Source: Patescibacteria group bacterium (lineage in GTDB: Bacteria > Patescibacteriota > Patescibacteriia > Patescibacteriales > Patescibacteriaceae). From it: DNA of 64,000 nt. The number at the start of each line of letters is the position of its first letter. Within the stretch, counting starts at the first letter, position 1. This document shows, in pieces, positions 1 to 64,000 of this stretch. The notes beneath the pieces were generated by a model. It worked only from the letters and a program-made list of their open reading frames with translations, was not told the origin of the DNA and did not search any database. The position numbers and the translations under genes are program-made. The stretch covers positions 1-64,000 of the forward strand of contig JAQWEL010000001.1 of NCBI GenBank assembly GCA_028704945.1. The letters are read 5' to 3'.

Positions 1-14
1 TGCTCTTCCGATCT
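1..14 (+). other. Illumina adapter remnant
   Basis: The first 14 bases, TGCTCTTCCGATCT, are the 3' end of the standard Illumina read-2 adapter. AT-rich genomic sequence follows at once. This is an untrimmed library artefact, so the true contig edge is position 15. Confidence 0.93.
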
Positions 15-127
15 CAATAAAAGCTTCAAAAACATTTGAAGCTAAAGGTATTCCTATTTATCCCTGTTTTGGGGCTAATCCTTTTGGAATGCCAGCAGGG
101 TTTTTTATTTTAATAAAAAGATATACT
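15..127 (+). promoter_or_regulatory. rpsF leader or end of an unseen upstream unit
   Basis: A perfect 9-bp inverted repeat (22-30 with 35-43, loop AACA) is followed by a second possible stem, CCCTG 62-66 with CAGGG 96-100, and a T6 run at 101-106. This could be an intrinsic terminator of an upstream gene or an S6-operon leader. The reading frame of rpsF stays open back to the contig edge, but nothing in it is recognisable and no ribosome-binding site supports an earlier start. Confidence 0.35.
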
Positions 128-736
128 ATGTCCAAAGTAAAATCAGACAAAACGCCTCATTATGAGCTTTTGTATCTTGTTTCTAACAAATACAGCGAGG
201 CAGAACTTGAGCCAATTAAGACTAAAGTTAACAAGCTTATTGAAAATCATGGCGGAGAAATAAGCTACTCCGAAACCATGGGTAAACGCCGTTTAGCTTA
301 TGCCATTAAAGGTTTCCGTTATGGTTATTACGAATTAGTTGAATTCGATTTAGCCGGTAGCGAACTTATTAAATTAGAAAAAGACCTTAAGCTTGATCAT
401 GAGATTTTAAGACACCAAGTTGTTAAAAAAATCAAAATGACTGCCGAAGAAATCAAAGCTGAAGCTGCTCGCATTGCTGAGCGTTTAGCCAAAGACAATG
501 CTGAAGAAGTTAAAGAAGAAGTAAAAGCTCCTGAAGCAAAAGAAGAAATAAAAGAAGAAACAAAAATTGAGGAGGCTAAAGAAGAAATTAAACCAGAAGA
601 AAAAACTGAAGCAGTAAAAAAAGAAACAAAAACCACTCGCAAGAAAAAAGGCGAAGAAACTATCTCTCTTGATACTGACAAAGAACTTGATAGCGAACTC
701 GACAAAATTCTTTCTGGAGGAGAATTAATGAAATAA
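128..736 (+). CDS. rpsF: 30S ribosomal protein S6 with charged C-terminal tail
   Basis: Ribosomal protein bS6 of the small-subunit platform, partner of S18. Residues about 8-100 match the S6 ferredoxin-like fold (HYELLYLV near the start, GKRRLAYAIKGFRYGYYEL in the middle). After residue 105 comes a roughly 95-residue Lys/Glu-rich tail that is low complexity and probably disordered or helical; S6 is usually 95-135 residues and this protein is 202. The ATG at 128 is chosen because the S6 fold begins there; a longer in-frame ATG at 89 adds unrelated hydrophobic residues. First gene of the rpsF-ssb-rpsR-efp unit. Confidence 0.93.
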   Translation: MSKVKSDKTPHYELLYLVSNKYSEAELEPIKTKVNKLIENHGGEISYSETMGKRRLAYAIKGFRYGYYELVEFDLAGSELIKLEKDLKLDHEILRHQVVKKIKMTAEEIKAEAARIAERLAKDNAEEVKEEVKAPEAKEEIKEETKIEEAKEEIKPEEKTEAVKKETKTTRKKKGEETISLDTDKELDSELDKILSGGELMK

Positions 737-762
737 ATCTTACTTTAATTAATCTTAAAAAT

Positions 763-1263
763 ATGGACCTTAATAAAGCAATGCTTATTGGCAACATCAC
801 TCGTGATCCAGAAATCCGTCAGACTGCTGGCGGCATACCTGTTGCCTCTTTCTCAGTGGCCACTAATCTTTCTTGGAAAGATGCTAATGGACAAAAACAA
901 GATAGAGCTGAGTTTCATAATGTTATCGCCTGGCGCAGCTTAGCTGATATTGCTGGTCGTTTCTTAAAAAAAGGCTCTAAAGTTTTTGTCGAAGGACGTC
1001 TCCAAACCAGAAGCTGGGTTGGTAATGATGGCCAAAAACGTTACACCACTGAAATAGTTGCTGAAAATATTATTATGCTTGATCGAGCTAATGGCGGCCA
1101 AGGCGGCTACCAATCCCCTTATCAAACAGATAGTCGTCCGACTTCCGCTTCAGGCGGGCAAAATATCGCTTCTAATGGTGAACAAATTATTACTTACGAA
1201 GATGTTCCCCAGACAGGCGGTTATGAAGAAAGCGAAATTAATGTGGATAATATCCCATTTTAA
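763..1263 (+). CDS. ssb: Single-stranded DNA-binding protein
   Basis: SSB coats single-stranded DNA during replication, recombination and repair. Residues 1-105 are the OB fold (MDLNKAMLIGNITRDPEIR start; WRSLADIAGRFLKKGSKVFVEGR core). A Gly/Gln/Ser-rich linker follows, then the acidic tip NVDNIPF, equivalent to the DDDIPF tail that recruits partner proteins. At 166 residues it is of normal size. It lies between rpsF and rpsR in the classical order, 26 bp after rpsF, and is surely co-transcribed. Confidence 0.96.
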   Translation: MDLNKAMLIGNITRDPEIRQTAGGIPVASFSVATNLSWKDANGQKQDRAEFHNVIAWRSLADIAGRFLKKGSKVFVEGRLQTRSWVGNDGQKRYTTEIVAENIIMLDRANGGQGGYQSPYQTDSRPTSASGGQNIASNGEQIITYEDVPQTGGYEESEINVDNIPF

Positions 1264-1277
1264 TACTCTTAACATTT

Positions 1278-1499
1278 ATGTCTAACAACATTAAAATACA
1301 AAAAAAATGTTATTTCTGCGAGAACAATATCAAGGATATCGATTATAAAGATCTCGAAGAAATGAATAAATTCTGCAACTCTTACGGTATGATTTTACCA
1401 AAGCGCAGAACTGGAATCTGCTCCAAACATCAACGCAAGTTGGCCTTAGCAGTCAAACGTGCTCGTATCATGGCTCTCATGATTTTTACTAACAAATAA
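1278..1499 (+). CDS. rpsR: 30S ribosomal protein S18, zinc-type
   Basis: bS18, the S6 partner on the 30S platform. The 73 residues carry the S18 core (PKRRTGICSKHQRKLALAVKRAR). Cys11, Cys14, Cys33 and Cys48 could form a zinc site, as in the zinc-containing form of S18. It starts 14 bp after ssb. The usual next gene, rplI (L9), is absent and efp follows; L9 loss is reported for several CPR lineages. Confidence 0.95.
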   Translation: MSNNIKIQKKCYFCENNIKDIDYKDLEEMNKFCNSYGMILPKRRTGICSKHQRKLALAVKRARIMALMIFTNK

Positions 1500-1509
1500 T
1501 CAATAAGCT

Positions 1510-2067
1510 ATGTTATCTCTGAGCGAATTAAAAATTGGCAAAGTTCTAAAGATGAACAATCAGCCATACGTGATTATCAAAGCTGATCATCACAAAATGG
1601 GACGTGGTGGCGCTGTTTTAAAGACAAAACTCCGCAATCTCTTGAGTGGCTCAATCATGGAACAAACTTTCCAAGGCAACGAAAAAGCCGAAGAAGCTGA
1701 AGTTGAAACCAAAAAAGCCAATTATCTTTATAAAGATGAGGTCAATGCGTATTTCATGGATAACGCCGACTTTGAACAGTTTGAATTACCGCTTGAAGCT
1801 TTAGGCGATCAAACTATGTTCTTAAAAGATAATACTGAAGTAAACGTCTTGTATTACGAAAATAAACCAATGGCAATAAAACTGCCAATCAAAATGGAAT
1901 TTAAGATAACCATGGCTCCTCCAGGAATTAAAGGCAACTCTGCTTCTAATGTTATGAAGCAAGCCGAGATTGAAACTGGCGCCTTAATCAATGTTCCCTT
2001 ATTTGTTGAAACCGGTGATATGATTAGAATTAATACTGAAACGGGCGAATACGCTGAAAGAGTATAA
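1510..2067 (+). CDS. efp: Elongation factor P
   Basis: EF-P enters ribosomes stalled at polyproline and promotes peptide-bond formation. The 185 residues show the KOW-like domain I, two OB domains and the C-terminal signature region (GDMIRINTETGEYAERV). In the domain I loop that contacts the P-site tRNA the sequence is KMGRGG, so the tip residue is Arg32 and not the lysine modified by EpmA in E. coli. Arg at this place is what EarP rhamnosylates in pseudomonads; no earP is visible here. Last gene of the rpsF unit, followed by a strong terminator. Confidence 0.95.
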   Translation: MLSLSELKIGKVLKMNNQPYVIIKADHHKMGRGGAVLKTKLRNLLSGSIMEQTFQGNEKAEEAEVETKKANYLYKDEVNAYFMDNADFEQFELPLEALGDQTMFLKDNTEVNVLYYENKPMAIKLPIKMEFKITMAPPGIKGNSASNVMKQAEIETGALINVPLFVETGDMIRINTETGEYAERV

Positions 2068-2075
2068 TAAATAAT

Positions 2076-2106
2076 AAAACCGTCTACCTAGCTGGTAGAC
2101 GGTTTT
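2076..2106. terminator. Bidirectional terminator between efp and recA
   Basis: Perfect 13-bp inverted repeat, AAAACCGTCTACC at 2076-2088 with GGTAGACGGTTTT at 2094-2106, loop TAGCT. A/T tracts on both arms let it serve convergent efp (+) and recA (-). Confidence 0.93.
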
Positions 2107-2123
2107 ATGTTATATAAATATTT

Positions 2124-3221
2124 CTATTCTGCTTGAGCTGGAGCTTCATCGGCGCCAGTCGTTTCAATAACATCAGCTGAGCTGGGAACACCTTCTCTTT
2201 TTTTAGCTTCTTCAATAATTTCGGAACGCATCTGTTTCATTAAATCTGGTCTTGCTTTTAGAGCGACTTTAGCATTCTCTCGTCCAACGCCTAATTTTTC
2301 ATCACCATAGTTATAAGAATTGCCTTTCTTTATGACAACACCATAAGCCACACCAGTATCAATTAAATCACCAGGAATAGATATGCCCTCATTATACATA
2401 ATATCAAATTCACAAGTTTTAAAAGGAGCGGCAACTTTATTCTTAACAACCTTGGTTTTAACTCGATTGCCGATTATTTTTTCACCTTGCTTGATTTGAG
2501 CAGCACGCCTAACTTCAATTCGCAAAGAAGAGTAAAATTTTAAAGCGGTGCCACCGGTAGTAGTTTCTGGGTTGCCAAAAAAAACACCGATTTTCATACG
2601 AATTTGATTAATAAAAATGACTACGGTTCTAGTCCTTGAAACAACGCCAGTCAGCTTACGCAAAGCTTGGCTCATTAATCTAGCCTGAAGACCCATTTGA
2701 GCATCGCCCATATCCCCTTCAATTTCTTTTTTAGGCACCAAGGCAGCAACAGAATCCAAGACAACCACATCAATAGCGTTTGATCTGACTAAAGTTTCTA
2801 AAATTTCCAAAGCTTGTTCACCTGTGTCTGGCTGAGAAATAAGCAAGTCATTAATATTGATGCCGATTTTTTTAGCATACTCTGGATCTAAGGCATGCTC
2901 AGCATCAATAAAGGCGGCGATACCGCCCTGTTTTTGCACTTCAGCAATAATGTGTTGGGCTAAGGTAGTTTTACCAGAAGACTCCGGACCAAAAATTTCA
3001 ATAATGCGCCCCCTAGGTACGCCACCAACGCCCAAAGCTAAATCGAGCGAAATACAACCAGTTGGCACAACATCAACTGAAACTGACTTAGCGTCACCAA
3101 ATTTCATTATTGAGCCATCACCGAACTGATCCTTAATTTGTTGCATAGCGGCCATGGCGGCAGCTAATTTTTCTTCGTGAAGATTTTTTTTGCCTCCCTC
3201 AGGAGATTGGTTTTTAGCCAT
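2124..3221 (-). CDS. recA: Recombinase RecA
   Basis: RecA forms filaments on single-stranded DNA, drives strand exchange and activates SOS cleavage. The 365-residue protein has the N-terminal helix, Walker A GPESSGKT (78-85), Walker [11 protein letters not shown], loop L2 region ([10 protein letters not shown]) and the C-terminal domain with an acidic Ala/Glu tail. Downstream it converges on efp across a shared terminator. It has its own promoter, and two to three DnaA-box-like 9-mers at 11-bp spacing lie in its leader. No LexA-type box is evident. Confidence 0.98.
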
Positions 3222-3234
3222 ATGTTTATTTTAG

Positions 3235-3265
3235 TTATCAACAAGTTATCTACAACTTATACTCT
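3235..3265 (+). promoter_or_regulatory. DnaA-box-like 9-mers in the recA leader
   Basis: TTATCAACA (3235-3243), TTATCTACA (3246-3254) and a weak TTATACTCT (3257-3265) start exactly 11 bp apart. The first two differ from the DnaA box TTATCCACA by one base each. They lie between the recA -10 element and its start codon. That DnaA binds here is inference. Confidence 0.5.
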
Positions 3266-3266
3266 A

Positions 3267-3295
3267 ATTATATACGAACAAAAAACGAAATGCAA
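3267..3295 (-). promoter_or_regulatory. recA promoter
   Basis: On the minus strand TTGCAT (3290-3295) and TATAAT (3267-3272) are 17 bp apart, giving a leader of about 40 nt. The upstream flank and -35 resemble the comM promoter. Confidence 0.75.
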
Positions 3296-3314
3296 ACAAT
3301 AGTCTTAAAGACGT

Positions 3315-3995
3315 TTAATTTTGGCTATCTTTTAACAAAATTTCACGAATCACAAGCTGCTTTTTTTTATTCTTTTTTTGAGCTGAAATAATAATTTTGT
3401 TAACACCCTTTTTTAAATTAACACTAAGACTAAAATTTCCATCGGCACTAACCGAAACTGGCAAGTCATTGATAAAGACTTGGGATTCTTTTTCGGTTAC
3501 GCCAGCAATTAATATTTTATTATTAGTAGTAGCAATATTCTTAACAGGGTTAGTAATTTCTAATTTAGGTGGCAAATAAATATTGGCTAATAGAAAAATC
3601 AAATAAACCAAAGCAACCAAAGCAACCGCGGCTAATAAACTATTTTTTATGATTCTCGGCGTAACTAAAAATAATCTCCGATCTACCACTTGCCGCTCAT
3701 AAACGCCTGGCTTAACATGTTGGAAATAAATACTGCGTTCTATTTCAAATTTTTTAACAACTTTTTTATAATCAATTCCTAAATAACGGCAATACTCTCT
3801 TAAATAATTAAGGCCATAAATACCAGAAGGAAGGCTTTTATATTCGCCCTCCTCCAATGATTTTAAATATTTTTGGTTGATGTTTAAAGCCAGTGCTGCC
3901 TCACTTATTTTATGCTTCTTAATCTCTCGAGTTTTTTTTAAAATATTACCAAGTTTTTCTTCGGCAAAGACTGGCTTAGCTTCAAAAGTAATCAT
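3315..3995 (-). CDS. RodZ-like helix-turn-helix membrane protein
   Basis: Residues about 12-85 form a Cro/C1-type helix-turn-helix of the RodZ/YmfM kind (LGNILKKTREIKK, ALNINQKYLKSLEEGEY). Then come a basic stretch, one membrane helix at about 118-140 and an extracytoplasmic beta-sandwich-like domain of about 80 residues. RodZ links MreB and the cell-shape machinery in other bacteria; here the outer domain looks like a generic Ig-like fold. The next gene upstream (on the minus strand) ends one base before its start, so the two are probably co-transcribed. Confidence 0.7.
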   Translation of the reverse strand: MITFEAKPVFAEEKLGNILKKTREIKKHKISEAALALNINQKYLKSLEEGEYKSLPSGIYGLNYLREYCRYLGIDYKKVVKKFEIERSIYFQHVKPGVYERQVVDRRLFLVTPRIIKNSLLAAVALVALVYLIFLLANIYLPPKLEITNPVKNIATTNNKILIAGVTEKESQVFINDLPVSVSADGNFSLSVNLKKGVNKIIISAQKKNKKKQLVIREILLKDSQN

Positions 3996-3996
3996 A

Positions 3997-5400
3997 CTAA
4001 TTGCTTGGTTTATACAAGGTTTGTTTTATCCTGGAATCAGTTAAACGGACTTCTCTTTCCAGTTGAGTGGGGTCATTCATAATATTTTCCATCATATCTT
4101 TCAAAGACTGGTCAGCTACTTTATAATTATAACCGCTATACCAAGTTTTTGAAGTTAGTAACTGTCCGGCAAATGGTGCTAAATCATTATCATTCATCTG
4201 TTCTTCAATCAATGATCTGAGTGCTGTTAATTTTTTAGAAACAGCTAAATGGGCCTTAACAGCATCTTTATTAACGGCGGCAAAATTAATAAAATCCCAA
4301 GCTTCATTCTTATATTTGCTTTTTTTAGAAACTGTTTCCACCCAGTAATCAGCCACATTTTTAGGAGCTTGGCTATTTTCAACTTGTGGCATAGGAGAAA
4401 TGCCAAAATTAAGCTTAGGCGCTTGTGATTTAATAATCGGCAAATGATAATTATAACCAAACATGATAGCTAACCTGCCTTCAGTAAACATTTTTAAAGA
4501 ATTATCTAATTTATTATTCCAACTATAAACATCTTTGGTCGGATTGGAAAAATCAGAATAGAAACGGATAGCGTCGATACCTGGTACATAATCTTTACTG
4601 ACTGCTTTTTCAATCATAGTGGTTTTTTGGCCACTGATAATATTTCCGCCAACCTGCATAATAATAGCCGCAATAATATCAGATGATCTTTCAATATTAT
4701 TACCGCCACCCATAGCTACGCCGGATTGGATAATTTCTCCTTGAGTATTTTGCTTGGTTAATTTTTTAACATCCTTCTGAAACTGGTTATTCCAATAATG
4801 GCTTAATTCACCGATATTGGCATTGTTTAACAAATCTTTGTTGTAAAACATAACCATGGTATCGACAGAAAATGGCAATCCAAAAATCTTAGTTTCCTTC
4901 TGCTTAGTAGTCGGATTTTCATAATCAAGCGCTACATCTTTGTAAACAGTGTCTAAAAAAGAACTTTTTAAACCGCTCAAAGAAAGGGTTCTCTTGGTTT
5001 GCAAAACTGGCACAATTTCTTTTTTAATAGTGCCTTGCTCTACCGGATAAGCCATAGTAATCTGAGCCGGCATTGGTTCAAGCTTGGATAAATATTCTGG
5101 CACAGTTGAAGCATTAATGGAGAAAAGGTCTGGCCCCCTGTCTTCAGCCCAAGCGTTTAAAAGCTGTTCTTTATACTCATCATAGGTAAATTTTTTATAA
5201 TTAATGCTGATATTGGGGTGAATTTTCTGATAAGCGGCAATCAAGGGCGCAATATCATCAGAATCATTCCAAACGCCCCAATACTCAAGAGTAATATTTT
5301 TCATCTGCGCTTGAGCTTGAGTGTTACCCCCTTTGCAGCCAAAGCCAGAAGTGGCTAAAAAGGAAAAAATTAAAAACAAAGCAAATATTTTTCTTTTCAT
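3997..5400 (-). CDS. Extracellular solute-binding lipoprotein, family 1 type
   Basis: Probable ABC-type substrate-binding lipoprotein. A signal peptide (MKRKIFALFLIFSFLATSGF) ends in a lipobox-like GFGC with Cys22 as lipidation site. The mature part (ITLEYWGVWNDSDDIAPLIAAY, then FGLPFSVDTMVMFYNKDLL) matches family 1 sugar-binding proteins, and 467 residues is a typical length. No permease or ATPase gene is adjacent, so the substrate and transport partner are unknown. It is followed after one base by the RodZ-like gene on the same strand. Confidence 0.8.
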   Translation of the reverse strand: MKRKIFALFLIFSFLATSGFGCKGGNTQAQAQMKNITLEYWGVWNDSDDIAPLIAAYQKIHPNISINYKKFTYDEYKEQLLNAWAEDRGPDLFSINASTVPEYLSKLEPMPAQITMAYPVEQGTIKKEIVPVLQTKRTLSLSGLKSSFLDTVYKDVALDYENPTTKQKETKIFGLPFSVDTMVMFYNKDLLNNANIGELSHYWNNQFQKDVKKLTKQNTQGEIIQSGVAMGGGNNIERSSDIIAAIIMQVGGNIISGQKTTMIEKAVSKDYVPGIDAIRFYSDFSNPTKDVYSWNNKLDNSLKMFTEGRLAIMFGYNYHLPIIKSQAPKLNFGISPMPQVENSQAPKNVADYWVETVSKKSKYKNEAWDFINFAAVNKDAVKAHLAVSKKLTALRSLIEEQMNDNDLAPFAGQLLTSKTWYSGYNYKVADQSLKDMMENIMNDPTQLEREVRLTDSRIKQTLYKPSN

Positions 5401-5465
5401 ATTTTTATTATTTCATCCTAAATTATAGCAAAGAAATAATATAAAGTCACCAAGCCATTAATGGC

Positions 5466-5502
5466 AAAATCCGCCCAACCTTTATGTGGTAAAGCGGATT
5501 TT
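5466..5502 (-). terminator. Terminator after the prepilin gene
   Basis: AAAATCCGC (5466-5474) pairs with GCGGATTTT (5494-5502) around a 19-nt loop with a T tract. It ends the prepilin unit on the minus strand. Confidence 0.75.
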
Positions 5503-5534
5503 ATAATCAATGTTATTAACTAATTATTAGCTAT

Positions 5535-6692
5535 CTAAAATCTCCGAACACAACGAACATGGTGCGCATAAGTTTTATTGAGGCTATACTGAAAGCCAGC
5601 GGCACCGCTCTGTCCCCAAATGAACGTGCCATCCTTTTCAATCGACGACCAATAGTCATCCCGAATCAAATCAGAAATTGGTGCAGGCGATAAACATCCT
5701 TCACTACAACCACTGTTCTGACTACTGCAAAGATTAGATCTCTTCATCATTTGACACATTTCATTAGTAATACGGTTACCTGATAAAGAAGTTACTGGTG
5801 CTGTATCCGAAGATAATTTAGGTAAAGACCATGTTCCTCCACTATCACCAGTATTATGATAGCTAGCACAAGTTGACAAAGCCGTTGACCAAGTTGCGGC
5901 AGTAGAATCAGCCGGCGCCACTACAACATAATTATCAGGACTATCAGTACAATTATTGTCACCTGGCTTACAAATCAACCAACCGCCACCGCAAGCCGAA
6001 CCGAGAGCCGTATCAGACGTACAAGTAGCTGAAAAATCTACAGCGCAAGAACCACTTATGCAAACATTCAATCCAGAACAAGTGGAACCACCGCAACTAG
6101 CCGTGTTATCAGAACATTGATTAATCTTAGCATGGTTGGTGACAACCGTCGTACCACACTTTAATTGATAAGTACTTAAATCACAACTTAAAGAGCCAGA
6201 TATTAAATTAGGTACAGCTATACATTTACCACTACAACCATTACTGTCACCGCAATACTTGTTACTACAGTTGGGTATACATTGAATACTACCTGGTAGA
6301 GCAACCGCTGCGCCAGCAGCTAATTCATTAACTGGTTTTTCTAAAGCATAGCCTAAGGTATAATAAGTGCCACTATTTATCTGAGTATAGGTATAAGTTT
6401 CTCCAGTATTAGGTCCGGCTGGTATTTCACCCATAAAGGTTTTACCAGATTGTGTTCCGACCAAGGCTTTACCAACATCTAAGGCAGAAGTAGGTGGATA
6501 GATATTCTCTTCATTATAATATAACTCTAAAGCAGTTTGCATTTGTTTAATATCAGAGATACGCTTCGCATCTCTCGCATTAACTTTAGTTGCGCCCAAA
6601 GCTACCGTGACTAAAGTTGCCAAAATGCCAATAATTACTATTACGACTAATACTTCTATCAAAGTAAAACCCTTTTGGTTTTTGAACTTCAT
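5535..6692 (-). CDS. Prepilin-like protein with Cys-rich middle and DUF1566-like C-terminus
   Basis: The N-terminus MKFKNQKGFTLIEVLVVIVI is a class III prepilin leader (cleavage after Gly8, Glu at mature position 5) with a type IV pilin or pseudopilin helix. Residues about 40-120 are a pseudopilin-like domain. A central region of about 120 residues is very rich in cysteine and glycine. The C-terminal ~150 residues (GGTWSLPKLSS, DDYWSSIEK, YAHHVRCVRRF) resemble the DUF1566/Lcl C-terminal fold. This suggests an adhesive minor pilin. PilT is encoded at 44.5 kb; no pilin peptidase is in the window. Confidence 0.8.
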   Translation of the reverse strand: MKFKNQKGFTLIEVLVVIVIIGILATLVTVALGATKVNARDAKRISDIKQMQTALELYYNEENIYPPTSALDVGKALVGTQSGKTFMGEIPAGPNTGETYTYTQINSGTYYTLGYALEKPVNELAAGAAVALPGSIQCIPNCSNKYCGDSNGCSGKCIAVPNLISGSLSCDLSTYQLKCGTTVVTNHAKINQCSDNTASCGGSTCSGLNVCISGSCAVDFSATCTSDTALGSACGGGWLICKPGDNNCTDSPDNYVVVAPADSTAATWSTALSTCASYHNTGDSGGTWSLPKLSSDTAPVTSLSGNRITNEMCQMMKRSNLCSSQNSGCSEGCLSPAPISDLIRDDYWSSIEKDGTFIWGQSGAAGFQYSLNKTYAHHVRCVRRF

Positions 6693-7100
6693 AAAGAATG
6701 TGTAAAAATATAATTTTATCTTAAAAGCGATTCCTCTCTACACTTCGTTTCGTTCGGAATGACAATGTGGGTGATATGTATTTAAAAAGTCATCATAAAT
6801 AGCTTTTTAAAATCATAAGAAATTGTTTCGATTTCGTTCTAAAATAAATCAGATAATAGCTGAGCTCTGTCTGACGAAAAAATACCTATAAAAAATCAAT
6901 AAATATTTTTTGAGGAGTTAGCGAAGTAGCTGTTTATTTTAGCTAACGAAATTGCCAAATTTCGCGCTGATTTTAAAAGGCTATTTATAAAAAAGAAAAA
7001 AACAACAACTATTACAAATATTCTAAAAAACTTCTTTTATTTATTATACCTCATATTACCCCACCCCGGCAAATTTTCGCAGAAATAGTTAAAAAATGAT
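6693..7100. other. Non-coding 408-bp region with nested palindromes
   Basis: I see no gene here. It holds a REP-like palindrome (ATTCC 6730-6734, GGAAT 6756-6760, with ACTTCGTTTCGTTC between), an inverted repeat GTTAGC 6917-6922 / GCTAAC 6942-6947, and a perfect 7-bp stem-loop 6947-6964 (CGAAATT GCCA AATTTCG). The region separates the prepilin gene from comM, both on the minus strand, and may hold the prepilin promoter; no clean -35/-10 pair was found. Confidence 0.5.
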
Positions 7101-8621
7101 TTAAGTAGCTGGAAATCTATATTGTAAAGCCTCGGCAATATGGCTGGAGTTGATATTAGGCAAGGCGGCTAAATCCGCAATGGTTCGGGCTGTCTTTAAT
7201 AATCTAAAATAACCGCGCGGCGAGATTGATAATTTTTTAACAGCCTGCTCAAGCAAAGCTTGTCCGGCAACATCAGGCTTGGCAAAACGCTTAACTTGCT
7301 CTGAAGACATTTCTGAATTAGTGATAATTTTTAAATTTTTAAATCGTTCTGCCTGAACGGCTCTAGCTTTTTCAATTCTTAATTTAACCGACTCTGAACT
7401 TTCGTTTTTACTACTTGAAGACAATTTTTCAAATTCTACCCTTGGCACGTCAATACGCAAATCAAACCGATCAATAATTGGTCCGGAAATCTTACGTGAA
7501 TATGACAAAATTGAATTTTGGTTACAGACGCACTCCTTAGACGAATCACCTAAAAATCCACAAGGACAAGGATTCATGGCGGCGACTAAAATAAATTTGG
7601 CTGGATATTTAAGATGGTGGGCGGCGCGAGCGATAGTAATCTGCCCATCTTCTAACGGCTGGCGTAAAGCCTCTAAAATATTCCTTGGCATTTCCGGCAA
7701 TTCATCAATAAACAAAACGCCTCGATGCGCTAAACTAATTTCACCTGGCCGTGGCCAAGCCCCGCCACCAACCAAAGCAGCACCTGAAGCGCTATGATGC
7801 GGCGAACGGAAGGGTCGATTTCTGACTATCGGTTCGCCCGGCTTAAGCTCGCCTGACACACTGTAAATTTTAGTAATTTCTAAAGCTTCTTCGAAAGTAA
7901 GATTGGGTAAAATAGACGGCAAAGCTTTAGCCAACATAGTCTTGCCTGAGCCTGGCGGTCCACTCATTAACAGATTATGTCCACCAGCCGCCGATATTTC
8001 TAAAGCTCTTTTAGCAAATTCTTGCCCAGCAATATAAGCAAAGTCAGCTTCGGAATAATCATTAATCAAATTAATTTCAGTCGGCGCGCTTGGATTTAAC
8101 TCGCCTTTCCCTAACCACCACATCACTAATTCACTTAAATTATTTAAACCATAGACAGTCAAACCTTTTACTAAGGCGGCTTCACCAGCATTAGCCAAAG
8201 GCACAAAAAACTTTTTAAAACCGACTGCCTTGGCTTTCATAGCCATGGATAAGACTCCACTGACCGGACGCAGTGAACCGTCCAAAGCTAATTCACCGGC
8301 GAAAGCGCATTGATTCAAATCACTTAATTCTTTTAGTCTGCCCGTCGTTAATAAAATACTCAAAGCGATTGGCAAATCAAAAGCTGAACCTTGTTTTTTA
8401 AAATTAGCCGGCGCCAAATTAACGGTTACTTTTAATTTTGGAAACTCCATACCTGAATTTTTAACGGCCAACCGAACCCTTTCCCTTGATTCTGATACGG
8501 CTGCATCAGGCAAGCCCACTACACTGAACTGGCCTAATTCACCACCACCAGTGTCAGCTTCGACTTCGATAATTTCGGCTTCTAAACCCAATAAGGCTAA
8601 TGAATAAATTTTTACTGGCAT
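7101..8621 (-). CDS. comM: ComM/YifB family Mg-chelatase-like AAA+ ATPase
   Basis: ComM is a hexameric helicase that promotes branch migration of DNA taken up in natural transformation. The order is right: an N-terminal Lon-S5-like domain (FSVVGLPDAAVSESRERVR), AAA+ domain with GPPGSGKT Walker A and a Walker B (GVLFIDELPE), a Cys-rich insertion (NPCPCGFLGD) and the C-terminal lid. The ATG at 8621 is preferred; the in-frame start at 8642 would add seven residues not typical of the family. Its promoter resembles that of recA, which fits a shared recombination role. Confidence 0.92.
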   Translation of the reverse strand: MPVKIYSLALLGLEAEIIEVEADTGGGELGQFSVVGLPDAAVSESRERVRLAVKNSGMEFPKLKVTVNLAPANFKKQGSAFDLPIALSILLTTGRLKELSDLNQCAFAGELALDGSLRPVSGVLSMAMKAKAVGFKKFFVPLANAGEAALVKGLTVYGLNNLSELVMWWLGKGELNPSAPTEINLINDYSEADFAYIAGQEFAKRALEISAAGGHNLLMSGPPGSGKTMLAKALPSILPNLTFEEALEITKIYSVSGELKPGEPIVRNRPFRSPHHSASGAALVGGGAWPRPGEISLAHRGVLFIDELPEMPRNILEALRQPLEDGQITIARAAHHLKYPAKFILVAAMNPCPCGFLGDSSKECVCNQNSILSYSRKISGPIIDRFDLRIDVPRVEFEKLSSSSKNESSESVKLRIEKARAVQAERFKNLKIITNSEMSSEQVKRFAKPDVAGQALLEQAVKKLSISPRGYFRLLKTARTIADLAALPNINSSHIAEALQYRFPAT

Positions 8622-8644
8622 AAATTTTATATAGTTATACACAT

Positions 8645-8673
8645 ATTATATAATTATACCGAACAAAATGCAA
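8645..8673 (-). promoter_or_regulatory. comM promoter
   Basis: On the minus strand TTGCAT (8668-8673) and TATAAT (8645-8650) lie 17 bp apart. The -35 box is preceded by ATTTGTTTGCAT, nearly the same as in the recA promoter. Confidence 0.7.
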
Positions 8674-8682
8674 ACAAATAAA

Positions 8683-8739
8683 AATAGTAAACATAATAAC
8701 ATGTTTACTATTGACAAATATCTAAAAATATGATAATAA
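8683..8739 (+). promoter_or_regulatory. Promoter with perfect 24-bp palindromic operator
   Basis: TTGACA at 8711-8716, 17 bp, then TAATAA at 8734-8739 preceded by TG (extended -10). A perfect 12-bp inverted repeat, AATAGTAAACAT 8683-8694 and ATGTTTACTATT 8701-8712, runs into the -35 box. It has no T tract, so it looks like a repressor or activator site and not a terminator. Confidence 0.65.
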
Positions 8740-8786
8740 TAAACCACTAATAAGTCCTTTTCAAAATTATTACACAGGGGGATCCC

Positions 8787-9419
8787 ATGAAAAAAACTTT
8801 TGATTTCTTAGCAGAAAACTTCGGCATTACCGAAAACCCAAACACAAAAGAATTAGAAATGTGTTTAACACCAGAAAAGATACGCCTCATTGGCACGTTC
8901 GCTGAAATGATTAAATATCCAGAAAAAATCAAAAACAATCTAAGCGAAGAAAAATTCGAAAAATTCCAACAAAAAATCAACCAAATAAACCTGCATGAGT
9001 ACGAAAAATTTATCAGTGCCGTCAGTAATGGCTTGATAAAAATGGCTGATGAAATTTGCGACATTAGAAAAACTGATGAATTTACTGTCGCTGAAGTTTA
9101 TTTAGCCGAAAGTTGCCTGATTATCGGTGTAGAATATGATTTTCTTAATTGGTCAGACATTGGTCTTAACAGCCAAGAAGGCTTCGAAAGTATAGTCGTC
9201 TGGATTAAAGAACATATCGAGAAGCTGTCTACGTCAGAAAATCAAGAAGCAAGAACCAGTAAAAAACAAGCCAAAGCAATGGAAGAAACTTTCGACGGCG
9301 GCTTATACAGCAAAGAAGCTGTAGAAAACACTTTCGACGAAGAAACTTCGGAAAACCCTTTCGACGAATCAAATAAAGGTCAGGGTAATTGTATCTACTT
9401 TATTACCATTCCTCGATAA
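8787..9419 (+). CDS. Hypothetical protein with repeated xFDx tail motifs
   Basis: No family recognised. The 210-residue soluble, acidic protein is mostly helical by eye over residues 1-145. Its C-terminal third has three spaced copies of a short motif (EETFDGG, ENTFDEE, ENPFDES). A strong Shine-Dalgarno (AGGGGG) lies a few bases before the ATG, unusual in this genome. It has its own operator-flanked promoter and its own terminator, so it is a regulated single-gene unit. Function unknown. Confidence 0.75.
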   Translation: MKKTFDFLAENFGITENPNTKELEMCLTPEKIRLIGTFAEMIKYPEKIKNNLSEEKFEKFQQKINQINLHEYEKFISAVSNGLIKMADEICDIRKTDEFTVAEVYLAESCLIIGVEYDFLNWSDIGLNSQEGFESIVVWIKEHIEKLSTSENQEARTSKKQAKAMEETFDGGLYSKEAVENTFDEETSENPFDESNKGQGNCIYFITIPR

Positions 9420-9425
9420 AAAACA

Positions 9426-9455
9426 AAAACCTGCTTCAATCAAAAAGCAGGTTTT
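9426..9455. terminator. Bidirectional terminator
   Basis: AAAACCTGCTT (9426-9436) pairs perfectly with AAGCAGGTTTT (9445-9455), 8-nt loop. It serves the hypothetical gene (+) and pnp (-). Confidence 0.9.
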
Positions 9456-9469
9456 CTTATTATCTAGTA

Positions 9470-11734
9470 TTAACTATTATTGGGTTTAAAGTCATGGCGC
9501 AACGGCGGCCTTGGTCCGCGATCATTTCTCGGCCTATCTCCCATTGGTGGACGAGCGGAACGATCTTCTTTGCCTTTTTCATCTTTCCATAATGGCTCAT
9601 TTTGCGACAAACCTTTCATGGTCAAGTTTACTCGGCCTTGGTCATCAATCTCCTTAACTTTAACAGTAACTTCGTCACCGATATTTAAAAATTTGTCAGG
9701 AGCGCCAACACGATAAGGAGCTAATTCGGAAACATGAACCATGCCATCTCGTCCAGGTAAAACTTCCACAAATACTCCGAAATCAAGCATACGGACGACT
9801 TTACCAGCAAAAACTTCACCAGCGGCAATATCACGAGTCAAATCTTTGATCCATTTGACGGCTTTATTAACGCCATCAGCGTCAGTGCCGCAAACGGTTA
9901 CTAAGCCGGAATCTTCAATATCAATAGAAACTCCGCCGCATTCATCAATAATCTTATTGATTGTTTTACCACCTGAACCAATAACTTCACGAATCTTATC
10001 AGGATTAATGGTAAAGCTTTCCAAACGAGGAGCATAAGGAGAAAGTTCTTTTCTTGGCTCGGCAATCGCGGAGCTAATTACCTCCAAAATCTGCAAACGA
10101 GCCTTATAGCCTTCCTCTAAAGCTTTTTTAACAATATTTTCATCTAAGCCAATAGTCTTAGTATCTAATTGGATAGCAGTGATGCCTTCGGTAGTGCCGG
10201 TAATCTTAAAATCCATACCACCTTCACCATCTTCTAAATCTTGCAAATCAGTCAAAACTTCCCAGCGGCTCATATCATGAACAGACGCCAAGCCCATAGC
10301 AATACCAGCTACTGGTCTTTTAATCGGCACACCAGCATCCATTAAGGCTAAAGTTGATCCGCAAGTTGAAGCCATTGAGCTTGATCCGTTTGAACCTAAA
10401 GTTTCTGACACAACCCTAATAGTATAGGGAAAATCATCTTTATTAGGCACAACTGGTAGCAAGGCTTTTTCAGCTAAAGCACCATGACCAACCTCTCGAC
10501 GGCCAGTGCCACGATTTGGCTTGGCTTCACCAACCGAATAAGCTGGAAAATTATAATGATGCATGTAGCGTTTCTTAGACTGACCTTCCATACCTTCTAA
10601 ATTTTGTTCCATTCCCGGTGAACCTAAAGTAACGATAGACATGACTTGTGTTTCACCGCGTGAAAAAAGTCCGGTACCATGGTTACGGGCAAACAGTCCG
10701 ACTTCTGACAACAACGGACGAATTTCATTTAAAGCTCGGCCATCAACACGGCGCTTATCATCTAAAATAGCTCGAGTAATCTCGGCTTCAATCATATCTT
10801 CAGCTAAATCAGCAATTGCCGGCTTAATAAATTCTTCATTAACATTCTCGGCTTTCAAATAGTCAGTTAATTTTTCTTTAATCGCTTTAACCGCTAACTT
10901 GCGTTCGCCTTTAGTGTAATAAATCTTATCAAATAAAATTTTAGCGATATTATCCTTAAGCCAAGCTTGAGCTTTCACGTAAGCTGCTTTTTTATCTTCA
11001 TTAGTAATCTTAGCCATAACATCCTTGGGGGCGATTTTTCTAATCTCAACACCAAGCTCTGATTGCATCTTGTTAATAAGCTCAATCACTGGATCTAATT
11101 GCTGTTGGCCAGCCTTGATAGCTTCGAGCATATCAGTTTCCTTAATCTCGTTAGCGCCGGCTTCAATCATTAAGACTCTTTCTTTAGTACCAGCTACGAT
11201 TAAATCCAAATCAGACAATTCACGTTCGGCATAAGTCGGGTTAAAGACAAATTGTCCTTCAACTCGGCCGACACGGACACCGGCCAAAGGTCCAGCCCAA
11301 TCAATACCGGAGATTGCTAAAACAACTGATCCGGCCACCAAAGAAACGATATCGTAATCATTTTCGTTATCAACTGACAAGACGGTTATGGTTACTTGGA
11401 CATCATGACGATTAACCTGATTGAATAATGGACGTAAAGAGCGATCGATCATTCTGCCAGTTAAAATAGAATCGTCAGATGGACGCCCTTCGCGCTTAAT
11501 CCAACGTGAGCCTTTAATGATGCCAGCGGCATATAAACGTTCTTCAAACTCAACCATTAACGGGAAAAAATCCAAGCCCTCGCGTTCTTCCGATGACTCA
11601 ACCACAGTAGCCAAAACAATCGTTTCGCCATACTGTACGGTAGCTGAAGCAGTTGCCTGCAAAGCCATTTTACCGGTTTTGACTGTCAGCGTTCGGCCAA
11701 GCCAATCGGTAGAAAAAACTTTTTCTTCTCTCAT
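9470..11734 (-). CDS. pnp: Polyribonucleotide nucleotidyltransferase (PNPase)
   Basis: PNPase degrades RNA 3' to 5' by phosphorolysis. Two RNase PH-like domains flank an all-helical domain, then a KH domain (IREVIGSGGKTINKIIDE) and an S1 domain (GEVFAGKVVRMLDFGVFVEV), then a short Arg/Pro-rich tail. The ATG at 11734 gives 754 residues beginning MREEKVFSTDWLGR; the upstream in-frame codon at 11758 is TTG. A large stem-loop ends 12 nt before this ATG, in the place where PNPase autoregulation acts in E. coli. Confidence 0.95.
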   Translation of the reverse strand: MREEKVFSTDWLGRTLTVKTGKMALQATASATVQYGETIVLATVVESSEEREGLDFFPLMVEFEERLYAAGIIKGSRWIKREGRPSDDSILTGRMIDRSLRPLFNQVNRHDVQVTITVLSVDNENDYDIVSLVAGSVVLAISGIDWAGPLAGVRVGRVEGQFVFNPTYAERELSDLDLIVAGTKERVLMIEAGANEIKETDMLEAIKAGQQQLDPVIELINKMQSELGVEIRKIAPKDVMAKITNEDKKAAYVKAQAWLKDNIAKILFDKIYYTKGERKLAVKAIKEKLTDYLKAENVNEEFIKPAIADLAEDMIEAEITRAILDDKRRVDGRALNEIRPLLSEVGLFARNHGTGLFSRGETQVMSIVTLGSPGMEQNLEGMEGQSKKRYMHHYNFPAYSVGEAKPNRGTGRREVGHGALAEKALLPVVPNKDDFPYTIRVVSETLGSNGSSSMASTCGSTLALMDAGVPIKRPVAGIAMGLASVHDMSRWEVLTDLQDLEDGEGGMDFKITGTTEGITAIQLDTKTIGLDENIVKKALEEGYKARLQILEVISSAIAEPRKELSPYAPRLESFTINPDKIREVIGSGGKTINKIIDECGGVSIDIEDSGLVTVCGTDADGVNKAVKWIKDLTRDIAAGEVFAGKVVRMLDFGVFVEVLPGRDGMVHVSELAPYRVGAPDKFLNIGDEVTVKVKEIDDQGRVNLTMKGLSQNEPLWKDEKGKEDRSARPPMGDRPRNDRGPRPPLRHDFKPNNS

Positions 11735-11746
11735 ACTTTTTTGTTT

Positions 11747-11805
11747 ATTGGCCGACAAGCTTAGGAGCTAAGGCGTTCCTTAGTTCTTCCTGTCTGCCGG
11801 CCAAT
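11747..11805 (-). promoter_or_regulatory. Stem-loop leader of pnp
   Basis: Outer stem ATTGGCCG (11747-11754) with CGGCCAAT (11798-11805), and an inner hairpin GAGCTAAGG / CCTTAGTTC around CGTT. There is no T tract, so it is not a terminator. It sits between the NYN gene and pnp, directly upstream of the chosen start. It may be an RNase III or PNPase autoregulatory target; this is inference from E. coli pnp. Confidence 0.6.
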
Positions 11806-11813
11806 TAATTAAA

Positions 11814-12314
11814 TTATTTTAATAAATACTTTTTATTATCGCCCAAATCAATAAAATCATCAGCGGCTTCAATTAGCTTAGCTGAAGTTGTGCGTTTAAA
11901 AGCAGCCACTTCAACTAAACAACCTGAAGTATTTTGCAAATACTCTACCAAAGGTAGATAATCGCCATCGCCCGAAACAATAACAATAACATCAACCTTA
12001 TTACCAAGTCTGATAGCATCCATAGCAATACCTACATCCCAATCAGCTTTACGCGCTCCACCAGGAAAAACTTGAAGGTCTTTAACAGCTACTTCGAAGC
12101 CTTGTTGGATTAATGCTTCAAAAAACGGAGTTTCATCATCGTTGGTTTCTGAACTGACAGCATAAGCTTTAGCGCGAATTAATTGGCGACCAGCCACAGA
12201 GGCTGACAAGACTTCCTTAAAATTAACATGGCGCTTGTAAAGATTTTTGGCGCTGTGATACATATTACTAACGTCAACTAATACGGCCACGCGCTGATTT
12301 AAATGTTTAATCAT
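11814..12314 (-). CDS. NYN/LabA-like PIN-fold protein (DUF88)
   Basis: Predicted PIN-fold nuclease of the NYN (LabA/DUF88) group. Conserved acids are VDVSNMY (Asp14), KADWDVGIAMDA and SGDGDYLPLVEYL, which would bind the catalytic metal. The 166 residues are typical. It lies between rpsO and pnp on the minus strand, a setting that fits RNA processing or decay. The exact substrate is unknown. Confidence 0.82.
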   Translation of the reverse strand: MIKHLNQRVAVLVDVSNMYHSAKNLYKRHVNFKEVLSASVAGRQLIRAKAYAVSSETNDDETPFFEALIQQGFEVAVKDLQVFPGGARKADWDVGIAMDAIRLGNKVDVIVIVSGDGDYLPLVEYLQNTSGCLVEVAAFKRTTSAKLIEAADDFIDLGDNKKYLLK

Positions 12315-12327
12315 ATTTTTTAAAGAA

Positions 12328-12347
12328 GGGGCGCTAAAATGCGCCCC
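12328..12347 (-). terminator. GC-rich hairpin after rpsO
   Basis: Perfect 7-bp stem GGGGCGC/GCGCCCC with 6-nt loop, 14 bp before the NYN start codon. The T tract that follows on the minus strand is weak, so partial termination or transcript stabilisation is likely. Confidence 0.55.
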
Positions 12348-12365
12348 CGCTTTCCCTCCTAATTA

Positions 12366-12740
12366 TTATTCTTTAGTTTCGACTTCTTCAATTTCAGCAA
12401 TTTCGTCGATATCACCGGCCATCAACGCTTCTTCTTCGCGTCTTTTAGCCTCTTCATCGTCAATCATTTTTTTGGCAATCTTCAACTTAAGCTTAATAGC
12501 TAAGTCCATAAATGCCTGCTCATCTTCTTTCTGTAAATATTTAAGCAAACGGCGACGTTCACCTACTTTACGCAATAAACCACGGCGAGAAGAATGATCA
12601 TGCTTATGCATTTGCAAATGTTCAGTCAAAAGCTTAATTTCTTCAGTTAAAATCGCAATCTGAACCTGGCTAGAACCAGTATCATTAGCGTGGGTACGGA
12701 ATTTCGCAATAATGCGTTCCTTTACTTTTTTGTCCAACAT
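12366..12740 (-). CDS. rpsO: 30S ribosomal protein S15 with acidic extension
   Basis: uS15 binds 16S rRNA early in 30S assembly. The core ([46 protein letters not shown]) is intact. After residue ~85 it carries an acidic tail of about 40 residues ([20 protein letters not shown]) beyond the usual ~89-residue length. ATG at 12740 gives the standard N-terminus; the longer frame would start at TTG 12755. The pair rpsO-pnp is conserved in many bacteria, here with the NYN gene between. Confidence 0.93.
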
Positions 12741-12767
12741 GACTTTAGTGGCCAAAATCCAAGAATA

Positions 12768-12867
12768 AGGCTGGACAGCCTAATACCGAGACTTGGTCAT
12801 CACTTAATAATAAAAACCTTTAATCTAAAGGCAAAAATATCTTATCATAATATTTTATTTTTTTCAA
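12768..12867 (-). promoter_or_regulatory. rpsO promoter and leader
   Basis: On the minus strand TTGAAA (12862-12867), 17 bp, TAAGAT (12839-12844) with TG extension. The leader has a small hairpin AGGCT GGAC AGCCT (12768-12781). S15 represses its own mRNA in several bacteria, so this could be an S15-binding leader, but no known motif was recognised. Confidence 0.4.
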
Positions 12868-12935
12868 GCTTGTTGTTTATCTTAAAATATGGCTAATATT
12901 AAACATAATTTATTAATTTAGCGCCTTTTTTAAAA

Positions 12936-12964
12936 TTGACAATTTTTATTTTTTATTATATAAA
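12936..12964 (+). promoter_or_regulatory. Promoter of the four-helix membrane protein gene
   Basis: TTGACA (12936-12941), 17 bp, TATAAA (12959-12964). Confidence 0.75.
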
Positions 12965-13002
12965 CACTGAATAGCCCTTTAAAAACAATTATGGAGTTGG
13001 TC

Positions 13003-13455
13003 ATGGATACTGATCTCAAAACCATTGCCTATCTGATAATGAATTGTGCTGGATTAATATCTTTATCAATCATGTGCGGGATATTATTTTGCAAATGGAC
13101 GGTGGAAACTAAATGCTTCAACAATCAAGCATTGCCATTATTTATGAAGTTTAAACTACCGACATTACTTAGCATTATTGAAGCACCTATTCTTATTGTC
13201 TGTATAGTTTGGCTATTGGTAAAATTAATACCGACATTATTTGCTCCTTGGTCATTCCTAGGTTTTGGCGGCCAAGCTGCTTTCTTACTACTCTATATAG
13301 CATCTCTGACAGCAGCCATTGCTGGTTATAAAATAAAAAAAGATATTCTCATCAAACAACATATTACAACCAAGGCTAAGTATATCTTAATCTTAGTGAT
13401 AATATTAATGACAATAAATCTTATTTTTTATAACTGGTGGGTAGCTGCTCAATAA
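13003..13455 (+). CDS. Hypothetical membrane protein, four helices
   Basis: Family not recognised. The roughly 150 residues contain four hydrophobic segments (near 8-30, 50-75, 85-105 and 125-143), so it is an integral membrane protein. The ATG at 13003 is chosen because GGAG lies six bases before it; the upstream ATG at 12991 overlaps that ribosome-binding site. It has its own promoter and terminator. Confidence 0.65.
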   Translation: MDTDLKTIAYLIMNCAGLISLSIMCGILFCKWTVETKCFNNQALPLFMKFKLPTLLSIIEAPILIVCIVWLLVKLIPTLFAPWSFLGFGGQAAFLLLYIASLTAAIAGYKIKKDILIKQHITTKAKYILILVIILMTINLIFYNWWVAAQ

Positions 13456-13461
13456 CTTCCT

Positions 13462-13490
13462 AAAGGTCTTTTAAAAAAGGCCTTTTGTTT
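13462..13490 (+). terminator. Intrinsic terminator
   Basis: AAAGGTCTTTT pairs with AAAAAGGCCTTTT (one G-U pair), followed by TTTTGTTTT. Confidence 0.8.
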
Positions 13491-13535
13491 TACAAAAAAT
13501 CAATCGTGTCGTAAAATGAACTTAAAGAATATTTT

Positions 13536-14459
13536 ATGAAAAAAATAATCAATCAATTTTTAGAACACTTAGAGGTCGAAAAAGGCTTATCAACTCTTAC
13601 TATACGCAATTACCATTTTTATTTAAATCGCTTCGAACAATTTGCTAAAGAACACGGCGTCAGCAAAATAGAAAAAATCGACAAAGACTTAATTCATAAT
13701 TTTCGTTTACATTTAAATAGATTAACTGATGAAAACAATGAACCGCTCAAAAAAAATACCCAAAATTATCATCTGATTGCTATAAGAGGTTTCTTAAAAT
13801 ATTTGGCTAAAAACGACATCACCAGTTTGGGCCCAGAAAAAATAGACCTCGCCAAACAAGAGCCAAGACAAGTGACTTTTTTAGAAGGAGTTGAGTTAAA
13901 AAACATATTAGAAGCTCCATTAAATACAAACAATGATGAATTGATGCGCTGTCGTGATAAAGCGATTTTGGAATTATTTTTTTCAACTGGTTTACGTGTA
14001 TCTGAATTAGCCAAATTAAAAATTGATGATATAAATTTGGACAAAGAAGAATTTACTGTCCGCGGTAAAGGCAAAAAAGTTCGCATAGTTTTTTTATCTG
14101 ACGAGGCTCGTTCGGCTTTAAAAAAATATTTAAGTAATCGTCAAGATGTTAATCCTTATCTTTTTATTAATTTAGATCGAGCTAGAAAAACAGTCGACGA
14201 ACCGATTACTTCACGCTCAATCGAAAGATTAGTGGTTAAATACGCCAAGCTGGCCGGCATTATGAAATCAGTTACGCCACACACTCTGCGCCATAGCTAC
14301 GCCACTGATTTATTACTGAATGGAGCTGACATCAGAAGCGTCCAAGCAATGTTGGGACACTCATCAATTACCACCACTCAAGTCTATACCCATATTACCG
14401 ATAAACAGTTAAGAGAAGTGCACAAAAAATTTCACGACAAAAAAAGCCCGAAAAAATAA
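13536..14459 (+). CDS. xerC: Tyrosine recombinase, XerC/XerD type
   Basis: Site-specific recombinase resolving chromosome dimers at dif. It has the N-terminal SAM-like core-binding domain (residues 3-95) and the catalytic domain with Arg154 (TGLRVSEL), Lys180, His249 and Arg252 (HTLRHSYA), His275 (LGHSS) and nucleophile Tyr284 (TQVYTHI). All six catalytic residues are present. At 307 residues it fits XerC/D; which one, or whether it acts alone as in some reduced genomes, cannot be told. No dif site was found nearby. A tRNA-linked repeat that resembles an att pair lies 700 bp downstream. Confidence 0.9.
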   Translation: MKKIINQFLEHLEVEKGLSTLTIRNYHFYLNRFEQFAKEHGVSKIEKIDKDLIHNFRLHLNRLTDENNEPLKKNTQNYHLIAIRGFLKYLAKNDITSLGPEKIDLAKQEPRQVTFLEGVELKNILEAPLNTNNDELMRCRDKAILELFFSTGLRVSELAKLKIDDINLDKEEFTVRGKGKKVRIVFLSDEARSALKKYLSNRQDVNPYLFINLDRARKTVDEPITSRSIERLVVKYAKLAGIMKSVTPHTLRHSYATDLLLNGADIRSVQAMLGHSSITTTQVYTHITDKQLREVHKKFHDKKSPKK

Positions 14460-14469
14460 TTTCGGGCTT
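14444..14469. terminator. Bidirectional terminator overlapping the xer stop
   Basis: AAGCCCGAA (14444-14452) with TTCGGGCTT (14461-14469), overlapping the last codons of the recombinase gene and serving the convergent minus-strand gene. Confidence 0.85.
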
Positions 14470-14475
14470 AAAGCG

Positions 14476-15021
14476 TCAACGACGAATAATCGGCGGCATC
14501 AATTTAGCTAATCTGAATTCTTGCCAATAACTTATTGGTAATTTTTGTCCGACGATAATGTCGTGTTCTTTCTGTGCTCCTACGGAATGCTTCCAGCCGG
14601 GTAAAAAAATAAAACTTTTTATCAAACCTGATTCAAAAATCGGCTGATAAAGCTCTTCAATAACTGGCGGATAATCTTGATGATTATTCATTTGGCAAAT
14701 ACGCTGAATAATTGATTCAAATGGTAATTGATCAAAAGCGATTAAGCCGGTACTATTAAAATTTTCTATCGAAAAATAATTAATAGCCGCGGCAAAATTA
14801 TAAATATTTTGATCAAAGCTGTTTTGACCGGTTGATATCGGGCCACAAATTTGGCAAATCTTTTCCGGATAAGGCATTTTGCCAATAATTTCAATGGCCA
14901 ATTGAGCGCATTCTGCAAAAGAATTAGTTTTTCTGAGTTGTTGCCGATATTTATCATTCCAACAAAAATTGCCAGGATAATCTTCTAAATACCGGTGACC
15001 ATTAAAAGTTTCTTTATTCAT
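14476..15021 (-). CDS. Hypothetical protein, DUF4406/nucleoside-deoxyribosyltransferase-like
   Basis: Tentative Rossmann-like fold of the nucleoside 2-deoxyribosyltransferase/DUF4406 kind. Supporting motifs are ICGPISTGQNS near the middle (phosphate-binding-type loop) and, near the end, FLPGWKHSVGAQKEHDI, which resembles the LPGWxxSxGAxxEH motif of DUF4406. The N-terminal ~55 residues are not recognised. ATG at 15021 has GGAG six bases upstream (CTCC at 15028-15031 on the plus strand); the longer frame begins with TTG. Possible nucleotide or nucleotide-sugar chemistry; unproven. Confidence 0.6.
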   Translation of the reverse strand: MNKETFNGHRYLEDYPGNFCWNDKYRQQLRKTNSFAECAQLAIEIIGKMPYPEKICQICGPISTGQNSFDQNIYNFAAAINYFSIENFNSTGLIAFDQLPFESIIQRICQMNNHQDYPPVIEELYQPIFESGLIKSFIFLPGWKHSVGAQKEHDIIVGQKLPISYWQEFRLAKLMPPIIRR

Positions 15022-15100
15022 CACGAGCTCCAATTTTTTGATTAAAAAGAACTGTATAATAGTTAATATTTATAACATATAGTAAAAAATAATGCCAACA

Positions 15101-15129
15101 TTGACAAAAATCATTCTTTTATTTATAAA
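15101..15129 (+). promoter_or_regulatory. tRNA-Arg promoter
   Basis: Consensus TTGACA (15101-15106), 17 bp, TATAAA (15124-15129), 15 bp before the tRNA. Confidence 0.85.
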
Positions 15130-15144
15130 TAAATAGACCATTAG

Positions 15145-15216
15145 GCGCCCATAGTTCAATGGATAGAACACCAGCCTTCTAAGCTGGCCATGAGGGTTCG
15201 ATTCCCCCTGGGCGTA
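15145..15216 (+). tRNA. tRNA-Arg (anticodon UCU)
   Basis: Cloverleaf: acceptor GCGCCCA with TGGGCGT (G-U at position 1), D arm GTTC/GAAC, anticodon stem CCAGC/GCTGG with loop CTTCTAA giving anticodon UCU (reads AGA), T loop TTCGATT. One T-stem pair is mismatched (A-C). No encoded CCA. The last 16 bases and the terminator are duplicated 227 bp downstream. Confidence 0.93.
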
Positions 15217-15264
15217 CTAAAAATAAAAAACAGAGACGTCAATCACAGTGTCTCTGTTTTTGTA
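15201..15264 (+). repeat. 64-bp direct repeat, copy 1 (tRNA-Arg 3' end plus terminator)
   Basis: Begins at ATTCCCCCTGGGCGTA in the tRNA T arm and runs through the terminator to TTTTTGTA. It is identical over all 64 bases to 15428-15491. Confidence 0.97.
15226..15261 (+). terminator. tRNA-Arg terminator
   Basis: AAAAACAGAGAC (15226-15237) pairs perfectly with GTCTCTGTTTTT (15250-15261). An identical second copy at 15453-15488 ends the downstream structured element. Confidence 0.92.
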
Positions 15265-15280
15265 TAGTACTGCGTCAGAA

Positions 15281-15433
15281 GGGAATCGAACAGGTTGGCA
15301 GTAAGACATGAGTTGAGTCGGAAGACGAGACGAATAGTCGAACGTCTGACGATATGCCCCAAGGCATATTGTCAGCCAACCCAGGACAAGTGAACGAGGC
15401 GGAATTCTGCCGCCGAGTAAGCGCGAAATTCCC
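15281..15433 (+). ncRNA. Candidate structured RNA inserted between the two repeat copies
   Basis: The 163 bp between the repeats (15265-15427) are about 52 percent GC by my count, far above the surroundings. They fold into a plausible multibranched RNA: closing stem GGGAAT 15281-15286 with ATTCCC 15428-15433; GGTTGGC 15293-15299 with GCCAACC 15375-15381; inside it AGACG/CGTCT and an 11-bp hairpin 15348-15358/15363-15373 (loop CCAA); and GGCGG 15398-15402 with CCGCC 15410-15414. A terminator follows (repeat copy 2). I do not recognise it as tmRNA, RNase P RNA, SRP RNA or 6S RNA. Alternatives are a minimal mobile element or a decayed tRNA-like gene. No protein frame here is convincing. Confidence 0.45.
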
Positions 15434-15491
15434 CCTGGGCGTACTAAAAATAAAAAACAGAGACGTCAATCACAGTGTCTCTGTTTTTGTA
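15428..15491 (+). repeat. 64-bp direct repeat, copy 2
   Basis: Exact copy of 15201-15264, holding the tRNA-Arg 3' end and its terminator without the rest of the tRNA. The arrangement resembles an attR left by integration at a tRNA 3' end. Confidence 0.97.
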
Positions 15492-15522
15492 ATGTTATTT
15501 CAGGGGGGATCGAAAAAAAATG

Positions 15523-15550
15523 AAGCCTCCGATCATATGACTGGAGGCTT
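15523..15550. terminator. Bidirectional terminator
   Basis: AAGCCTCC (15523-15530) with GGAGGCTT (15543-15550). The T8 run on the minus strand ends the secreted-protein gene that follows. Confidence 0.85.
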
Positions 15551-15559
15551 ATTGTTTTA

Positions 15560-16660
15560 TTATGGCCACAACTTAGCAAGGTATTCGCTAAAATTGCAGT
15601 AACTGCCGGCCGTAAGCATAAATCTAGTTGATTCTATTATTTCCTGATTCTGTTCGTTAAGTTCAATCTTAATAAATTGCAAGTAACAACCAGTTAATGC
15701 ATTGGCAATTATTTCGAACTTGAATATTGCCCCTGGCTCATCTGCATAATCATTGCTTTTTGTGCCGACGATATTAATATTTTCAAAATCATTGGTTTGA
15801 TTAGTTTTGATTGTGAAATTGCTGCTGCTAATTTTAAACGATTCAATATTAACTTTTTGTTGTCCTGTACAATGTTCCCAAGTAGTTTTAGCAATATTTA
15901 ACTTCGCTGAAAACGATTTTATTTCTCCTGCATTATGAATAATGATTGAACCTGAAGCAATTATTTTACCATCACAACTTGACTGAGTTTTTATAAATAT
16001 TTCCGGTAGGAGAACGTTTTTCATTATTGGATAATCTATTTTTTTTTCATCTTCAACCTTTTGATCAATCATTTGCCAATTCAAGCCGACTAAAATATTT
16101 TTTTCTATCTTTTCTATAATTTTTAAGTCGTGACGCTGGCCAGTGTTTACAAAAAGTTTAATATTAGTCGCCTCAATCTTGATGTTGCCGTATGTTGGTA
16201 TTTTTTTAAAAACAACAGCAATCAAATAATCCTCAAAAACGCGTTTTTCCTTTCCGTCGAAAACAAAAGAATACGTATAGTGAGAGTCTTTCTCATATTT
16301 AGCAGAGAAAGAAATTTTTTTAGAATCATACGGTTTTATTTGATGGAAAAAAGTCCTGGTGTCGTGCATGGATGCATGAGTTTTTCTAGGAAAAGCTGCT
16401 CGCAAGACACCATCCGTGTTACTGATGTCTATCGTGACATCGGCCAACAACGAATCAACGTCCATCAAAAGATTGCTAGCGACAGTTTCTTCAATGAATT
16501 TTACAAACAAAGAATTGTTGTGGTCGTCCCATTGTCCCAGACTTGAAATATGGACGCTGCCGGGTTGGGTACATAATTCTAACTTAATCCCATTTTCCGC
16601 ATAGCTTTGTCTTGCTTGCAAAAAAATAAGTAGCGCAAAAAACAAAAACAGTTTTTTCAT
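15560..16660 (-). CDS. Hypothetical secreted protein
   Basis: Not recognised. An N-terminal signal peptide (MKKLFLFFALLIFLQARQSYA) is followed by about 345 residues of alternating hydrophobic pattern suggesting beta-sandwich domains. There are six cysteines in the mature part (for example LELCTQPG, SSCDGK, EHCTGQ, GCYLQF, GSYCNF), consistent with disulphides outside the membrane. A weak ribosome-binding site GAAAGG lies 8 bp before the ATG. It has a clear promoter and terminator, so it is a single-gene unit. Confidence 0.75.
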   Translation of the reverse strand: MKKLFLFFALLIFLQARQSYAENGIKLELCTQPGSVHISSLGQWDDHNNSLFVKFIEETVASNLLMDVDSLLADVTIDISNTDGVLRAAFPRKTHASMHDTRTFFHQIKPYDSKKISFSAKYEKDSHYTYSFVFDGKEKRVFEDYLIAVVFKKIPTYGNIKIEATNIKLFVNTGQRHDLKIIEKIEKNILVGLNWQMIDQKVEDEKKIDYPIMKNVLLPEIFIKTQSSCDGKIIASGSIIIHNAGEIKSFSAKLNIAKTTWEHCTGQQKVNIESFKISSSNFTIKTNQTNDFENINIVGTKSNDYADEPGAIFKFEIIANALTGCYLQFIKIELNEQNQEIIESTRFMLTAGSYCNFSEYLAKLWP

Positions 16661-16700
16661 GAGCGCGGCCTTTCAATTTTAAAAGAACACTATTTCCTTG

Positions 16701-16729
16701 AATATAATTCAGACGATACCAAAAGTCAA
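16701..16729 (-). promoter_or_regulatory. Promoter of the secreted-protein gene
   Basis: Minus strand TTGACT (16724-16729), 17 bp, TATATT (16701-16706). Confidence 0.75.
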
Positions 16730-16796
16730 TAAAATAAAATTGTTATCTATAAAGTCACAGTATCTTTAATATATATTAATATCAAAAATTAACTAT

Positions 16797-16835
16797 AAAA
16801 AAACAGAGAAACCAATTATAATCTCTCTGTTTTTT
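16797..16835 (-). terminator. Terminator after the Nramp-like gene
   Basis: The inverted repeat ACAGAGA/TCTCTGT is flanked by A and T runs. The minus-strand T run ends the Nramp-like unit. Confidence 0.85.
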
Positions 16836-16853
16836 ATTATTCTAAAAACCTAT

Positions 16854-18275
16854 TTATTTTAACAATTTAAGTCCTTCGCTAACTAAAGTGATAACACTAA
16901 AAACTCCAAAAAAAATAAAAATAACAATAATGACATTTTTTCTCCAACAAGCTGGTTGGCAAATCTGGGGTAATGTTTTTTTATTCAGTCTTGAAACCAA
17001 GCCGATATGAACGAACATAGCGACAGCATTAACAACTGCACCGGTAATAATCAATGATTTTGGTTCATAAAAATTCAATAAAAATAAAATTGAACCAAAA
17101 ATAATTTGCAGCCACAAAAAAGTAAAATAAAATCTACTTAAATTAACTTTAACTTTGCCTTTCTTATCAATACTGGATAAAGCCATATTTTCAGCCATAA
17201 TACGGCTAGTTGAATCAAGCACGCCTAACTGGGTTTGGAAGAGCATAACTGCCAACACGATAAAAAATAGACTGCCAACCCATGGCAATAAATTATTCCC
17301 AATCATTGAACCCTCGTTAATCAAAAAATCAATACCTTGCATATTACCAGCTTTATTATAAACACTGGCATAAGACAAAATCATTAATAAAAATATGGTA
17401 AATAACCCAACTGCCCAAAATACTAAAAAATGTTCAGTTGAAATTCTCTTCCACCAAATCTTAAAATTTTTAATATTATCTGGCTTGTCCGGATTAAAAT
17501 CAGTGCCAGTTAATTTTAAAAATGAATCACTGTTAGCACCTCTTTTAAATAAACCAGACATTTTCTCCGAATACTTTCCCATGCCATAACCTTTTTCTTT
17601 TATATAGATTGATTGTGTCAAATTAAGATTGCCTCCAGCGCCAGAATAAGCGAAGGCGGCCAACAAAGTAGCCAGACTTACTCCGCCCGGTAACCAGTGG
17701 TAATTATTACCGACACCAACTAAACCTTTAAAAAGATCAGCTATTTGGGAAACGTCAACACTGTAAAAAACCAATAGCATCAAAAAAGGAACTCCTAAAA
17801 TTAAAATAACTTGGGTTAGATTTTCCATCAGAGAATAAACAGTTTTACCTAAGCTAATAATCAAGCCAATTAGAATCAATAAACCAATAGCTAACCATTT
17901 AAAATCTTCTAAACCGAAAACATGAGCCAAAAGCTTAGCACTGGCAGCAACTATGCCCGGTAAACCAAAACCAAAAAAAGTTGAAAGTATAAACCATTGC
18001 GGCGCCCAAGAGAACATTTTTCTTAATCCGACAAAAACGCTCTCGCCCTTCACCAAAGCGTAGCGCTCTATTTCCATGTTAATAAAATATTGGAAAGTTA
18101 AGCCTAACAAGGCGCCCCAAGCGATACCAAGGCCGTAGTTGGAAACTAAATAAGGCCACAAGATAATTTCACCTGAGCCCAAGCCAAGTGCCAAAATAAT
18201 AAAACTCGGCCCAATCAGCTCTTTTAAGCGTGGTGCCGGCGGGAATTTCTTCGTATTAGTAAACATATAAGACAT
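16854..18275 (-). CDS. Nramp-superfamily transporter-like protein
   Basis: A 473-residue polytopic membrane protein with about 11 helices and an Nramp-like N-terminal pattern (GPSFIILALGLGSGEIILWP). The helix 1 motif DPGN that binds metal in classical Nramp transporters is replaced by GSGE, and the helix 6 MPH motif is replaced by GNLNLTQ. It therefore belongs to a divergent branch and probably does not move Mn2+ or Fe2+ by the classical site. A polar loop at about 225-275 separates the halves. Substrate unknown. Confidence 0.75.
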   Translation of the reverse strand: MSYMFTNTKKFPPAPRLKELIGPSFIILALGLGSGEIILWPYLVSNYGLGIAWGALLGLTFQYFINMEIERYALVKGESVFVGLRKMFSWAPQWFILSTFFGFGLPGIVAASAKLLAHVFGLEDFKWLAIGLLILIGLIISLGKTVYSLMENLTQVILILGVPFLMLLVFYSVDVSQIADLFKGLVGVGNNYHWLPGGVSLATLLAAFAYSGAGGNLNLTQSIYIKEKGYGMGKYSEKMSGLFKRGANSDSFLKLTGTDFNPDKPDNIKNFKIWWKRISTEHFLVFWAVGLFTIFLLMILSYASVYNKAGNMQGIDFLINEGSMIGNNLLPWVGSLFFIVLAVMLFQTQLGVLDSTSRIMAENMALSSIDKKGKVKVNLSRFYFTFLWLQIIFGSILFLLNFYEPKSLIITGAVVNAVAMFVHIGLVSRLNKKTLPQICQPACWRKNVIIVIFIFFGVFSVITLVSEGLKLLK

Positions 18276-18319
18276 TATACAACATTTTATTTATTTTTTA
18301 AAATTTACTAAACATATTT

Positions 18320-18347
18320 TTGCAATTCTGATAATTTTTGTTACACT
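18320..18347 (+). promoter_or_regulatory. Possible uppP promoter
   Basis: TTGCAA (18320-18325), 16 bp, TACACT (18342-18347). If used, the transcript would carry the whole palindrome at 18376-18469 in its leader. Confidence 0.35.
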
Positions 18348-18375
18348 ACTACTATAAAATATTAACAAAAGATAA

Positions 18376-18469
18376 AGTCTTAATAATATAACACTAAAGC
18401 GGATTGAGTTTACCTGCCGGGTCTTAGTCCGGCAGGTAAACTTGAGCATAGTGTTGTATTATTAAGACT
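18376..18469. repeat. 94-bp near-perfect palindrome before uppP
   Basis: Outer arms of 21 nt (18376-18396 and 18449-18469) pair with a single G-U exception. Inner arms GTTTACCTGCCGG (18408-18420) and CCGGCAGGTAAAC (18429-18441) pair perfectly around GTCTTAGT. The right arm ends 10 bp before the uppP start codon. It could be a miniature inverted-repeat element or a leader hairpin masking the start region. The CCTGCC/GGCAGG core resembles the palindrome at 27186. Confidence 0.85.
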
Positions 18470-18478
18470 AGTTAAAAT

Positions 18479-19264
18479 ATGCAAATAATTCATTCAATCA
18501 TTTTAGGCATTATTGAAGGCTTGTCAGAGTTCTTGCCAATCTCTTCAACCGCTCATCTCGACTTTACTCGCTCTCTAATGGGCTTAGCTGACACCGATTT
18601 TATTAAATCATTTGAAATTATCATCCAACTGGGAGCTATCTTGGCGGTTTTAGTTATCTATCTGCCAAAAATAATTAAACACTTTAAAAGTTTTTCTTTA
18701 AAAATAGCCGCCGCCTTTTTACCGACAGCCATTATCGGTTTTATTCTATATAAAATAATCAAACATTATTTTTTGGGTAATACTTGGCTGATGATTGGCG
18801 CTTTATTTTTCGGCGGTATCGCTATTATTTATTTAGAAAAAAAACACGCCAAAGGAATAGAAATTGATAAGTCAGCTGACATGGAAAAAATTAGCCTTAA
18901 GCAATCTTTTATTTTAGGCTGTATCCAATCGCTTGCTATGGTTCCTGGCGTCTCGCGTTCTGGCGCGACTATTATCGGCGGTATCGCCATGGGTATTCCC
19001 CGTTCAGCTATCGTTGAATTTTCTTTTCTTTTAGCTATCCCGACTATGATTGCGGCTAGCGGTTATGATATTTATAAAAATGGTTTATCTTTTTCCAATG
19101 ACGAGATAATGTTAATTGTTATCGGTTTCGTAGTTTCTTTTATTGTGGCTTTGGCAGTAATTAAATGGTTTTTAAAATATATTCAAACCAATAATTTTAT
19201 TATCTTCGGCTGGTATCGTATTGTAGCCGCTGTCACCCTATCAATCTTTTTCTTTCTAAAATAA
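18479..19264 (+). CDS. uppP: Undecaprenyl-diphosphatase UppP/BacA
   Basis: Membrane enzyme that removes a phosphate from undecaprenyl pyrophosphate, recycling the lipid carrier for peptidoglycan. Both signatures are present: EGLSEFLPISSTAHL near the N-terminus and PGVSRSGATIIGG in the middle, which form the active site. The 261 residues and about eight helices are normal. It stands alone, with the large palindrome upstream and a shared terminator downstream. Confidence 0.95.
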   Translation: MQIIHSIILGIIEGLSEFLPISSTAHLDFTRSLMGLADTDFIKSFEIIIQLGAILAVLVIYLPKIIKHFKSFSLKIAAAFLPTAIIGFILYKIIKHYFLGNTWLMIGALFFGGIAIIYLEKKHAKGIEIDKSADMEKISLKQSFILGCIQSLAMVPGVSRSGATIIGGIAMGIPRSAIVEFSFLLAIPTMIAASGYDIYKNGLSFSNDEIMLIVIGFVVSFIVALAVIKWFLKYIQTNNFIIFGWYRIVAAVTLSIFFFLK

Positions 19265-19296
19265 ATTATTACTTAAAATTAAGCAGTCTAAAAAAT

Positions 19297-19322
19297 AAAA
19301 CTCGTCTTTTGCGACGAGTTTT
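19297..19322. terminator. Bidirectional terminator
   Basis: AAAACTCGTC (19297-19306) with GACGAGTTTT (19313-19322), loop TTTTGC, between convergent uppP and the MFS gene. Confidence 0.9.
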
Positions 19323-19326
19323 ATTT

Positions 19327-20505
19327 TTAGATTATTTCTGTTTCTGTTTCTAATTTGGAATATTTATACATCCCAATAAAGGCGATAAAAATTAAAATGG
19401 CACTTAGATAAAACGAATAGGAATAATGCCACATATAGATTGGCCCAACAATTAATGGACCGGTAATCATGGATAACGATTCAACCGAAGATAAAATTCC
19501 AACCGCTTCCCCGCGCCTAGTTTCTTCAGCTTTACCAGTAATATAACTCATTAAAATCGCTCTTAAAACTGATTGCAAAAATGTGGAAACTATTAAAGCC
19601 ACAAAAAATACTTTTTGGTTATTGATTGCAAAAAATATTAAAGAAATGGCGTAGAAAAGAATAGACCACACTCTTAAAAATTTAGGCTTAAAAAATTTAA
19701 ACCAAAAGTTTTTCAAGAGAAAAGCTTGGTTAATAAGAATTAATAAACCAATAATGGCTATCATCCAAGAAACTTGTGCCTGACCATAATTAAAAACCTT
19801 AGCCAAATAAAGCGCAAAAATCGACTGATAACAAACTATACCAACAAATAAAATATAAAAAATAACATATAAATTTCTCAAGCGCTTGTCTCTAATGGCT
19901 GACATAATTGGCGACAGCGGATGATATTCCATTTTACCTTCAAACTTCTTATTATTTGTTTCTGGCATCATAAAATAAACACTGATAACATTGATCAAAG
20001 CCATGATACCAACGCAGATAAAAACAAATTTAGTTGAAATCAAACTCAAAAACCCTCCCAACAATGGGCCGATAACGAACCCTAAGCCAAACAAGGCGCC
20101 AACAAGTCCCATATTAGCCGAACGCTCTTTTTCATCTTTAGAAATATCAGACATTGAGCTTAGAGCGGTAGTAATATTTCCAGCTGCTAAGCCATCAATA
20201 ATCCTGCCTAAAAACAAAACCCAAAGCGCTTGGCCAAAAGCAAAGATAAACCAACCTATCGCGGTACTTAAGATACTAACAATTAAAACTGGTCGACGGC
20301 CATAACGATCGCTTAGCTTCCCTAAAAGAGGCGCGCTTAAGAAAGAACACAGCGAATAAGCCATCATCATCCAAGTAACAGCTAAGGGCGAACTAGAAAA
20401 TTTACCCACATAAAATGGTAATAACGGTATAACAATACCAAAACCGATAATATCCACCAAAACGGTTAAAATTATGATTAATTTAATCTTTTTTTCTTTA
20501 GTCAT
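19327..20505 (-). CDS. Major facilitator superfamily transporter, TetA-like
   Basis: A 392-residue, 12-helix MFS protein. Motif A is clear (GKLSDRYGRRPVLI) and the N-terminus VDIIGFGIVIPLLPFY resembles TetA-type drug:H+ antiporters. Whether it exports tetracycline or another compound cannot be told. Neighbours give no hint; it is convergent with uppP and separated from alr by a terminator. Confidence 0.85.
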   Translation of the reverse strand: MTKEKKIKLIIILTVLVDIIGFGIVIPLLPFYVGKFSSSPLAVTWMMMAYSLCSFLSAPLLGKLSDRYGRRPVLIVSILSTAIGWFIFAFGQALWVLFLGRIIDGLAAGNITTALSSMSDISKDEKERSANMGLVGALFGLGFVIGPLLGGFLSLISTKFVFICVGIMALINVISVYFMMPETNNKKFEGKMEYHPLSPIMSAIRDKRLRNLYVIFYILFVGIVCYQSIFALYLAKVFNYGQAQVSWMIAIIGLLILINQAFLLKNFWFKFFKPKFLRVWSILFYAISLIFFAINNQKVFFVALIVSTFLQSVLRAILMSYITGKAEETRRGEAVGILSSVESLSMITGPLIVGPIYMWHYSYSFYLSAILIFIAFIGMYKYSKLETETEII

Positions 20506-20594
20506 GATAAAAATTTATTATTAAGCAAATTTACAGTATAAAGAAATAAATAAAAAACGTCAATCATCAACTTGCTAAGAAATATAACCATACT

Positions 20595-20621
20595 AAAAAA
20601 CAGACCTTTCGTCTGTTTTTT
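20595..20621 (-). terminator. Terminator after alr
   Basis: AAAAAACAGAC CTTTC GTCTGTTTTTT, a perfect stem with T runs, touching the alr stop codon. Confidence 0.88.
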
Positions 20622-21766
20622 TAATCAGTCACTAGTCTTCGTAAAGACTGAGGTATATGCACTAAAATTTCCCAAGGAATAGTATTGGCCATTTTAGCAA
20701 TATTGGCAACTGAATTTTTGTCATCATTGTCATGACTAATAATAATTACTTTGTCGCCCACCTTTACATTCTCTATGTCAGTAATATCAACTGAACTTAT
20801 ATTCATGCTTACTCGCCCAATAATCGGACAATAGCAGCCATTGACTTTAAAGTAACCAGCATTAGATAGACGTCGATCCACACCTTCAAAATACCCTGCT
20901 GGCACAGTGGCCACCAATAAATCCTGTTTGGCTCGATAAGTTACATTATAGCCGACCAAATCACCTGGCAACAAATCTTTAATAGCGCTGATAATTGATT
21001 GTAAGCTTAAGGCTGGTTTCAAATCTAATTTTTCAGACGATGCGGCATTAATACCATAAAAGCCTAAGCCTAAGCGAATCATATTTGCCCCTGTCTCCTT
21101 AAAATATTTAGCTCCGGCCGTAGCTGAAAGATGAATATATTTCACGTCTGGCAAAACATTTTTTATACTCTCAATAATATCTTTCCAAGTCGTAATTTGT
21201 TTTTGAGTAAAGCTTTCGTTCAAGTTGTCAGCGTCAGCTAAATGAGAACAAATACCTTCAACTTCTAAAAAATCATTATCTTTGACGATGTCTAAGACTG
21301 GATCAACTTCATCGATTGTGATGCCTTGACGATGCATGCCCGTATCAAATTTCAAATGAATTTTAATCGGCTTATCAATCACTTCAGCCACTTCTTCTAG
21401 CTGGGCTAGACTAGTAATAGTAAAAGAAACATTTTTAAGTCGACAATTTTTAATATTATTAGCGCTAGTGTAGCCAATAATTAAAATATTATTTTTTACG
21501 CCCTCATTGCGCAAAACCATGGCTTCGGCCAAAGAATCTAAAACCAAAAAACTGATATTTTCTTTATCTAAAATCTTAGCTACCTCAACTAAACCGTGTC
21601 CATAGGCATTGCTTTTTAAAACTGGGGCCAAAAAAGCTTCGGGGTATTTTTTTTGATACTCGGCTAAATTATGCAATAAGTTTTTTCTGTAAATCAAAAC
21701 CTCGATTAACGGTTCGTAATCGGAAAAATTGCGTTTTAAATTTCTAATCCAGCTGATTATTTTCAT
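20621..21766 (-). CDS. alr: Alanine racemase
   Basis: PLP enzyme interconverting L- and D-alanine for peptidoglycan. Lys51 in APVLKSNAYGHG is the PLP lysine. The TIM-barrel (FDTGMHRQG, HLSATAGA, MIRLGLGFYG) and the C-terminal beta domain (VPAGYFEGVDRRLSN, GRVSMN) follow in order. The usual CMD of the active-site motif is SMN here. The N-terminal ~20 residues are longer and more basic than usual. It is 381 residues long. Confidence 0.93.
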   Translation of the reverse strand: MKIISWIRNLKRNFSDYEPLIEVLIYRKNLLHNLAEYQKKYPEAFLAPVLKSNAYGHGLVEVAKILDKENISFLVLDSLAEAMVLRNEGVKNNILIIGYTSANNIKNCRLKNVSFTITSLAQLEEVAEVIDKPIKIHLKFDTGMHRQGITIDEVDPVLDIVKDNDFLEVEGICSHLADADNLNESFTQKQITTWKDIIESIKNVLPDVKYIHLSATAGAKYFKETGANMIRLGLGFYGINAASSEKLDLKPALSLQSIISAIKDLLPGDLVGYNVTYRAKQDLLVATVPAGYFEGVDRRLSNAGYFKVNGCYCPIIGRVSMNISSVDITDIENVKVGDKVIIISHDNDDKNSVANIAKMANTIPWEILVHIPQSLRRLVTD

Positions 21767-21813
21767 AATTAAAGTTTATCACTCCAGCCAAAAACTGGCA
21801 ATCAAAAATAATT

Positions 21814-22386
21814 TTATACTAAATTATACCGTCCTATTTTTCTTAATTCCTTTCTCGCTGATAAATAATTCGGATACATTCTGGCAACCAAATTCCAAAA
21901 CTTTGGCGAATGATTAAATTCTTTTAAATGGCACAATTCGTGCACGATAATATAATCAGCTAATTGTTTGGGTAGCAAAGCGATTTTATAATTAAAATTC
22001 AAATTGCCTTTTCTTGAACAGCTGCCCCAGCGTGTCTTTTGATTTCTGATGCTTATTCGATTATATTTGAAGCCGTAAATCTGATTAAAATATTCAAGCC
22101 TGGTCTGCGCCAAAATCAAAGCAGCTTGTTTATAATTTTTATAATCATTCTTATTATCTCGCAACATGGCTGGCTGAACTTGGCTTTTAAAATGACTTAT
22201 TTTTTTAATAATCCAGTCCGCTTGCCCAACAATTAATTTTTCCAGCAAACTGTCACGTAGTGGCCGAGGTGTCGTGATAACCAACTCGCCATTATTATAG
22301 ATTGCAAATTTTATTCCTTTAACTTGCTTATTGATTCTTAAAGTATAGTCAATTTTATTCTTATTTAATTCAATTTGTCTCTTCAT
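21814..22386 (-). CDS. YgjP/WrpA-type metallopeptidase-like protein (DUF45)
   Basis: M48-like zinc metallopeptidase family of the YgjP (WrpA) type. The zinc motif HELCHLKEFNHSPKFW is present near residue 150, preceded by the family-typical RNQKTRWGSCSRKGNLNFNY. ATG at 22386 is chosen; the longer frame starts with TTG. The physiological substrate is unknown. It diverges from the ROK kinase gene. Confidence 0.88.
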   Translation of the reverse strand: MKRQIELNKNKIDYTLRINKQVKGIKFAIYNNGELVITTPRPLRDSLLEKLIVGQADWIIKKISHFKSQVQPAMLRDNKNDYKNYKQAALILAQTRLEYFNQIYGFKYNRISIRNQKTRWGSCSRKGNLNFNYKIALLPKQLADYIIVHELCHLKEFNHSPKFWNLVARMYPNYLSARKELRKIGRYNLV

Positions 22387-22429
22387 TTTTTCAGAATAAC
22401 AAAAGCGACTCAATAAAACAAGCTAACTC

Positions 22430-22458
22430 TTGTTTTAACAAGCTAATCCTAATATAAT
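22430..22458 (+). promoter_or_regulatory. ROK kinase promoter
   Basis: TTGTTT (22430-22435), 17 bp, TATAAT (22453-22458). The 10-mer AACAAGCTAA occurs twice around it (near 22418 and 22437). Confidence 0.75.
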
Positions 22459-22483
22459 AAAGATATACTTTAAATTAAAAATT

Positions 22484-23326
22484 ATGAAAATCATTGGCAT
22501 AGATCTTGGGGGAACTAAAATTAGCGCCGGAGTAGTTGAAAATAATAAAATTATAAAAACCATTACAGAACCAACCGACAACAAAAACGCGAAAACCGTC
22601 ATTAAACAAATAAAAGACATTATTAAAAAATTAAAAACAAATGATGTTGAAGCTATTGGTCTTGGCGTTCCAGCTATAGTTGACACAAGCAAGGGTATTG
22701 TTTATGAAATGACCAATATTGCCGGCTGGAAAAAAATTAGCTTAGCAGATGAACTCAAAAAAGATTTCAAATTGCCTATTTATATAAACAACGATGCCAA
22801 TTGCTTTGTGCTTGGTGAAAAATATTTTGGTAAAGCCAAAAAATTTAAAGATATCGTCGGAATTACTGTTGGCACGGGTTTAGGCGCTGGCGTCATCATT
22901 AACAATAAAATTTATAACGGACAAAACTGTGGCGCAGGTGAAATTTGCATGATACCCTATTTAGACAAAAATCTTGAATATTATTGTTCTGGTAATTTTT
23001 TTAAACTTAATAGCAAAATGACCGGCGATAAATTATATCAGTTGGCTATAAATAACGACAAAAAAGCTAAACAAATATTCAATAATTTTGGAGAACACAT
23101 GGGTTCAGCCTTAGCTATCGTGGCTTTAGCTTATGATCCAGAAATTATTGTTATTGGCGGCTCAGTAGCTGAAGCTTTCCCTTTGTATAAAGAAATGATG
23201 CTGAAATCATTAAAGAAAAAAATCTATACGCTAACTTTTGCTAATTTAAAAATTGCTATCTCTACTAATAAAAATTCAGCTATTTTAGGCGCCGCTTCCT
23301 TATGCTTGGATGCTAAAAATAGATAA
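22484..23326 (+). CDS. ROK family sugar kinase
   Basis: Glucokinase-type ROK protein. The ATP phosphate loop is DLGGTK (7-12), the catalytic base is Asp104 in NNDANC, and GTGLGAGVI is the second phosphate loop. The family zinc motif (CxCGxxGCxE) is missing: only LEYYCSGNFF stands in its place. It may therefore be a non-zinc ROK kinase of glucose, N-acetylmannosamine or another hexose. 280 residues, single-gene unit. Confidence 0.88.
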   Translation: MKIIGIDLGGTKISAGVVENNKIIKTITEPTDNKNAKTVIKQIKDIIKKLKTNDVEAIGLGVPAIVDTSKGIVYEMTNIAGWKKISLADELKKDFKLPIYINNDANCFVLGEKYFGKAKKFKDIVGITVGTGLGAGVIINNKIYNGQNCGAGEICMIPYLDKNLEYYCSGNFFKLNSKMTGDKLYQLAINNDKKAKQIFNNFGEHMGSALAIVALAYDPEIIVIGGSVAEAFPLYKEMMLKSLKKKIYTLTFANLKIAISTNKNSAILGAASLCLDAKNR

Positions 23327-23330
23327 AAAT

Positions 23331-23369
23331 AAAAAAGCCAGAATTCAATTACAAAATTACTGGCTTTTT
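23331..23369. terminator. Terminator after the ROK gene
   Basis: AAAAAAGCCAG (23331-23341) with CTGGCTTTTTA (23360 onward), 18-nt loop. Confidence 0.85.
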
Positions 23370-23437
23370 ATTTATTCAAATAAAATTTATAAAAGTTTCA
23401 AGAGCTCCCGTTTAAGATTATTAATTTGGGCATTTAT

Positions 23438-23803
23438 TTATTTCTTGAATTTATACCAACCTACAGTTAGAGGCAAAAGAAAAGTAAGCAAGTAATAAAT
23501 ATAGACATCTAATTTATAATAGCCAGCGGATCCAAAAAGTTTAACAATAAAAAAATAATCTAAGGCCATGGCCATTATCATCCAAATAAGTCCGAGCCCA
23601 AAATAACACATAAATTTTTCTCGAACAATTTTTTTAAGCAAAACCCAAAGAGTAAAGACTACTCCGAAAGGCAAAATAAAAAAACCAATCAAATTTTTTG
23701 GTATAAAAGCAAAAAAAATAATGCCTAAAATATAACCAAATAGCCACAAGATCAATCCCCAAAACAAGGTATTTAAAAGAATTTTAATTGGGTTTGTTTT
23801 CAT
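23438..23803 (-). CDS. Hypothetical membrane protein, four helices
   Basis: A 121-residue protein with four hydrophobic helices and positively charged ends. No domain recognised. It has no partner gene in an operon: the neighbours are a terminator and another minus-strand gene 39 bp upstream. Confidence 0.65.
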   Translation of the reverse strand: MKTNPIKILLNTLFWGLILWLFGYILGIIFFAFIPKNLIGFFILPFGVVFTLWVLLKKIVREKFMCYFGLGLIWMIMAMALDYFFIVKLFGSAGYYKLDVYIYYLLTFLLPLTVGWYKFKK

Positions 23804-23842
23804 AAATTTATTTTATATTATAATTACCTAAATAATCAGATT

Positions 23843-24238
23843 TTAATTTAAAATTTCATCTATCCAACCAAGTTTCTTCCATAAAACTATTTCGTCATAA
23901 CAAGCAACTTCCTTTGCTGGCATATAAGCAAGTATCAATTTTATATTTTTACCGTAAACTAATTTTTGAGCTAAACCAAATCCTAATTCAGCAAATGTTT
24001 CAACTCCTATGTATCCATTAATTCCTTTCTTTCTATCATTAGCAACAAAAAGAATATCGGCCTCAGTTATATTTTTAAAAAATTTTTTATGAACATCTGG
24101 ATAGAGATTATCAAAATTGTCTTGAGGTATAACTTTAGGGTAATCTAAAACTGAATATTTGCTTTTACTATTCCAATACTCAATCCATATTTTGATGTTT
24201 TCTTGAAGACTTGCGCTTCCAGCGATAACTACTTTCAT
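23843..24238 (-). CDS. Hypothetical protein, deoxyribosyltransferase-like fold
   Basis: A 131-residue protein beginning MKVVIAGSASLQENIKIW, a beta-strand/phosphate-loop start. Later ITEADILFVANDRKKG and GYIGVETFAELGFGLA resemble the Asp and Glu positions of nucleoside 2-deoxyribosyltransferase-like proteins. The assignment is tentative. It leads the small accessory block at 23.8-27 kb. Confidence 0.55.
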   Translation of the reverse strand: MKVVIAGSASLQENIKIWIEYWNSKSKYSVLDYPKVIPQDNFDNLYPDVHKKFFKNITEADILFVANDRKKGINGYIGVETFAELGFGLAQKLVYGKNIKLILAYMPAKEVACYDEIVLWKKLGWIDEILN

Positions 24239-24311
24239 AATTTTATTTGAACCTTTCCTTTTTCACTTCCGAATTTCGTGCCAGTTAAAATCTGGCGCGC
24301 CGTTTGGATCA

Positions 24312-24803
24312 TTAATCTATTTGTGCAAAAAGTATCATATAATTATTACCAAATTTTTTCGCACATTTTGGGCAATAGGCATAGTGAATATAATAATCTT
24401 TGGCTTTTTTCCCTGTTTCCGCTAAATATGAGTCCATGACTTTGATGAATTTTGGAATGGCATTATAACCGCCGTCAAAAACTCTGCTGACAAAATTTCC
24501 GGAAATAACAATATTGTTTTCTGTGGGGACATCCTTCTCCACTGATATGTATATTTCACCCTTAAAAGGCGTTGGGTCGTGAAATAATATTAAAGTGTCT
24601 TCTTTGTCGGGTGAATCCGCTCCATTTTGTTCTATGGCTCCCCACATCCTAGTTATTTTTTTGCCGATCATGAACGGAAAAGGAATATGAAAAAACTCCG
24701 GCATTGAATCTTTAATAAACTTTTTTTTGTCCCAGTTTAATGTTTTTTTATCCCATTTTTCCGGTTTGAATTCCGGACAACACTCTTTATTTTTGTTGTT
24801 CAT
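24312..24803 (-). CDS. Conserved hypothetical protein with Cys pairs
   Basis: A 163-residue protein with CC at 8-9 and a CPKCAKK motif near the C-terminus, possibly a metal site. The pattern NWDKKKFIKDSMPEFFHIPFP and VFDGGYNAIPKFIK looks like a widespread uncharacterised family, but I cannot name it. GC-rich TCTGGCGCG motifs lie on both sides of it (24291 and 24860). Function unknown. Confidence 0.65.
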   Translation of the reverse strand: MNNKNKECCPEFKPEKWDKKTLNWDKKKFIKDSMPEFFHIPFPFMIGKKITRMWGAIEQNGADSPDKEDTLILFHDPTPFKGEIYISVEKDVPTENNIVISGNFVSRVFDGGYNAIPKFIKVMDSYLAETGKKAKDYYIHYAYCPKCAKKFGNNYMILFAQID

Positions 24804-24981
24804 ATGTTTTATTATGCTTTAATTAATAATTTTAAGAAAAGATTTTGGGATTGAAACTATCTGGCGCGGCGCCTTTTATTTTAACTCAACGGCTGTTTTA
24901 AAAAATTTTTAAATTTCTTTTTCTATTTTGGACGAAAGGCAGAGGTGAATTAAGAAGAATGAATATCCGAGACAAAACACA
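24804..24981. other. 178-bp non-coding gap
   Basis: No gene seen. It holds TCTGGCGCGGCGCC at 24860, a short GC palindrome followed by TTTTATTTT on the plus strand, which may terminate stray plus-strand transcription. Confidence 0.4.
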
Positions 24982-25683
24982 TTATTGCGTTTTTAGTCTT
25001 TTTATTTCGATCTCAATTTCTTTAATTACTTCCTTGTTACTGATTTCTCCTTCCAAACTAAAAACAATAAAAACCTTTCCTTGATATTTTTGTTCAAAAT
25101 CCTGAAAATTAGCTCTCATTCTTTCAGAAACTGAGTAGTTACCAAAATTAGCTTTCGCCGTTATGGGTTTTATTTGTATCCCAAATGCTTTTTCACCGAC
25201 CTTGCCTAAATAATCTATGTCGCCCGCATGATCAAGATCATTATCACTTTCAATAAATTCTACTTCTGAAAAACATTTAGCCAATCCATCATTAACAACG
25301 GATTTTTCACGAACAAAACCATCGTAAGTTCGATTTATAGTCAAGTTGTAAATATAATCTTTGCAATCCTGTAAAGATAGCTCAGCAAATGCCGCTTGCC
25401 ATTCAGGAATTACAACTACAGTTATTTTTTCATGAAGTCTTTCCCCTAATTCTGTTAAAATTTCAGGGGTAATTTTTATAGGATTTTTACTCTCGGTAAA
25501 TGCTTTTTTAAAATACCACTTCTCCCACTCATCTATTGTTTTTGGCTGACATTCTCTTATTAAGGCCATTACGGCTCCTACTTTATTTGGGCGTGACAAT
25601 TGATAATTTTGACAAGCATAGTTCAATACTTTTTCTTTTTTACCGAAATCCTTTGAATATTTTTCTATTTTTTTAGTTGGCAT
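24982..25683 (-). CDS. Type II restriction endonuclease, MjaI-like
   Basis: Resembles the MjaI restriction endonuclease family, whose founding member cuts CTAG. The 233-residue protein has a helical N-terminus and a PD-(D/E)xK-like core: DHAGDIDYLGKVGEKAFGIQIKP supplies Asp and QIK catalytic positions. ATG at 25683 is chosen; it overlaps the methyltransferase stop by 11 bp, which implies translational coupling. Specificity is inferred from family only. Confidence 0.75.
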   Translation of the reverse strand: MPTKKIEKYSKDFGKKEKVLNYACQNYQLSRPNKVGAVMALIRECQPKTIDEWEKWYFKKAFTESKNPIKITPEILTELGERLHEKITVVVIPEWQAAFAELSLQDCKDYIYNLTINRTYDGFVREKSVVNDGLAKCFSEVEFIESDNDLDHAGDIDYLGKVGEKAFGIQIKPITAKANFGNYSVSERMRANFQDFEQKYQGKVFIVFSLEGEISNKEVIKEIEIEIKRLKTQ

Positions 25684-26983
25684 AATTTTGAAGTAAGTGT
25701 ATAAATTTTTCCTTATATTTATAATCCATTTCTTGATTAACCAAAACATAACCATTTTTTATTAGATGAGCATTAATAAAAGTTTTATTTTGTAAGTATA
25801 GATAACATAATAAATTATTATTTTTATCATACTTTAAATTGTCAAATCTTAAAAATACTTTCTGTTTACTCGTTTTATCTTTAAGAAAATTTACAGCCTC
25901 TTTTAATTTATTAGGGTCACTTTTAACGCCTAATAATTTTACGACTAAATCATTATTTAATTTTAATGTCTCGGGGTCTATTATTTCTTTTACGGTAAAA
26001 AACTCGTCTCTTTGCTTTTTATTTTCATCAATTTTCGATCCAAATTGTAATTTTTTTGGATCTACTTTTTTATCAAGTTTAATTGGATCTTTAAAAATGT
26101 ATTGCAACTTAGAAATTTGATCTTTGAAATTTGTATTTATTTTTTCTTGATTTATAAAATTAACCACTGGATTATCAAACATTTTCCCAACGCCAATGTC
26201 TAATTTTTGTTTTATCATTTCAATAAATTTCGTGTTTATTTCATAGCCAACGGAATTGCGACCTAAATTTTTAGCTGCTAATGAGGTTGTGCCACTACCA
26301 ACAAAAGGGTCAAGCACAGTATCTTCAACGAATGAAAACATTTTTATCAATCTTTTTGGCAATTCTTCCGGAAACATAGCAATGTGTCCATTTTGTCGCA
26401 CGCCATTAAAATTCCAATGTCCCTGAAAATAAGTATTCCATTCTTCTTTGGTCATTTTCGAAAGCTCTTTCAAATTTTTATCTATTTTTTCTGGCGTTCC
26501 ATTTTTTTTGAATAATAAAATAAATTCGTAGTCCAGCTTAATTATACCGTTCCGAGGATACGGAAATGACCCCATTATCGTGGCTCCTCCTGATGTATTC
26601 ATTGTGGTTGATTTTTGCCATATAATTGCACCCATATAATCAAAGCCAATAGTCTCGCAAAATTTAATTATTTCGGTCCTAATCGGAATAATTTTATATC
26701 GACCATAATAAACAGAGCGCGCAAATTGATCTCCAATATTAATACACAAACGGCAGCCATTTTGTAATACTCTATAACACTCCTGCCAAACTAAGTTTAA
26801 ATTATTAATATAATTTTCGTAGCTATCATTATACCCAATTTGATCGTCTGTCCCATAATCCTTTAGTTGCCAATATGGTGGTGAAGTTATTACTAAATCC
26901 ACAGAGTTATTAGACAATTCATTCATTTGTCTTGAGTCACCTCGTATAATTTTATGATTAGTCTTTATGTCGTTTATCGTCAT
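25673..26983 (-). CDS. DNA methyltransferase (N4-cytosine type) with SNase-like C-terminal domain
   Basis: Modification enzyme paired with the MjaI-like nuclease. Residues ~1-260 are a beta-type amino methyltransferase: catalytic TSPPYW comes first (32-37), the SAM motif DPFVGSGTTSLAA later. SPPYW suggests N4-cytosine methylation. A linker is followed by about 110 residues (FFTVKEIIDPETLKLNNDLVVKLLGV ... LCYLYLQNKTFINAHLIKNGYVLV, given in parts) resembling a staphylococcal-nuclease fold, with the usual Arg, Asp and Glu catalytic positions apparently lost. Such a fusion could aid DNA binding. Upstream gene of the restriction pair. Confidence 0.82.
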   Translation of the reverse strand: MTINDIKTNHKIIRGDSRQMNELSNNSVDLVITSPPYWQLKDYGTDDQIGYNDSYENYINNLNLVWQECYRVLQNGCRLCINIGDQFARSVYYGRYKIIPIRTEIIKFCETIGFDYMGAIIWQKSTTMNTSGGATIMGSFPYPRNGIIKLDYEFILLFKKNGTPEKIDKNLKELSKMTKEEWNTYFQGHWNFNGVRQNGHIAMFPEELPKRLIKMFSFVEDTVLDPFVGSGTTSLAAKNLGRNSVGYEINTKFIEMIKQKLDIGVGKMFDNPVVNFINQEKINTNFKDQISKLQYIFKDPIKLDKKVDPKKLQFGSKIDENKKQRDEFFTVKEIIDPETLKLNNDLVVKLLGVKSDPNKLKEAVNFLKDKTSKQKVFLRFDNLKYDKNNNLLCYLYLQNKTFINAHLIKNGYVLVNQEMDYKYKEKFIHLLQNYAN

Positions 26984-27086
26984 ATTGATTACAGTTTACA
27001 TTAAAACAAGCTTTAAATAAATCGTTTTCGTAGTAAAAAAACATTATATACTCATCTAAAATAAAAAATATTTTGTTAGGCTTTAG

Positions 27087-27240
27087 CCGTAATATGATAA
27101 AAATCTTAAACCAAGCGATATCACAATGTTAGTGTTGCGGAGACTCCTCAGGGATTTCCGCACTCGGTTATTCCTTTAGAATAACCTGCCTACCGACAGG
27201 CAGGTTTCTGACCTGTTCGAATCCCCTCTTATCACTTTAT
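27087..27240 (+). other. Palindrome-rich, tRNA-like non-coding segment
   Basis: Contains GGTTATTC CTTTA GAATAACC (8-bp stem), CCTGCCTACCGACAGGCAGG (27186-27205, palindromic), GCGGA/TCCGC, and a T-loop-like GTTCGAATCCCCTC near 27214. It also repeats TGCGGAGAC, the tRNA-Ser 3' end, at 27136. I could not build a complete cloverleaf. It may be a decayed tRNA or a small repeat element. Confidence 0.3.
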
Positions 27241-27285
27241 CATAAAGCAATATCCACCTTTATTCAAGGTGGATATTGCTTTATG
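27241..27285 (-). terminator. tRNA-Ser terminator, 20-bp perfect hairpin
   Basis: CATAAAGCAATATCCACCTT (27241-27260) pairs without mismatch with 27266-27285 around TATTC, directly after the tRNA-Ser 3' end. It is an unusually long stem for a terminator. Confidence 0.85.
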
Positions 27286-27377
27286 CGGAGACGAGAGGAT
27301 TCGAACCCCTGATGCCCTTTTGAGGGGCATACCGCATTTCGAGTGCGGCGCATTCAACCGTGCTCTGCCACGTCTCC
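27286..27377 (-). tRNA. tRNA-Ser (anticodon CGA)
   Basis: Minus strand: acceptor GGAGACG/CGTCTCC, anticodon stem CCGCA/TGCGG with loop CTCGAAA giving CGA (reads UCG), a long variable arm with ATGCCC/GGGCAT, T loop TTCGAAT. The ~92-nt class II form fits serine. Discriminator G, no encoded CCA. Confidence 0.95.
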
Positions 27378-27378
27378 A

Positions 27379-28770
27379 TTACTTATTTTTAATCCTATTT
27401 TCTATTTCCATTATTCCCAATAAAGCCAACAATAGCCAAAACACTACCGCCAAATCATTCTTAAAATAAGGCACATCAACCATACCATGCGCCACAATCG
27501 CTATCATCGCTCCAAAAAAAGAAATAGCTAAATATTTTTCCTGAGCCGGAGAAACTTTAACTTGTTTAAAGGCAATAGTCAAATACTTAGCTGTCAGCCA
27601 AACAAACAATAACATGCCCGCTAAACCAAGCTCTGACCAAAAATTCAAAAAATAATTATGCGGATACATGTAAATCTCAACTGGTTGCCAATGATCTTTT
27701 TTATATTTATCATCAAAAATAACAACCTTTCTTCTGAAATCAGGATCTTTTTCAACATTAAAAAATATACCACTCTGATGATAAGGACTAACCGCCTGCT
27801 GATAACCAGAAATTCCTGCGCCCCAAAGCCAATTATTGTTTATTTTTAACATTTGAGCAGTTTCTCGCCATTGTTGTTTTCTGATTTCACCTGACAAATC
27901 GCTTAAAGTCGCTTTTTCAATAATTAATTCGCCCAACGGTTTGTAGGCAAAAGCGAATAGACCAAACATAAAAGCTATGGCTATGGCTGCAATTCTGGTT
28001 CGCTTAAAAACAAAAGCTCCTAAAAACAAAGCAACAGCAATGCCAATAATTGCTCCTTCTGATTTAGCTAAATAAACAGCTAATAAATTTAAAAAAACAG
28101 TTACGGCTAAAATACCACTTAAAAAATATTTTTTATCCTTAACATAAACTATTAGCAACCCGATAATTAAAATTGTAATAGGCGCCAAATAAAGACCAAT
28201 AGCATTAGGATAATCATACAAACTGACAATTCTTTTAATATTAGCCAATCCCCAAACAGGATTATTAAAAATAATATCAAAAAACCACTGATATAGGCCA
28301 ATTAAGGAAACCATTAACGAACTTAAGGCCAACGGCCAAATAATCTTTTTATATTCATTCTTTGGGCCAAAAATATTAAAAACAACAATAAACAAAAAAA
28401 TCGGTTCTAAAAAATAAGCTTTAAAAATACCCAAAGAAGCCGCGCTAAAATCAGCTCTAAAAATAGATATCAAAGCAATGACAAGCAAAATCGCTATTTC
28501 AATATCAAAAGGATAACGATTTTTAGTCTTAATTGGCTTATTTTCTATCTTTTTTAATAATCTTGCTTTAATATTAGGTAAATTTTCAACAGACCAAACC
28601 AAAAATACTTCTAAAATCATTACTTCCAAAAAAGTAACCGGAACGCCAAAAAAATTAGACCTAAACAAATAAGTTGGCAATAAAAACAATAAAAGCATTA
28701 AAGCTTTAGGTAAATCCTTAATCGCTAAGAATAAATAAATTCCAGCTAAGGCTAAAAAAATTATTTCCAT
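27379..28770 (-). CDS. O-antigen ligase/polymerase-like membrane protein
   Basis: A 463-residue protein with about 11 membrane helices and the Wzy/WaaL C-terminal pattern: RKQQWRETAQMLKINNNWLWGAGISGYQ and a large extracytoplasmic loop ending in PHNYFLNFWSELGLAG, which carries the conserved His. Such proteins join or polymerise glycans on lipid carriers or protein. No glycosyltransferase is adjacent, so the acceptor is unknown. It ends 1 bp from the tRNA-Ser gene. Confidence 0.85.
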   Translation of the reverse strand: MEIIFLALAGIYLFLAIKDLPKALMLLLFLLPTYLFRSNFFGVPVTFLEVMILEVFLVWSVENLPNIKARLLKKIENKPIKTKNRYPFDIEIAILLVIALISIFRADFSAASLGIFKAYFLEPIFLFIVVFNIFGPKNEYKKIIWPLALSSLMVSLIGLYQWFFDIIFNNPVWGLANIKRIVSLYDYPNAIGLYLAPITILIIGLLIVYVKDKKYFLSGILAVTVFLNLLAVYLAKSEGAIIGIAVALFLGAFVFKRTRIAAIAIAFMFGLFAFAYKPLGELIIEKATLSDLSGEIRKQQWRETAQMLKINNNWLWGAGISGYQQAVSPYHQSGIFFNVEKDPDFRRKVVIFDDKYKKDHWQPVEIYMYPHNYFLNFWSELGLAGMLLFVWLTAKYLTIAFKQVKVSPAQEKYLAISFFGAMIAIVAHGMVDVPYFKNDLAVVFWLLLALLGIMEIENRIKNK

Positions 28771-28826
28771 ATTAATTTAATTATAACACTAATTTTTATT
28801 AAAAATAAAGTGTTCAAATTTTTTGC

Positions 28827-28856
28827 TTGACTTTATCTACAGGCTATGTTAATAAT
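28827..28856 (+). promoter_or_regulatory. rpmF-nusB promoter
   Basis: TTGACT (28827-28832), 18 bp, AATAAT (28851-28856). Confidence 0.6.
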
Positions 28857-28906
28857 TATAGTGCCAATTTGGCTATTATTTAATTAAATTAACCATTGCT
28901 ACGTAT

Positions 28907-29098
28907 ATGGTTCAGATGAAAAGACACACTAAGAGTTCGACCAACAGCCGCCGTTCTCACCATGCGTTAAAGCCTAAAACTTTAAATAAATGCACAAAAT
29001 GCGGTAAACCAGTTGAGCCGCACAAAGCCTGCGCTTTTTGTGGCACTTACCGTTTTATTAAAGCTACTGACGCTAAAGTTGCTGAAGCAAAAAAATAA
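28907..29098 (+). CDS. rpmF: 50S ribosomal protein L32
   Basis: bL32 of the large subunit, 63 residues. The N-terminus is basic ([19 protein letters not shown]), followed by the zinc ribbon [18 protein letters not shown] with four cysteines. First gene of a short unit with nusB 11 bp later. Confidence 0.95.
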
Positions 29099-29109
29099 GT
29101 TCTATTTAT

Positions 29110-29619
29110 ATGGCTAATCGTCACTTGTCTCGAACAATCGCAATGCAAACTTTATTTGCTTGGGATTTTAATGATAAAATAATTGAAAATTTAGACGAAC
29201 TAATCAAAGAAAACTTTGATCAATTTGCTCCAAACTTTGATGATCATGGTTTTGTCAAAAATTTAGTTGAAGGTATAATCGCCAATCAACCGGAAATAGA
29301 CAAATACATTATAAAATACGCGAGTGAGTGGCCCTTAGAACAAATCAATACTGTTGATCGTCAGATTTTACGCATTGGCATTTATGAATTAGCTTTTGAC
29401 CAGAACATTCCGGCCAAAGTCGCTATCAATGAAGCTATTGAAATTGCCAAAGCTTTCGGCGGAGATTCCTCGGGAAAATTTGTCAATGGTGTTTTGGGAG
29501 CAATTTTCAAAGAATTGCCTAAAAAACAAATTGATATACAAAAAGAACAAGAAGCTGCTGCTAAACTCGCTAACAGCGAAAACCAAGTTGCAGACTCAAA
29601 TACAAACGAGCCGGCTTAA
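29110..29619 (+). CDS. nusB: Transcription antitermination protein NusB
   Basis: NusB with S10 binds boxA RNA and supports rRNA antitermination. The family core is clear: [15 protein letters not shown] at the start, [46 protein letters not shown]. The last ~30 residues are a Gln/Glu/Asn-rich tail. Length 169 residues. A weak terminator overlaps its stop. Confidence 0.95.
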
Positions 29620-29631
29620 GGCCGCTTTTTT
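29612..29631 (+). terminator. Weak terminator after nusB
   Basis: CGGC (29612-29615) pairs with GCCG (29621-29624) and T6 follows (29626-29631). The stem is short, so read-through into rnc is likely. Confidence 0.5.
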
Positions 29632-29721
29632 GTTAGTCATCTTACAATTAATTTAAGTTACCTGTTTGTTTTTGGTGGTTAGAAAAGCCGCTGAAGATAA
29701 GGTTGGGAACTGTCAAAATTT

Positions 29722-30414
29722 ATGCCTGAATTTGCTAAACTGCAAAAAACGATAAATTACCAATTTAAAAATGCTGATTTTTTAAAACAAGCTTTGGTTC
29801 ATCGTTCTTACATCAATGAACACCCTGAATTTCATCTTGGACACAATGAACGGCTTGAATTTTTAGGAGACGCTGTCTTAGAAATTATTGTTACTGAATA
29901 TTTATATCATCATTTTCCTGATACGCCAGAGGGCGATTTAACTGATTGGCGCGCTTCACTCGTTAATGCTAATTTACTGGCAGAGATTGCCCAAGAAATA
30001 AATTTAGAAGAAAACTTATTCTTATCTAAAGGAGAGGCTAAAGATAAAAATACTAAAGCTCGACATTATATTTTAGCTAATGCGATTGAAGCTTTAATCG
30101 GTTCAATGTATCTTGATGGCGGAATTGAACCTGTTAAAGAATTCGTTTTAGAAAAAATTGTCTGCCGGCTGGATTACATCATTAAAAATCAACTACACCT
30201 TGACCCAAAATCAAAATTTCAAGAAAAAGCCCAAGAAATTTATTCGATTACTCCGCATTATCAGATGTTAGAAGAATCAGGTCCTGATCATGATAAAACT
30301 TTTACTGTCGGACTATATATTAAGGAAGAATTGATTGCTAAGGGCACCGGCTCATCAAAACACGATGCCCAGGTCGATGCCGCCTCAGCTGGATTACGTA
30401 AAAAAAATTGGTAA
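29722..30414 (+). CDS. rnc: Ribonuclease III
   Basis: Cleaves double-stranded RNA, including the rRNA precursor. Signature NERLEFLGDAVLEIIV holds the catalytic Glu/Asp; a second acidic motif lies in ANAIEALIGSMYLDGG. The dsRNA-binding domain (DPKSKFQEKAQEIYSITPHY ... SSKHDAQVDAASAGL) fills the C-terminus. 230 residues, normal. Possible partner in processing the stem-loop upstream of pnp. Confidence 0.96.
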   Translation: MPEFAKLQKTINYQFKNADFLKQALVHRSYINEHPEFHLGHNERLEFLGDAVLEIIVTEYLYHHFPDTPEGDLTDWRASLVNANLLAEIAQEINLEENLFLSKGEAKDKNTKARHYILANAIEALIGSMYLDGGIEPVKEFVLEKIVCRLDYIIKNQLHLDPKSKFQEKAQEIYSITPHYQMLEESGPDHDKTFTVGLYIKEELIAKGTGSSKHDAQVDAASAGLRKKNW

Positions 30415-30425
30415 TATCTACCCTT

Positions 30426-30454
30426 AAAACATGTCTTTTAGCAAGGCATGTTTT
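30426..30454 (+). terminator. Terminator after rnc
   Basis: AAAACATGTCTT pairs with AAGGCATGTTTT (12 bp with one G-U), loop TTAGC. Confidence 0.85.
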
Positions 30455-30475
30455 ATTATTATTTAAAAACACATA

Positions 30476-30503
30476 TTGCCAAACATCAAAAAACTGCTAT
30501 ACT
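30476..30503 (+). promoter_or_regulatory. Promoter of traR/dksA-like and lspA
   Basis: TTGCCA (30476-30481), 16 bp, TATACT (30498-30503). Confidence 0.65.
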
Positions 30504-30544
30504 GTTAGAATAAAAGCCGAGTAAGAGAGGCTCTATAGAAATAT

Positions 30545-30910
30545 ATGGAAAAAGCAATTTTAGACAGAATAAAAAAAGACCTTTTAGAAAAAAAGGCGCA
30601 ACTCGAAGCAGAGCTTGGTGTTTTTACTGAGGAAACTACAGACGATGACTATCAGGCTAAATTTCCCGAATACGGAGATGAGTCAGACGAAAATGCTCAA
30701 GAAGTCAGTCAGTATTCAACTGACATTGAAGCTGAACGCGTTTTAGAAAACACACTTAAAGACATCAATAAAGCTTTAAAGGCGATTGAAAAAAATACTT
30801 ACGGGCGTTGCAAATATTGTAATCAAGAAATTGAAGAAAAAAGACTGTTAGTCCGTCCCTTTTCGAGTTCATGCGTAAAATGCAAAACCAAACTCCAAAA
30901 TGGCGCTTAG
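30545..30910 (+). CDS. TraR/DksA-type zinc-finger protein
   Basis: A 121-residue protein with a coiled-coil N-terminus (LLEKKAQLEAEL), an acidic middle and a C4 zinc finger (GRCKYCNQEIEEKRL ... SSCVKCK). DksA-like proteins bind the RNA polymerase secondary channel and tune stringent-type control. Residues of the DksA coiled-coil tip are not conserved well enough to claim that function. Followed after 3 bp by lspA. Confidence 0.85.
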   Translation: MEKAILDRIKKDLLEKKAQLEAELGVFTEETTDDDYQAKFPEYGDESDENAQEVSQYSTDIEAERVLENTLKDINKALKAIEKNTYGRCKYCNQEIEEKRLLVRPFSSSCVKCKTKLQNGA

Positions 30911-30913
30911 TTT

Positions 30914-31387
30914 ATGGATTTTCTAAAAGAAAAAATTAGTTCAAAAAAAATAGCCACTATTTATATTATGGCTATTTTTTTACTTATCCTTGACAGGTTG
31001 TGCAAGACAATCGCCAGGCTAAGTTTAGACGAACAGCCGATTGACTTTAACAATTGGCTAAGTTTTGAATTATTTATTAACAAAAACATTGCTATGAGCA
31101 TTCCTTTAATGGGCGATGCTTTAAAAATAATAATTTCCTTATTAATACTTTTTTTAATCATTTTTGGCATTAAAAAAAATCAAGCTAATAAAAAACTATC
31201 AGGAACTATTCTGATAACAACCGGATTATATGCGTTAAGCAACTTATTGGATCGATTTTTATATTCAGGCGTGATTGATTATATCAATATTAAGAATATT
31301 ACTGTTTTAAACATTGCTGACATCATGATTTCAGTTAATATTTTCTTGCTTTTTTTAACCCTATTTCACAAAACAAAAACTCAGTAA
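30914..31387 (+). CDS. lspA: Lipoprotein signal peptidase
   Basis: Membrane aspartyl protease that removes lipoprotein signal peptides. Four helices; catalytic Asp113 in SNLLDRFL and Asp136 in LNIADIMIS; NKNIAMSI (57 on) matches the conserved N-x-GxA-F region only loosely. The sequence is divergent, yet both catalytic motifs and the length (157) fit. The lipoprotein at 4-5.4 kb is a likely substrate. Confidence 0.85.
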   Translation: MDFLKEKISSKKIATIYIMAIFLLILDRLCKTIARLSLDEQPIDFNNWLSFELFINKNIAMSIPLMGDALKIIISLLILFLIIFGIKKNQANKKLSGTILITTGLYALSNLLDRFLYSGVIDYINIKNITVLNIADIMISVNIFLLFLTLFHKTKTQ

Positions 31388-31418
31388 AGCCCTTATTTAT
31401 TGGCAAAACGACTGCCTA

Positions 31419-31447
31419 TTGACAATAAATATATTTTATGCTATGAT
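31419..31447 (+). promoter_or_regulatory. Promoter
   Basis: TTGACA (31419-31424), 17 bp, TATGAT (31442-31447), upstream of the small hypothetical gene. Confidence 0.75.
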
Positions 31448-31498
31448 ACAGGTCGCTGTTTAAAAATTTATTTATTCACAAACCAGTTGAGGTAAACA

Positions 31499-31774
31499 TT
31501 GCATAATTTAATCAAAATAGTCTTGGGCAACCCAAAACAATATAAGTCGATCATTGAAATGTCGCGAAATATTGAGGAGGAAGTCCAAAGAATCAACGCT
31601 CAAAATTTAATTATCGAATCGCCTCTCAAAACAAAAATCGAACCGGAGCTAAATCACTTGCGCAAAGAAATAGTCAAACATGACTTAAGCGATCATTTTT
31701 CAAAAAATGCCGACATTTACACTGCTTTTGTTTATCCTCTAAACCGAGCTTTGGTATCAATCGGAAATTCCTAA
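31499..31774 (+). CDS. Small hypothetical protein with TTG start
   Basis: 91 residues, soluble, mostly helical, no family recognised. The TTG at 31499 is preferred because GAGG lies six bases before it, a good Shine-Dalgarno in a genome that seldom uses one. A consensus promoter and a terminator frame it, which supports a real gene. Confidence 0.65.
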   Translation: MHNLIKIVLGNPKQYKSIIEMSRNIEEEVQRINAQNLIIESPLKTKIEPELNHLRKEIVKHDLSDHFSKNADIYTAFVYPLNRALVSIGNS

Positions 31775-31797
31775 ACCCTAAACGGTTTGTTAAAAAC

Positions 31798-31831
31798 AAA
31801 AAACCCTTCACTAAAAAATGTGAGGGGTTTT
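31798..31831 (+). terminator. Terminator
   Basis: AAAACCCTTCAC with GTGAGGGGTTTT (one G-U pair), loop TAAAAAAT. Confidence 0.85.
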
Positions 31832-31841
31832 AATTTTTTAT

Positions 31842-32576
31842 TTACTTGATTTTTTCTTTTAGCTTGGCTAATGATTCTGATAAAGCGATAGCCCAATCCA
31901 TTACTTGCTCACGTTTGCCTGGCTCGGCTGATATCTCTAAGTTGTCCGGCAAAAAAATATTTTTAGGCCACTCTATTCGTTGCACATGAGGCAAGGGACG
32001 ATTAGCTGCTTTTTCTCGAGCTTCAAACTCACTCAATTTATCATCAGGCATTTTAGCGAATTGATTGCGAATAAAACGATTAATGATATTTATGCTATCA
32101 ATCAAACTATTATGTTTAAGCTGTCTTTCTGCATCCGAACGACGTAAATCGTCTTTATAGTCAGGGCTTTCAGGGTCTAATTTAATACTGCCCATATCCT
32201 TTATAGAATCAACGTATTCAATGACGTGGTTTAAACTATCGCCCAAATAATGTTTAGCAATTTTAATTTTTTCAGACAATAATTTTTGTTCATAGGGATT
32301 ATCAGCATAAGCTGGCTCCAATTCTAAACTGTCCAATTTATCAACTGTGTCTTCGATTAATTTTTCTAATTTATCGCCGCTGCCGACTTCGCGACTAACT
32401 CGCTCAGCCTCTTTGTATTTTATCCCTTTGGTAAAGTCAGGACTTTGCTGGTCATAAATAGCTCCGCTTTCGGGATTGAAATCGCCTGTCTTTTGATTTT
32501 TTAACATTCGAAATGTTTCGCGATCAAAATTGCTATTTGGAGCTTGGTTCATTTCTTGTCTTTTGATTTTTTCCAT
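31842..32576 (-). CDS. Hypothetical helical protein
   Basis: 244 residues, charged, predicted helical with no signal or membrane segment. No family recognised. Its start overlaps the tsaE coding region by 44 bp, so the two are translationally coupled. Function unknown. Confidence 0.7.
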   Translation of the reverse strand: MEKIKRQEMNQAPNSNFDRETFRMLKNQKTGDFNPESGAIYDQQSPDFTKGIKYKEAERVSREVGSGDKLEKLIEDTVDKLDSLELEPAYADNPYEQKLLSEKIKIAKHYLGDSLNHVIEYVDSIKDMGSIKLDPESPDYKDDLRRSDAERQLKHNSLIDSINIINRFIRNQFAKMPDDKLSEFEAREKAANRPLPHVQRIEWPKNIFLPDNLEISAEPGKREQVMDWAIALSESLAKLKEKIK

Positions 32577-32994
32577 AAGAATAATTTATTAACCTACCTT
32601 CTCTAACATGTTCAAATTTAAAATATTGAGTTCGCGGTGGCAATATTTTTTTAATTCGCTCAGCCCATTCAATCACAGTGACTGCTTGAGGTGAATCAAA
32701 ATACTCAAGCGCTCCGATATCAACCAAATCTTTTTGATTTTCTAAACGATAAGCATCAATATGGACAAGGTTTTTAATTTTATCAGCTTTGGCCTTATAA
32801 ACTTTCATAATAACAAAAGTAGGACTATTAACATAATCTTTAACTTTTAGCGCCTCTGCCAGAAAACGAGTAAAGGTTGTTTTGCCTGAACCCAATTCTC
32901 CGTCCAAAGCCAAAATATCCCCTCCTTTAAGGCTAAGGGCGATATGTTTAGCAAAATTTTTCGTATCCGCTTCTGTTTTACTTAAAAATTTCAT
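32533..32994 (-). CDS. tsaE: tRNA threonylcarbamoyladenosine biosynthesis protein TsaE
   Basis: ATPase of the TsaBDE complex that makes t6A37 on ANN-decoding tRNAs. P-loop GELGSGKTTFTR, the SPTFVIMK switch and HIDAYRL with EWAERI are all present. ATG at 32994 gives MKFLSKTEADTKNFA; the upstream frame adds seven residues. The C-terminus runs into the next gene by overlap. Confidence 0.93.
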   Translation of the reverse strand: MKFLSKTEADTKNFAKHIALSLKGGDILALDGELGSGKTTFTRFLAEALKVKDYVNSPTFVIMKVYKAKADKIKNLVHIDAYRLENQKDLVDIGALEYFDSPQAVTVIEWAERIKKILPPRTQYFKFEHVREGRLINYSYGKNQKTRNEPSSK

Positions 32995-33032
32995 AATTAT
33001 ATTATAAATTAACAAAATAACTTCGTGAAGTC

Positions 33033-33061
33033 TTTACAATACCAAAATTATGTGTTAATAT
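33033..33061 (+). promoter_or_regulatory. Possible rpsT promoter
   Basis: TTTACA (33033-33038), 17 bp, TAATAT (33056-33061). Confidence 0.4.
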
Positions 33062-33110
33062 CCAATCAACTCTCACATTCCTTATATATTTTTAAAAAAT
33101 TAAACATTTT

Positions 33111-33374
33111 ATGCCTAATAAAAAAAATGCTAAAAAAGAGCTGAAAAAAAGCACTAAAAGAGCTGAAAAAAATGCTTTTGTAAAAAAAGAAGTCAAAGAA
33201 ATCACCAAAAAGTCGATTAAAGCGATTGAAGCTAAGGAAGCTACCGCCAAAGAAGCTGTCGCCAAAGCTCTTAAAACCATTGATAAGGCTGCTCAAAAAG
33301 GTGTTATTAAAAAGAACACTGCCGCCCGTAAAAAATCCAGACTTCACCAAAAATTAAACGAATCTCTTAAATAA
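33111..33374 (+). CDS. rpsT: 30S ribosomal protein S20
   Basis: bS20, an early 16S-binding helical protein. 87 residues, very Lys-rich (MPNKKNAKKELKKSTKRAEK start, KGVIKKNTAARKKSRLHQKL end). Single-gene unit with a terminator after it. Long frames on the opposite strand are artefacts of its composition. Confidence 0.9.
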   Translation: MPNKKNAKKELKKSTKRAEKNAFVKKEVKEITKKSIKAIEAKEATAKEAVAKALKTIDKAAQKGVIKKNTAARKKSRLHQKLNESLK

Positions 33375-33378
33375 TCAT

Positions 33379-33407
33379 AAAACACGGCTGTAAACCAGCT
33401 GTGTTTT
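33379..33407. terminator. Bidirectional terminator
   Basis: AAAACACGGCTG TAAAC CAGCTGTGTTTT, one G-U pair. It shares the ACACG and GTAAACCAG sequence with the terminator at 40006. Confidence 0.85.
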
Positions 33408-33417
33408 TTATTAAAAA

Positions 33418-34437
33418 TTATTTTATAGTTTCAGCTAAAACAATTTCAAAACCTGTTTTAAAATCTATCCGGCCATTTTTAAAGTCAGAGTCAAGTTTTA
33501 ATAATTCATTTAAAATATTTTTTAATGCGGCTACGCTATAATGACGACTTTGATTAATAGCTTTCTGAACTACATAAGAATGAAGGCCTAATTTCGAGGC
33601 AATCTTTGCGGAGCTTTCCCCTTTTTCAAGATAACTGCGTACGGCTAAAATATTCCTAAAATGATTAAAAATCATGCTCATTAAATAAACTGGCTGGATA
33701 TTGTCAGCCAACAATGCCTCAAAAGAAGCTATCGCCAACGTTTTATTCTTAGTTCCGACAGCGTCAGTCAAAGTAAATATAATCGTTTCTGTTTTAACCA
33801 TAGTTAGTAACTTAATGCTTTCAACTGTAATAATACCGCCACTATCTTGGTCGGCTAAGACATAAGCAGCTAACTTTTTAATTTCATTAGTAAGAAGCCA
33901 TAAATCTTTAGCATAGCTTTGCGCCAAAATCTTAGCTGCTGGAGCGCTAATTTTCGCCCCAGTCTCATTAACTTGACCGACAATCCAGCGTTCTAAATCT
34001 ATCCCAGCCAGATAGTCGAAACGTTCTATTAAATTAGTGCTAAACAAAAAATTATGATACTTCTTTTGAGCTACGGTTAAAACCGACTCTTTATCAGCGC
34101 TATCTAATAACTTAATTTCACCTTTTCTGTCTGTCACCAAACGAGATTCGTAAACAATTAAAATATTATCTCCGCTCGCTTTTATCGTCTCAGTCAACTC
34201 TGTTAAAAAATCTTTATCTTTGCGCGACAAAGCGTCTTCTATGATAATCATAGCCTTGCGAGCGAATAAAGAACCCGTGCCCATTGTTTCTTTAAGCTCT
34301 TCAATGCTCCACTTTAGGTTGTCAAAACAAAAAACACCGGAACCGCTTAAGTCTATATCTTTCTTAAACTTTTCTTTCAGTGCCTTTATTTTTTCTTTGG
34401 CGCGAAAATCATCCGGACCGTATAAATAAATTATCAT
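33418..34437 (-). CDS. holA: DNA polymerase III subunit delta
   Basis: Clamp-loader delta subunit that opens the sliding clamp. The order fits: N-terminal AAA+-like domain (MIIYLYGPDDFRAKEKIKAL), middle domain with AKDLWLLTNEIKKLAAY and the C-terminal collar (HSYVVQKAINQSRHYS). ATG at 34437 begins the recognised N-terminus; the longer frame overlaps murJ. 339 residues. Confidence 0.9.
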   Translation of the reverse strand: MIIYLYGPDDFRAKEKIKALKEKFKKDIDLSGSGVFCFDNLKWSIEELKETMGTGSLFARKAMIIIEDALSRKDKDFLTELTETIKASGDNILIVYESRLVTDRKGEIKLLDSADKESVLTVAQKKYHNFLFSTNLIERFDYLAGIDLERWIVGQVNETGAKISAPAAKILAQSYAKDLWLLTNEIKKLAAYVLADQDSGGIITVESIKLLTMVKTETIIFTLTDAVGTKNKTLAIASFEALLADNIQPVYLMSMIFNHFRNILAVRSYLEKGESSAKIASKLGLHSYVVQKAINQSRHYSVAALKNILNELLKLDSDFKNGRIDFKTGFEIVLAETIK

Positions 34438-34444
34438 ACTATTT

Positions 34445-36064
34445 TTATATACCTCTTGCCTCACTCTGGTCTTCGGGGCTAATCTTTTTATAAAAAAATC
34501 TGTTTTTAATAGACTGTAAAAAATTAAACAATTCTTCGGAGCCAAGCAAATAACAACTTAAAACATAAACAAATAAAGCTCCTAAGCCAGCTAAGCCACC
34601 CTGGGTTAATATTCCCAGCAAGGTATTTGTGTTTATCCAATGCTCAGCCATGATCTTAATAATTTGAGCGGCTGATGTTGCCGCCAAAGCAGCTAAAGAA
34701 AATTTAGCAACTGAAATAAAAATCCTCTTTTCATCAAGTGAGCCTATTTCTCTTCTTAAAATAATCCACAAAAAACCCATATTAAAAAAACTTGAAATAG
34801 AAAAAGCTAAGGCTAATCCGCTTACACCATACCAATGACCTAAAAACCAAGCGCCAACAATATCAATCGCAACTGAAAACAAGCCGACATAAAAAGGTGT
34901 TTTAGAATTATGTCTAGCGTAGAACACCCTTGTTAAAAGAGGAATAGTGGCTTGCGCGAAAAAAGACAGCGCAAACATAAATAAAGTATCCATTGTTAAA
35001 ATCGTATCCTGCCAATCAAAATGACCGCTACCCAAAGAGGCTCGAACCAATTGCGCTCTCAAAACAATAAACAAGGCTGAGGCAGGAATAATAAAAAACA
35101 TGGTTTGTCGCAATGTTCTAGAAAACTGCTCAATTAATTTTTTTCGATTAAAAGCATAAACTGATAGCGTCGGAAAAACAGCGATAGCGAAAGAGATGCC
35201 GAAAACTCCAACAGGAAAGGACTGCAAATTATTAGCTAAATTAAAAATAGTCAAACTTCCCCCGACTAAAACAGAAGCGATGGCGGTTGTTACCAAGAGA
35301 TCAAATTGGCTGATAGCTAAACTCATGGTTCTTGCTACCATCATTTTAAATAAATCTTGGACATTTTTATTTTTCAATTCAAAATATGGACGCCATCTAA
35401 AGCCCAACAAATAAATACTTGGGATTTGAATGGCAAAGTGGACAAATGAGCCGAGTACTACACCCCAAGCTAAACCCCGGACACCCATCTGAGGAACAAA
35501 ATAAAGCGCGCCGATAATAATGCCGATATTGTAAAAAATTGGTGACAATGAATAAACAAAAAATCTTTTAGCTGACTGTAGCATTCCTCCTAAGACCGCT
35601 GACATTCCTAAAAGTAGCGGCGACAAAAACATTACTCGACTTAATTGTGCGGTCAAAGCAATCTTTTCCGGGCTAAATCCAGGCGTAATCAATTTAATAA
35701 TTTGTGGAGCAAAAACAACGCCAATAATGCCGACTATTAATAGTCCACCAAATAAAATATTAATAATGTTTGAAGCTAACCGCCAAGCTTCGCTGTTGTT
35801 TTCTTTTTTCTCTTCTTTAAAAAGATGCGAAAACAAAGGAATAAAGCCGGCTGATAACGCGCCCAAAACAAGTAAATTATACAACAAATCAGGCACCCTA
35901 AAAGCGGCGTAATAAACATCTAACTCATCACCCGCTCCAAATTGACCAGCCAAAATACGATCTCTAAGTAAGCCCAACAAACGGCTAATAAACGAAGAAA
36001 AACCGACTAATAAAGCGGCTATAGCAACGCTATCAATTTTTTTTGCAAATAATCTTTTAATCAT
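34445..36064 (-). CDS. murJ: Lipid II flippase MurJ
   Basis: Fourteen-helix MOP-superfamily flippase moving lipid II across the membrane for peptidoglycan. N-terminal FSSFISRLLGLLRDRILAGQFG and the repeated GLAW/VLGSF region match MurJ/MviN. 539 residues. It is 7 bp upstream of holA and likely in one unit. Confidence 0.93.
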   Translation of the reverse strand: MIKRLFAKKIDSVAIAALLVGFSSFISRLLGLLRDRILAGQFGAGDELDVYYAAFRVPDLLYNLLVLGALSAGFIPLFSHLFKEEKKENNSEAWRLASNIINILFGGLLIVGIIGVVFAPQIIKLITPGFSPEKIALTAQLSRVMFLSPLLLGMSAVLGGMLQSAKRFFVYSLSPIFYNIGIIIGALYFVPQMGVRGLAWGVVLGSFVHFAIQIPSIYLLGFRWRPYFELKNKNVQDLFKMMVARTMSLAISQFDLLVTTAIASVLVGGSLTIFNLANNLQSFPVGVFGISFAIAVFPTLSVYAFNRKKLIEQFSRTLRQTMFFIIPASALFIVLRAQLVRASLGSGHFDWQDTILTMDTLFMFALSFFAQATIPLLTRVFYARHNSKTPFYVGLFSVAIDIVGAWFLGHWYGVSGLALAFSISSFFNMGFLWIILRREIGSLDEKRIFISVAKFSLAALAATSAAQIIKIMAEHWINTNTLLGILTQGGLAGLGALFVYVLSCYLLGSEELFNFLQSIKNRFFYKKISPEDQSEARGI

Positions 36065-36108
36065 TTTATCAAACTATTATCTTACTAACTAATAATTTTA
36101 GGTAAAAA

Positions 36109-37527
36109 TTAAAGTAAGCTGGCTATGGTTGGCAAAAAATCTTTTAAATCATGCTTCTGCCCATTTTCAAACAAGCTTTTCCCAGACAAATCAGCTTGGG
36201 CCAAGATTGCTTCTGTCGGATTACAATTAGGTTTTTTTTCAGGTAAATCAGTTATCATATTTATAACTGCTTCCGCCTGACCATAAGTGCCGGCTATAAT
36301 CAAAGAATCGTTTGCGCCTAAAACCTCTTTGGCTATTTTACCAACCAAATTATCAGCCTTTTTAACAGCCTCGATTGTTTTGTTGACATCACCATCGTTG
36401 GCGGCAATCGCTGGACCATTCAAAACAGCTACTATAAAATCAAAACCAACTTTTAATCCTTCGATAATTTCGGCCTCAATAACTTCGTCGGCCGGAACTA
36501 CATTATTGTCGTCAACCGTCAATCCAGCTAAGCTGATTTGGCAATCGGATAAATCAATATTTTTAAAATTTAAAATCGATAAACTATCAACTATCAAAAG
36601 ATTCTTTTTGCCGGCCGCTGCGGTTGCGCGAAATAAATTTATACTTTTAGCTTGGTTAATCAGCCCGCTTAAATTAAGCTCGGCTACATCATATAATGAT
36701 AAAAATTTTAAACCAACAGGACATTTTTTCCGATCAAATCTGTCAAAATCTTCACTTCCAAAAGTTTCGGCTAACTCTGACAATCTGCCGGCAGCTGAAA
36801 AAAACATCACCGCATCGCCATCCTCAATAACCGCCAAAGGATTGCCGTATTGGTCAACCTGAATAGTAGGAGGAAGGTCGGTAAAAGCTACAGTAATCAT
36901 CTCTCCCAAATTAGTATGCTCTTCTCCTAAACCACGAGTTAAAGCTTCATAGTATTTTTCAGTCTTAGCAAAATCTCTTGTTTGATCAAGCGCATAATTA
37001 GCGCCGGCTAAAGTTGCCAACTTTACTCCTCCGATTAAAAAACTATCAAATTCTTTAGGATCAATCTTGCTATCGACAATCAAATGAATAAAAACATTCT
37101 CAATATTTTTTCTAATCATCAATTCAATCACAGTCTTCGCTGCCATAATAATCGATCCGGATTCATCAGGAGCAATAATTAAATGAAGTTTAGTATTTTT
37201 CTTTTTAGCTACTTTCAAAAAATCAATTAATTTTAAATTTTTATCAAAAACACCATCCTCTATATTTAATTTAAGAAATTCTTCTTGGCTTAAAGTTTTT
37301 TTTGAATTAAAAATATAATCAAAAGCAGCTACTGGAATATCTTCCAGATTACTTTGATTATCGGCTAAACCAAACAAAATACTTGGATAATCTGATTTAA
37401 GAGAAACCAAATTAGGCGTATTTGAAGAAGACCAAGCATTTGCTGGGCCGTCTTCGGCTACGCCATAGCCGTTAATTAACAATAAAACGGTTGATTTCTT
37501 TTTGATTTTCGTTGTCTTTAAAGGCAT
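36109..37527 (-). CDS. Phosphoglycerate-mutase-like protein (iPGM fold), catalytic residues lost
   Basis: Aligns by eye along most of the 2,3-BPG-independent mutase GpmI (LLLINGYGVAEDGPANAW, TPNLVSLKSDYPSILFGL, LHLIIAPDESGSI, FIHLIVDS, GANYALDQTRDFAKTEKYYE). Key positions are gone: Asp of the first metal motif (LDGWG) is Asn, the phospho-Ser motif GNSEVGH is absent (DNQSNLED), the Arg of GRYYAMDRD is replaced, and the DHGN metal motif reads TYGQ. I infer a pseudoenzyme or a changed function. ATG at 37527 is used; the frame extends to a TTG. It follows the enolase-like gene. Confidence 0.7.
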   Translation of the reverse strand: MPLKTTKIKKKSTVLLLINGYGVAEDGPANAWSSSNTPNLVSLKSDYPSILFGLADNQSNLEDIPVAAFDYIFNSKKTLSQEEFLKLNIEDGVFDKNLKLIDFLKVAKKKNTKLHLIIAPDESGSIIMAAKTVIELMIRKNIENVFIHLIVDSKIDPKEFDSFLIGGVKLATLAGANYALDQTRDFAKTEKYYEALTRGLGEEHTNLGEMITVAFTDLPPTIQVDQYGNPLAVIEDGDAVMFFSAAGRLSELAETFGSEDFDRFDRKKCPVGLKFLSLYDVAELNLSGLINQAKSINLFRATAAAGKKNLLIVDSLSILNFKNIDLSDCQISLAGLTVDDNNVVPADEVIEAEIIEGLKVGFDFIVAVLNGPAIAANDGDVNKTIEAVKKADNLVGKIAKEVLGANDSLIIAGTYGQAEAVINMITDLPEKKPNCNPTEAILAQADLSGKSLFENGQKHDLKDFLPTIASLL

Positions 37528-37596
37528 ATAATACCCTATGAATATAACAAAAACCTTAAGAAAAATCAACCGTTGCTAATAAATATTTGTTTTAAA

Positions 37597-38760
37597 TTAA
37601 ATAAAATCAGCCAGCTCACGTTCTATTTCAATTAACCGATTATATTTGCTAACTCTCTCTGATCTGGCTAATGAACCAAATTTAACCCCGTCAAACGGTA
37701 AGGCAACCGATAAATCTGCCAAAAAATCATCTTCGGTTTCATTAATAGCTGAAGCTAAAATCAAGCCATAATTATATTTTTTGACTTGTTTAACAAATTT
37801 AAGCAAGTCAAAAAAACCAGCAAATTGATTTAATTTTATAACCACGGTGTTGCCTATCTTTTGATCAATAAATTTTTGAGCTAAGTCATGATTGCTTATT
37901 TGGCTTGAGGCTAAATAAAAAATATCACGAAATTCAGCGCTAATTTTTTTCCAAGATTCTTTATCACTGATGGCCGCCAAATCTTCTAAATAGCCGATAT
38001 TATAGCGTTTAAACCATTCTTGATAAACTCCGGCTAAATCAGTTGGACCTAAATAATGCCTATCCAATTGGAATAGATATTTTTTAGTTTCCGTGTCAAA
38101 AAGATGATGAGCGCCAATGCTTACTCCCAAAAAAATGTCATTTTCAAAATTGAAACCGGCCTTTAAAGCCGCTGTTATGATAAATTCAAAGGCATTAATA
38201 CTTGAAACTAAGTCTGGAGCATAGCCACCGAATAAGCCGATGTCGGTATCAAAACCTTTTTTAAAAAGAAGTTCACCGAGAATATTTCTAGTTTTAACAA
38301 ATTTATCCAAAAACTCTTTCAATGAGCTTTTATTATGGATTGACGGTATCAGCAAATATTCATCAAAATCCAAATTGGTATCTCCATAAAGCCCGCCATT
38401 AAAAACATTCAATAGGGGTTTGGGCATTTTGGGTTCAAAATCATAATAATCAGATAAAATTCTGTATAACGGTTTACTATCTAAGATAGCCAAACATTTG
38501 GCAGCCACAATATTTGCTAAAATCGCGCTCTTATTACCGATTACTTTATTTTCTTGCCATAAAACGCTTGCCGCCTCAATAAAATCGTCTTCAATATTAG
38601 CTCCTTCAAATTCTTTTATAACCAAATCATTTTCTTTTATTTCCAAATCTAAGTCAGCCTTAATTATCTTGTCATCAGACAAATAAAAAGACAGCCGGTT
38701 TGTTTCAAAGCCAGAACCGCTAAAAACTTTACTGATAATTGCCCGTTTAATATAGGCCAT
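37597..38760 (-). CDS. Enolase-like protein, catalytic residues largely lost
   Basis: Full-length enolase fold by pattern: NVFNGGLYGDTNLDFDEYLL, GGYAPDLVSSINAFEFIITA, TVVIKLNQFAGFFDLLKFVK, SLARSERVSKYNRLIEIERE. Relative to yeast enolase, Glu211 (GDEGG) is Phe in GLFGG, metal Asp246 is Ser in GVSIGAH, metal Asp320 is lost (ASSQ), and the His-Arg-Ser of SHRSGETED reads ASAINETED. Glu168, Glu295, Lys345 and Lys396 positions seem kept. Probably not an active enolase. It sits between pgk and the mutase-like gene. Confidence 0.75.
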   Translation of the reverse strand: MAYIKRAIISKVFSGSGFETNRLSFYLSDDKIIKADLDLEIKENDLVIKEFEGANIEDDFIEAASVLWQENKVIGNKSAILANIVAAKCLAILDSKPLYRILSDYYDFEPKMPKPLLNVFNGGLYGDTNLDFDEYLLIPSIHNKSSLKEFLDKFVKTRNILGELLFKKGFDTDIGLFGGYAPDLVSSINAFEFIITAALKAGFNFENDIFLGVSIGAHHLFDTETKKYLFQLDRHYLGPTDLAGVYQEWFKRYNIGYLEDLAAISDKESWKKISAEFRDIFYLASSQISNHDLAQKFIDQKIGNTVVIKLNQFAGFFDLLKFVKQVKKYNYGLILASAINETEDDFLADLSVALPFDGVKFGSLARSERVSKYNRLIEIERELADFI

Positions 38761-38765
38761 AAAAA

Positions 38766-39950
38766 TTATTTGACTAAACCAACTAAGCCAGGCATTTTTT
38801 CTCCACCCAAAAATGACAATGAGGCTCCGCCACCAGTTGAAACCCAGTCAATATCATCAATCATCTTAGTCATCTTTAAAGCTTCAATCGTTTCACCGCC
38901 ACCGACAACGCCAAACGCTCTACCCTTAGATTGTATAGCGACTGCTCGCCCGACAAATAATGTCCCTTGCCTTAATCTTTCGTTTTCAAACAAACCCATC
39001 GGACCATTCCAAATTAAAGTCTTGGCTTTTTTTAAGTAGGTCGCAAACAATTTCATAGTTTCTGGACCGATATCATAAATATATTCATTACGTCCGACTT
39101 CATTAATTTTTTTGACAGCAATTTGTTTAAAATTCTTATCAGACACGATTACGTCAATCGGTAAAATTATTTTCTTGTTATCAATTTTTTTAGCTAATCT
39201 AATATTTTGCGGACTAGCCAACGACTTGCCAATGGGAAATTTTCTGGCTGCTAAAAAATTATTAGCAATAGCGCCACCTACTAAAATATAATCGGCCCTT
39301 TTAGAAAGTTTTCTTAAAAGCGTAACTTTGGTATCTATTTTGGATCCACCCATAACAGCAACAAAAGGCTTGGTGGGATAAACTATTTTTTGTAAATTGC
39401 TAACCTCTTCTTCAACCAAGCTGCCGGCATAACTTGGCAAATATCGCTTAACCGCCGCAACTGAAGCATGGCTTCGATGAGACACGGCGAACGCATTATT
39501 AATATAAATATCGCCCAGAGTGGCTAACTGTTTAGCGAATTTAGTATCGTTTTTAGTCTCACCATAGTAAAAACGAATATTTTCTAAAAGCAAAATCTGG
39601 CCTTTTTTCAAAGCTTTTACTTCATTTTTTAGTTTCTCTGACCCAATCAAGCTGTCAGAGAAGACAACTTTTTTCTTTAATAGCTTGCCAAGGCTGATTG
39701 CTAAGGGTTTAGTTGTAAAAGCCTCTTTATCTTTAATCTTGCCAGTCGAACTTATTTTTGGATCGCCTAAGTGAGTCATTAATATTACCGTCGCTCCATG
39801 CTTGATTAAAAATTTAATCATCGGAACATTGGCGACAATTTTGAATTCTTCCTTAATTTTACCTTTATTCATCGGCACATTAAAATCAACTCGCATTAAA
39901 ATTTTTTTACCATCAAACGAATTAATTTGATTAATTGTTTTTATTTTCAT
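38766..39950 (-). CDS. pgk: Phosphoglycerate kinase
   Basis: Glycolytic kinase making ATP from 1,3-bisphosphoglycerate. Family motifs RVDFNVPM, LLLENIRFYYGE, NAFAVSHRSHAS, VMGGSKIDTK, IWNGPMGLFE and WVSTGGGASLSFLGG are in order. The usual Asp in NDAF is Asn, HLGRP is HLGDP, and GGGDT is GGGET, so it is divergent but looks functional. 394 residues. First gene of the pgk, enolase-like, mutase-like run. Confidence 0.93.
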   Translation of the reverse strand: MKIKTINQINSFDGKKILMRVDFNVPMNKGKIKEEFKIVANVPMIKFLIKHGATVILMTHLGDPKISSTGKIKDKEAFTTKPLAISLGKLLKKKVVFSDSLIGSEKLKNEVKALKKGQILLLENIRFYYGETKNDTKFAKQLATLGDIYINNAFAVSHRSHASVAAVKRYLPSYAGSLVEEEVSNLQKIVYPTKPFVAVMGGSKIDTKVTLLRKLSKRADYILVGGAIANNFLAARKFPIGKSLASPQNIRLAKKIDNKKIILPIDVIVSDKNFKQIAVKKINEVGRNEYIYDIGPETMKLFATYLKKAKTLIWNGPMGLFENERLRQGTLFVGRAVAIQSKGRAFGVVGGGETIEALKMTKMIDDIDWVSTGGGASLSFLGGEKMPGLVGLVK

Positions 39951-39976
39951 ATTTTTGTTATAAATTTTACAAGTTA

Positions 39977-39982
39977 ATTATA
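39977..39982 (-). promoter_or_regulatory. pgk -10 element
   Basis: TATAAT with a TG extension on the minus strand, 27 bp before the pgk ATG. The -35 region is poor (TTTTTT at the expected place). Confidence 0.4.
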
Positions 39983-40005
39983 ACACAATTTTTACAAACA
40001 AAAAA

Positions 40006-40028
40006 ACACGACCGTAAACCAGTCGTGT
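40006..40028 (-). terminator. Terminator after the HtrA-like gene
   Basis: ACACGAC (40006-40012) with GTCGTGT (40022-40028) and a T7 run on the minus strand. Confidence 0.85.
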
Positions 40029-40051
40029 CTTAATATTAAATTTCTAAAAAA

Positions 40052-41149
40052 TTATCTTAAGTACTCCCCTAAGGTGAGCTCAACTGTCGTGTCTTTATTA
40101 TCTCGTCTGTACTTGATATAAATCTTATCACCTGATTTATAACTGGCAATCACTTCAGCTAAATCATTAGTTTCATTAAGTTCGATATCGTCAATTGATA
40201 AAATCAAGTCCCCTTCTTTCAAGCCAATTGAATCGGCTGGGCTATCAGTTATTACGGCCGGCTCCTTATCTTTTTTTGATAAAATAACACCTTTTCTCGG
40301 ATGAGCAGAGATTTCTTTGCTTATATTTTTATAATTAACCCCCAAAAATGCTCGCTTAATCAGATTTTCTTTTAATAAAGAATTTTGAGCGCTTAACATC
40401 AGGTCGGTTGAGATTGATTGCCCGTCGTTATTAATCAAAGCGACAATGCTACCGTCTAAATTAACTGCTGCCAACAAACTTTTGTCACCTATTGGAATAT
40501 TTAAATTACGTGAAGCATTTTCGCTTAAATATACGCCACCTGTCTTATTCGTATCCTGAAGATAATTGACTGATATTTTTGGACCGAGACCATAGCTAAC
40601 AACCATTTCGCCTGGTTTTAAATTTTTGGCTGCGGTCAAATTAGCAACATTCCAACCACTAACATTATCAAGCTTTAAAAACCAGAAACCACTTACGCCA
40701 TCAAAAATTGCTTTACTTAAATTACGAATTTTTCTGTCCGCGCCAGCCACAAGATAAGTATTCTTGATGGTTTCTTCGGAAACTTTATTATCCTTAACAT
40801 CAAACCTAACAATTAACCAGCCGTCGTTAGTAACGACTACGCCTTGTCCGGCTAAATCTGCCTGATTATAAATTTGTTCGCCCGGCTTCTTCTTATAGAC
40901 ACCGACTAAATTACTTTTAGCATTAGTGATTAAATCAGGTAATCTATCGGATTGTTCAACTACTATTTTTTTAGCATCACGAATAATCGTGTTATTATTG
41001 GTATAAGCGTTAGGCACAACACTGCTTGAATTTAAGTAGCCTTTAATGCCATAAAAAAAGAACCAACCGCCGAAAAAACCGCTTAAAACACCAGTAACCA
41101 TAACAATAATTAAATACTTCATAATTTTGGGTCGATTTTTATCTTCCAT
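40052..41149 (-). CDS. HtrA/Deg-like PDZ protein, protease residues lost
   Basis: One N-terminal membrane helix (about residues 10-35), a trypsin-like domain and a C-terminal PDZ domain (RAFLGVNYKNISKEI, DSPADSIGLKEGDLILSIDD). The catalytic triad is missing: the region GQGVVVTNDGWLIVRFDV has no His, SGFWFLKLDN lacks the Asp, and the GNSGG motif reads GDKSLLAAVNLDG. Likely a pseudoprotease or chaperone-like sensor. ATG at 41149 follows the upstream stop by 4 bp. Confidence 0.75.
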   Translation of the reverse strand: MEDKNRPKIMKYLIIVMVTGVLSGFFGGWFFFYGIKGYLNSSSVVPNAYTNNNTIIRDAKKIVVEQSDRLPDLITNAKSNLVGVYKKKPGEQIYNQADLAGQGVVVTNDGWLIVRFDVKDNKVSEETIKNTYLVAGADRKIRNLSKAIFDGVSGFWFLKLDNVSGWNVANLTAAKNLKPGEMVVSYGLGPKISVNYLQDTNKTGGVYLSENASRNLNIPIGDKSLLAAVNLDGSIVALINNDGQSISTDLMLSAQNSLLKENLIKRAFLGVNYKNISKEISAHPRKGVILSKKDKEPAVITDSPADSIGLKEGDLILSIDDIELNETNDLAEVIASYKSGDKIYIKYRRDNKDTTVELTLGEYLR

Positions 41150-41153
41150 AAAA

Positions 41154-41927
41154 TTAAAGCCAAACAGCTGTGGCAAACAATGTTATCCAGCCGATTAATA
41201 TAACCGCTGAATAAGATTTTAATTTAAATTTATTAAACTCTTTATTTAAAATATCGGAAACAATCATAATGACAAAATAATAAGAGCTAGCTAAAATCGC
41301 TCCCAACATATTGTAGTCATTGGGTAACAATATTAAAACAAAAAAAAGTTCAAGTAAAACTAACCAGGCGATAAATAAAAATGGCAACTCTTTTTTAAGA
41401 GAAAATTTCGACACCCAAAGACTTTGATAAACAACAACCAAAAGTATAATAGCTATTGGTAAAAAAACTTGCCAAACTCTTAAACTCAATAATGATTTTA
41501 AACCTAAGGCGCTTGAGCCAGCCAAAAAAACAATAACCGTATTAGCATAATAAGACAGGCTTTCTAAGCTAAATGAAGTGTAACGCGATTGTTGATTAAA
41601 ATAGAAAAAAACAAAGCGCCAGTAAAGATAGGTGGCAATCAAAAGTATTGAAATAATCGTTTGTAAAAGCCAAGGTTTATCAATAATGGTCACATAAGTT
41701 GTGACTGAAACAGCCAAGATAGCTGGCATAATAGCAAAATTATACCACTCGCGACCATCATTCTTTTTACAAATAATCAAAGCAGCTAAAAAATTAGCTA
41801 TCAAAGCAAAACCAAGCACCAACCAAAGAAGCGTGGCGGGAAACTTAACCAAAGCTTCAAGCGCTAAACCGATTGAAACCGTGATGGTAAAAGGTATGAA
41901 ATTAGCGATAGAATTTTTTATTTTCAT
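41154..41927 (-). CDS. Hypothetical membrane protein, about seven helices
   Basis: 257 residues, seven or eight hydrophobic helices, short loops. No family recognised. It lies 2 bp after the beta-propeller gene and 4 bp before the HtrA-like gene, so the three form one unit and may work together at the cell envelope. Confidence 0.7.
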   Translation of the reverse strand: MKIKNSIANFIPFTITVSIGLALEALVKFPATLLWLVLGFALIANFLAALIICKKNDGREWYNFAIMPAILAVSVTTYVTIIDKPWLLQTIISILLIATYLYWRFVFFYFNQQSRYTSFSLESLSYYANTVIVFLAGSSALGLKSLLSLRVWQVFLPIAIILLVVVYQSLWVSKFSLKKELPFLFIAWLVLLELFFVLILLPNDYNMLGAILASSYYFVIMIVSDILNKEFNKFKLKSYSAVILIGWITLFATAVWL

Positions 41928-41929
41928 AA

Positions 41930-44185
41930 TTACTTAACCATCGGCGCTGACATTGGTACTTCTATCTGATAGTCAGGTGAGTTATTTTCAAACTCAATCG
42001 TCTTTATTTCTTGCCAGTCCTTTAAACTGTTAACTTTAAAATAATTTCCGGAAACAGTATACAAGTTATCTCCGATGTAAAAAGATCTTTTAACAGTATT
42101 GTTATAACCATAGCCCCACCAATCTTCTCGATAGGCAGTTTTATCGTTATCATGACTAATTTTACCAGCAACTTTTAAGCCATCTTTTTTATCAACGCTA
42201 ATAGCATAAGCGCCAACAAACTCGGGCTTAGTCCCCCAATCAGAATTCCATCGTTGGGTTAAGTAAGCAGGAATAACTAATAATTTTTTATCGAAAGAAA
42301 ATAAAACTGCTTTATGATCATTTAGCGCAGCTGAATCACTGCCTAATCCGCCTAACTCAAGCTGGCTTATTTCTTTCGGATTGTTAGTATCAGCCACATC
42401 GAACAAAGAAATTTTTAAGCCCTTCACCACTGCCCTGCCCTTATCGTTTTCTTCAGTTTGACGGCCAATACCAATTAAAGTAGTTTCGTCATAGGGATGC
42501 AAATACTGAGAAAAACCCGGTATTTTTAATTCACCCAACACAATCGGTTTTTTAGGATTGGACAAATCAATAGCAAACAATGGATCAGTTTTTTCAAAGG
42601 TAACTAAGTATACTCTCTTGCCCATAAATCTAGCCGCATAGATACTTTCATTTTTAGCTAAGCCAGTTAAAGCGCCGACTTGTTTCAAATCATTGCCAAG
42701 CACAAAAACATTAGCATAAGAGGCCTTGTCTTTTTCATCAACCAACTCCGACCAGCTCCTATTTTTAGTTGTGGCCAACCTAAAATAATCACCTGACTCA
42801 TCCATGGAAAATTGATTCAAAACTGTACCAGCGACTTCACCCTGAGCTTTATACTCTATTTTACCATTATCATAAGCGATTTTATGGATGATAGTTTTTT
42901 CCATTTCTTCGGCAATGCTTTTATATTTAATTTTAGCTGCCGCTTTAATCTGATTTTCTGTCTTTTGTCTTTCGTCATCGCTTAAACTGGCTAAATATTT
43001 TTCAACAATATTCATTATTTTTTGCAATTTCTCGGCATCACTTAAAACTAATTTATCAGCTGCGTCAATCTTAGTTAAACGATCTTTGTCTTTGGCTGAT
43101 AATTTATCTTTTAATAAATCAATCGTTAATCTGGCTGTTAAGTCTGATTCATTAAAATATTTAGTGTAAGTCAGATATAAATTTTTCTCAGAAGCATATA
43201 AATTTTGAGCATTTGGCATAACGTAAACCTCTGTTTTAATTGGGGTTGAATTATCCTTAATATTGATAGCGGCTAAAGTAACCAAGTTGGCGCTATCATA
43301 TTGGGTGTCAAAATAATAAATGTTAGGTAATTTAAAACGATTGGTTTCTTTATCTGAAGAAATCATTTTGCCGTCCTCTAAAATCTTAGGTAAGGCGTAA
43401 TCATTATTCCAATAATAATTCCAATTGTTGGTAAAGAAATATAAATAATCACCTACCACACGTGAATCAGCATAATTGCCCTCGAAATCTAAGTCTCTAA
43501 CTTCCTTAGGATTTACTTTATCAGTCAAATCAAAAACTTTTACAAAAGTATAGCTGTTATGTCGACGAAAAGTTTTGTAAATTGGCATATTATAAATAGC
43601 TTGGTCATAACCGAAAACAACTAAATATTTGCCATTAATATAAATTTCTTGCGGCTGATTTTTAAATTTAATATTAGAAATAACTTTAGCATCTGTCGCT
43701 GGATAAGCTTTGATAATAGATAAATTTTTATTATTTACCACATAAGCATATTCCCCGTCTGTTTTTACAATATCAGCTTCGTCAACTCCCTCAACCTGGA
43801 CATTGGTTTTGGAATAATCTGGCGTGGCTGCGATTGCTTCATCTTTAGCGGCCATCGGAGCAGAACTATTACTAACAGCCCCTCTGCCGGTAGCGGTCGA
43901 ACTGTCCATGGCTAAACTTTTTTCCATGCGACTACCATAAAAAACTTGGGAATTGCTATTTTCATCCAAAAAATCTTTAAATTCCTGCAAAGATGTAAAT
44001 TTCTTTACTTTATTCGTTAAAACTTTGTTTTTTTCTTGATTAACAGTAGTTTTAGGCGCGGCTGGTTTAGGAGTAACTGTTTGTTTAGCTTTTGTTTTTA
44101 TTAAAGCTGCTAAACCGATGCTCGGTAAGACAATTAAAACCGCTACGATGATAAAAATTTTTAGCCAATTTTTTTGATGATACAT
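41930..44185 (-). CDS. Secreted beta-propeller domain protein (PF09826-like)
   Basis: 751 residues with one N-terminal membrane anchor or signal (KIFIIVAVLIVLPSIGLAAL) and a low-complexity linker. The hallmark YSKTNVQVEGVDEADIVKTD marks the beta-propeller family, and repeated blade-like segments (YAYVVNNKNLSIIK, KYLVVFGYD, GDYLYFFTN) follow. A helical Lys/Asp-rich insertion lies around 360-430. Outer-surface protein of unknown partner. Confidence 0.85.
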   Translation of the reverse strand: MYHQKNWLKIFIIVAVLIVLPSIGLAALIKTKAKQTVTPKPAAPKTTVNQEKNKVLTNKVKKFTSLQEFKDFLDENSNSQVFYGSRMEKSLAMDSSTATGRGAVSNSSAPMAAKDEAIAATPDYSKTNVQVEGVDEADIVKTDGEYAYVVNNKNLSIIKAYPATDAKVISNIKFKNQPQEIYINGKYLVVFGYDQAIYNMPIYKTFRRHNSYTFVKVFDLTDKVNPKEVRDLDFEGNYADSRVVGDYLYFFTNNWNYYWNNDYALPKILEDGKMISSDKETNRFKLPNIYYFDTQYDSANLVTLAAINIKDNSTPIKTEVYVMPNAQNLYASEKNLYLTYTKYFNESDLTARLTIDLLKDKLSAKDKDRLTKIDAADKLVLSDAEKLQKIMNIVEKYLASLSDDERQKTENQIKAAAKIKYKSIAEEMEKTIIHKIAYDNGKIEYKAQGEVAGTVLNQFSMDESGDYFRLATTKNRSWSELVDEKDKASYANVFVLGNDLKQVGALTGLAKNESIYAARFMGKRVYLVTFEKTDPLFAIDLSNPKKPIVLGELKIPGFSQYLHPYDETTLIGIGRQTEENDKGRAVVKGLKISLFDVADTNNPKEISQLELGGLGSDSAALNDHKAVLFSFDKKLLVIPAYLTQRWNSDWGTKPEFVGAYAISVDKKDGLKVAGKISHDNDKTAYREDWWGYGYNNTVKRSFYIGDNLYTVSGNYFKVNSLKDWQEIKTIEFENNSPDYQIEVPMSAPMVK

Positions 44186-44194
44186 ATTTTTAAT

Positions 44195-44524
44195 TTAAAA
44201 AATACCATTATTTTCAAAAGGTAACCATTCTTCTTCGCTATTGCCCCAACGATAAGCTAAAAGCTCATGCGTCTTCTCGGTATCGCTATAAACATATTCA
44301 ATTTCAACCTCTGAGCCTATTCTATTCGAATATGCGGTTTTACGGTCAATTACTTTCGGTTTAGTGATAAATTCGAGTTTTACCAAACCCAAGTGACTAT
44401 CAAAAACAATATATTCAACTTCTGTGCCACCATGTTCTTCTGGCAAAAAATAATTGTCGGCTTCTTCAACTTCAAAATCTGCTCGAATTTTATCAAGTAA
44501 ATCTTTCCAACGCTCAACGTGCAT
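44195..44524 (-). CDS. Hypothetical small acidic protein
   Basis: 109 residues, acidic, soluble (WKDLLDKIRADFEVEEADNY start). No family recognised, but its compact alpha/beta pattern and its place between pilT and the propeller gene support a true gene. It ends 9 bp before the propeller gene start. Confidence 0.7.
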   Translation of the reverse strand: MHVERWKDLLDKIRADFEVEEADNYFLPEEHGGTEVEYIVFDSHLGLVKLEFITKPKVIDRKTAYSNRIGSEVEIEYVYSDTEKTHELLAYRWGNSEEEWLPFENNGIF

Positions 44525-44538
44525 ATTTTTATTACATT

Positions 44539-45582
44539 TTAATTATAAATCGCTTTGGTTTCTAAATTACGCTTATAACGGCTGACTGTCAACTCATCGA
44601 TGTAGCCTTGTTCATAAAGTAAATCAATGGATTTATTCATGTCAATCATCCCCTGCTGGTAGCTGGTTTTGATGACGGTATTAAGTTGAGCGACTTTATT
44701 TTCACGAATTAAATTAGATACAGCTTGATTATTAATCATAACCTCTCTGGCCGCAACCTGCCCACCGCCTATTTTAGGCAACAATTCCTGGGAAATAACC
44801 GCTCTCAGGGTTAGTGAAAACTGAGTTAAAACTTGTTGACGGCGTTGAGCCGGAAAAGAGTCGATAATACGGGCAACTGATTCGGCCGCGCTGTTAGTAT
44901 GAAGTGTTGATAAAACTAAATGTCCTGTTTCAGCCGCGGTTAAGGCAGCGCTAATGGTTTCCATATCTCTCATCTCGCCAATCATGATTACATTAGGATC
45001 TTGGCGTAAAATAGCTTTTAAAGCACCCTTAAAGCTAGGCGTATCTGTACCTATCTCACGTTGTTCAATAATACTATATTTATCCTTAAAAACATACTCA
45101 ATCGGATCTTCAATAGTAATAATATGGCTTCTTTTAGAATTGTTAATTAAATCAATCATGGTGGCAATAGTGGTAGATTTACCTACGCCTGATGGACCAG
45201 TAATTAAGATTAAACCGTCTTTTAATCGAGTCAAATTACACATAGTTTCAGAAAAACCAGCTTCTTCCGGAGTTGGGACAACCATTTTTATTTGACGAGC
45301 AGCCAAGCCGACTCTTCTTTGCTGAAGATGCAGGTTAATTCTAAAGCGTTCTTCAAAAATATCGAGTGAAAAGTCTAATTCTTTTTCTTTGGCAAAATAT
45401 TCTTGCTGTTCAGGGGTCAAAATGGTCTTAATTGAGGTGCGTAAAAAACTGTCAGCAATAATATCCTCTGAAATCGGCACTAATTCCCCGTCTATTCTTA
45501 AAGACGGTCTACTTCCGCCAATTAAATGCAGGTCAGAAGCATGACGATCTATAGCTAATTGAAAATATTCTTTAAATTCCAT
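44539..45582 (-). CDS. pilT: Type IV pilus retraction ATPase PilT
   Basis: Hexameric ATPase that depolymerises type IV pili. Walker A GPSGVGKSTT, Asp box TIEDPIEYVF, Walker B region DPNVIMIGEMRD and His box GHLVLSTLHTNSA are complete, and the C-terminal AREVMINNQAV fits PilT. 347 residues. The prepilin at 5.5-6.7 kb is one candidate substrate; no pilB or pilC is in the window. Confidence 0.95.
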   Translation of the reverse strand: MEFKEYFQLAIDRHASDLHLIGGSRPSLRIDGELVPISEDIIADSFLRTSIKTILTPEQQEYFAKEKELDFSLDIFEERFRINLHLQQRRVGLAARQIKMVVPTPEEAGFSETMCNLTRLKDGLILITGPSGVGKSTTIATMIDLINNSKRSHIITIEDPIEYVFKDKYSIIEQREIGTDTPSFKGALKAILRQDPNVIMIGEMRDMETISAALTAAETGHLVLSTLHTNSAAESVARIIDSFPAQRRQQVLTQFSLTLRAVISQELLPKIGGGQVAAREVMINNQAVSNLIRENKVAQLNTVIKTSYQQGMIDMNKSIDLLYEQGYIDELTVSRYKRNLETKAIYN

Positions 45583-45917
45583 ATTTACTATTTTTTATAT
45601 TGCTATTATACCATAACAAAAATTTTAACGCAAAATCGTAAATAAAATAATATTTATTTAATATTAGCCAATTTTATTAATAAGCCTTGCCAAAAAGACA
45701 AATATATGATAATCTTTATATATAATGTAGTAAATTTATTTGAAAATAAACTTTCCGAACAGATTGCTTTTAGTTTGCACTTCAGATTTGCTTTAATATT
45801 GGACAAAAATTACATGGGAATCTCTATTCCAATCTTTATAAAGCTTTTTAATAGGTTTGTTTAAAAACCTAATTTTTTCGTGCAAACTTAATCATTTCTT
45901 CGGAATGGCTAAAAAAT
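45583..45917 (+). promoter_or_regulatory. Structured 335-bp leader of rny
   Basis: No gene. A TATAAT at 45721-45726 can start the transcript. Nested pairing follows: TTCCGAA 45753-45759 with TTCGGAA 45899-45905; AGTTTGCAC 45772-45780 with GTGCAAACT 45880-45888; GCTTTA 45790-45795 with TAAAGC 45839-45844; ATTGG 45798-45802 with CCAAT 45829-45833, which competes with a GGAAT CTCT ATTCC hairpin; and a terminator-like hairpin TAGGTTT 45852-45858 with AAACCTA 45865-45871 followed by T6. It reads like an attenuator or riboswitch-type leader. Confidence 0.5.
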
Positions 45918-47432
45918 ATGCAATATTTTATTTATTTTGCGATTTTGGCCATTGGTATTTTGATTGGTTATTGGTTTAGAAAACAACAAGCTCTTAAAAA
46001 TGTTGCTAGCTCTGAATTAAAAGCCGAAAAAATCATTAATGAGGCTAAATCTCGTGAAAAACAAGTTATTTTAGACGCTCAAGAAAAATCCCTAAAAATT
46101 ATTGAGGAATCTAAAAAAACAATTGATTCTGAAAGAAAAGATGTTTTGCGCCAAAAGGAAAAATTAGAGGAAAAAGAAAACTTTTTTTCTCAAAAATTAA
46201 TTGATTTACAGGACAAACAACAGGATTTATACGAAAAACTCAATAAAATTGAAGAAGCTAAGGATAAAATCAAGCAAATAAAACAAGAACAAATTGAAAA
46301 ATTAGAAAAAATTGCTCAAATGAATAAATCTGAGGCTCAGGACGTTTTATTTAAAAATGCTGAAAAAGAAGTTAGTGAATCCTTAATGTCTCGCATTAAT
46401 AAGTTAGAAAGAGAAGGGGAAGATGCTTTAGAGGAAAAAACCAGAGAAATTATCTCTTCAGCCATGCAACGTATGGCCAGCCCCATTACTAACGAACTTA
46501 CCACTACTAACGTCGAGCTTCCTTCGGATGAATTAAAAGGCAGAATTATCGGCCGCGAAGGCAGAAATATAAAAGCTATTGAAAATTTAACCGGCGTTGA
46601 GATTATTGTTGATGATATGCCTAACGTCATAACTATTTCTGGTTTTTCAGGCATTAGAAGACACATTGCCAAAAGAGCTTTGGAAATATTGATAAAAGAC
46701 GGTAGAATCCACCCAACCAAAATTGAAGGAGCCGTAGAACAAGCCAAAAAAGATTTAGCAATTGACATTAAAAAAGCAGGGGAAGATGCTCTATATGAAT
46801 TAGGCGTAACTGGCTTTGATACCAAATTGACTCAAATCTTAGGGCGAATGAAATATAGAACCAGTTATGGTCAAAATGCTTTAAAACACAGTATTGAAGT
46901 AGCTCATTTGTGTGGTTTATTAGCAGAAGAATTAGGCGCTAATACTGCTATGGCTAAAAAAGCTGGCTTATTGCATGACATTGGTAAAGCAGTTGATCAC
47001 GAAGTGAAGGGTAGTCATCCTGAAATTGGCGGACAAATTGCTAAAAAATTCAACTTGCCCGAAGAAATCATTGATGCGATTGAAAATCATCATGAAGACA
47101 AACCTAAATTCTTAATGACTTTAATAGTTAAGGCAGCTGATGCCATATCGTCAAGTCGCCCCGGAGCCAGGAATGATAGCCTGGAAAAATATATCCAGCG
47201 CTTAGAAGAATTAGAAAAGATTGCTGAAACTTTTGATGGCGTTAATAAAACTTATGCCATCCAAGCTGGTAGAGAGGTGAGGGTATTTGTTGATTCGGAA
47301 AAGGTTAACGATATTGAATGTTACGAATTAGCTAAGAATATCGCTAAAAAAATAGAAGAAGAACTTAAATATCCAGGAGAAATCAAAGTCAATCTTTTGC
47401 GTGAAATGCGCGTAATTGAGTACGCCAGATAA
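45918..47432 (+). CDS. rny: Ribonuclease Y
   Basis: Membrane-anchored endonuclease starting mRNA decay. An N-terminal helix (1-20), a long coiled coil (25-190), a KH domain (KGRIIGREGRNIKAIENLTG) and an HD domain with KAGLLHDIGKAVDHE and ENHHED are in order. 504 residues. Downstream a stable hairpin (47450-47479) precedes the next gene. Confidence 0.96.
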   Translation: MQYFIYFAILAIGILIGYWFRKQQALKNVASSELKAEKIINEAKSREKQVILDAQEKSLKIIEESKKTIDSERKDVLRQKEKLEEKENFFSQKLIDLQDKQQDLYEKLNKIEEAKDKIKQIKQEQIEKLEKIAQMNKSEAQDVLFKNAEKEVSESLMSRINKLEREGEDALEEKTREIISSAMQRMASPITNELTTTNVELPSDELKGRIIGREGRNIKAIENLTGVEIIVDDMPNVITISGFSGIRRHIAKRALEILIKDGRIHPTKIEGAVEQAKKDLAIDIKKAGEDALYELGVTGFDTKLTQILGRMKYRTSYGQNALKHSIEVAHLCGLLAEELGANTAMAKKAGLLHDIGKAVDHEVKGSHPEIGGQIAKKFNLPEEIIDAIENHHEDKPKFLMTLIVKAADAISSSRPGARNDSLEKYIQRLEELEKIAETFDGVNKTYAIQAGREVRVFVDSEKVNDIECYELAKNIAKKIEEELKYPGEIKVNLLREMRVIEYAR

Positions 47433-47449
47433 AAAACGGATTAAGATAG

Positions 47450-47479
47450 GGCAATCAATTTTACTTAAAATCGATTGCC
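47450..47479 (+). other. Intercistronic stem-loop after rny
   Basis: GGCAATC (47450-47456) pairs with GATTGCC (47473-47479) and the stem continues inward with ATTTT/AAAAT. No T run follows, so it probably stabilises or separates messages. Confidence 0.6.
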
Positions 47480-47501
47480 TCAATATTCATCTGTATTAAT
47501 T

Positions 47502-49289
47502 ATGCCTCTTTTGAAGAAAAATAAAACTTCTTATAACTATAATCAAACAGACAAAGAACTGATTTCTGCTTTGGCTAAAAAAAGACTGCCGAGTTTAAAG
47601 CAATTAAAATATTTAAATAAATTTTTAAATAAAAAAGAAATTATTTTAACTTGCCTTGGTTTAGCGCTTGTCTTAAGTGGATTAATATTGTCTGTTGGGC
47701 ATCTTTATCAACAAAAAGTGGAGGTAGCACCTGATGAAGGTGGCAAATATATTGAGGGATCAATCGGTTCACCTCAATTTATTAATCCAATTTATTCAAG
47801 TTTAAATGAGGTTGATGCTGATTTATCAAAATTAATCTATTCTTCATTATTTAATCGCGATAAAAATGGTTTTTTAGCTCAAGATTTGGTTGATAGCTAC
47901 ACTTTAAGTCCGGATCAAAAAACTTACACTTTTAATCTTAAAAAAAATGTAAAGTGGCATAATGGTTCCGAATTAAAAGCAGATGATGTTGTTTTCACGA
48001 TTGAGACAATCCAAGATTCATCCTTCCATTCTCCTTTAAGGACGAGTTTAGCTGGTGTTGGTGTTAAAAAAATCGACGATTATTCTTTTTCATTAGAATT
48101 ACCTGAACCGTTTGCTCCTTTTATCGAGTTATTGACTTTTGGCATACTGCCCAAAGAAACCTGGGAAGAGATCAGCCCTTCAAGCATGTCTTTAACTGAT
48201 TTGAATCTTCATCCAATCGGCTCCGGCCCTTACCAGTTTACTTCTTTAACAAAAGATAAAACCGGTTTAATCCATGCTATCAATTTAGAAATCAATCAAG
48301 ATTATTATGGTGATAAACCATTTATCTCTAAAATGACTTTTAAATTTTTCCCAACTTCAGAAGAGTTGATTAGTTCTTTAAATGATGGACAAATTGACGG
48401 CGGTAGTTATTTATCGAATGATGATATTAAGAATATTAATTCAAAAAATTCTTACAATATCCATAAATTAAATTTACCAGAAAACACTGCCGTGGTTTTT
48501 AATTTAAGAAATAAGGATGAATTTTCTAACATCAAATTCAGACAAGCGCTTGCCTACGCTATTAATAAACAAAAGATAGTAGGGGATATCTTTGGCGAAA
48601 ATGCCGAGGCAGTCGATTCTCCAATTAATACTAAAAGTTTCGGTTATAGTTCCGATATTACTAAATATAACTATAATCTTGGAGAATCTAAAAAGTTACT
48701 GCGTGATCTGGGTTGGGAATTGAAATCAGTTAAGGATGAAGATGGTCTCTGGCAGACAAAAAATAATCAAGTTTTAAGCGTAAAATTGACTGTTCCTGAT
48801 TCCATTGAAACCATTAAGATGGCTGAAGCTATCTCTTCAGCTTGGCAAGAACTCGGCATTAAAACCGACCTTAACATTATTAGTAAAAATGATTTGAATA
48901 AGGCTATTTCTTCAAAAAATTTCACAGCTATGGTTTATAGCTGGTCTGTCGGAATGGATCCTGATCCTTACGTGATGTGGCATTCGTCCCAATCAGGTGA
49001 GCGCGGCCAAAACATTACTGGCTATAAGAATGAAAAAGTTGACAAACTTTTGGAAGATGGCCGCTTAACCAATAATATACAACTTAGAGAAAAAGATTAT
49101 ATCGAGTTTCAAAAAATAATAACTCAGGATGTTCCCGCTATTTTTCTTTACTCTCCTCGTTATATTTATCTTCAAAACAAACGCATCAAAGGTTTTGATG
49201 TGAATGTTGTCACTTCTCCGGAAGATCGTTTTGATAATATCTCTTCTTGGTATATCAAAGAATCAAAATCTCTTAATTTTAAAAAATAA
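47502..49289 (+). CDS. Extracellular solute-binding protein family 5 (OppA-like), membrane-anchored
   Basis: 595 residues from ATG 47502 (the earlier frame begins with TTG). An N-terminal cytoplasmic segment of ~45 residues and one membrane helix (EIILTCLGLALVLSGLIL) replace a normal signal. The rest is a peptide/nickel-binding fold: YIEGSIGSPQFINPIYSS, VDADLSKLIYSSLF, PIGSGPYQF, KFRQALAYAINKQKIV. No permease genes lie nearby. Bound ligand unknown. Confidence 0.87.
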   Translation: MPLLKKNKTSYNYNQTDKELISALAKKRLPSLKQLKYLNKFLNKKEIILTCLGLALVLSGLILSVGHLYQQKVEVAPDEGGKYIEGSIGSPQFINPIYSSLNEVDADLSKLIYSSLFNRDKNGFLAQDLVDSYTLSPDQKTYTFNLKKNVKWHNGSELKADDVVFTIETIQDSSFHSPLRTSLAGVGVKKIDDYSFSLELPEPFAPFIELLTFGILPKETWEEISPSSMSLTDLNLHPIGSGPYQFTSLTKDKTGLIHAINLEINQDYYGDKPFISKMTFKFFPTSEELISSLNDGQIDGGSYLSNDDIKNINSKNSYNIHKLNLPENTAVVFNLRNKDEFSNIKFRQALAYAINKQKIVGDIFGENAEAVDSPINTKSFGYSSDITKYNYNLGESKKLLRDLGWELKSVKDEDGLWQTKNNQVLSVKLTVPDSIETIKMAEAISSAWQELGIKTDLNIISKNDLNKAISSKNFTAMVYSWSVGMDPDPYVMWHSSQSGERGQNITGYKNEKVDKLLEDGRLTNNIQLREKDYIEFQKIITQDVPAIFLYSPRYIYLQNKRIKGFDVNVVTSPEDRFDNISSWYIKESKSLNFKK

Positions 49290-49320
49290 CTCTAATATAT
49301 AATTAATTTACTCTCATTTA

Positions 49321-49339
49321 GCCAGGATTAATTTCTGGC
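49321..49339 (+). promoter_or_regulatory. Hairpin just before rnj
   Basis: GCCAG (49321-49325) pairs with CTGGC (49335-49339) and ends 5 nt before the start codon, so it could influence translation initiation. Confidence 0.5.
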
Positions 49340-49344
49340 CTATT

Positions 49345-51243
49345 ATGATTATCTCTATGATTACAAAATTTAAAAGCAAAAACTCTGTTTCCAAGCCTCT
49401 GTCGGACACCAAAAAACCGACTCCGCTAAAAAAAGTTGAAACAGTTGCGACGACTGTTAGCCAAACCATGCCCAGAAACAATAGGTATGGTTCTAATAAT
49501 CGCCCGAACAATAACCTTAAAAAAGATTATCCAGTTAAATCCATTAAAGAATATGGCTCGGGAGCGGAAAAACTTCGCGTTATTGTTTTAGGCGGCTTAG
49601 AAGAAGTCGGCCGCAACATGTCTTTATTAGAATATGGCAACGATATCATTATTATTGATATGGGGCTTCAGTTTCCAGAAGAAGATATGTATGGTATTGA
49701 TTACATTATTCCTAACATCACCTACCTAAAAGACAAAACTAAAAACATTAAAGCGGTTATTATTACCCATGGCCACTATGATCATATCGGCGGTATTCCT
49801 CATATTATGGGAGAAATTGGCAACCCACCGATGTTTATGGGTAAAATGACAGCTGGTTTAGTCCGCAAACGAGGCAAAGAATTTACCAAATGTCCTGAAT
49901 TAGCAATCACTGAAATTAATGAAACGACTAAATTACAATTAGGCAAAAATTTTCGAGTAGAGTTTTTAAGGGTTAATCATTCTATTCCTGATTGTTTTGC
50001 TGTTATAGTCCATACACCATTGGGCACTGTAATACATACGGGCGATTTTAAGATTGACTATACTCCTGTCAACGATAAACCAGCTGACCTGCAACGCATC
50101 GCTCAAATCGGCTCTCAGGGCGTTTTAATGCTCATGTCTGACTCAACCGACGCCACTAGCGCTGGTTATCAAGTTTCTGAATCAACTATCGGCACCGAGA
50201 TGGGTAAATTTTTCGAAGACATTGAAGGCCGTATTATTATCGGCACTTTCGCTTCACAATTAAGCCGTGTTCAAAAACTTTTCGAGATTGCTGAAAGGCT
50301 CGGCCGTCGAATTTATCTACAAGGTCGCTCTATGAACGATAATGTGGAAATAGCTCACCAAATCGGCTATTTAAAATTCAGTCCGAAAACTTTAATCCAA
50401 GACGAGGGAGAATTAAGAAGAATTCCTGATAATAAATTAATGATTATCGGTACTGGCGCTCAAGGGGAATCTAACGCCTTCTTAATGAAAGTCGTTTCTG
50501 GAGAACATAAGTTTATCAAACTCAAAAAAGGGGATACGGTTATCTTTTCTTCGTCAATCATCCCTGGCAATGAAAGAAGCATCCAAAATCTACGCGACTT
50601 GATTGTCCGATCTGGCGCCCAGGTAGTCAATTACAAGATGATGGACGTCCATGCCGGCGGACATGCTAAACAAGAAGACTTAAAATTAATGATGCGTCTT
50701 CTTAAGCCTGAATTCTTTATGCCGATTGAGGCTAACCACTATATGCTTCAAGCCCATGCTGACTTAGCTAAACAAGTTGGTATCCCTGAAGAAAATATTT
50801 TTGTGGCTGACAATGGCCAAGTAGTAGAGTTGCGCCGCGAGGGGAATCGACGCTTAGGAAAACTAACCATGGAAAAAGTCGAAACTGATTACGTCATGGT
50901 TGATGGCTTAGGTGTTGGTGATGTATCGGAAATTGTTTTACGCGACAGAAAAGCCATGGCTGAAGACGGTATGATTGTGGTTATCACTACGATTGATTCC
51001 AAGACCGGCAATCTGATTGGCAGCCCTGATATTATTTCCAGAGGCTTTATCTATATGAAAGAAAACAAAGAATTAATCCAAAAAACTCGCAATCGCATCA
51101 AAGCTATTGTTAGTGATCGTCCGCAAATATCGCCAGTTGATGATGACTATATTAAAAATAAAGTCCGCAATGATATTGGCCAATTTTTATTCAGTCAAAC
51201 CAAACGTCGACCAATGGTCTTACCAGTTGTTATCAAAATCTAA
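49345..51243 (+). CDS. rnj: Ribonuclease J
   Basis: Metallo-beta-lactamase/beta-CASP nuclease with 5' exo- and endonuclease activity. After a ~70-residue basic tail the catalytic core starts at LRVIVLGGLEEVGRNM, with HGHYDHIGG and the motif 4 HTGDFKIDY; the beta-CASP region and C-terminal domain are complete. ATG 49345 or 49357 are equally possible. 632 residues. Confidence 0.96.
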   Translation: MIISMITKFKSKNSVSKPLSDTKKPTPLKKVETVATTVSQTMPRNNRYGSNNRPNNNLKKDYPVKSIKEYGSGAEKLRVIVLGGLEEVGRNMSLLEYGNDIIIIDMGLQFPEEDMYGIDYIIPNITYLKDKTKNIKAVIITHGHYDHIGGIPHIMGEIGNPPMFMGKMTAGLVRKRGKEFTKCPELAITEINETTKLQLGKNFRVEFLRVNHSIPDCFAVIVHTPLGTVIHTGDFKIDYTPVNDKPADLQRIAQIGSQGVLMLMSDSTDATSAGYQVSESTIGTEMGKFFEDIEGRIIIGTFASQLSRVQKLFEIAERLGRRIYLQGRSMNDNVEIAHQIGYLKFSPKTLIQDEGELRRIPDNKLMIIGTGAQGESNAFLMKVVSGEHKFIKLKKGDTVIFSSSIIPGNERSIQNLRDLIVRSGAQVVNYKMMDVHAGGHAKQEDLKLMMRLLKPEFFMPIEANHYMLQAHADLAKQVGIPEENIFVADNGQVVELRREGNRRLGKLTMEKVETDYVMVDGLGVGDVSEIVLRDRKAMAEDGMIVVITTIDSKTGNLIGSPDIISRGFIYMKENKELIQKTRNRIKAIVSDRPQISPVDDDYIKNKVRNDIGQFLFSQTKRRPMVLPVVIKI

Positions 51244-51257
51244 TATTTACCAAATAT

Positions 51258-51287
51258 AAAAAAACTAGAAATCAATCTAGTTTTTTT
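51258..51287. terminator. Bidirectional terminator
   Basis: AAAAAACTAGA AATCAA TCTAGTTTTTTT, between convergent rnj and clpP. Confidence 0.88.
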
Positions 51288-51296
51288 AATATAAAT

Positions 51297-51875
51297 CTAT
51301 TTAGAAATAATCTTATCAATCAATCCAAATTTCTTAGCATCTTCCGGGCTCATGAAATTATCACGATCAGTTGCATCTTCAACCTTTTTTAATGGTTGCT
51401 TAGTATGTTTAGCTAAAATCTTATTTAAATTATCTTTCATTTGCAAAATTCTTTCGGCATGGATTTTAATATCAGAAGCTTGGCCTTCAGCTCCACCCAA
51501 AACTTGATGGATCATTATTTCTGAATTAGGCAAAGATAAACGCTTGCCTGGGGCTCCACCAGCCAACAACAGTGCCCCCATAGAAGCTGCCATACCGACA
51601 CAGATAGTAGAAACATCTGATTTAACATATTGCATCGTGTCATAAATAGCCATGCCAGCGGTGACTGATCCACCAGGCGTATTAATATAAAATTTTATAT
51701 CTTTGTCTTTATTCTCAGCATCAAGAAATAATAACTGAGCCACAATGGTGTTAGCTACACGACTATCTATCGGCTCACCCAAAAAAATAATCCGATCTTT
51801 TAACAACCTGGAATAAATATCATAAGCTCTTTCGCCCATGCTTGTTTTTTCAATTACTGTTGGGATTAATACCAT
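51297..51875 (-). CDS. clpP: ATP-dependent Clp protease proteolytic subunit
   Basis: Serine protease ring used with Clp ATPases. Catalytic Ser98 (GMAASMGA), His123 (MIHQVLGG) and Asp172 (TDRDNFMS) are all present. 192 residues, standard. It is followed on the minus strand by the rnj terminator; the upstream gene ends 9 bp before its start. Confidence 0.97.
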
Positions 51876-51884
51876 ATTTTTATA

Positions 51885-52631
51885 TTAAAATTTTCTATCA
51901 GAACCAACCACGGCGGTTAAGCCCATCGGTTCAATTTTAATCTCATTAATATTTTTAAGCTCATTTAAATTATCCAACCAAGCACTGGCTTCGCCTGAAA
52001 TTATTTTCAAATTTCTAAACATTACAAATGATTCGTCAAAAAAAATAGTTTTCTTTTTTCGTCCAGTCGTATTTTTTTTCCTAATTAACAAACCCAAATT
52101 ACCCGAATCAAAACTCAAATTGTTTTCAAAAGTAACTTCTTTATCTAAGAAAAAATTAACGACTTCTACGACAGAATTATTTTCTGGAGCGACAGAATAC
52201 TTATCATCAATTAAAAATCTTAAATTATCACCCTGAATCAAGGCTGATTTTAAAAAGGCTGAATTATTGATCATTCCAACATCCAAATTAATTATTCTGC
52301 GTCTAGCAATAGTTGCGGCGGCATTTTCAGTGGTAAAGCCTAACAAATTGGCAAGAAAATTATTGTCACCAATAGGTATGGCGGCAAAAGGAATACCTGA
52401 CCTGGCTACACAAGATAATACTCCGCCAACATGAGCATCGGAACCAACCGCTATTAAAGTTTTTGGTTCTTTCTTTAATTCCTCAACAACAATATCTCTA
52501 ATATTTTTAAGCGGACTTAGTCGCGCTACGCGGCCGATTAAACCCAAGTCAGTTAATTTGTTTTCCGCCTTTATTAAGGCGGCAGAATAATTTTTATCAG
52601 TTAGTAATGAATCGTAAATATATGTATGCAT
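51885..52631 (-). CDS. Diacylglycerol-kinase-like protein
   Basis: 248 residues. The N-terminal half resembles the DAGK/NAD-kinase-like catalytic fold: MHTYIYDS, then KTLIAVGSDAHVGGVLSCVA in place of the GGDGT motif, and FAAIPIGDNNFLANLLGF matching the PxGTGND region. The glycine motif is altered (GSDAH), so activity is uncertain. The beta-rich second half fits too. It lies 7 bp after bactofilin on the minus strand. Confidence 0.65.
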   Translation of the reverse strand: MHTYIYDSLLTDKNYSAALIKAENKLTDLGLIGRVARLSPLKNIRDIVVEELKKEPKTLIAVGSDAHVGGVLSCVARSGIPFAAIPIGDNNFLANLLGFTTENAAATIARRRIINLDVGMINNSAFLKSALIQGDNLRFLIDDKYSVAPENNSVVEVVNFFLDKEVTFENNLSFDSGNLGLLIRKKNTTGRKKKTIFFDESFVMFRNLKIISGEASAWLDNLNELKNINEIKIEPMGLTAVVGSDRKF

Positions 52632-52638
52632 TGTTTAA

Positions 52639-53061
52639 CTATATTTGTTCATTACTAAAAGAGGTCTCCTCTTTTTTTGAAACCTGTGGCTGTTCTTTTG
52701 TCATCTGGCAATTACCATTAATAACTGCTCCAGCTGACACCAATAATTTACTACACTTAATATTACCGCTAATAACAGCTGTATCCTTAATCTCCAAAAA
52801 ATTATCAATGGCAACATCACCATCAATCCTTCCGGCGATTTTAGCATTTTCAGCTAAGACATCAGCAACTATAACAGCGCTTTGCCCAACCTCTAAAAAA
52901 CTTTTTGTAGCAATATGACCCTTAACCTCTCCATTAATAATCATACTACCGTCGCAAACAAAATTTCCCTCCACTTTAACTGACGCGCCAATAATCGTTT
53001 CAGCAGCTTCTTTTGGAGCTACCTCATAATCGTTAACGTTCGAACTGTTTTTTGCAAACAT
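52639..53061 (-). CDS. Bactofilin
   Basis: Polymer-forming cytoskeletal protein (DUF583). Repeating beta-helix turns (VKVEGNFVCDGSMIINGEVKG, given in part; AKIAGRIDGDVAI; AVISGNIKCSKLL) occupy residues 20-115, with unstructured ends. 140 residues. It starts the bactofilin, kinase-like, clpP run on the minus strand. Confidence 0.92.
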   Translation of the reverse strand: MFAKNSSNVNDYEVAPKEAAETIIGASVKVEGNFVCDGSMIINGEVKGHIATKSFLEVGQSAVIVADVLAENAKIAGRIDGDVAIDNFLEIKDTAVISGNIKCSKLLVSAGAVINGNCQMTKEQPQVSKKEETSFSNEQI

Positions 53062-53147
53062 AAAGCTAAATTTAATCTTTTAGATGCCACCAGTATAGCA
53101 GAACTTGAATAATTGTCAAAAATAACTTAGGATTATTTTAGCTTTTC

Positions 53148-53219
53148 GGCTCCGTAGTTTAATGGATAGAACAAGGGACTCCTAAGCCTTAAATAGAGGT
53201 TCGATTCCTCTCGGAGCCA
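53148..53219 (+). tRNA. tRNA-Arg (anticodon CCU)
   Basis: Acceptor GGCTCCG/CGGAGCC, anticodon loop CTCCTAA giving CCU (reads AGG), T arm GAGG TTCGATT CCTC. The anticodon stem AGGGA/GCCTT has weak pairs. Discriminator A, no CCA encoded. Confidence 0.9.
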
Positions 53220-53255
53220 CATTTTAAAAAGTTTGATAAAAAGACTAAAAATCTA

Positions 53256-53284
53256 TTGACAATAATAAAAAATATTTATACAAT
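53256..53284 (+). promoter_or_regulatory. tRNA-Ala promoter
   Basis: TTGACA (53256-53261), 17 bp, TACAAT (53279-53284). A small AGATTTTT/AAAAATCT hairpin lies between it and the tRNA. Confidence 0.8.
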
Positions 53285-53315
53285 AGATTTTAGATTTTTT
53301 AAAAATCTAAACAAT

Positions 53316-53389
53316 GGGCCATTAGCTCAGTTGGCTAGAGCGCTTCCATGGCATGGAAGAGGTCAAGGGTCCGAGTCCCTTATGGTCCA
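53316..53389 (+). tRNA. tRNA-Ala (anticodon GGC)
   Basis: Acceptor GGGCCAT/ATGGTCC, D arm GCTC/GAGC, anticodon stem CTTCC/GGAAG with loop ATGGCAT giving GGC, T loop TCCGAGT. Discriminator A, no CCA encoded. Confidence 0.95.
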
Positions 53390-53400
53390 CTAAAAACAAG

Positions 53401-53420
53401 AATCCCAATTTATTGGGGTT
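53401..53420 (+). terminator. tRNA-Ala terminator
   Basis: AATCCCAAT TT ATTGGGGTT followed by TTTTGTTTTTT. Confidence 0.85.
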
Positions 53421-53726
53421 TTTTGTTTTTTAATCAACTTATTAAAACTTCCTTACTATATACAGTAACTTTTGTTTTTGTTTTAAATTTAGTTTTATTG
53501 ACTATTTAGCCAACCAACGCTTACATTTTGTTTTTGTTTTTATTTAAATAACCTTTTATTTTTGTTTTATAAATTAATTATAACAAACTTTACACAAAAA
53601 TAAAATACTGTTTTTTTATTTAATATAACATATTTTTTAAAAATATAATTTACTATTATAAAAGTTATCAACAACAAACAATAAAAATATCATTAATGGT
53701 TTAAGTAAACTATTATTTTTAAAAAT
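53421..53726. other. AT-rich non-coding region with T/G direct repeats
   Basis: No gene seen. Three similar runs of the form TTTTGTTTTTGTTTT followed by A/T-rich bases start at 53470, 53526 and 53554 (56 and 28 bp apart). One DnaA-box-like TTATCAACA lies at 53665-53673. Confidence 0.5.
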
Positions 53727-53758
53727 AAAAGCCCTTAACTGAATAATTAAGGGCTTTT
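53727..53758. terminator. Terminator after the small membrane protein
   Basis: AAAAGCCCTTAA with TTAAGGGCTTTT, 8-nt loop. It serves the minus-strand gene at 53770. Confidence 0.88.
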
Positions 53759-53769
53759 TTGCGCTAATA

Positions 53770-54129
53770 TTAATCTTGATCTTTATAATGAATTATACGT
53801 TCCATACTATGGTCACTAATATCACAAGCCGTTATTTCTATTTTTCTTTTTTTTGCAAAATTAACAACATATCTACTGGTTTTATCAAAAAACAAAAAAA
53901 ATTTATCTCCGTAAAAACTTTTTGATTTAAAGCACACACCAATATCAATTGCGTCACTTAATATTACAAAATATTGAACATATCCAACTGATAGCAAGTA
54001 ATATTTACTATCAGCCCGAGTAATTTTATGCTTTATTATTAATATCTTAATAATATCGGCAACAACAAGGCATATAAAAATTGCCAGGAAAATAGTTAAC
54101 GCGGCTAAGCAAAAATACAAAAACTCCAT
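53770..54129 (-). CDS. Hypothetical single-helix membrane protein
   Basis: 119 residues, one N-terminal membrane helix (about 3-32) and an 85-residue cytoplasmic or outer domain with scattered basic residues. No family recognised. It has a terminator downstream and candidate operators about 100 bp upstream. Confidence 0.6.
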   Translation of the reverse strand: MEFLYFCLAALTIFLAIFICLVVADIIKILIIKHKITRADSKYYLLSVGYVQYFVILSDAIDIGVCFKSKSFYGDKFFLFFDKTSRYVVNFAKKRKIEITACDISDHSMERIIHYKDQD

Positions 54130-54234
54130 TTAAACACCATTACATTATCAAACAAATATTTATTAGCTTAATATTTTATAAAGAACGGCTTATACTTTAA
54201 CATCTTTTTATTAAAAAATCAATAGACAATACTT

Positions 54235-54310
54235 TTCTACGTGGAATAACTAAAAAATTATTAAAACTATTCAAAAATTGTTTTTTATACTTTGTTCTAC
54301 ATAGAACAAA
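54235..54310. promoter_or_regulatory. Pair of operator-like palindromes
   Basis: TTCTACGTGGAA (54235-54246) and TTCTACATAGAA (54295-54306) share TTCTACRTRGAA and start 60 bp apart. The second extends to TTTGTTCTACATAGAACAAA (54291-54310). They lie between divergent genes and look like paired sites of one regulator. Confidence 0.4.
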
Positions 54311-54330
54311 TAAACAATTCTTTTTAAAAC

Positions 54331-54374
54331 TTATTAACAAGTTATCAACCGTTTTGTTGATAACTTGTTAATAA
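54331..54374. repeat. Perfect 19-bp inverted repeat made of DnaA-box-like 9-mers
   Basis: TTATTAACAAGTTATCAAC (54331-54349), loop CGTTTT, and its exact complement (54356-54374). Each arm holds two 9-mers 11 bp apart (TTATTAACA, TTATCAACC). No T run follows, so it is not a simple terminator. Confidence 0.9.
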
Positions 54375-54509
54375 ACTTATTTTTATCTTAATGTTAGTCA
54401 TTTTTTTACCAAACATTTTAAAAACTTATTTGTATAATAAAAAAATATATAGCTAGCTATTTTTATTTTTAAAAATATTTGATATAATGTAATTAATTAT
54501 TAAACGCAT

Positions 54510-55055
54510 ATGATTGGTTACAAATACTCAACAAATTTGCTTGACTTAAATCTTTTAAGTGATAAACTTGGCTTATCGCAAAAAGATAAAATTGCTGATT
54601 TTGGCTCTGGCCGGACTGGAATCTTTACTTTTTGGGCAGCTAAACATACTGGCTTAAACGGAAAAGTCTATTCAATTGATATTCTTAAAGATAATTTAGA
54701 TTATATTGCCAGAGAATCTCAAGAGCACAATCTACAAAATATTGAAACTATTTGGGCTGATTTAGAAAAACATCATTCCACTGGGATAGACTCATCCAGT
54801 TTAGATGCTGTAATTATTGGCAATTTATTGCACCAAAGTGTCAATCCCGATAATATTATTAAAGAATCACACAGAATATTAAACCCTGGCGGTAAATTAT
54901 TAATTATTGATTGGCTAAAAATTGCTGCGCCATTAGGCCCTGAAACAAGGGTCGACAAACTCTCCCTTAAATCATACACCGAGAATCTTGGCTTAGAGCT
55001 TATTCATGATTTTTTACCGGGCAAATATCATTTTGCCTTAATATTTAAAAAATAA
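54510..55055 (+). CDS. Class I SAM-dependent methyltransferase
   Basis: 181 residues with SAM motif I IADFGSGRTGIF, motif II YSIDILKDNLDYI and the motif IV region LDAVIIGNLLHQS, then PGGKLLIIDW. Substrate unknown; small size suggests a metabolite or quinone-type acceptor. A TATAAT at 54483-54488 lies 21 bp before the ATG. It heads a run with a membrane protein and yraN. Confidence 0.85.
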   Translation: MIGYKYSTNLLDLNLLSDKLGLSQKDKIADFGSGRTGIFTFWAAKHTGLNGKVYSIDILKDNLDYIARESQEHNLQNIETIWADLEKHHSTGIDSSSLDAVIIGNLLHQSVNPDNIIKESHRILNPGGKLLIIDWLKIAAPLGPETRVDKLSLKSYTENLGLELIHDFLPGKYHFALIFKK

Positions 55056-55073
55056 TTTAAATTACTGTATTTT

Positions 55074-55478
55074 ATGGTTTACAACTACTGGAAAATGGAT
55101 TACTGGTTTAATACTAGACCAGCTGCTTTACCTAGCTTTTTATTGGTTATTTTAACAATTTTTGGAATATTGCTCCTGATTAACTATTTTTATGGGGCGC
55201 CGCTATTTTTAAAAAAACACGGTGGTGCTTATAAAAAGTTTATCTCTAATCTTAAAATTTATTCGATCGTTAATGGTTTTTTTTCAATTAGTTTAGCTTT
55301 TTGCAGTTGGCAACTGGTTCCAGTTTTAGCAACAAGGATTTGGCTTATTATCTGGCTAATTGAGCTTATTTTATGGGGATTATATATATTTAATATTTAT
55401 AAGAAAAAAACTGTTTATCTTGCTAAAGTTGATAAATCAAACCAAATAAAAACAAAATATCTTCCTAAGAAAAAATAA
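55074..55478 (+). CDS. Hypothetical membrane protein
   Basis: 134 residues with three hydrophobic helices (about 20-40, 62-85, 88-110) and a basic tail. No family recognised. It is 18 bp after the methyltransferase gene and 3 bp before yraN, so co-transcription is likely. Confidence 0.65.
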   Translation: MVYNYWKMDYWFNTRPAALPSFLLVILTIFGILLLINYFYGAPLFLKKHGGAYKKFISNLKIYSIVNGFFSISLAFCSWQLVPVLATRIWLIIWLIELILWGLYIFNIYKKKTVYLAKVDKSNQIKTKYLPKKK

Positions 55479-55481
55479 CTT

Positions 55482-55838
55482 ATGAAAAACAGCCTGCTCG
55501 GTAAATTAGGTGAGGAGCTAGCAGGCTGTTTTTTAATTAAAAAAGGCTATAAAATCATTGAATATAACTGGCGATCGGAAAAATTAGAGATTGATATAGT
55601 GGCTCAACGTCAAAATTTAACCTGTTTAATCGAAGTTAAGACGAGAACTGATAATATTTATGGTTCTGCGGTTGACCAATTAACTAAAGATAAAATAAAA
55701 AACCTTAAGAGGGCTGCTGTTAGATATTCAATAAAACATAAAATTCCGCTTAAAAACATTAATTTAGAGTTCATTGCTATCGATATTTTAAGTAAAGATA
55801 AAAAGGCTAATATTAAACATTTTTTAGACATAATCTAA
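55482..55838 (+). CDS. yraN: YraN family endonuclease-like protein (UPF0102)
   Basis: 118-residue restriction-endonuclease-like fold: LGKLGEELAGCFLIKKGYKI at the start, LEIDIVAQRQNLTCLIEVKTR containing the D-ExK metal site. Often near recombination or rRNA genes; true role unclear. A strong terminator-like hairpin lies inside its first 18 codons. Confidence 0.88.
   Translation: MKNSLLGKLGEELAGCFLIKKGYKIIEYNWRSEKLEIDIVAQRQNLTCLIEVKTRTDNIYGSAVDQLTKDKIKNLKRAAVRYSIKHKIPLKNINLEFIAIDILSKDKKANIKHFLDII
55485..55533 (+). terminator. Terminator-like hairpin inside the yraN coding region
   Basis: AAAAACAGCCTGCT (55485-55498) pairs perfectly with AGCAGGCTGTTTTT (55520-55533), and T6 closes it, within yraN codons 2-18. 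It could end most upstream transcripts or attenuate yraN. Confidence 0.75.
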
Positions 55839-55858
55839 CAAATTTTAACTCAAAACTA

Positions 55859-55924
55859 TTGACATTTCTTAACGGCTGTGCTATACTTCTCCATTAAAAC
55901 ATCTCGGGTTTACTGAGATGTTTT
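55859..55924 (+). promoter_or_regulatory. Promoter and 5' hairpin of the 3D-domain gene
   Basis: TTGACA (55859-55864), 17 bp, TATACT (55882-55887). The expected transcript begins right at a perfect 10-bp hairpin, AAAACATCTC 55896-55905 with GAGATGTTTT 55915-55924, which could stabilise the message or attenuate it. Confidence 0.75.
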
Positions 55925-55943
55925 AAATTAAACAATTAATTTT

Positions 55944-56516
55944 ATGGACTCAAGTAGTAGTAGACACTCGATTAAAAAACTTTCTTTTACATTTTTTATG
56001 CTTGCGACAACTTTCAGCCTACCAGCCAAGGCAGCTGAAACCAAATATATGGAGGCTCCGACAATAGAAGCCGCCATTACCACCACCATTAGTCTTGATT
56101 CTGTTACCAAAGATTTATCTGTCTTAAAAACTAATAACCCTGAAGATAAAAAAACTATTGAAACTAACACAATAAAATCAAAAAAACGTACTATTGTTTC
56201 AACAGCAGTTAGAGATATCAGCGCCTATAATGTTGGCGATGTAAACCAATGCGATGGCAATCCTTGTATTGCCGCTAACGGTGAAAACGTTTGTGACGCT
56301 TTAAACAAAGGTTATAAACGTTGTGCCGCGAACTTTGTGCCCTTCGGGACAATCTTAGAAATTGAAGGTTATGGCGAATGTATCGTAACTGATCGTATGG
56401 CTTCACGTTTTGGTAATTCCGTTGATATTGCCTTTAAATATGAAGATAAAGAAGCTGCCTTACATTGGGGCAGAAGATCTTTAGAGGTTAATATAGTTAA
56501 ATATACTCAGGAGTAA
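55944..56516 (+). CDS. Secreted 3D-domain (double-psi barrel) protein
   Basis: 190 residues: signal peptide (residues ~1-30, ending SLPAKAA), a Thr/Lys-rich linker, then a cysteine-bearing double-psi-barrel of the 3D/RlpA kind (ISAYNVGDVNQCDGNPCIAA, PFGTILEIEGYGECIVTDRM, FGNSVDIAF). Related domains cut or remodel peptidoglycan; the Asp of TDRM and VDIAF are the expected catalytic-region acids. Single-gene unit. Confidence 0.82.
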   Translation: MDSSSSRHSIKKLSFTFFMLATTFSLPAKAAETKYMEAPTIEAAITTTISLDSVTKDLSVLKTNNPEDKKTIETNTIKSKKRTIVSTAVRDISAYNVGDVNQCDGNPCIAANGENVCDALNKGYKRCAANFVPFGTILEIEGYGECIVTDRMASRFGNSVDIAFKYEDKEAALHWGRRSLEVNIVKYTQE

Positions 56517-56517
56517 T

Positions 56518-56554
56518 AAAATAAAAGATACGCTTAACGCGTATCTTTTATTTT
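56518..56554 (+). terminator. Terminator after the 3D-domain gene
   Basis: AAAATAAAAGATACGC TTAAC GCGTATCTTTTATTTT, perfect 16-bp stem. Confidence 0.92.
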
Positions 56555-56565
56555 ATATAGCTATC

Positions 56566-56594
56566 TTGCGTAAAAAATATTAATTTGTTATATT
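56566..56594 (+). promoter_or_regulatory. tRNA-Cys promoter
   Basis: TTGCGT (56566-56571), 17 bp, TATATT (56589-56594). Confidence 0.65.
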
Positions 56595-56616
56595 ATTTGA
56601 AGCATTAAACATGGGT

Positions 56617-56691
56617 GGTCACGTTGCCAAGTGGTCTAAGGCCCTGGTTTGCAAAACCAGTATTTCGTGGGTTCGAATCCCACCGTGACCT
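56617..56691 (+). tRNA. tRNA-Cys (anticodon GCA)
   Basis: Acceptor GGTCACG/CGTGACC, anticodon stem CTGGT/ACCAG with loop TTGCAAA giving GCA, T arm GTGGG TTCGAAT CCCAC, discriminator T as usual for cysteine. No CCA encoded. Confidence 0.96.
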
Positions 56692-56695
56692 CATT

Positions 56696-56725
56696 AAAAC
56701 CGTTTTATATTATTTAAACGGTTTT
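56696..56725 (+). terminator. tRNA-Cys terminator
   Basis: AAAACCGTTT with AAACGGTTTT, then T run. Confidence 0.85.
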
Positions 56726-56735
56726 TGTTTTACTA

Positions 56736-56894
56736 AGGTTATCCACAGTTTTCTGTGGATAACCTGTTAATAACCTGTAAATATCTTGTAGATAATTTCA
56801 TTTATATTGTGAATAATTTTATGTAAACAATAAAAAAATAATAAGTAATAAGTAATTTTTTATTTAATATTAGATAATAAATAAGTTATTCACA
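56736..56894. other. DnaA-box array, candidate oriC part
   Basis: Palindrome AGGTTATCCACAG TTTT CTGTGGATAACCT (56736-56765) holds two consensus DnaA boxes head to head. On the right further 9-mers of the TGTNNATAA form start at 56754, 56765, 56776 and 56787 (exactly 11 bp apart) and 56808. An AT-rich tract with TAATAAGTAATAAGTAA and another box TTATTCACA (56886-56894) follow. This combination fits a replication origin with an unwinding element. Confidence 0.65.
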
Positions 56895-56903
56895 GTAGAA
56901 CCA

Positions 56904-56932
56904 TTGACCCCTTTTAAAAAAAATGCTATACT
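56904..56932 (+). promoter_or_regulatory. Promoter of the origin-side transcript
   Basis: TTGACC (56904-56909), 17 bp, TATACT (56927-56932). It points into a region with no plus-strand gene. Confidence 0.7.
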
Positions 56933-56938
56933 GTATTT

Positions 56939-57195
56939 ATAAATCAAAAAAGTTCTTTGTTACAAAAAAATAAAAAAACCAAAATTATTACTGATTCCAG
57001 ATTAAAATAAAACAAAAATAAAATTAAATCGGCCTTTAAAAGCCACGAATCGGTAATTATAAAAACAAAACTTTGGTATTCCGAAAAGGAATTGAATAAA
57101 AAAAATATTCTCTCTTTCTCGGAGGGGCATAATCACGCGACCTATTAAACAAAAAATATATTTTATGAGGCCTGCTATATGCCCCATATTTTTTT
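56939..57195 (+). ncRNA. Candidate non-coding RNA beside the origin
   Basis: From the promoter at 56904-56932 to a terminator-like end: GGGGCATA 57124-57131 with TATGCCCC 57178-57185, then T7 (57189-57195). Inside lie hairpins such as GGC-CTTTAAAA-GCC and ATTCC-GAAAA-GGAAT. No plus-strand protein frame is convincing. About 255 nt; class not recognised. A minus-strand frame here (57002-57187) has no gene-like features. Confidence 0.45.
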
Positions 57196-57231
57196 ACCAA
57201 AAAACTCTCTATATAATAAAAAACTTATAAT

Positions 57232-57258
57232 AAAACAACGGCGCTTAACCATTGTTTT
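57232..57258. terminator. Bidirectional terminator after yidC
   Basis: AAAACAACGG (57232-57241) with CCATTGTTTT (57249-57258), one G-T pair, T tracts on both sides. It ends the yidC unit on the minus strand. Confidence 0.8.
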
Positions 57259-57317
57259 ATTTATTTTTGCGTAATTTTATTATTAATATTTTCTACTACT
57301 TATAAAATAGTTATACC

Positions 57318-58094
57318 CTATTTAGCAATTTCACCTTCAATAACATCTGATTTGCTGGGTGTAGTAATATTAGTGTCTTTTTTACTCTTTTTAAAGACAT
57401 ACCACTGTTGAACGATAGAGAACAGGGTAAAGAATAACCAATAAAAAGATAAGCCACTTGGGAAGCTAACACAGGCAATAAAGGTAATTATCGGGCCCAT
57501 GTATAACATTTGCTTGTTCATCATAGCAGCCATTGATTCATCCTTGGAGCCCTCGCCAGACACTGCTGGCTGCTTAACTGGCATCATCTTAGCTTTTACA
57601 AATTGCAAAGCAGCTACCACAATCGCTAAAATTAAATTTGGCTTAGTAAAGTCAAAAAAACCAAAGGCTAAAGTATTAAAAGTTCCTGGGTCGCTGATAA
57701 AAGGGTATAGCAGGTTAGTATGACCTTTACCACTAAAACCATCTCTCAAGACTTGAAAAATAGCCCAAAAGAAAGGTAACTGGATAAGCATTATTAAACA
57801 ACCGGAAAATGGATTAATTTTCTCATCCTTATATAAAGCCATAACCGCCTGACTATAAGCTTGCTGATTATCTTTATGAGTTTTTTTAAGCTCATCAAGC
57901 CTTGGCTGTAAATCTTGCATCTGCTTTTGGCTTTGCAACATTTTTTTACCGAGTGGCCAAAGGGCTAAATTGATTAAAATTACAAAAACAATAATAACTA
58001 AACTAATCTCATGATTAGGCATGTAATTATAAATCAAGGCGATAATATTAAAAATCGGCTGAAAAAAAATGGCTGTAAAAATTGTTGATAACAT
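57318..58094 (-). CDS. yidC: Membrane protein insertase YidC
   Basis: Inserts membrane proteins, with or without Sec. About 258 residues without the large periplasmic domain, as in Gram-positive and CPR forms. Core helices and the LWPLGKKMLQSQKQMQDLQP loop, then PFFWAIFQVLRDGF and SFPSGLSFYWLFFTLFSIVQ. ATG 58094 is preferred as it avoids overlap with yidD; ATG 58118 is possible. Last gene of rpmH-rnpA-yidD-yidC. Confidence 0.93.
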   Translation of the reverse strand: MLSTIFTAIFFQPIFNIIALIYNYMPNHEISLVIIVFVILINLALWPLGKKMLQSQKQMQDLQPRLDELKKTHKDNQQAYSQAVMALYKDEKINPFSGCLIMLIQLPFFWAIFQVLRDGFSGKGHTNLLYPFISDPGTFNTLAFGFFDFTKPNLILAIVVAALQFVKAKMMPVKQPAVSGEGSKDESMAAMMNKQMLYMGPIITFIACVSFPSGLSFYWLFFTLFSIVQQWYVFKKSKKDTNITTPSKSDVIEGEIAK

Positions 58095-58101
58095 ATTTAT
58101 A

Positions 58102-58356
58102 TTATTTAAGAGGATCATAGCCGCCCTTACTCCACGGGTTGCAACGCAAAATTCTTAACCAACCTTTAATCAACCCTTTAAGTGGCCCATACTTTTCAAT
58201 TGCTTGAATAGTATAGTCTGAACAAGTTGGATGAAAACGGCACCAGCGCCGTCCATAAATGCGTCCTATAAATCCATGATCAAATGACAATGTCTTTTGA
58301 TATATTTTTATTAAAAAAATTTCTATTTTAGCCAAATAAGCCAAAAAATAATTCAT
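58102..58356 (-). CDS. yidD: Membrane protein insertion efficiency factor YidD
   Basis: 84-residue protein with the YidD signature: [51 protein letters not shown] with three Cys. It aids YidC insertion in other bacteria. It ends 7 bp before the chosen yidC start and begins 2 bp after rnpA. Confidence 0.95.
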
Positions 58357-58358
58357 AT

Positions 58359-58691
58359 TTATTTTTTTAACTTACTTATAGCTTGTGTAAAATCAATTAA
58401 TAATTCTTGGTAACTTTTACCATTGGCATTAGGCATCACCAAGACTACTAAATCCTTTCCTTTTAAAATATCCGAATAACTTTTGATTATTTCTCTTAAT
58501 TTTCTTTTAAGCAAATTTCTTTTATTAGCTCTTTTAGAAACCTTCTTACTAACTAAGACTGCTGCTCTAAAATAAGGCAAATTATTATTCAAAGTTTTTA
58601 AACCAACATAATTGGCGTAACTTGATCTGCCTGTCTTAAAAATTAACTCAAATTCCTTGTTTTTAGTGATTCGTTGATATTTAGGAAACAT
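58359..58691 (-). CDS. rnpA: Ribonuclease P protein component
   Basis: Protein partner of RNase P RNA in tRNA 5' maturation. The RNR signature [16 protein letters not shown] is present, with [15 protein letters not shown] upstream. 110 residues. A long hairpin and a TATAAT sit between it and rpmH. Confidence 0.95.
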
Positions 58692-58698
58692 ATTAACT

Positions 58699-58769
58699 AT
58701 TATACCATAAAGGGACTTTTATTAAACCCAGTAAAACAATTTGTTTCCTTAGTTTAACAAAAGTCCCTT
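58699..58769 (-). promoter_or_regulatory. rpmH-rnpA spacer: long hairpin and near-start -10 element
   Basis: AAGGGACTTTT (58710-58720) pairs with AAAAGTCCCTT (58759-58769), extended by TTAAAC/GTTTAA. A TG-extended TATAAT (58699-58704) follows on the minus strand 7 bp before the rnpA ATG, which would give a nearly leaderless rnpA message. Confidence 0.5.
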
Positions 58770-58783
58770 CAAGCTGAAAATCC

Positions 58784-58921
58784 TTATTTGGATAATACTT
58801 TTCTTCCCTTAGCGCGGCGAGATGCTAATACTTTTCTTCCGTTTTTAGTTTGCATTCGTTTACGGAAACCGTGCTTTCTTTTACCTTTACGGTTTTTTGG
58901 CTGATATGTTCTCTTTGGCAT
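58784..58921 (-). CDS. rpmH: 50S ribosomal protein L34
   Basis: bL34, 45 residues, read directly from the minus strand: it begins [20 protein letters not shown] and ends with [14 protein letters not shown]. The classical neighbour of rnpA near dnaA. Short and very basic, it is easily missed by gene finders. Confidence 0.97.
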
Positions 58922-58952
58922 ATTCAATACTTAATTCAATAATATTAATTGA

Positions 58953-58981
58953 GAATAACACAAGTTATTAATAAAAGTCAA
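58953..58981 (-). promoter_or_regulatory. Possible rpmH promoter
   Basis: Minus strand TTGACT (58976-58981), 17 bp, a weak -10 TTATTC (58953-58958). Confidence 0.4.
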
Positions 58982-58999
58982 TAGTCAGCCTTAACAAGC

Positions 59000-60001
59000 T
59001 TATTTTTTCCTAAATTTGTCAAAAACTTCAATAATTTTGCTTTTATTTTGGCCATTTTTATTAAAATCAAAGAATAGGTTAGCCCAACTAATTGTATAAA
59101 ATGTATTTAAAATACTGGCCAAAATAAAGAAAATAGCTAAAAGTAAAACTATAGTACCGCCATAGCATGGATAGAGCAGATTTTGGCTAACCGTGGTTGA
59201 CAAGAAAACCGTTAAAGTTCCAAGCGGTATATAAATAGCATACAATATTATCATAGCAGCAATAGTTCCAACAACGCTGATAATAAATAAAGAAAAAGAC
59301 ATTTCTACTGAGGCCAACCAATTACTTTTAAAAAGTCTAACAGCTTTTTTCATAGCTTCTTTAAAAGAATCATTAAAGACAGAAATATAAGAGATGGCAT
59401 ACTTAACAATCATGGCAACTATGATAGCTAAGGGAATTAATAAAATGAATAATATTAAATAAATTCCATCGGACCAGATAGTAGGATCTTTCATGGTCAA
59501 CATAATCGGCAAAGAAATTAAAACGAAAATACAATAAACAAAAACTTTATAAAGGACATTTAAAACAGAAATCGGCACCAACTGTTCTTTGTGTTCATTG
59601 ATAATTTTTTTAAAGCCATTACTGGTAGAATCAATATGATTGTCAATTCTATTCATTTTATAAACTCGATTTATTAAAATAGTTTGACTGAAAGAAGCCA
59701 TTAAAACCATTAAAGCAAACAAGATAGCAAAACCCAAAAAAGCTCCGATAAGGGTTATAAATCCGCCAAAATCATTAACAGCGGTTTGCGACAAGTTGGT
59801 TAAAAAATTGAGTTGAAACAATCCTCCAGTAGAAAAATTATTAACATCAAAAAAGATATTTTTATTACCCAAAAAGTTATCAAATAATTCCAATTCGATG
59901 CTGCCACCAAAAAAAATAGTTAAAAACCCCAGAAACCAGAAAAATCGATTGTGCCAAGTCATTTTCCAAGCTTGACCAAAAATTTGTTTGTAATTATTCA
60001 T
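59000..60001 (-). CDS. Hypothetical polytopic membrane protein
   Basis: 333 residues, about six helices, with an amphipathic N-terminus (MNNYKQIFGQAWKMTWHNRF) common to membrane proteins of the glycerophosphodiesterase-membrane-domain/DUF-type kind. ATG 60001 is preferred over the longer frame to 60055. It sits between rpmH and dnaA, transcribed away from dnaA. Function unknown. Confidence 0.7.
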   Translation of the reverse strand: MNNYKQIFGQAWKMTWHNRFFWFLGFLTIFFGGSIELELFDNFLGNKNIFFDVNNFSTGGLFQLNFLTNLSQTAVNDFGGFITLIGAFLGFAILFALMVLMASFSQTILINRVYKMNRIDNHIDSTSNGFKKIINEHKEQLVPISVLNVLYKVFVYCIFVLISLPIMLTMKDPTIWSDGIYLILFILLIPLAIIVAMIVKYAISYISVFNDSFKEAMKKAVRLFKSNWLASVEMSFSLFIISVVGTIAAMIILYAIYIPLGTLTVFLSTTVSQNLLYPCYGGTIVLLLAIFFILASILNTFYTISWANLFFDFNKNGQNKSKIIEVFDKFRKK

Positions 60002-60072
60002 ATTATTTTTATTTATCTCTTTGTAGATTATAACACAATTTAAAAAACAAGACAAAAATTAATAAATTACTA

Positions 60073-60167
60073 TTTACTTTTATTGAATCAGGTCTTATAA
60101 TCCGAATTAGCATTATCAACAACTTATCCACACCTTATCAACTTTTCTTGTATTTCATTTTTCCACA
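60073..60167 (+). promoter_or_regulatory. dnaA promoter with phased DnaA boxes
   Basis: TTTACT (60073-60078), 17 bp, TATAAT (60096-60101). Just downstream TTATCAACA (60113), TTATCCACA (60124) and TTATCAACT (60135) start exactly 11 bp apart; a partial TTTTCCACA is at 60159. Position suits DnaA autorepression. Confidence 0.75.
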
Positions 60168-60209
60168 GTTAGTTATATAATTTTTTCAAATACATTAATC
60201 CCTCCCTTT

Positions 60210-61583
60210 ATGAATAATGAACAACTTTGGCAGGCTATTTTAGGCGAAATTGAGGTGGCTGTTTCGCGAGCCAGTTTTACAACATGGTTTAAACAAACCT
60301 TTATTGGTTCATTTGAAAATGGCAATATTGTTATTTGTGTCCCGAATGTTTTTACAAAGGCTTGGTTAGAAAAAAAATATCACACTGAGCTGATTAATGC
60401 CTTTAAAAATATAACTAAGGAACCCGTTATTAAAATAATTTATAAAATAGAAACCAAAAAAGAAGATCCGAATGCGCCAGTTGTTTCTTATAAGAAAGAG
60501 AAGGATGAGGGCGGGCATCAAGAAACAGTTAGTAGTTTTAACTTTAAACCAAGCACTTTAAATAAATTTGGTTTAAATACTAAATATAATTTTGATAGTT
60601 TTATTGTCGGTAAAAATAATAAATTAGCTCACGCGGCTGCCTTAGCGGTTGGTAAAAATCCTGGCGTAGCCTATAATCCATTAGTAATTTATGGCGGGGT
60701 GGGTTTAGGCAAAACTCATCTTCTGCAAGCGATTGGCAATGAGTTATCTAAAAAAACTGACAAGATTCTTTATGTAACTTCAGAAAAATTTACCAACGAT
60801 TATATTAATGAAGTTAAGTCTGGGCGCGCTAAATTTTTAAAAGATAAATATCGCAACGTTGATCTTTTATTAATTGATGATATCCAATTCTTAGGCGGCA
60901 AAGACGGAACTCAAGAGGAATTTTTCCATACTTTTAATGAGTTGCATCAAGCCAATAAACAAATTGTGGTAACTTGCGATCGCCCACTAAAAACAATCCC
61001 AGCGCTTGAAGAAAGATTACTATCAAGATTAGAGTGGGGTATGGTAGCTGATATTACTTTACCTGACTTTGAAACCAGAATTGCTATTTTACAAAACAAA
61101 TGCCACGAAAGAAATTATTTGATGCCGGAAAAAATAATTAATTACTTAGCGCAGAATATTCAAACTAACATTAGGGAGCTTGAAGGCGCTTTAACTAAAT
61201 TAATTACTTACTTTGAATTTAACAATTTGTCACCCGACATTAATGTTATTAGAGAATTATTGTCAGATAATTTAGTTTCTACTCAAGCTACTCAAATTGG
61301 ACCACTGCATATTATTGAAGCGACTGGAAAATATTATAATATTTTATCAAAAGATATTTTAGGACAATCCAGAAAAAAGGAATTAGTGAAGTCACGGCAA
61401 ATTGTTATGTATCTTTTAAGAGAAGAAGTTCAACTATCTTTTCCATCAATCGGACAAGAGCTTGGCAACAGAGATCATACTACTGTTATGCATGCTTGCA
61501 GAAAAATTAAACGTGAGTTAGAAAAAAATGAAAAATTACTGCAAGAAATTGAATCTATTAAACAAATTTTTAAAAATATATAA
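60210..61583 (+). CDS. dnaA: Chromosomal replication initiator DnaA
   Basis: Binds DnaA boxes and opens oriC. Domain I (1-80), linker, AAA+ domain with Walker A GGVGLGKT (162-169), Walker B LLIDDIQFL, and the C-terminal DNA-binding domain with GNRDHTTVMHACRKI. 457 residues. Start at 60210; no Shine-Dalgarno. Followed by the array at 61585 and dnaN. Confidence 0.98.
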   Translation: MNNEQLWQAILGEIEVAVSRASFTTWFKQTFIGSFENGNIVICVPNVFTKAWLEKKYHTELINAFKNITKEPVIKIIYKIETKKEDPNAPVVSYKKEKDEGGHQETVSSFNFKPSTLNKFGLNTKYNFDSFIVGKNNKLAHAAALAVGKNPGVAYNPLVIYGGVGLGKTHLLQAIGNELSKKTDKILYVTSEKFTNDYINEVKSGRAKFLKDKYRNVDLLLIDDIQFLGGKDGTQEEFFHTFNELHQANKQIVVTCDRPLKTIPALEERLLSRLEWGMVADITLPDFETRIAILQNKCHERNYLMPEKIINYLAQNIQTNIRELEGALTKLITYFEFNNLSPDINVIRELLSDNLVSTQATQIGPLHIIEATGKYYNILSKDILGQSRKKELVKSRQIVMYLLREEVQLSFPSIGQELGNRDHTTVMHACRKIKRELEKNEKLLQEIESIKQIFKNI

Positions 61584-61584
61584 T

Positions 61585-61811
61585 TTATCCACTATTAAAC
61601 TGTGTATAAAATGTTTATAAATAACTGTTAATATCGTGTTTATAAGTAACCATTATTCTGTGTCTAACTATGTTTATAAACTGTTTCTAAATTATGGATA
61701 AGTATACTGTCTTGAGTTTCAACTTTTTATGCACAGATCTTATACAGAACATATCTACAGTTTAAAAAACAAAAAGTAACCATTTCCATTGGATTAAATT
61801 AATTATGCACT
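61585..61811. other. dnaA-dnaN intergenic DnaA-box array, candidate oriC
   Basis: After TTATCCACT (61585-61593), 9-mers of the form TGTNTATAA start at 61601, 61612, 61626, 61637, 61659, 61671, 61682 and 61693, mostly 11 bp apart or multiples. TTATGCACA (61727) and TTATGCACT (61803) follow in AT-rich sequence. The arrangement looks like the main origin or a second half of it. Confidence 0.65.
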
Positions 61812-61848
61812 GTTTCCACAAAGCTTACTATTACTACTATTTAAATAT

Positions 61849-62976
61849 ATGAATATATTATTACTACAAAAGAATCTTAAGCAAGGTGTTTTTGCTACTA
61901 GTTATATAACAGGAAAAAATACCAATTTACCAATTTTAAATAATTTATTAATTCAAGCCAAAGATGGAATTATTAAATTAATTTCAACCGACTTAGAGAT
62001 GGGTATAACTAGTATTGTTCGCGGTAAAATAGAAAAAGAAGGTTCACTAACCATTAATGCTAAAATTTTAGGCAGCTATATAAACCTATTACCAAATATT
62101 AAAACCGAATTGTCTTTTGAAGGATCAAATTTAATTGTGGAAGCTGATAATTATAAAACTAAGATAAACGGAGAATTAGCTGATGATTATCCGTTAATAC
62201 CTGATATTAATAGAGATGAATCTTATTTATTAAGCTTAAATGATTTTAAAAATGCAGTTAATTCAGTTATCTTTTCAGTTTCAGCTGATGAAAGTCGCCC
62301 AGCTTTATCAGGTATATTTTTAGTAATTGAAGGAGATAAAATGGTTTTAGTCGGTACTGACAGTTATCGTTTAGCAGAAATATCTATTAAATTAAAAGAA
62401 AATAATAATACTGGTGATGAAAAAAGGATTATTATACCACTTAAAACTTTAACTGAGTTAGCTAGAATTGCTGGCGGGGATTATTCTGATAATAAAGATA
62501 ATGATGACTTAAAAATAATTTTAAATGATAATCAAATAGTTTTTGTTTTTGATAATATTGAAATAGTGTCAAGATTAATCGATGAACGATATCCAGATTA
62601 TAAACAGATTATCCCCAATAATAAAAAAACAACCATCTTGATAGATAAAGATGAATTAATGAGAGCAGTTAAAACAAGCGCTATTTTTTCTAAGTCTGGT
62701 ATTAATGATGTTATTTTGGATATTAATAGTGAAACTAATGAGTTAACTATTTCGGCTGGGTCAGGCCAAACCGGTGAAAATACTACTAAATTGAAAGTTA
62801 AAGTCGATGGTGAAAATAATAGCGTAACTATTAACCATCGTTATTTAATTGATGGTTTAAATAATTTACATTCTTCTATAGTTAAGTTGGAAATTACCGA
62901 CTCTAATACTCCTTGTATCTTAAAATCTAATGATATTGAAAATTATTTATACATCATGATGCCAATTAAAAGATAA
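61849..62976 (+). CDS. dnaN: DNA polymerase III subunit beta (sliding clamp)
   Basis: Ring clamp that keeps polymerase on DNA. Three clamp domains are visible: residues 1-115, 116-245 (VSADESRPALSGIFLVIEGD) and 246-375 (ending with YLYIMMPIKR). 375 residues, standard. A strong terminator lies after it. Confidence 0.97.
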   Translation: MNILLLQKNLKQGVFATSYITGKNTNLPILNNLLIQAKDGIIKLISTDLEMGITSIVRGKIEKEGSLTINAKILGSYINLLPNIKTELSFEGSNLIVEADNYKTKINGELADDYPLIPDINRDESYLLSLNDFKNAVNSVIFSVSADESRPALSGIFLVIEGDKMVLVGTDSYRLAEISIKLKENNNTGDEKRIIIPLKTLTELARIAGGDYSDNKDNDDLKIILNDNQIVFVFDNIEIVSRLIDERYPDYKQIIPNNKKTTILIDKDELMRAVKTSAIFSKSGINDVILDINSETNELTISAGSGQTGENTTKLKVKVDGENNSVTINHRYLIDGLNNLHSSIVKLEITDSNTPCILKSNDIENYLYIMMPIKR

Positions 62977-62994
62977 TTATTTTTAAAATACAGT

Positions 62995-63042
62995 GATAAT
63001 AAAAGTAGATAGTAATTTAAATTATTATCTACTTTTATTATC
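62995..63042 (+). terminator. dnaN terminator, long hairpin
   Basis: GATAATAAAAGTAGATA (62995-63011) pairs perfectly with TATCTACTTTTATTATC (63026-63042), with TAAT/ATTA inside. Confidence 0.85.
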
Positions 63043-63052
63043 ATAATAGACT

Positions 63053-63081
63053 TTGATTAGCTTTTAGGTATGTGCTATAAT
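63053..63081 (+). promoter_or_regulatory. hsp20 promoter
   Basis: TTGATT (63053-63058), 17 bp, TATAAT (63076-63081) with TG extension. The expected start is near 63088, so the ATG at 63104 is supported and the GTG at 63086 is not. Confidence 0.78.
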
Positions 63082-63103
63082 ATTTGTGAACAGCAAATTA
63101 TTT

Positions 63104-63508
63104 ATGAGCCTATTTAAAAAAAATAAAGAATTAGATGACAATTTTAATAAATTAGAAAACCATTTGTCTGGTTTTAATTATGAAGAAGGCCAATTAGCCA
63201 TAGACGTATATCAAGCAGATAATAATTTAATTATTAAGTCCACTATTGCAGGAGCCAAGCCTGATGATATTGATATTACTTTATCAGGCGATATACTTAC
63301 TATTAAAGGGCGTCGCGACATGGATGAATATATTGATGCTGGAGATTATTTATATCGCGAGTGTTACTGGGGCCGTTTTTCTAGAACCATTATTTTGCCA
63401 TTTTTAGTTGATGAAGATAATATTAATGTGAAATTAGATCGAGGAGTCTTAACTTTAATTTTACCAAAAGCTGATAACCAAAAAGAGGTAAAGTTGAAAA
63501 TAGAATGA
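63104..63508 (+). CDS. Hsp20/alpha-crystallin family small heat shock protein
   Basis: 134 residues. The alpha-crystallin domain holds QLAIDVYQADNNLIIKSTIA, the GDILTIKGRR strand pair and the closing FSRTIILPFLVDEDNINVKL plus GVLTLILPK. The promoter fits an ATG at 63104. Its last codon overlaps the next start (ATGA), so translation is coupled. Confidence 0.9.
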   Translation: MSLFKKNKELDDNFNKLENHLSGFNYEEGQLAIDVYQADNNLIIKSTIAGAKPDDIDITLSGDILTIKGRRDMDEYIDAGDYLYRECYWGRFSRTIILPFLVDEDNINVKLDRGVLTLILPKADNQKEVKLKIE

Positions 63509-64000
63509 GATTTATGATTGAAAAAACTAAACAAATAATTAAAAAAAATCCTATTTATTCAGCCTTGACTTTAAGCGGGATTTTTTTATTATTATTAATA
63601 ATTTTTTTTATTTTTCTTGGCTGGTGGTATGAAGACAAAATTTTTCCAGGAGTTATTTTAGGTAAAGATAAATACGGCGGCAAAATTTTAACTGACGCCC
63701 AATTTAATTTTAAAGAAAGAGCTTCTAATCTGCGTGTCGGTCTTGGAGTTGATTGTGGTGGTCGAAGGATTATAATTGAGCCGGTTGTTGCCAGTAAAGA
63801 TGGTATTGTGGCGGTTGAACTATATACTTTAAACGATCAGGCAACTTGGCAACAATTAATAAGTTTAGGACGTGATGGTAATTTTTTCCATCGTTTAAAA
63901 GAAAGAGTTGGCGGAGTTTTTTCTAATAATCATTTAGAATGGAATGTTAAGGTTAATGAAATAGCTATCGCCGATTATTTAAAAGAAAAATGTTCTGATT
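63505..64000 (+). CDS. VanW/peptidoglycan-binding-type membrane protein, partial
   Basis: ATG at 63505 overlaps the hsp20 stop. The 165 visible residues have one membrane helix (about 20-42) and then FPGVILGKDKYGGKILTDAQ, like the PG_binding_4/VanW N-terminal repeat with its GV-x-GG pattern. The gene runs off the window end, so the catalytic or VanW domain is not seen. Confidence 0.65.
   Translation, partial: MRFMIEKTKQIIKKNPIYSALTLSGIFLLLLIIFFIFLGWWYEDKIFPGVILGKDKYGGKILTDAQFNFKERASNLRVGLGVDCGGRRIIIEPVVASKDGIVAVELYTLNDQATWQQLISLGRDGNFFHRLKERVGGVFSNNHLEWNVKVNEIAIADYLKEKCSD

Follow-up and report, generated by a model that had tools for sequence, protein, structure and literature searches.

The window, i.e., the whole analyzed stretch of 64,000 nucleotides, carries a tRNA-Arg(TCT) gene followed by a terminator-like palindrome, a linker, a structured core and a repeat of the tRNA 3' end together with its terminator (Table 1). 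A sequence-only reading of this DNA had described a 64-nt repeat (15201–15264 and 15428–15491) enclosing a foldable insert of 163 nt with approximately 52% GC. Both repeat copies were indeed found to be exact and to span the terminator as well as the tRNA 3' end, and the GC content of the insert amounted to 52.1% compared to 33.8% for the window. Including flanking sequence, the insert was predicted to fold with −70.3 kcal/mol (z −5.8), a value that no shuffled sequence equalled; the 153-nt core folded at −59.1 (z −6.25), and again no shuffle was as good. Furthermore, the Xer-type gene reported approximately 700 bp upstream is present at 13536–14459, 686 bp away.

Table 1. Coordinates of the element behind tRNA-Arg(TCT) and of the reduced second copy within the window.
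Feature	Position	Strand	Remark
tRNA-Arg(TCT), gene in front of the element	15145..15217	+	T-arm target GTTCG/ATTCCC at 15196-15206
17-nt tRNA 3' end, copy 1 (A58 to nt 73)	15201..15217	+	repeat part common to most family members
Terminator-like palindrome 1	15218..15264	+	arms 15226-15237 / 15250-15261; closes the 64-bp repeat
Linker	15265..15280	+	small hairpin in 46/61 relatives
Guide GGGAATCGAAC	15281..15291	+	exact reverse complement of own T-arm 15196-15206
Helix P2, 5' strand GGTTGGC	15293..15299	+	
Helix P3	15300..15346	+	tandem G-A pairs and GGAA loop
Helix P4, variable hairpin	15347..15374	+	covariation very strong
Helix P2, 3' strand GCCAACC	15375..15381	+	
Single-stranded linker, CAGGACAAGTGA	15382..15393	+	conserved
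Helix P5	15394..15425 (limits approximate)	+	tandem G-A pairs
Tail = tRNA 3' end, copy 2	15428..15444	+	
Terminator, copy 2	15445..15491	+	
GGGGGGATCGAA, probable guide remnant of decayed unit 2	15503..15514	+	9/11 match
Reduced element copy 2 of the window	27150..27225	-	behind tRNA-Ser(CGA) 27285-27377 (-)

Within this locus, the conserved unit of the family comprises positions 15281–15433. A closing helix involving the second repeat copy, likewise proposed by the sequence-only reading, was retained in part by family comparison: the 6-bp helix GGGAAT/ATTCCC is conserved, whereas the acceptor-stem part (15266–15280 with 15434–15444) is not. The first six guide nucleotides (15281 onwards) also pair with the tail at 15428–15433. 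A guide-like remnant located 70 nt past the tail points to a decayed second unit at this place, and the 64-bp repeat is accordingly best interpreted as the left portion, comprising tRNA 3' end and terminator, that two tandem units have in common. A further terminator showing 81% identity to the repeated one (15225–15261) is located at 16798–16834, next to an Nramp gene.

Spread and structure of the element family

The initial reading had proposed a BLASTN-type search as a check and had named missing homologues and an assembly artefact among the grounds for refutation. Screening of 192 related genomes with the insert revealed homologues beyond chance level in other genera and families (E-values down to 6e-35). 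Some of these genomes hold several copies each, and a same-genus genome gave none. With a covariance model, the element was detected in 41 of 111 genomes at the order level, 65 of 381 at the class level and 19 of 380 in a phylum sample, ten of these 19 being placed outside the class. Named records with copies represent Patescibacteria, namely Ca. Falkowbacteria and similar MAGs. In total, 11 element copies were counted in the window's genome. The reduced second copy of the window features the same layout as the first, i.e., terminator, linker, guide GGGATTCGAAC, hairpins and tail. A large number of contigs stop at a copy or close to one, as is typical of repeats, which could point to an assembly artefact; the same layout in approximately 100 independent genomes, including single-contig assemblies, has already refuted this explanation, and its probability is negligible.

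The insert had not been matched to a known RNA in the initial reading, and Rfam covariance models applied at gathering and relaxed thresholds agreed, the matches appearing at relaxed thresholds being chance only. The family of approximately 150-nt structured elements is not an Rfam family. Phage and plasmid collections contained no element copy; a single viral-contig match was rejected as a chance similarity to coding sequence. No paper on such an element was found, this literature comparison being limited to open-access papers.

Members of the family share the order tRNA, long terminator-like palindrome, linker, 11-nt guide, core and second tRNA 3' end. In the core, helix P2 encloses P3 and P4 and is followed by the conserved stretch GGACAAGTGA and by P5. 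A terminator-like stem of at least 9 bp, mostly of 15–24 bp, precedes the element in 60 of 61 copies. Compensatory changes, also suggested beforehand as a check, were abundant among 64 sequences: 30 of the 31 pairs were altered at both positions, and pairing in the consensus holds for 90.9% of cells compared to at most 38.7% with partners slid. In four copies (L128, L131, L070, L107), the linker mirrors the whole tRNA 3' end as its reverse complement, so that a single long palindrome extends from the tRNA end through the terminator into the guide.

Tandem G-A pairs occur in P3 and P5 of most sequences and, where tandem GA/GA is absent, are usually replaced by Watson-Crick pairs. Because these pairs are possible on the tRNA-sense strand only, this strand was deduced to be the folding one; counts of G-U versus A-C (35 vs. 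24 in pairs common to both strand predictions) did not settle the strand. With RNA energies, 81% of the consensus pairs were recovered on the tRNA-sense strand compared to 58–62% for the other strand or DNA energies, a comparison that is partly circular as the consensus was predicted with RNA energies. The folded strand would more likely act as RNA than as ssDNA.

Placement behind tRNA genes and cognate guides

Copies are located approximately 50–60 nt 3' of tRNA genes on the same strand. Occurrence of the same insert at other tRNA ends, which the initial reading had counted as possible support, was observed for 16 isotypes and 26 anticodons. The tRNA end lies within 100 nt in 61 of 95 copies, and most of the others belong to arrays, follow an island or sit where a contig ends. 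Within a further set, 34 of 54 copies are positioned at most 120 nt from a tRNA, and none of the 54 copies checked has an opposite-strand tRNA beside it. Copies also appear to target tmRNA genes (L082 and L128:10401-10550), the tail matching the tmRNA 3' end.

In most copies, the duplicated tRNA end forms an exact repeat of 16–17 nt (nt 58–73), and first terminators are not inherited together with the core. Insertion at tRNA 3' ends and a repeated tRNA terminus flanking the insert are also known from tRNA-gene integrative islands mobilized by tyrosine or serine recombinases; the element differs from these in being non-coding and only approximately 230 bp long, with no integrase gene inside, and in featuring a strongly structured core and an antisense T-arm guide. 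The direct repeat of the tRNA 3' end could represent a conventional attachment scar, i.e., attL/attR left behind when an ordinary integrative element was excised or deleted. This explanation is very unlikely, as scars would not be expected to share a covarying core of 150 nt that is conserved and combined with a cognate guide at 16 isotypes, and the family refutes it unless all copies stem from one element type keeping the core at its end. Copies and remnants form tandem arrays behind tRNAs, second guides or remnants following 22 of 136 copies compared to 1 of 136 in a control stretch. The Xer–tRNA-Arg neighborhood is present in a genome of the same genus (G001) from which the element is absent, representing an empty site.

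Nucleotides 1–11 of the element are the reverse complement of nt 53–63, the T-arm of its own tRNA, with a perfect match in 61 of 93 cases. Guide mismatches summed up to 46, whereas 10,000 permutations, which ignore relatedness, gave 139 on average and never fewer than 118. Rare T-arms are exactly mirrored by the guide in many cases, such as Cys (..TTCCG), Lys (GAGCCCC), Trp (TTCTC) and Gly (CCAATTCCC). As the duplication comprises nt 58–73, the guide spans its start (after nt 57). Furthermore, cores that are 88–95% alike behind different tRNAs carry different, fitting guides, which argues against simple co-inheritance.

Such a match might also arise in a resident non-coding RNA gene family acting on the neighboring tRNA, in which a read-through RNA would use its guide, co-evolving with the tRNA in place, to pair with the T-arm and thus take part in tRNA quality control, processing or regulation. 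The best folding as RNA on the tRNA-sense strand is in line with this idea, as is the observation that the guide mirrors the T-arm of a given tRNA down to single changes (L099/L105). Patchy presence within genus and family, tandem arrays with duplicated tRNA ends and a core tree that is not sorted by tRNA (nearest neighbor of the same isotype in 16 of 61 cases) speak against it. In addition, the terminator-like palindrome lies directly upstream and a sigma-70-like promoter was not found on the plus strand before the core, which is awkward for an RNA gene; a resident RNA gene family is therefore considered unlikely. The cognate 11-nt match in each copy rather suggests a mobile element finding or adapting to its tRNA target by pairing, and the element probably represents a short non-coding mobile unit that is aimed at, or re-fitted to, tRNA T-arms. 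Of the two options originally offered, a mobile element at a tRNA site or a structured RNA, each turned out to be partly right, since the element is mobile-like at the tRNA 3' end and at the same time possesses a covarying fold without Rfam match. Its two most telling features, the 11-nt antisense match to the T-arm of its own tRNA and the family of copies behind 16 isotypes, were beyond the reach of that reading.

Islands at the same tRNA genes and candidate enzymes

At many loci, islands of 1–18 kb are located between tRNA and element. In the window's genome, an 18-kb island (G000:C7:30400-48650; L119, L215) between tRNA-Gln(CTG) and a structured element encodes a DRT2 reverse transcriptase, an Alw26I-type restriction-modification system, HamAB (Hachiman), a ParB-methylase and a large serine recombinase. 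Metal-resistance, DGR, Fic and further genes were found in other islands, and some element arrays hold cargo between elements. The island behind a tRNA-His gene contains a likely diversity-generating retroelement (L201:3955-5478; RT plus probable variable protein), and the one behind a tRNA-Gly gene (L122:3978-10872) encodes a tyrosine integrase, a type II restriction system and a Rep of the rolling-circle type; it is nested in front of a structured element whose tRNA-Gly 3' fragment is intact.

Islands of this size, including the 18-kb defense island, and arrays with cargo in between would fit an element that serves as attC-like site of cargo cassettes or islands, with the tRNA T-arm as attI and the small units as cargo-free cassettes. 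However, the junction before most island-split elements consists of GTTCNAACNNCGTCC followed by the tRNA's last bases, and this separate junction also ends serine-recombinase islands without structured element. Interpretation of the cargo islands as cassettes of the element was dropped since the junction matches the right ends of these element-free islands. Owing to the common junction, the islands are better read as separate serine-recombinase elements that inserted independently at the same hot spots and came to lie between tRNA and element.

At either end of the folded attC site of integrons lie conserved AAC/GTT R boxes (PMC2727003). The motifs RYYYAAC and GTTRRRY were found together at the ends in none of 64 copies on either strand, and no IntI is encoded in the window's genome, its XerA-like protein scoring 133 bits compared to the IntI cut-off of 265. 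The element is not an integron attC site. Features shared with integron cassettes are the folded single strand, pairing inverted end boxes, insertion by a fixed site and tandem arrays of units, which were indeed found beside the fixed insertion site. In contrast to the one imperfect hairpin of attC, the core of the element is branched, with two hairpins enclosed by P2 and with P5 in addition; the element also folds on the tRNA sense strand, targets any tRNA T-arm and consists of units without gene. An attC-like role in cargo cassettes is already weakened by these results and must be regarded as improbable.

Large serine recombinase genes (L300, L302, L303, L304, L305, L308-L313) are mostly located directly 3' of a tRNA (Ser, Gln, Ala) and face it. 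The right ends of the serine-recombinase islands have GTTCNAACNNCGTCCCACC in common, with the final 8 bases of the tRNA behind it, which suggests a serine-integrase island family specific for tRNA 3' ends.

In order to name a partner enzyme, several families were considered, and none was consistently present among the element-bearing genomes tested. The role implied for the Xer gene upstream of tRNA-Arg was not supported: its product matches NF040815 (XerA-type; 230 bits, cut-off 220) as a housekeeping recombinase, and its synteny with tRNA-Arg is kept in the element-free genome of the same genus. It is the sole tyrosine recombinase gene of the window's genome, and tyrosine recombinases were rejected as partners because several complete element-bearing genomes have the housekeeping Xer only. 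Likewise rejected were the Y1 HUH transposase (PF01797; above cut-off in 1 of 13 element-bearing panel genomes and absent from the window's genome), the DEDD transposase of IS110 (PF01548; in 1 of 12 element-bearing genomes) and reverse transcriptases, RVT_1 being absent from 6 of 13 element-bearing panel genomes; the window's genome encodes two RTs, one of which is the defense protein DRT2. All three families are missing from several element-rich genomes. Serine recombinases are more common in element bearers (11 of 12 vs. 3 of 7); these were also rejected, as most of them belong to separate tRNA islands and one bearer with a completeness rating of 100% lacks any.

Proposed mode of action and significance

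Among guide-bearing systems, IS110 bridge RNAs and IS200-IS605 guides resemble the element in that a guide complementary to the target site is embedded in a structured nucleic acid. They differ in that the guide of the element is fitted to each insertion site, the element is non-coding, and the IS110 or Y1 transposase is missing in most of the element-bearing genomes tested. MITE, REP/RAYT and SINE-like sequences are also short, non-coding, present in many copies and presumably mobilized in trans, whereas the element is restricted to tRNA 3' ends and carries a cognate guide, and its partner enzyme was not found. As possible analogies, a retroviral primer-binding site is complementary to a tRNA 3' region, and the internal guide sequence of a group I intron spans a two-exon junction; unlike these, the element shows no reverse transcriptase association and no group I intron match in Rfam. 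Based on these comparisons, it resembles integron cassettes or guide-bearing insertion sequences to some degree in its way of working, yet fails the tests for their defining features.

The sequences show the family, its structure and position, the guide match, the duplication, the arrays and the switched guides; for a short mobile unit aimed at T-arms, we infer from these mobility, an order of events, RNA over DNA, guide rewriting and an enzyme provided in trans as follows. Via its guide, the tRNA-sense strand, folded and present as RNA (ssDNA being less likely), would pair with the T-arm, and strand exchange or cleavage would take place within the T-loop. Duplication of the tRNA 3' end (nt 58–73) would keep the tRNA intact, and the guide would then be corrected to the new target, e.g., by repair of the guide-target heteroduplex. 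Repeated events would generate tandem arrays decaying away from the tRNA. The more far-reaching version, namely an RNA-guided mobile element that rewrites its own guide at every insertion into the complement of the entered T-arm and is able to spread over all tRNA genes of a genome, is put forward tentatively, as a possibility less probable than its opposite.

Guide-target pairs represent a natural record of guide change and thus make the mechanism testable by sequence comparison and simple assays. Since the same tRNA ends host defense and metal-resistance islands, the element marks, or competes for, major integration hot spots. If the proposed mode of action is true, a non-coding element that moves among tRNA genes and whose 11-nt guide recognizes, or is fitted to, the target would represent a new way of DNA targeting in bacteria, and the very reduced, largely uncultured Patescibacteria would possess a mobile element of their own.

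Follow-up and report, generated by a model that had tools for sequence, protein, structure and literature searches.

Fungal pseudonucleases of the Dis3/RNase II family (PMC8097288) offer a described parallel to the proteins considered here in that they are likewise a well-kept fold that lost catalysis more than once, while they differ in fold, organism and role (RNA binding). Closer to the present pathway, Jaffe et al. 2020 (PMC7304191) reported several shallow Parcubacteria clades without phosphoglycerate mutase, a gene perhaps too divergent there for the detection threshold; unlike the present analysis, that paper, in the sections available, contains no active-site analysis, duplication or pseudoenzyme. 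In the freely searchable full-text literature we found no description of a pseudoenzyme of the cofactor-independent phosphoglycerate mutase (iPGM, or GpmI), nor of a tandem iPGM pair of the kind described below.

The window, a stretch of 64,000 nucleotides from a Patescibacteria group bacterium (contig JAQWEL010000001.1), carries on its reverse strand, at 36109..37527, an uninterrupted 472-codon frame that begins with ATG at 37527 and has a Shine-Dalgarno-like AGGG (37534..37537, same strand) six bases 5' of that start. Judged from its sequence, the gene is a relative of iPGM that is predicted to lack the catalytic machinery. The 472 aa protein matches the Pfam domains iPGM_N (61 bits, cut-off 27) and Metalloenzyme (29.8 bits, cut-off 24.3), and scores 76.8 bits against the GpmI equivalog TIGR01307, far below the cut-off of 330.65. 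The frame contains neither stops nor frameshifts, and none of its family matches was reported to have an inside stop. A single-sequence search of a public genome collection returned only three distant ordinary iPGMs. An AlphaFold2 model built with 47 relatives as input reached a mean pLDDT of 85.5 (an earlier model from 10 sequences was poor, at 68.8), and its best Foldseek matches are iPGMs, the top PDB match being 1ejj (E=3e-34); with a whole-chain TM-score of just 0.45, it is uncertain how the two domains are placed relative to each other.

The active site was compared by aligning the protein to the Bacillus stearothermophilus iPGM (1EJJ) at 15 positions, which we take to be the catalytic and substrate residues of that enzyme and whose residue letters were verified at each position. 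Only one or two of the 15 are kept, depending on the alignment. None of the seven metal and serine residues (Mn ligands D12, D403, H407, D444, H445 and H462, and nucleophile S62) survives, the substitutions being D12N, S62A, D403A, H407N, D444T, H445Y and H462P, and at most two of the eight substrate residues (H123, R153, D154, R185, R191, R261, R264, K336) remain. The GNSEVGH motif is unrecognisable and ADHGN reads GTYGQ. The protein is thus like GpmI in its two-domain fold, domain order and overall sequence, and unlike it in lacking the seven metal and serine residues and nearly all substrate residues. A first-pass annotation of this DNA had described a gene with the GpmI-type outline and without GNSEVGH and DHGN, and both domain matches and the empty metal site agree with that description.

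On the same strand the order is phosphoglycerate kinase (PGK, 38766..39950), an enolase-like gene (37597..38760), the iPGM-like gene and a MurJ-type lipid flippase-like gene (34445..36064, named from its sequence appearance), separated by gaps of 5, 69 and 44 bases. PGK has all checked active-site residues. The enolase-like protein (387 aa; Enolase_C 152 bits) retains 4 of 12 catalytic sites, scores 201.6 bits against the enolase equivalog TIGR01060 (cut-off 300) and falls short of the Mg-ligand and catalytic residues of enolase. The locus therefore holds two adjoining pseudoenzymes beside an intact PGK, as the annotation had proposed. Between PGK and the PDZ gene, a terminator-like hairpin on the reverse strand at 40003..40031 (12 pairs and a T tail) suggests that PGK begins its own transcription unit; it comes from a consensus scan only, in which the total hairpin count was not above that of shuffled sequences. 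Upstream, at 40052-45582, a gene order is kept across the order: a PDZ protein, a membrane-like protein, a beta-propeller protein (PF09826, 511 bits), a 109-aa protein of no known family and a T2SSE-type ATPase.

Elsewhere in the same genome, a normal enolase (385 bits) lies on another contig, and the likely phosphoglycerate mutase gene GpmA is split over two contig ends, C7:92718-93095 and C12:58922-59215 (185.8 and 109.1 bits), which suggests that these contigs join. C9:133291 was considered as GpmA and discarded, at 49.5 bits, under the GpmA cut-off. Both pseudoenzymes are thus backed up, provided that the split GpmA has been joined correctly.

By profile search, 102 of the 111 genomes of the GTDB order carry relatives. 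Inspection of about 75 loci showed the usual arrangement across families to be PGK-eno-iPGM_A-iPGM_B, which would represent the ancestral cluster of the order. The second gene, copy B, carries before its last helix an insertion with a consensus of about GKTIGLxDAPxxDLSLLxPxG. This C-terminal insertion is present in live (catalytically intact) and dead copies B alike, is absent from copy A and from stand-alone iPGMs, and persists whole or as a remnant in the dead copies, the window gene among them, which identifies them as copy B independently of active site and profile score. In the window the C-terminal stretch with this remnant (DLSGKSLFENGQKHDLKDFLPTIASLL) lies at approximately 36109..36225 on the reverse strand; the insertion is shortened and the ~15 residues with which relatives finish (MTGKSLI end) are missing. 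Copy B of families f4, f14, f20 and others occupies the same place behind eno and copy A, carries the same insertion and, unlike the window protein, is catalytically intact (15/15, one 14/15). Long branches meet in the tree of all copies, and it is accordingly unsure where within copy B the window gene belongs. The simpler idea that the cluster's only iPGM had decayed was replaced, once sister families had been examined, by loss within a tandem pair.

The active site of copy A is intact wherever the gene is complete, and that of copy B is intact in 12 families. Dead copies B occur in sampled members of f1 (the window's family), f3 (G015), f6 (G033), f14 (G049), f15 and f19, giving a tally of 41 in six families, 32 short and 9 long; it excludes a copy A of f4 (G022) with an alignment gap, miscalled as dead and long and removed by hand, and some A/B labels of live copies behind it may be off. 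With the exception of this gapped copy A, the other complete copies have at least 14 of the 15 sites. The routes to inactivity differ. In f1 the substrate pocket was lost first (G003 keeps all seven metal and serine sites and has lost four substrate sites), and in f6 the metal site went first (G033 has lost S62, H407, D444, H445 and H462 and keeps most substrate sites). The entire transferase domain is deleted in f14, f15, f19 and part of f1, where genera g2 and g5 have lost it whole and g4 retains some metal residues. Because of these routes, and because f14 holds both dead and live copies B, at least four or five separate losses are favoured if catalysis is never regained. The figure depends on inactivation being irreversible, on the differing routes and on nested cases, and no tree proves it; the poorly resolved PGK tree needs just two label changes if reversion from dead to live is allowed.

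Across the dead copies, the majority share at S62, D444 and H462 drops to 22-24%, and the D, L and S of the insertion stay at 95, 100 and 90%. The short proteins of f15, f19 and G049 (about 280-365 aa) share the locus, the insertion and the dead metal site with the window protein, and differ from it in lacking the transferase domain and in being far better conserved. Two further proteins deserve mention. A long, otherwise intact copy B in f12 (G043, L128 7184-8773) carries Leu in place of R153, which may mark a first step towards inactivation. In another order of the class, G158 encodes an iPGM-derived protein of 311 aa that lacks the transferase domain (L197 7818-8753), adjoins neither PGK nor enolase and has an apparently intact metal and serine site (GNSESGH, HTGN, ADHGN); it may be a stand-alone phosphatase.

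Within the window's GTDB family the gene is present in 12 of 13 genomes; wherever the contig permits a view, it is flanked by PGK (or enolase) on one side and by its constant neighbour, the MurJ-type gene, on the other. Family identity to the window genes is 21-27% for the iPGM-like protein, 51-59% for the MurJ-type protein and 37-58% for PGK. PGK is shortened in two genomes of genus g4, to 353 aa in G008 (L043 3623-4684) and 338 aa in G005 (L044 7725-8741), and both retain the checked active-site residues. G012, G077 and G078 have no copy B, which is hence dispensable. Nearly all genomes with a dead copy B have another phosphoglycerate mutase, namely the tandem copy A in f3, f6, f19 and G049, and GpmA or a stand-alone iPGM in f1 and f15. 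GpmA is above cut-off in all f1 genomes except G010, where neither GpmA nor an intact iPGM was found (L051; reported 95% complete), and where either the assembly missed a mutase gene or the step is absent.

The neighbouring enolase appears to share the fate of copy B. Catalytic residues have disappeared from the operon enolase of f1 genera g1-g3 and of roughly half of the f15 genomes read, and such genomes generally encode a second enolase elsewhere (360-393 bits). In f15 (L142, L165, L170, L145, L137 and related loci), single-residue losses are seen beside the dead copy B, with a canonical enolase elsewhere; examples are K341 to E in G087 and G088, and D245N, D316S and H369Q in G096. Enolases with at most 10 of 12 sites occur in 16 of ~39 genomes with a dead copy B versus 0 of ~33 with a live one (Fisher p about 1e-5, from hand-made counts on related, non-independent genomes, so that p overstates the case). 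The neighbouring enolase is intact in f3, f6, f19, G049 and f1 genus g5, and the locus of genus g4 has no enolase gene. The annotation had suggested scanning CPR genomes for the same trio; a dead copy B beside PGK does recur, but the enolase pseudoenzyme is not universal.

Dead copies in f15, f19 and f1 genera g3 and g5 are under purifying selection. Nei-Gojobori dN/dS for seven pairs of dead short copies from f15 and f19 is 0.03-0.10 and 0.14, respectively, compared with 0.03-0.17 for the neighbouring PGK and enolase genes of the same pairs; in g3 and g5 it is 0.13-0.20. The dead copies keep open frames and stay beside eno and PGK. Survival of the pair only as frameshifted pseudogenes, the outcome that would have spoken against the annotation, is not what we found, as sampled relatives have open frames at the same place.

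The window's genus is the fastest-evolving and least constrained member, and here we must consider whether the gene is a dying remnant under relaxed decay, its frame still open. The branches are long (1.8 and 2.2 changes per site), and the sole pair available (G000, the window's genome, and G001; 27% protein identity) is too diverged for dN/dS. Differences at the three codon positions are nearly equal (0.56/0.51/0.60, versus 0.33/0.21/0.57 in the downstream MurJ-like gene), which argues that amino-acid constraint is weak; the shortened C-terminus and absence of the gene from the sister genome G012 speak for decay as well. However, there is indirect evidence of constraint: neutral simulation predicts ~25 stops at one substitution per site where the 472 codons contain no stop or frameshift, and 71% of changed core positions stay hydrophobic versus 59% +/- 4% in neutral simulation at equal identity. 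This excess amounts to 2.6-2.8 sd for the window and G001 proteins, a figure that alignment bias could inflate. Considering also the strong selection on dead copies of other families, we regard such decay as rather unlikely. It is similarly hard, and in our view harder, to credit that the frame is kept only to carry translation into the MurJ-like gene and so avoid polarity. In f1 the gene abuts or overlaps that neighbour, as a coupling spacer would, and polarity could explain the open frame there, but most f1 genera keep full length, and the low dN/dS in f15 is left unexplained because the next gene in most f15 loci read is on the opposite strand.

Retention of the fold, together with D12 and D403 in some short dead copies, would be compatible with a changed enzyme, having a new catalytic site or acting on another substrate with another metal arrangement. 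We consider this improbable, since the dead copies have no new conserved polar cluster beyond structural Gly, Pro and Asn and the copy-B insertion, and the window protein has none of the seven metal and serine residues. Least credible, and very improbable, is a sensor that binds 3-phosphoglycerate without turnover and regulates PGK or the operon: most substrate-binding residues are kept in some long dead copies (G033), but the window protein keeps almost none, the whole transferase domain is missing in the 32 short dead copies, and a sensor is unlikely with the substrate pocket gone.

Copy B is a recurrent pseudoenzyme whose role is probably structural or regulatory. More specifically, the chances seem to us about equal that it is a kept non-catalytic protein, most likely binding PGK and the enolase or enolase-like protein and tuning lower glycolysis. 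We infer the partnership with PGK and enolase from gene order and shared fate only, and likewise infer that copy B binds any partner and that its role carries over to the window's genus. Against this reading count the strong divergence in that genus (27% identity between G000 and G001), the weak constraint there, the shortened insertion of the window protein and the dispensability of copy B. The history we propose would begin with the second of two tandem iPGM genes in the ancestral cluster. Once other mutases covered catalysis (in the window's family GpmA; elsewhere, copy A or GpmA), this gene would have lost its metal site and phosphoserine and been retained as a folded protein. It would then serve as a binding subunit for proteins of the same message (PGK, enolase or enolase-like), through the phosphatase-fold core and the C-terminal insertion, which on the best reading are its constrained parts, so that lower glycolysis would be organised or tuned. 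Possible, though we lean towards doubt, is a dual role of copy B order-wide, in which non-catalytic partnership with PGK and enolase predates catalytic loss and would explain both its retention through independent inactivations and why, in some lineages, the operon enolase became non-catalytic too. The co-evolved scaffold or regulatory complex of the first-pass annotation thus gains from the repeated loss and retention of copy B and from enolase being degraded only with a dead copy B; the complex itself stays a proposal.

Small bacterial genomes, below 1-2 Mb, are not expected to retain idle genes. In this order one of two phosphoglycerate mutases has been inactivated again and again, in some cases along with the neighbouring enolase, yet the products were kept, and in one large family selection on the dead copy matches that on PGK in strength. 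Dead copies can pass for a functional mutase or enolase when pathways are reconstructed from these genomes, and their retention points to a non-catalytic layer in lower glycolysis.

Follow-up and report, generated by a model that had tools for sequence, protein, structure and literature searches.

Pseudoenzymes and the displacement of one gene by another are known kinds of evolutionary event. A non-glycolytic, protein-binding role of enolase is likewise established: in B. subtilis, enolase influences mRNA decay and binds RNase Y with a Kd of about 100 nM (PMC8152036). In that organism both tasks fall to a single active protein; at the locus described here, separate genes would carry catalysis and the proposed second role. 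Our literature search, confined to open-access sources, returned no report of paired, operon-conserved pseudoenzymes of enolase and cofactor-independent phosphoglycerate mutase (iPGM), and none on the mutases of Falkowbacteria.

The window, meaning the whole 64,000-nucleotide stretch of DNA analysed, is part of contig C8 of a 0.98-Mb, 98%-complete Patescibacteria genome and encodes an enolase homologue that has lost most of its active site (Table 1). The gene begins with ATG and runs as one open frame with no internal stops; that frame, together with a codon-position GC like that of its neighbours, rules out a frameshift, internal stop or other coding artefact. The protein resembles enolase (phosphopyruvate hydratase, EC 4.2.1.11; TIGR01060, PF00113) in whole-length homology, fold and place behind pgk, but differs in its active site, in falling below the equivalog cut-off and in sharing its genome with a second, true enolase. 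Its Pfam Enolase_C match of 152 bits (cut-off 21.5) marks strong enolase homology, and the equivalog model TIGR01060 gives 201.6 bits, below its cut-off of 300. The enolase-like hypothetical protein NF006223 / PRK08350 is similarly related to enolase without being assigned enolase function by its model, but the window protein is not a member, matching over the C-terminal part with 23.8 bits, far below that model's 624-bit cut-off.

Table 1. Features of the window around the pgk operon.
Feature	Coordinates	Strand	Description
holA, DNA polymerase III delta subunit	33418..34545	-	overlaps murJ
murJ-like lipid II flippase	34445..36064	-	next gene downstream of the iPGM homologue
pseudo-iPGM	36109..37527	-	472 aa; iPGM_N domain still recognisable (62 bits)
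pseudo-enolase	37597..38760	-	387 aa; barrel kept, 8/12 active-site residues lost, N-terminal (lid) domain shortened and diverged
pgk, phosphoglycerate kinase	38766..39950	-	sole PGK of the genome, ordinary, 409 bits
terminator-like hairpin	40003..40031	-	12 pairs and a T tail
HtrA/DegP-like protein	40052..41176	-	membrane-anchored, PDZ domain
RNase Y-like gene	45918..47432		divergent from the operon

Catalytic residues of the enolase homologue are replaced, not misaligned. In yeast numbering, the losses are S39, H159, E211, D246, D320, H373, R374 and S375, while E168 (E134 in the window protein), E295 (E259), K345 (K309) and K396 (K360) are kept. The replacements are H159 to Y125, E211 to F177, D246 to S214, D320 to S286, H373 to S337, R374 to A338 and S375 to I339, and the S39 loop is absent. 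Because the flanking motifs align without gaps (GDEGGFAPD in intact enolases against GLFGGYAPD here, LGIDAAA against LGVSIGA, SHRSGETED against ASAINETED), residues that are present but shifted can be ruled out. Among the magnesium ligands D246, E295 and D320 the protein retains E295 only, and from the acid/base and substrate set (K345, E211, H159, H373, S375, R374 and the lid residue S39) it retains K345 alone. The predicted structure has the complete enolase fold, an N-terminal capping domain and a barrel, with the N-terminal domain shortened (pLDDT 92), and superposes on solved enolases with Z 47–48 and an rmsd of about 2.0 over 376–380 residues; the model took an alignment with enolases as input, and shows a sequence compatible with the fold, not an observed protein. 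With the fold kept in the model and the catalytic residues lost, the protein qualifies as a pseudoenzyme, and we infer that it lacks enolase activity.

These results agree with a preliminary description of the gene, which had proposed that the enolase fold and several lysine and glutamate positions persist while Glu211, Asp246, Asp320 and the His-Arg-Ser loop are gone. The residue losses hold one by one, with H159 and the S39 lid loop to be added, and both structure prediction with superposition, which that description had named as a check, and the search for shifted residues, which it had named as a possible refutation, came out in its favor. It had also placed the gene where a glycolytic enolase would be. 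Indeed, pgk ends 5 bp upstream, nearly all relatives carry the operon enolase directly behind pgk, and across the order the usual arrangement is pgk-eno-iPGM, in many cases with a second iPGM in tandem.

The next gene downstream, absent from the preliminary description, encodes an iPGM homologue that is equally dead by its residues. It scores 88 bits to a solved iPGM and resembles that family (TIGR01307; PF06415 and PF01676) in being homologous with both domains recognisable, but it lacks the metal ligands and the phosphoserine residue. D12 is changed to N and the S62, K336, D403, H407, D444, H445 and H462 positions are lost; all seven residues of the two-metal site (D12, S62, D403, H407, D444, H445, H462) are replaced, with the alignment weak around S62. 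The predicted structure is a moderate model (pLDDT 77, pTM 0.59) whose best matches are iPGMs. Since both homologues lack their catalytic residues, two consecutive enzymes of one pathway are, judged by sequence, without active sites in one operon.

The genome retains an intact enolase elsewhere. On contig C9 lies a second enolase (385 bits) with all 12 active-site residues, which bears out the earlier suggestion that an intact copy be sought. It sits about 20 bp behind a histidine-phosphatase-type gene (G000:C9:133291-133839; 144.5 bits to His_Phos_1), a pairing seen also in G001 and G002. All NCBIfam models score this phosphatase gene below cut-off and leave its mutase identity undecided; the gene may supply a replacement phosphoglycerate mutase activity, and no further iPGM besides the window copy was found in this genome. 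With one pgk (the window's), one pyruvate kinase and the intact C9 enolase, lower glycolysis is therefore probably complete without the window enolase, the mutase step being the least certain.

Damage to the operon enolase extends across relatives, well beyond what the preliminary description covered. We scored 12 active-site positions in 122 enolase sequences, and 15 positions in the iPGMs behind them, from relatives that, where named, are mostly Candidatus Falkowbacteria (Patescibacteria). The operon enolase is damaged in 20 genomes. All 20 carry a second enolase, against 5 of the 49 with an intact operon copy (Fisher p 5e-13, with the caveat that these genomes are related and hence not independent); a phylogeny-free test of the association was dropped for want of enough independent pairs. 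Every second-type enolase examined (27/27) is intact. Not all damaged copies need be dead: S39N enolase retains basal activity (PMC4450660), so the single changes S39G or E211L (G046, G061) need not abolish activity.

The operon has come apart in more than one way. Three genomes (G004, G008, G012) lack an enolase in the interval from pgk to an iPGM-like gene whose D12 has become E, and the sole enolase found in each is of the second type; a fourth (G011) is alike, except that its enolase was found solely as a fragment at a contig end. Genus g4 has lost the operon enolase outright. At four loci (L161:4663-6222, L162:4753-6267, L163:6745-8265 and L164:2046-3617), a full-length iPGM-like protein comes directly after pgk, the enolase gene being absent from between them; its D12 has become E, and further sites are altered. 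Same-genus genome G001 was searched for a pseudo-enolase and yielded the iPGM-like gene only, 140 bp from the contig start; those 140 bp encode no visible enolase end.

In the neighbouring clade, insert domain and metal site are both gone from the iPGM, which is now about 300 aa long (mostly 281–315 aa). By its sequence, the sister-lineage iPGM is a stable pseudoenzyme of that size. Three members of the window's family (G003, G007, G010) and two other genomes (G045, G066) pair a single intact operon enolase with a truncated iPGM, which indicates that the iPGM can degenerate first. The gene after the dead iPGM in the sister lineages lies on the opposite strand, making retention merely as a spacer, or through polar effects on a downstream gene, unlikely. 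murJ follows the iPGM in the window's family only, not in the sister clade.

Mutase genes vary further among these genomes. Where the operon is intact, most Falkowbacteria have a tandem pair of iPGM genes after eno, both apparently intact and on separate branches (L183:251-3424 and many other loci). In G029 a single, intact enolase is followed by a full-length iPGM in which nearly every catalytic residue is replaced (L128:8897-10480 / L013:1-1489), and an intact iPGM lies elsewhere, at G029:C51. The 95%-complete G007 (L053) has the truncated dead iPGM and no match to iPGM_N or His_Phos_1, thus no phosphoglycerate mutase by these families.

Phylogenies place the window protein among the operon enolases and away from the second type (support 100). 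The enolase tree unites all damaged enolases in one clade, where the four from the window's family form long branches; that these nest inside the sister decayed clade is doubtful, as long branches meet there. In the pgk tree, free of enolase acceleration, the window's family forms a group separate from the remaining damaged lineages, at modest support (80). This would imply at least two parallel conversions, and parallel conversion in two sister groups appears likely from these sequences. The second-type enolases from the two groups cluster as a single clade, a pattern consistent with one early gain followed by differential loss, and the existence of two distinct enolase lineages suggests displacement by a foreign gene. 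One locus labelled Planctomycetota (L144, Prado159) carries an enolase that groups with Falkowbacteria operon enolases; its contig or bin is probably mislabelled.

Selection has preserved the damaged proteins of the relatives. In close pairs, dN/dS is 0.03–0.13 for damaged enolases and 0.05–0.17 for truncated iPGMs; pgk and the intact enolases or iPGMs compared alongside span the same range. For G006/G009, the most damaged pair (6 and 4 residues lost, E211 changed to F in both), the value is 0.19, while pgk and the active enolase stand at 0.14. Because these values of about 0.03–0.19 resemble those of active pgk, the relatives' proteins are kept for something and are not junk, which favors re-purposed over dead. 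The dN/dS of the window enolase itself was set aside, as dS is saturated at the distance of even its closest relatives, and column retention and the relatives' pairs were used instead.

We judge that a second-type enolase took over catalysis and that the copies in the operon persist as proteins without catalysis, probably in a binding or scaffold role, at a probability of roughly 0.55. Beyond the relatives' purifying selection, this rests on the C9 enolase, the 20/20 against 5/49 distribution of second enolases, the fold model, and the window gene itself, which gives indirect signs of selection in its lack of stops and its retained barrel columns. Of the barrel columns that intact relatives conserve and that lie away from the active site, the protein keeps 49 of 71, against 4 of 12 catalytic positions and 18 of 107 variable columns. 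The alternative that both operon genes are decaying after displacement, and are merely unbroken so far in the window lineage, is unlikely. It draws on the enolase N-terminal domain, where only 13 of 58 conserved columns are kept, on the loss of the gene in other genera, and on the window iPGM-like gene, which is full length and colinear with its same-genus counterpart but only 25% identical (dN 0.95, dS 1.36); at a dN/dS of about 0.7, constraint on it is weak. When the neutral decay of an intact enolase gene from a relative was simulated down to 36% identity, however, the 30 runs left a mean of 15 stops and a minimum of 8 where the window gene has none, and both the barrel and the purifying selection on similarly damaged copies speak against decay. 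The iPGM ratio, and the loss of the operon enolase in g4, where its role would be dispensable, also count against retention as a non-catalytic protein.

Two further readings assign the protein a definite job. It could be the cell's RNase Y-binding enolase, a degradosome scaffold whose catalysis has moved to the other gene, as the B. subtilis interaction would allow; an RNase Y-like gene is indeed divergent from the operon both here and in G006. This link is one of neighbourhood only, that gene is not near the operon in the sister-clade loci read, and the iPGM is left unexplained, so that we regard the idea as distinctly improbable. Re-use of the barrel for a different reaction seems to us very improbable. 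E168, E295 and K396 are kept in 20/20 damaged operon enolases, 18/20 have all three metal ligands, and the window protein has K345 as well; but two of its three metal ligands are lost, so that metal-stabilised enolate chemistry would be unavailable, and an alignment of four damaged copies revealed no evident new conserved active-site motif.

Retention as a non-catalytic protein suggests the following course. An ancestor would have had a pgk-eno-iPGM operon, and 2-phosphoglycerate dehydration would have passed to a second enolase from another lineage (the C9 copy in this genome), although the order of takeover is itself conjectural. Relieved of catalysis, the operon enolase would have shed its lid serine, acid/base and metal-ligand residues, keeping the barrel and the place by pgk, and the operon iPGM may have taken the same course. 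Serving as a scaffold or regulatory subunit, the protein might now use its barrel to bind a partner, or else a phospho-ligand by way of the E168/E295/K345/K396 cluster, and the preserved role would be a moonlighting function already present in the intact ancestral enolase. The preliminary description's view that the enzyme, whether dead or re-purposed, has stayed in its place in the operon gains from the C9 enolase, the common pgk arrangement and the confident fold model. More tentatively, and with somewhat less than even confidence, we propose that in Falkowbacteria enolase and iPGM have repeatedly turned into a dedicated non-catalytic set beside pgk, including a new, stable iPGM family of about 300 aa without insert domain or metal site.

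If true, this would be a natural separation of a glycolytic enzyme's moonlighting role from its catalysis. Enolase moonlighting is hard to separate from essential catalysis, and here evolution seems to have given each a gene of its own. The neighbouring lineages make up a series with intact copies at one end and fully dead ones at the other, which would make a non-glycolytic role directly testable through binders of the dead copies. They also carry a warning for annotation: eno and iPGM in the pgk operon of these genomes need not supply lower glycolysis.

Upstream of pgk, the HtrA/DegP-like protein has 51 homologous ORFs in related loci, mostly in the same position. No serine-protease motif of the GNSGG or NNHV type was found in the window protein or in any of these ORFs, and the family is possibly a third, order-wide pseudoenzyme near the operon. 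Between this gene and pgk lies the terminator-like hairpin, because of which transcription of pgk-eno-iPGM may be separate from that of the genes upstream.
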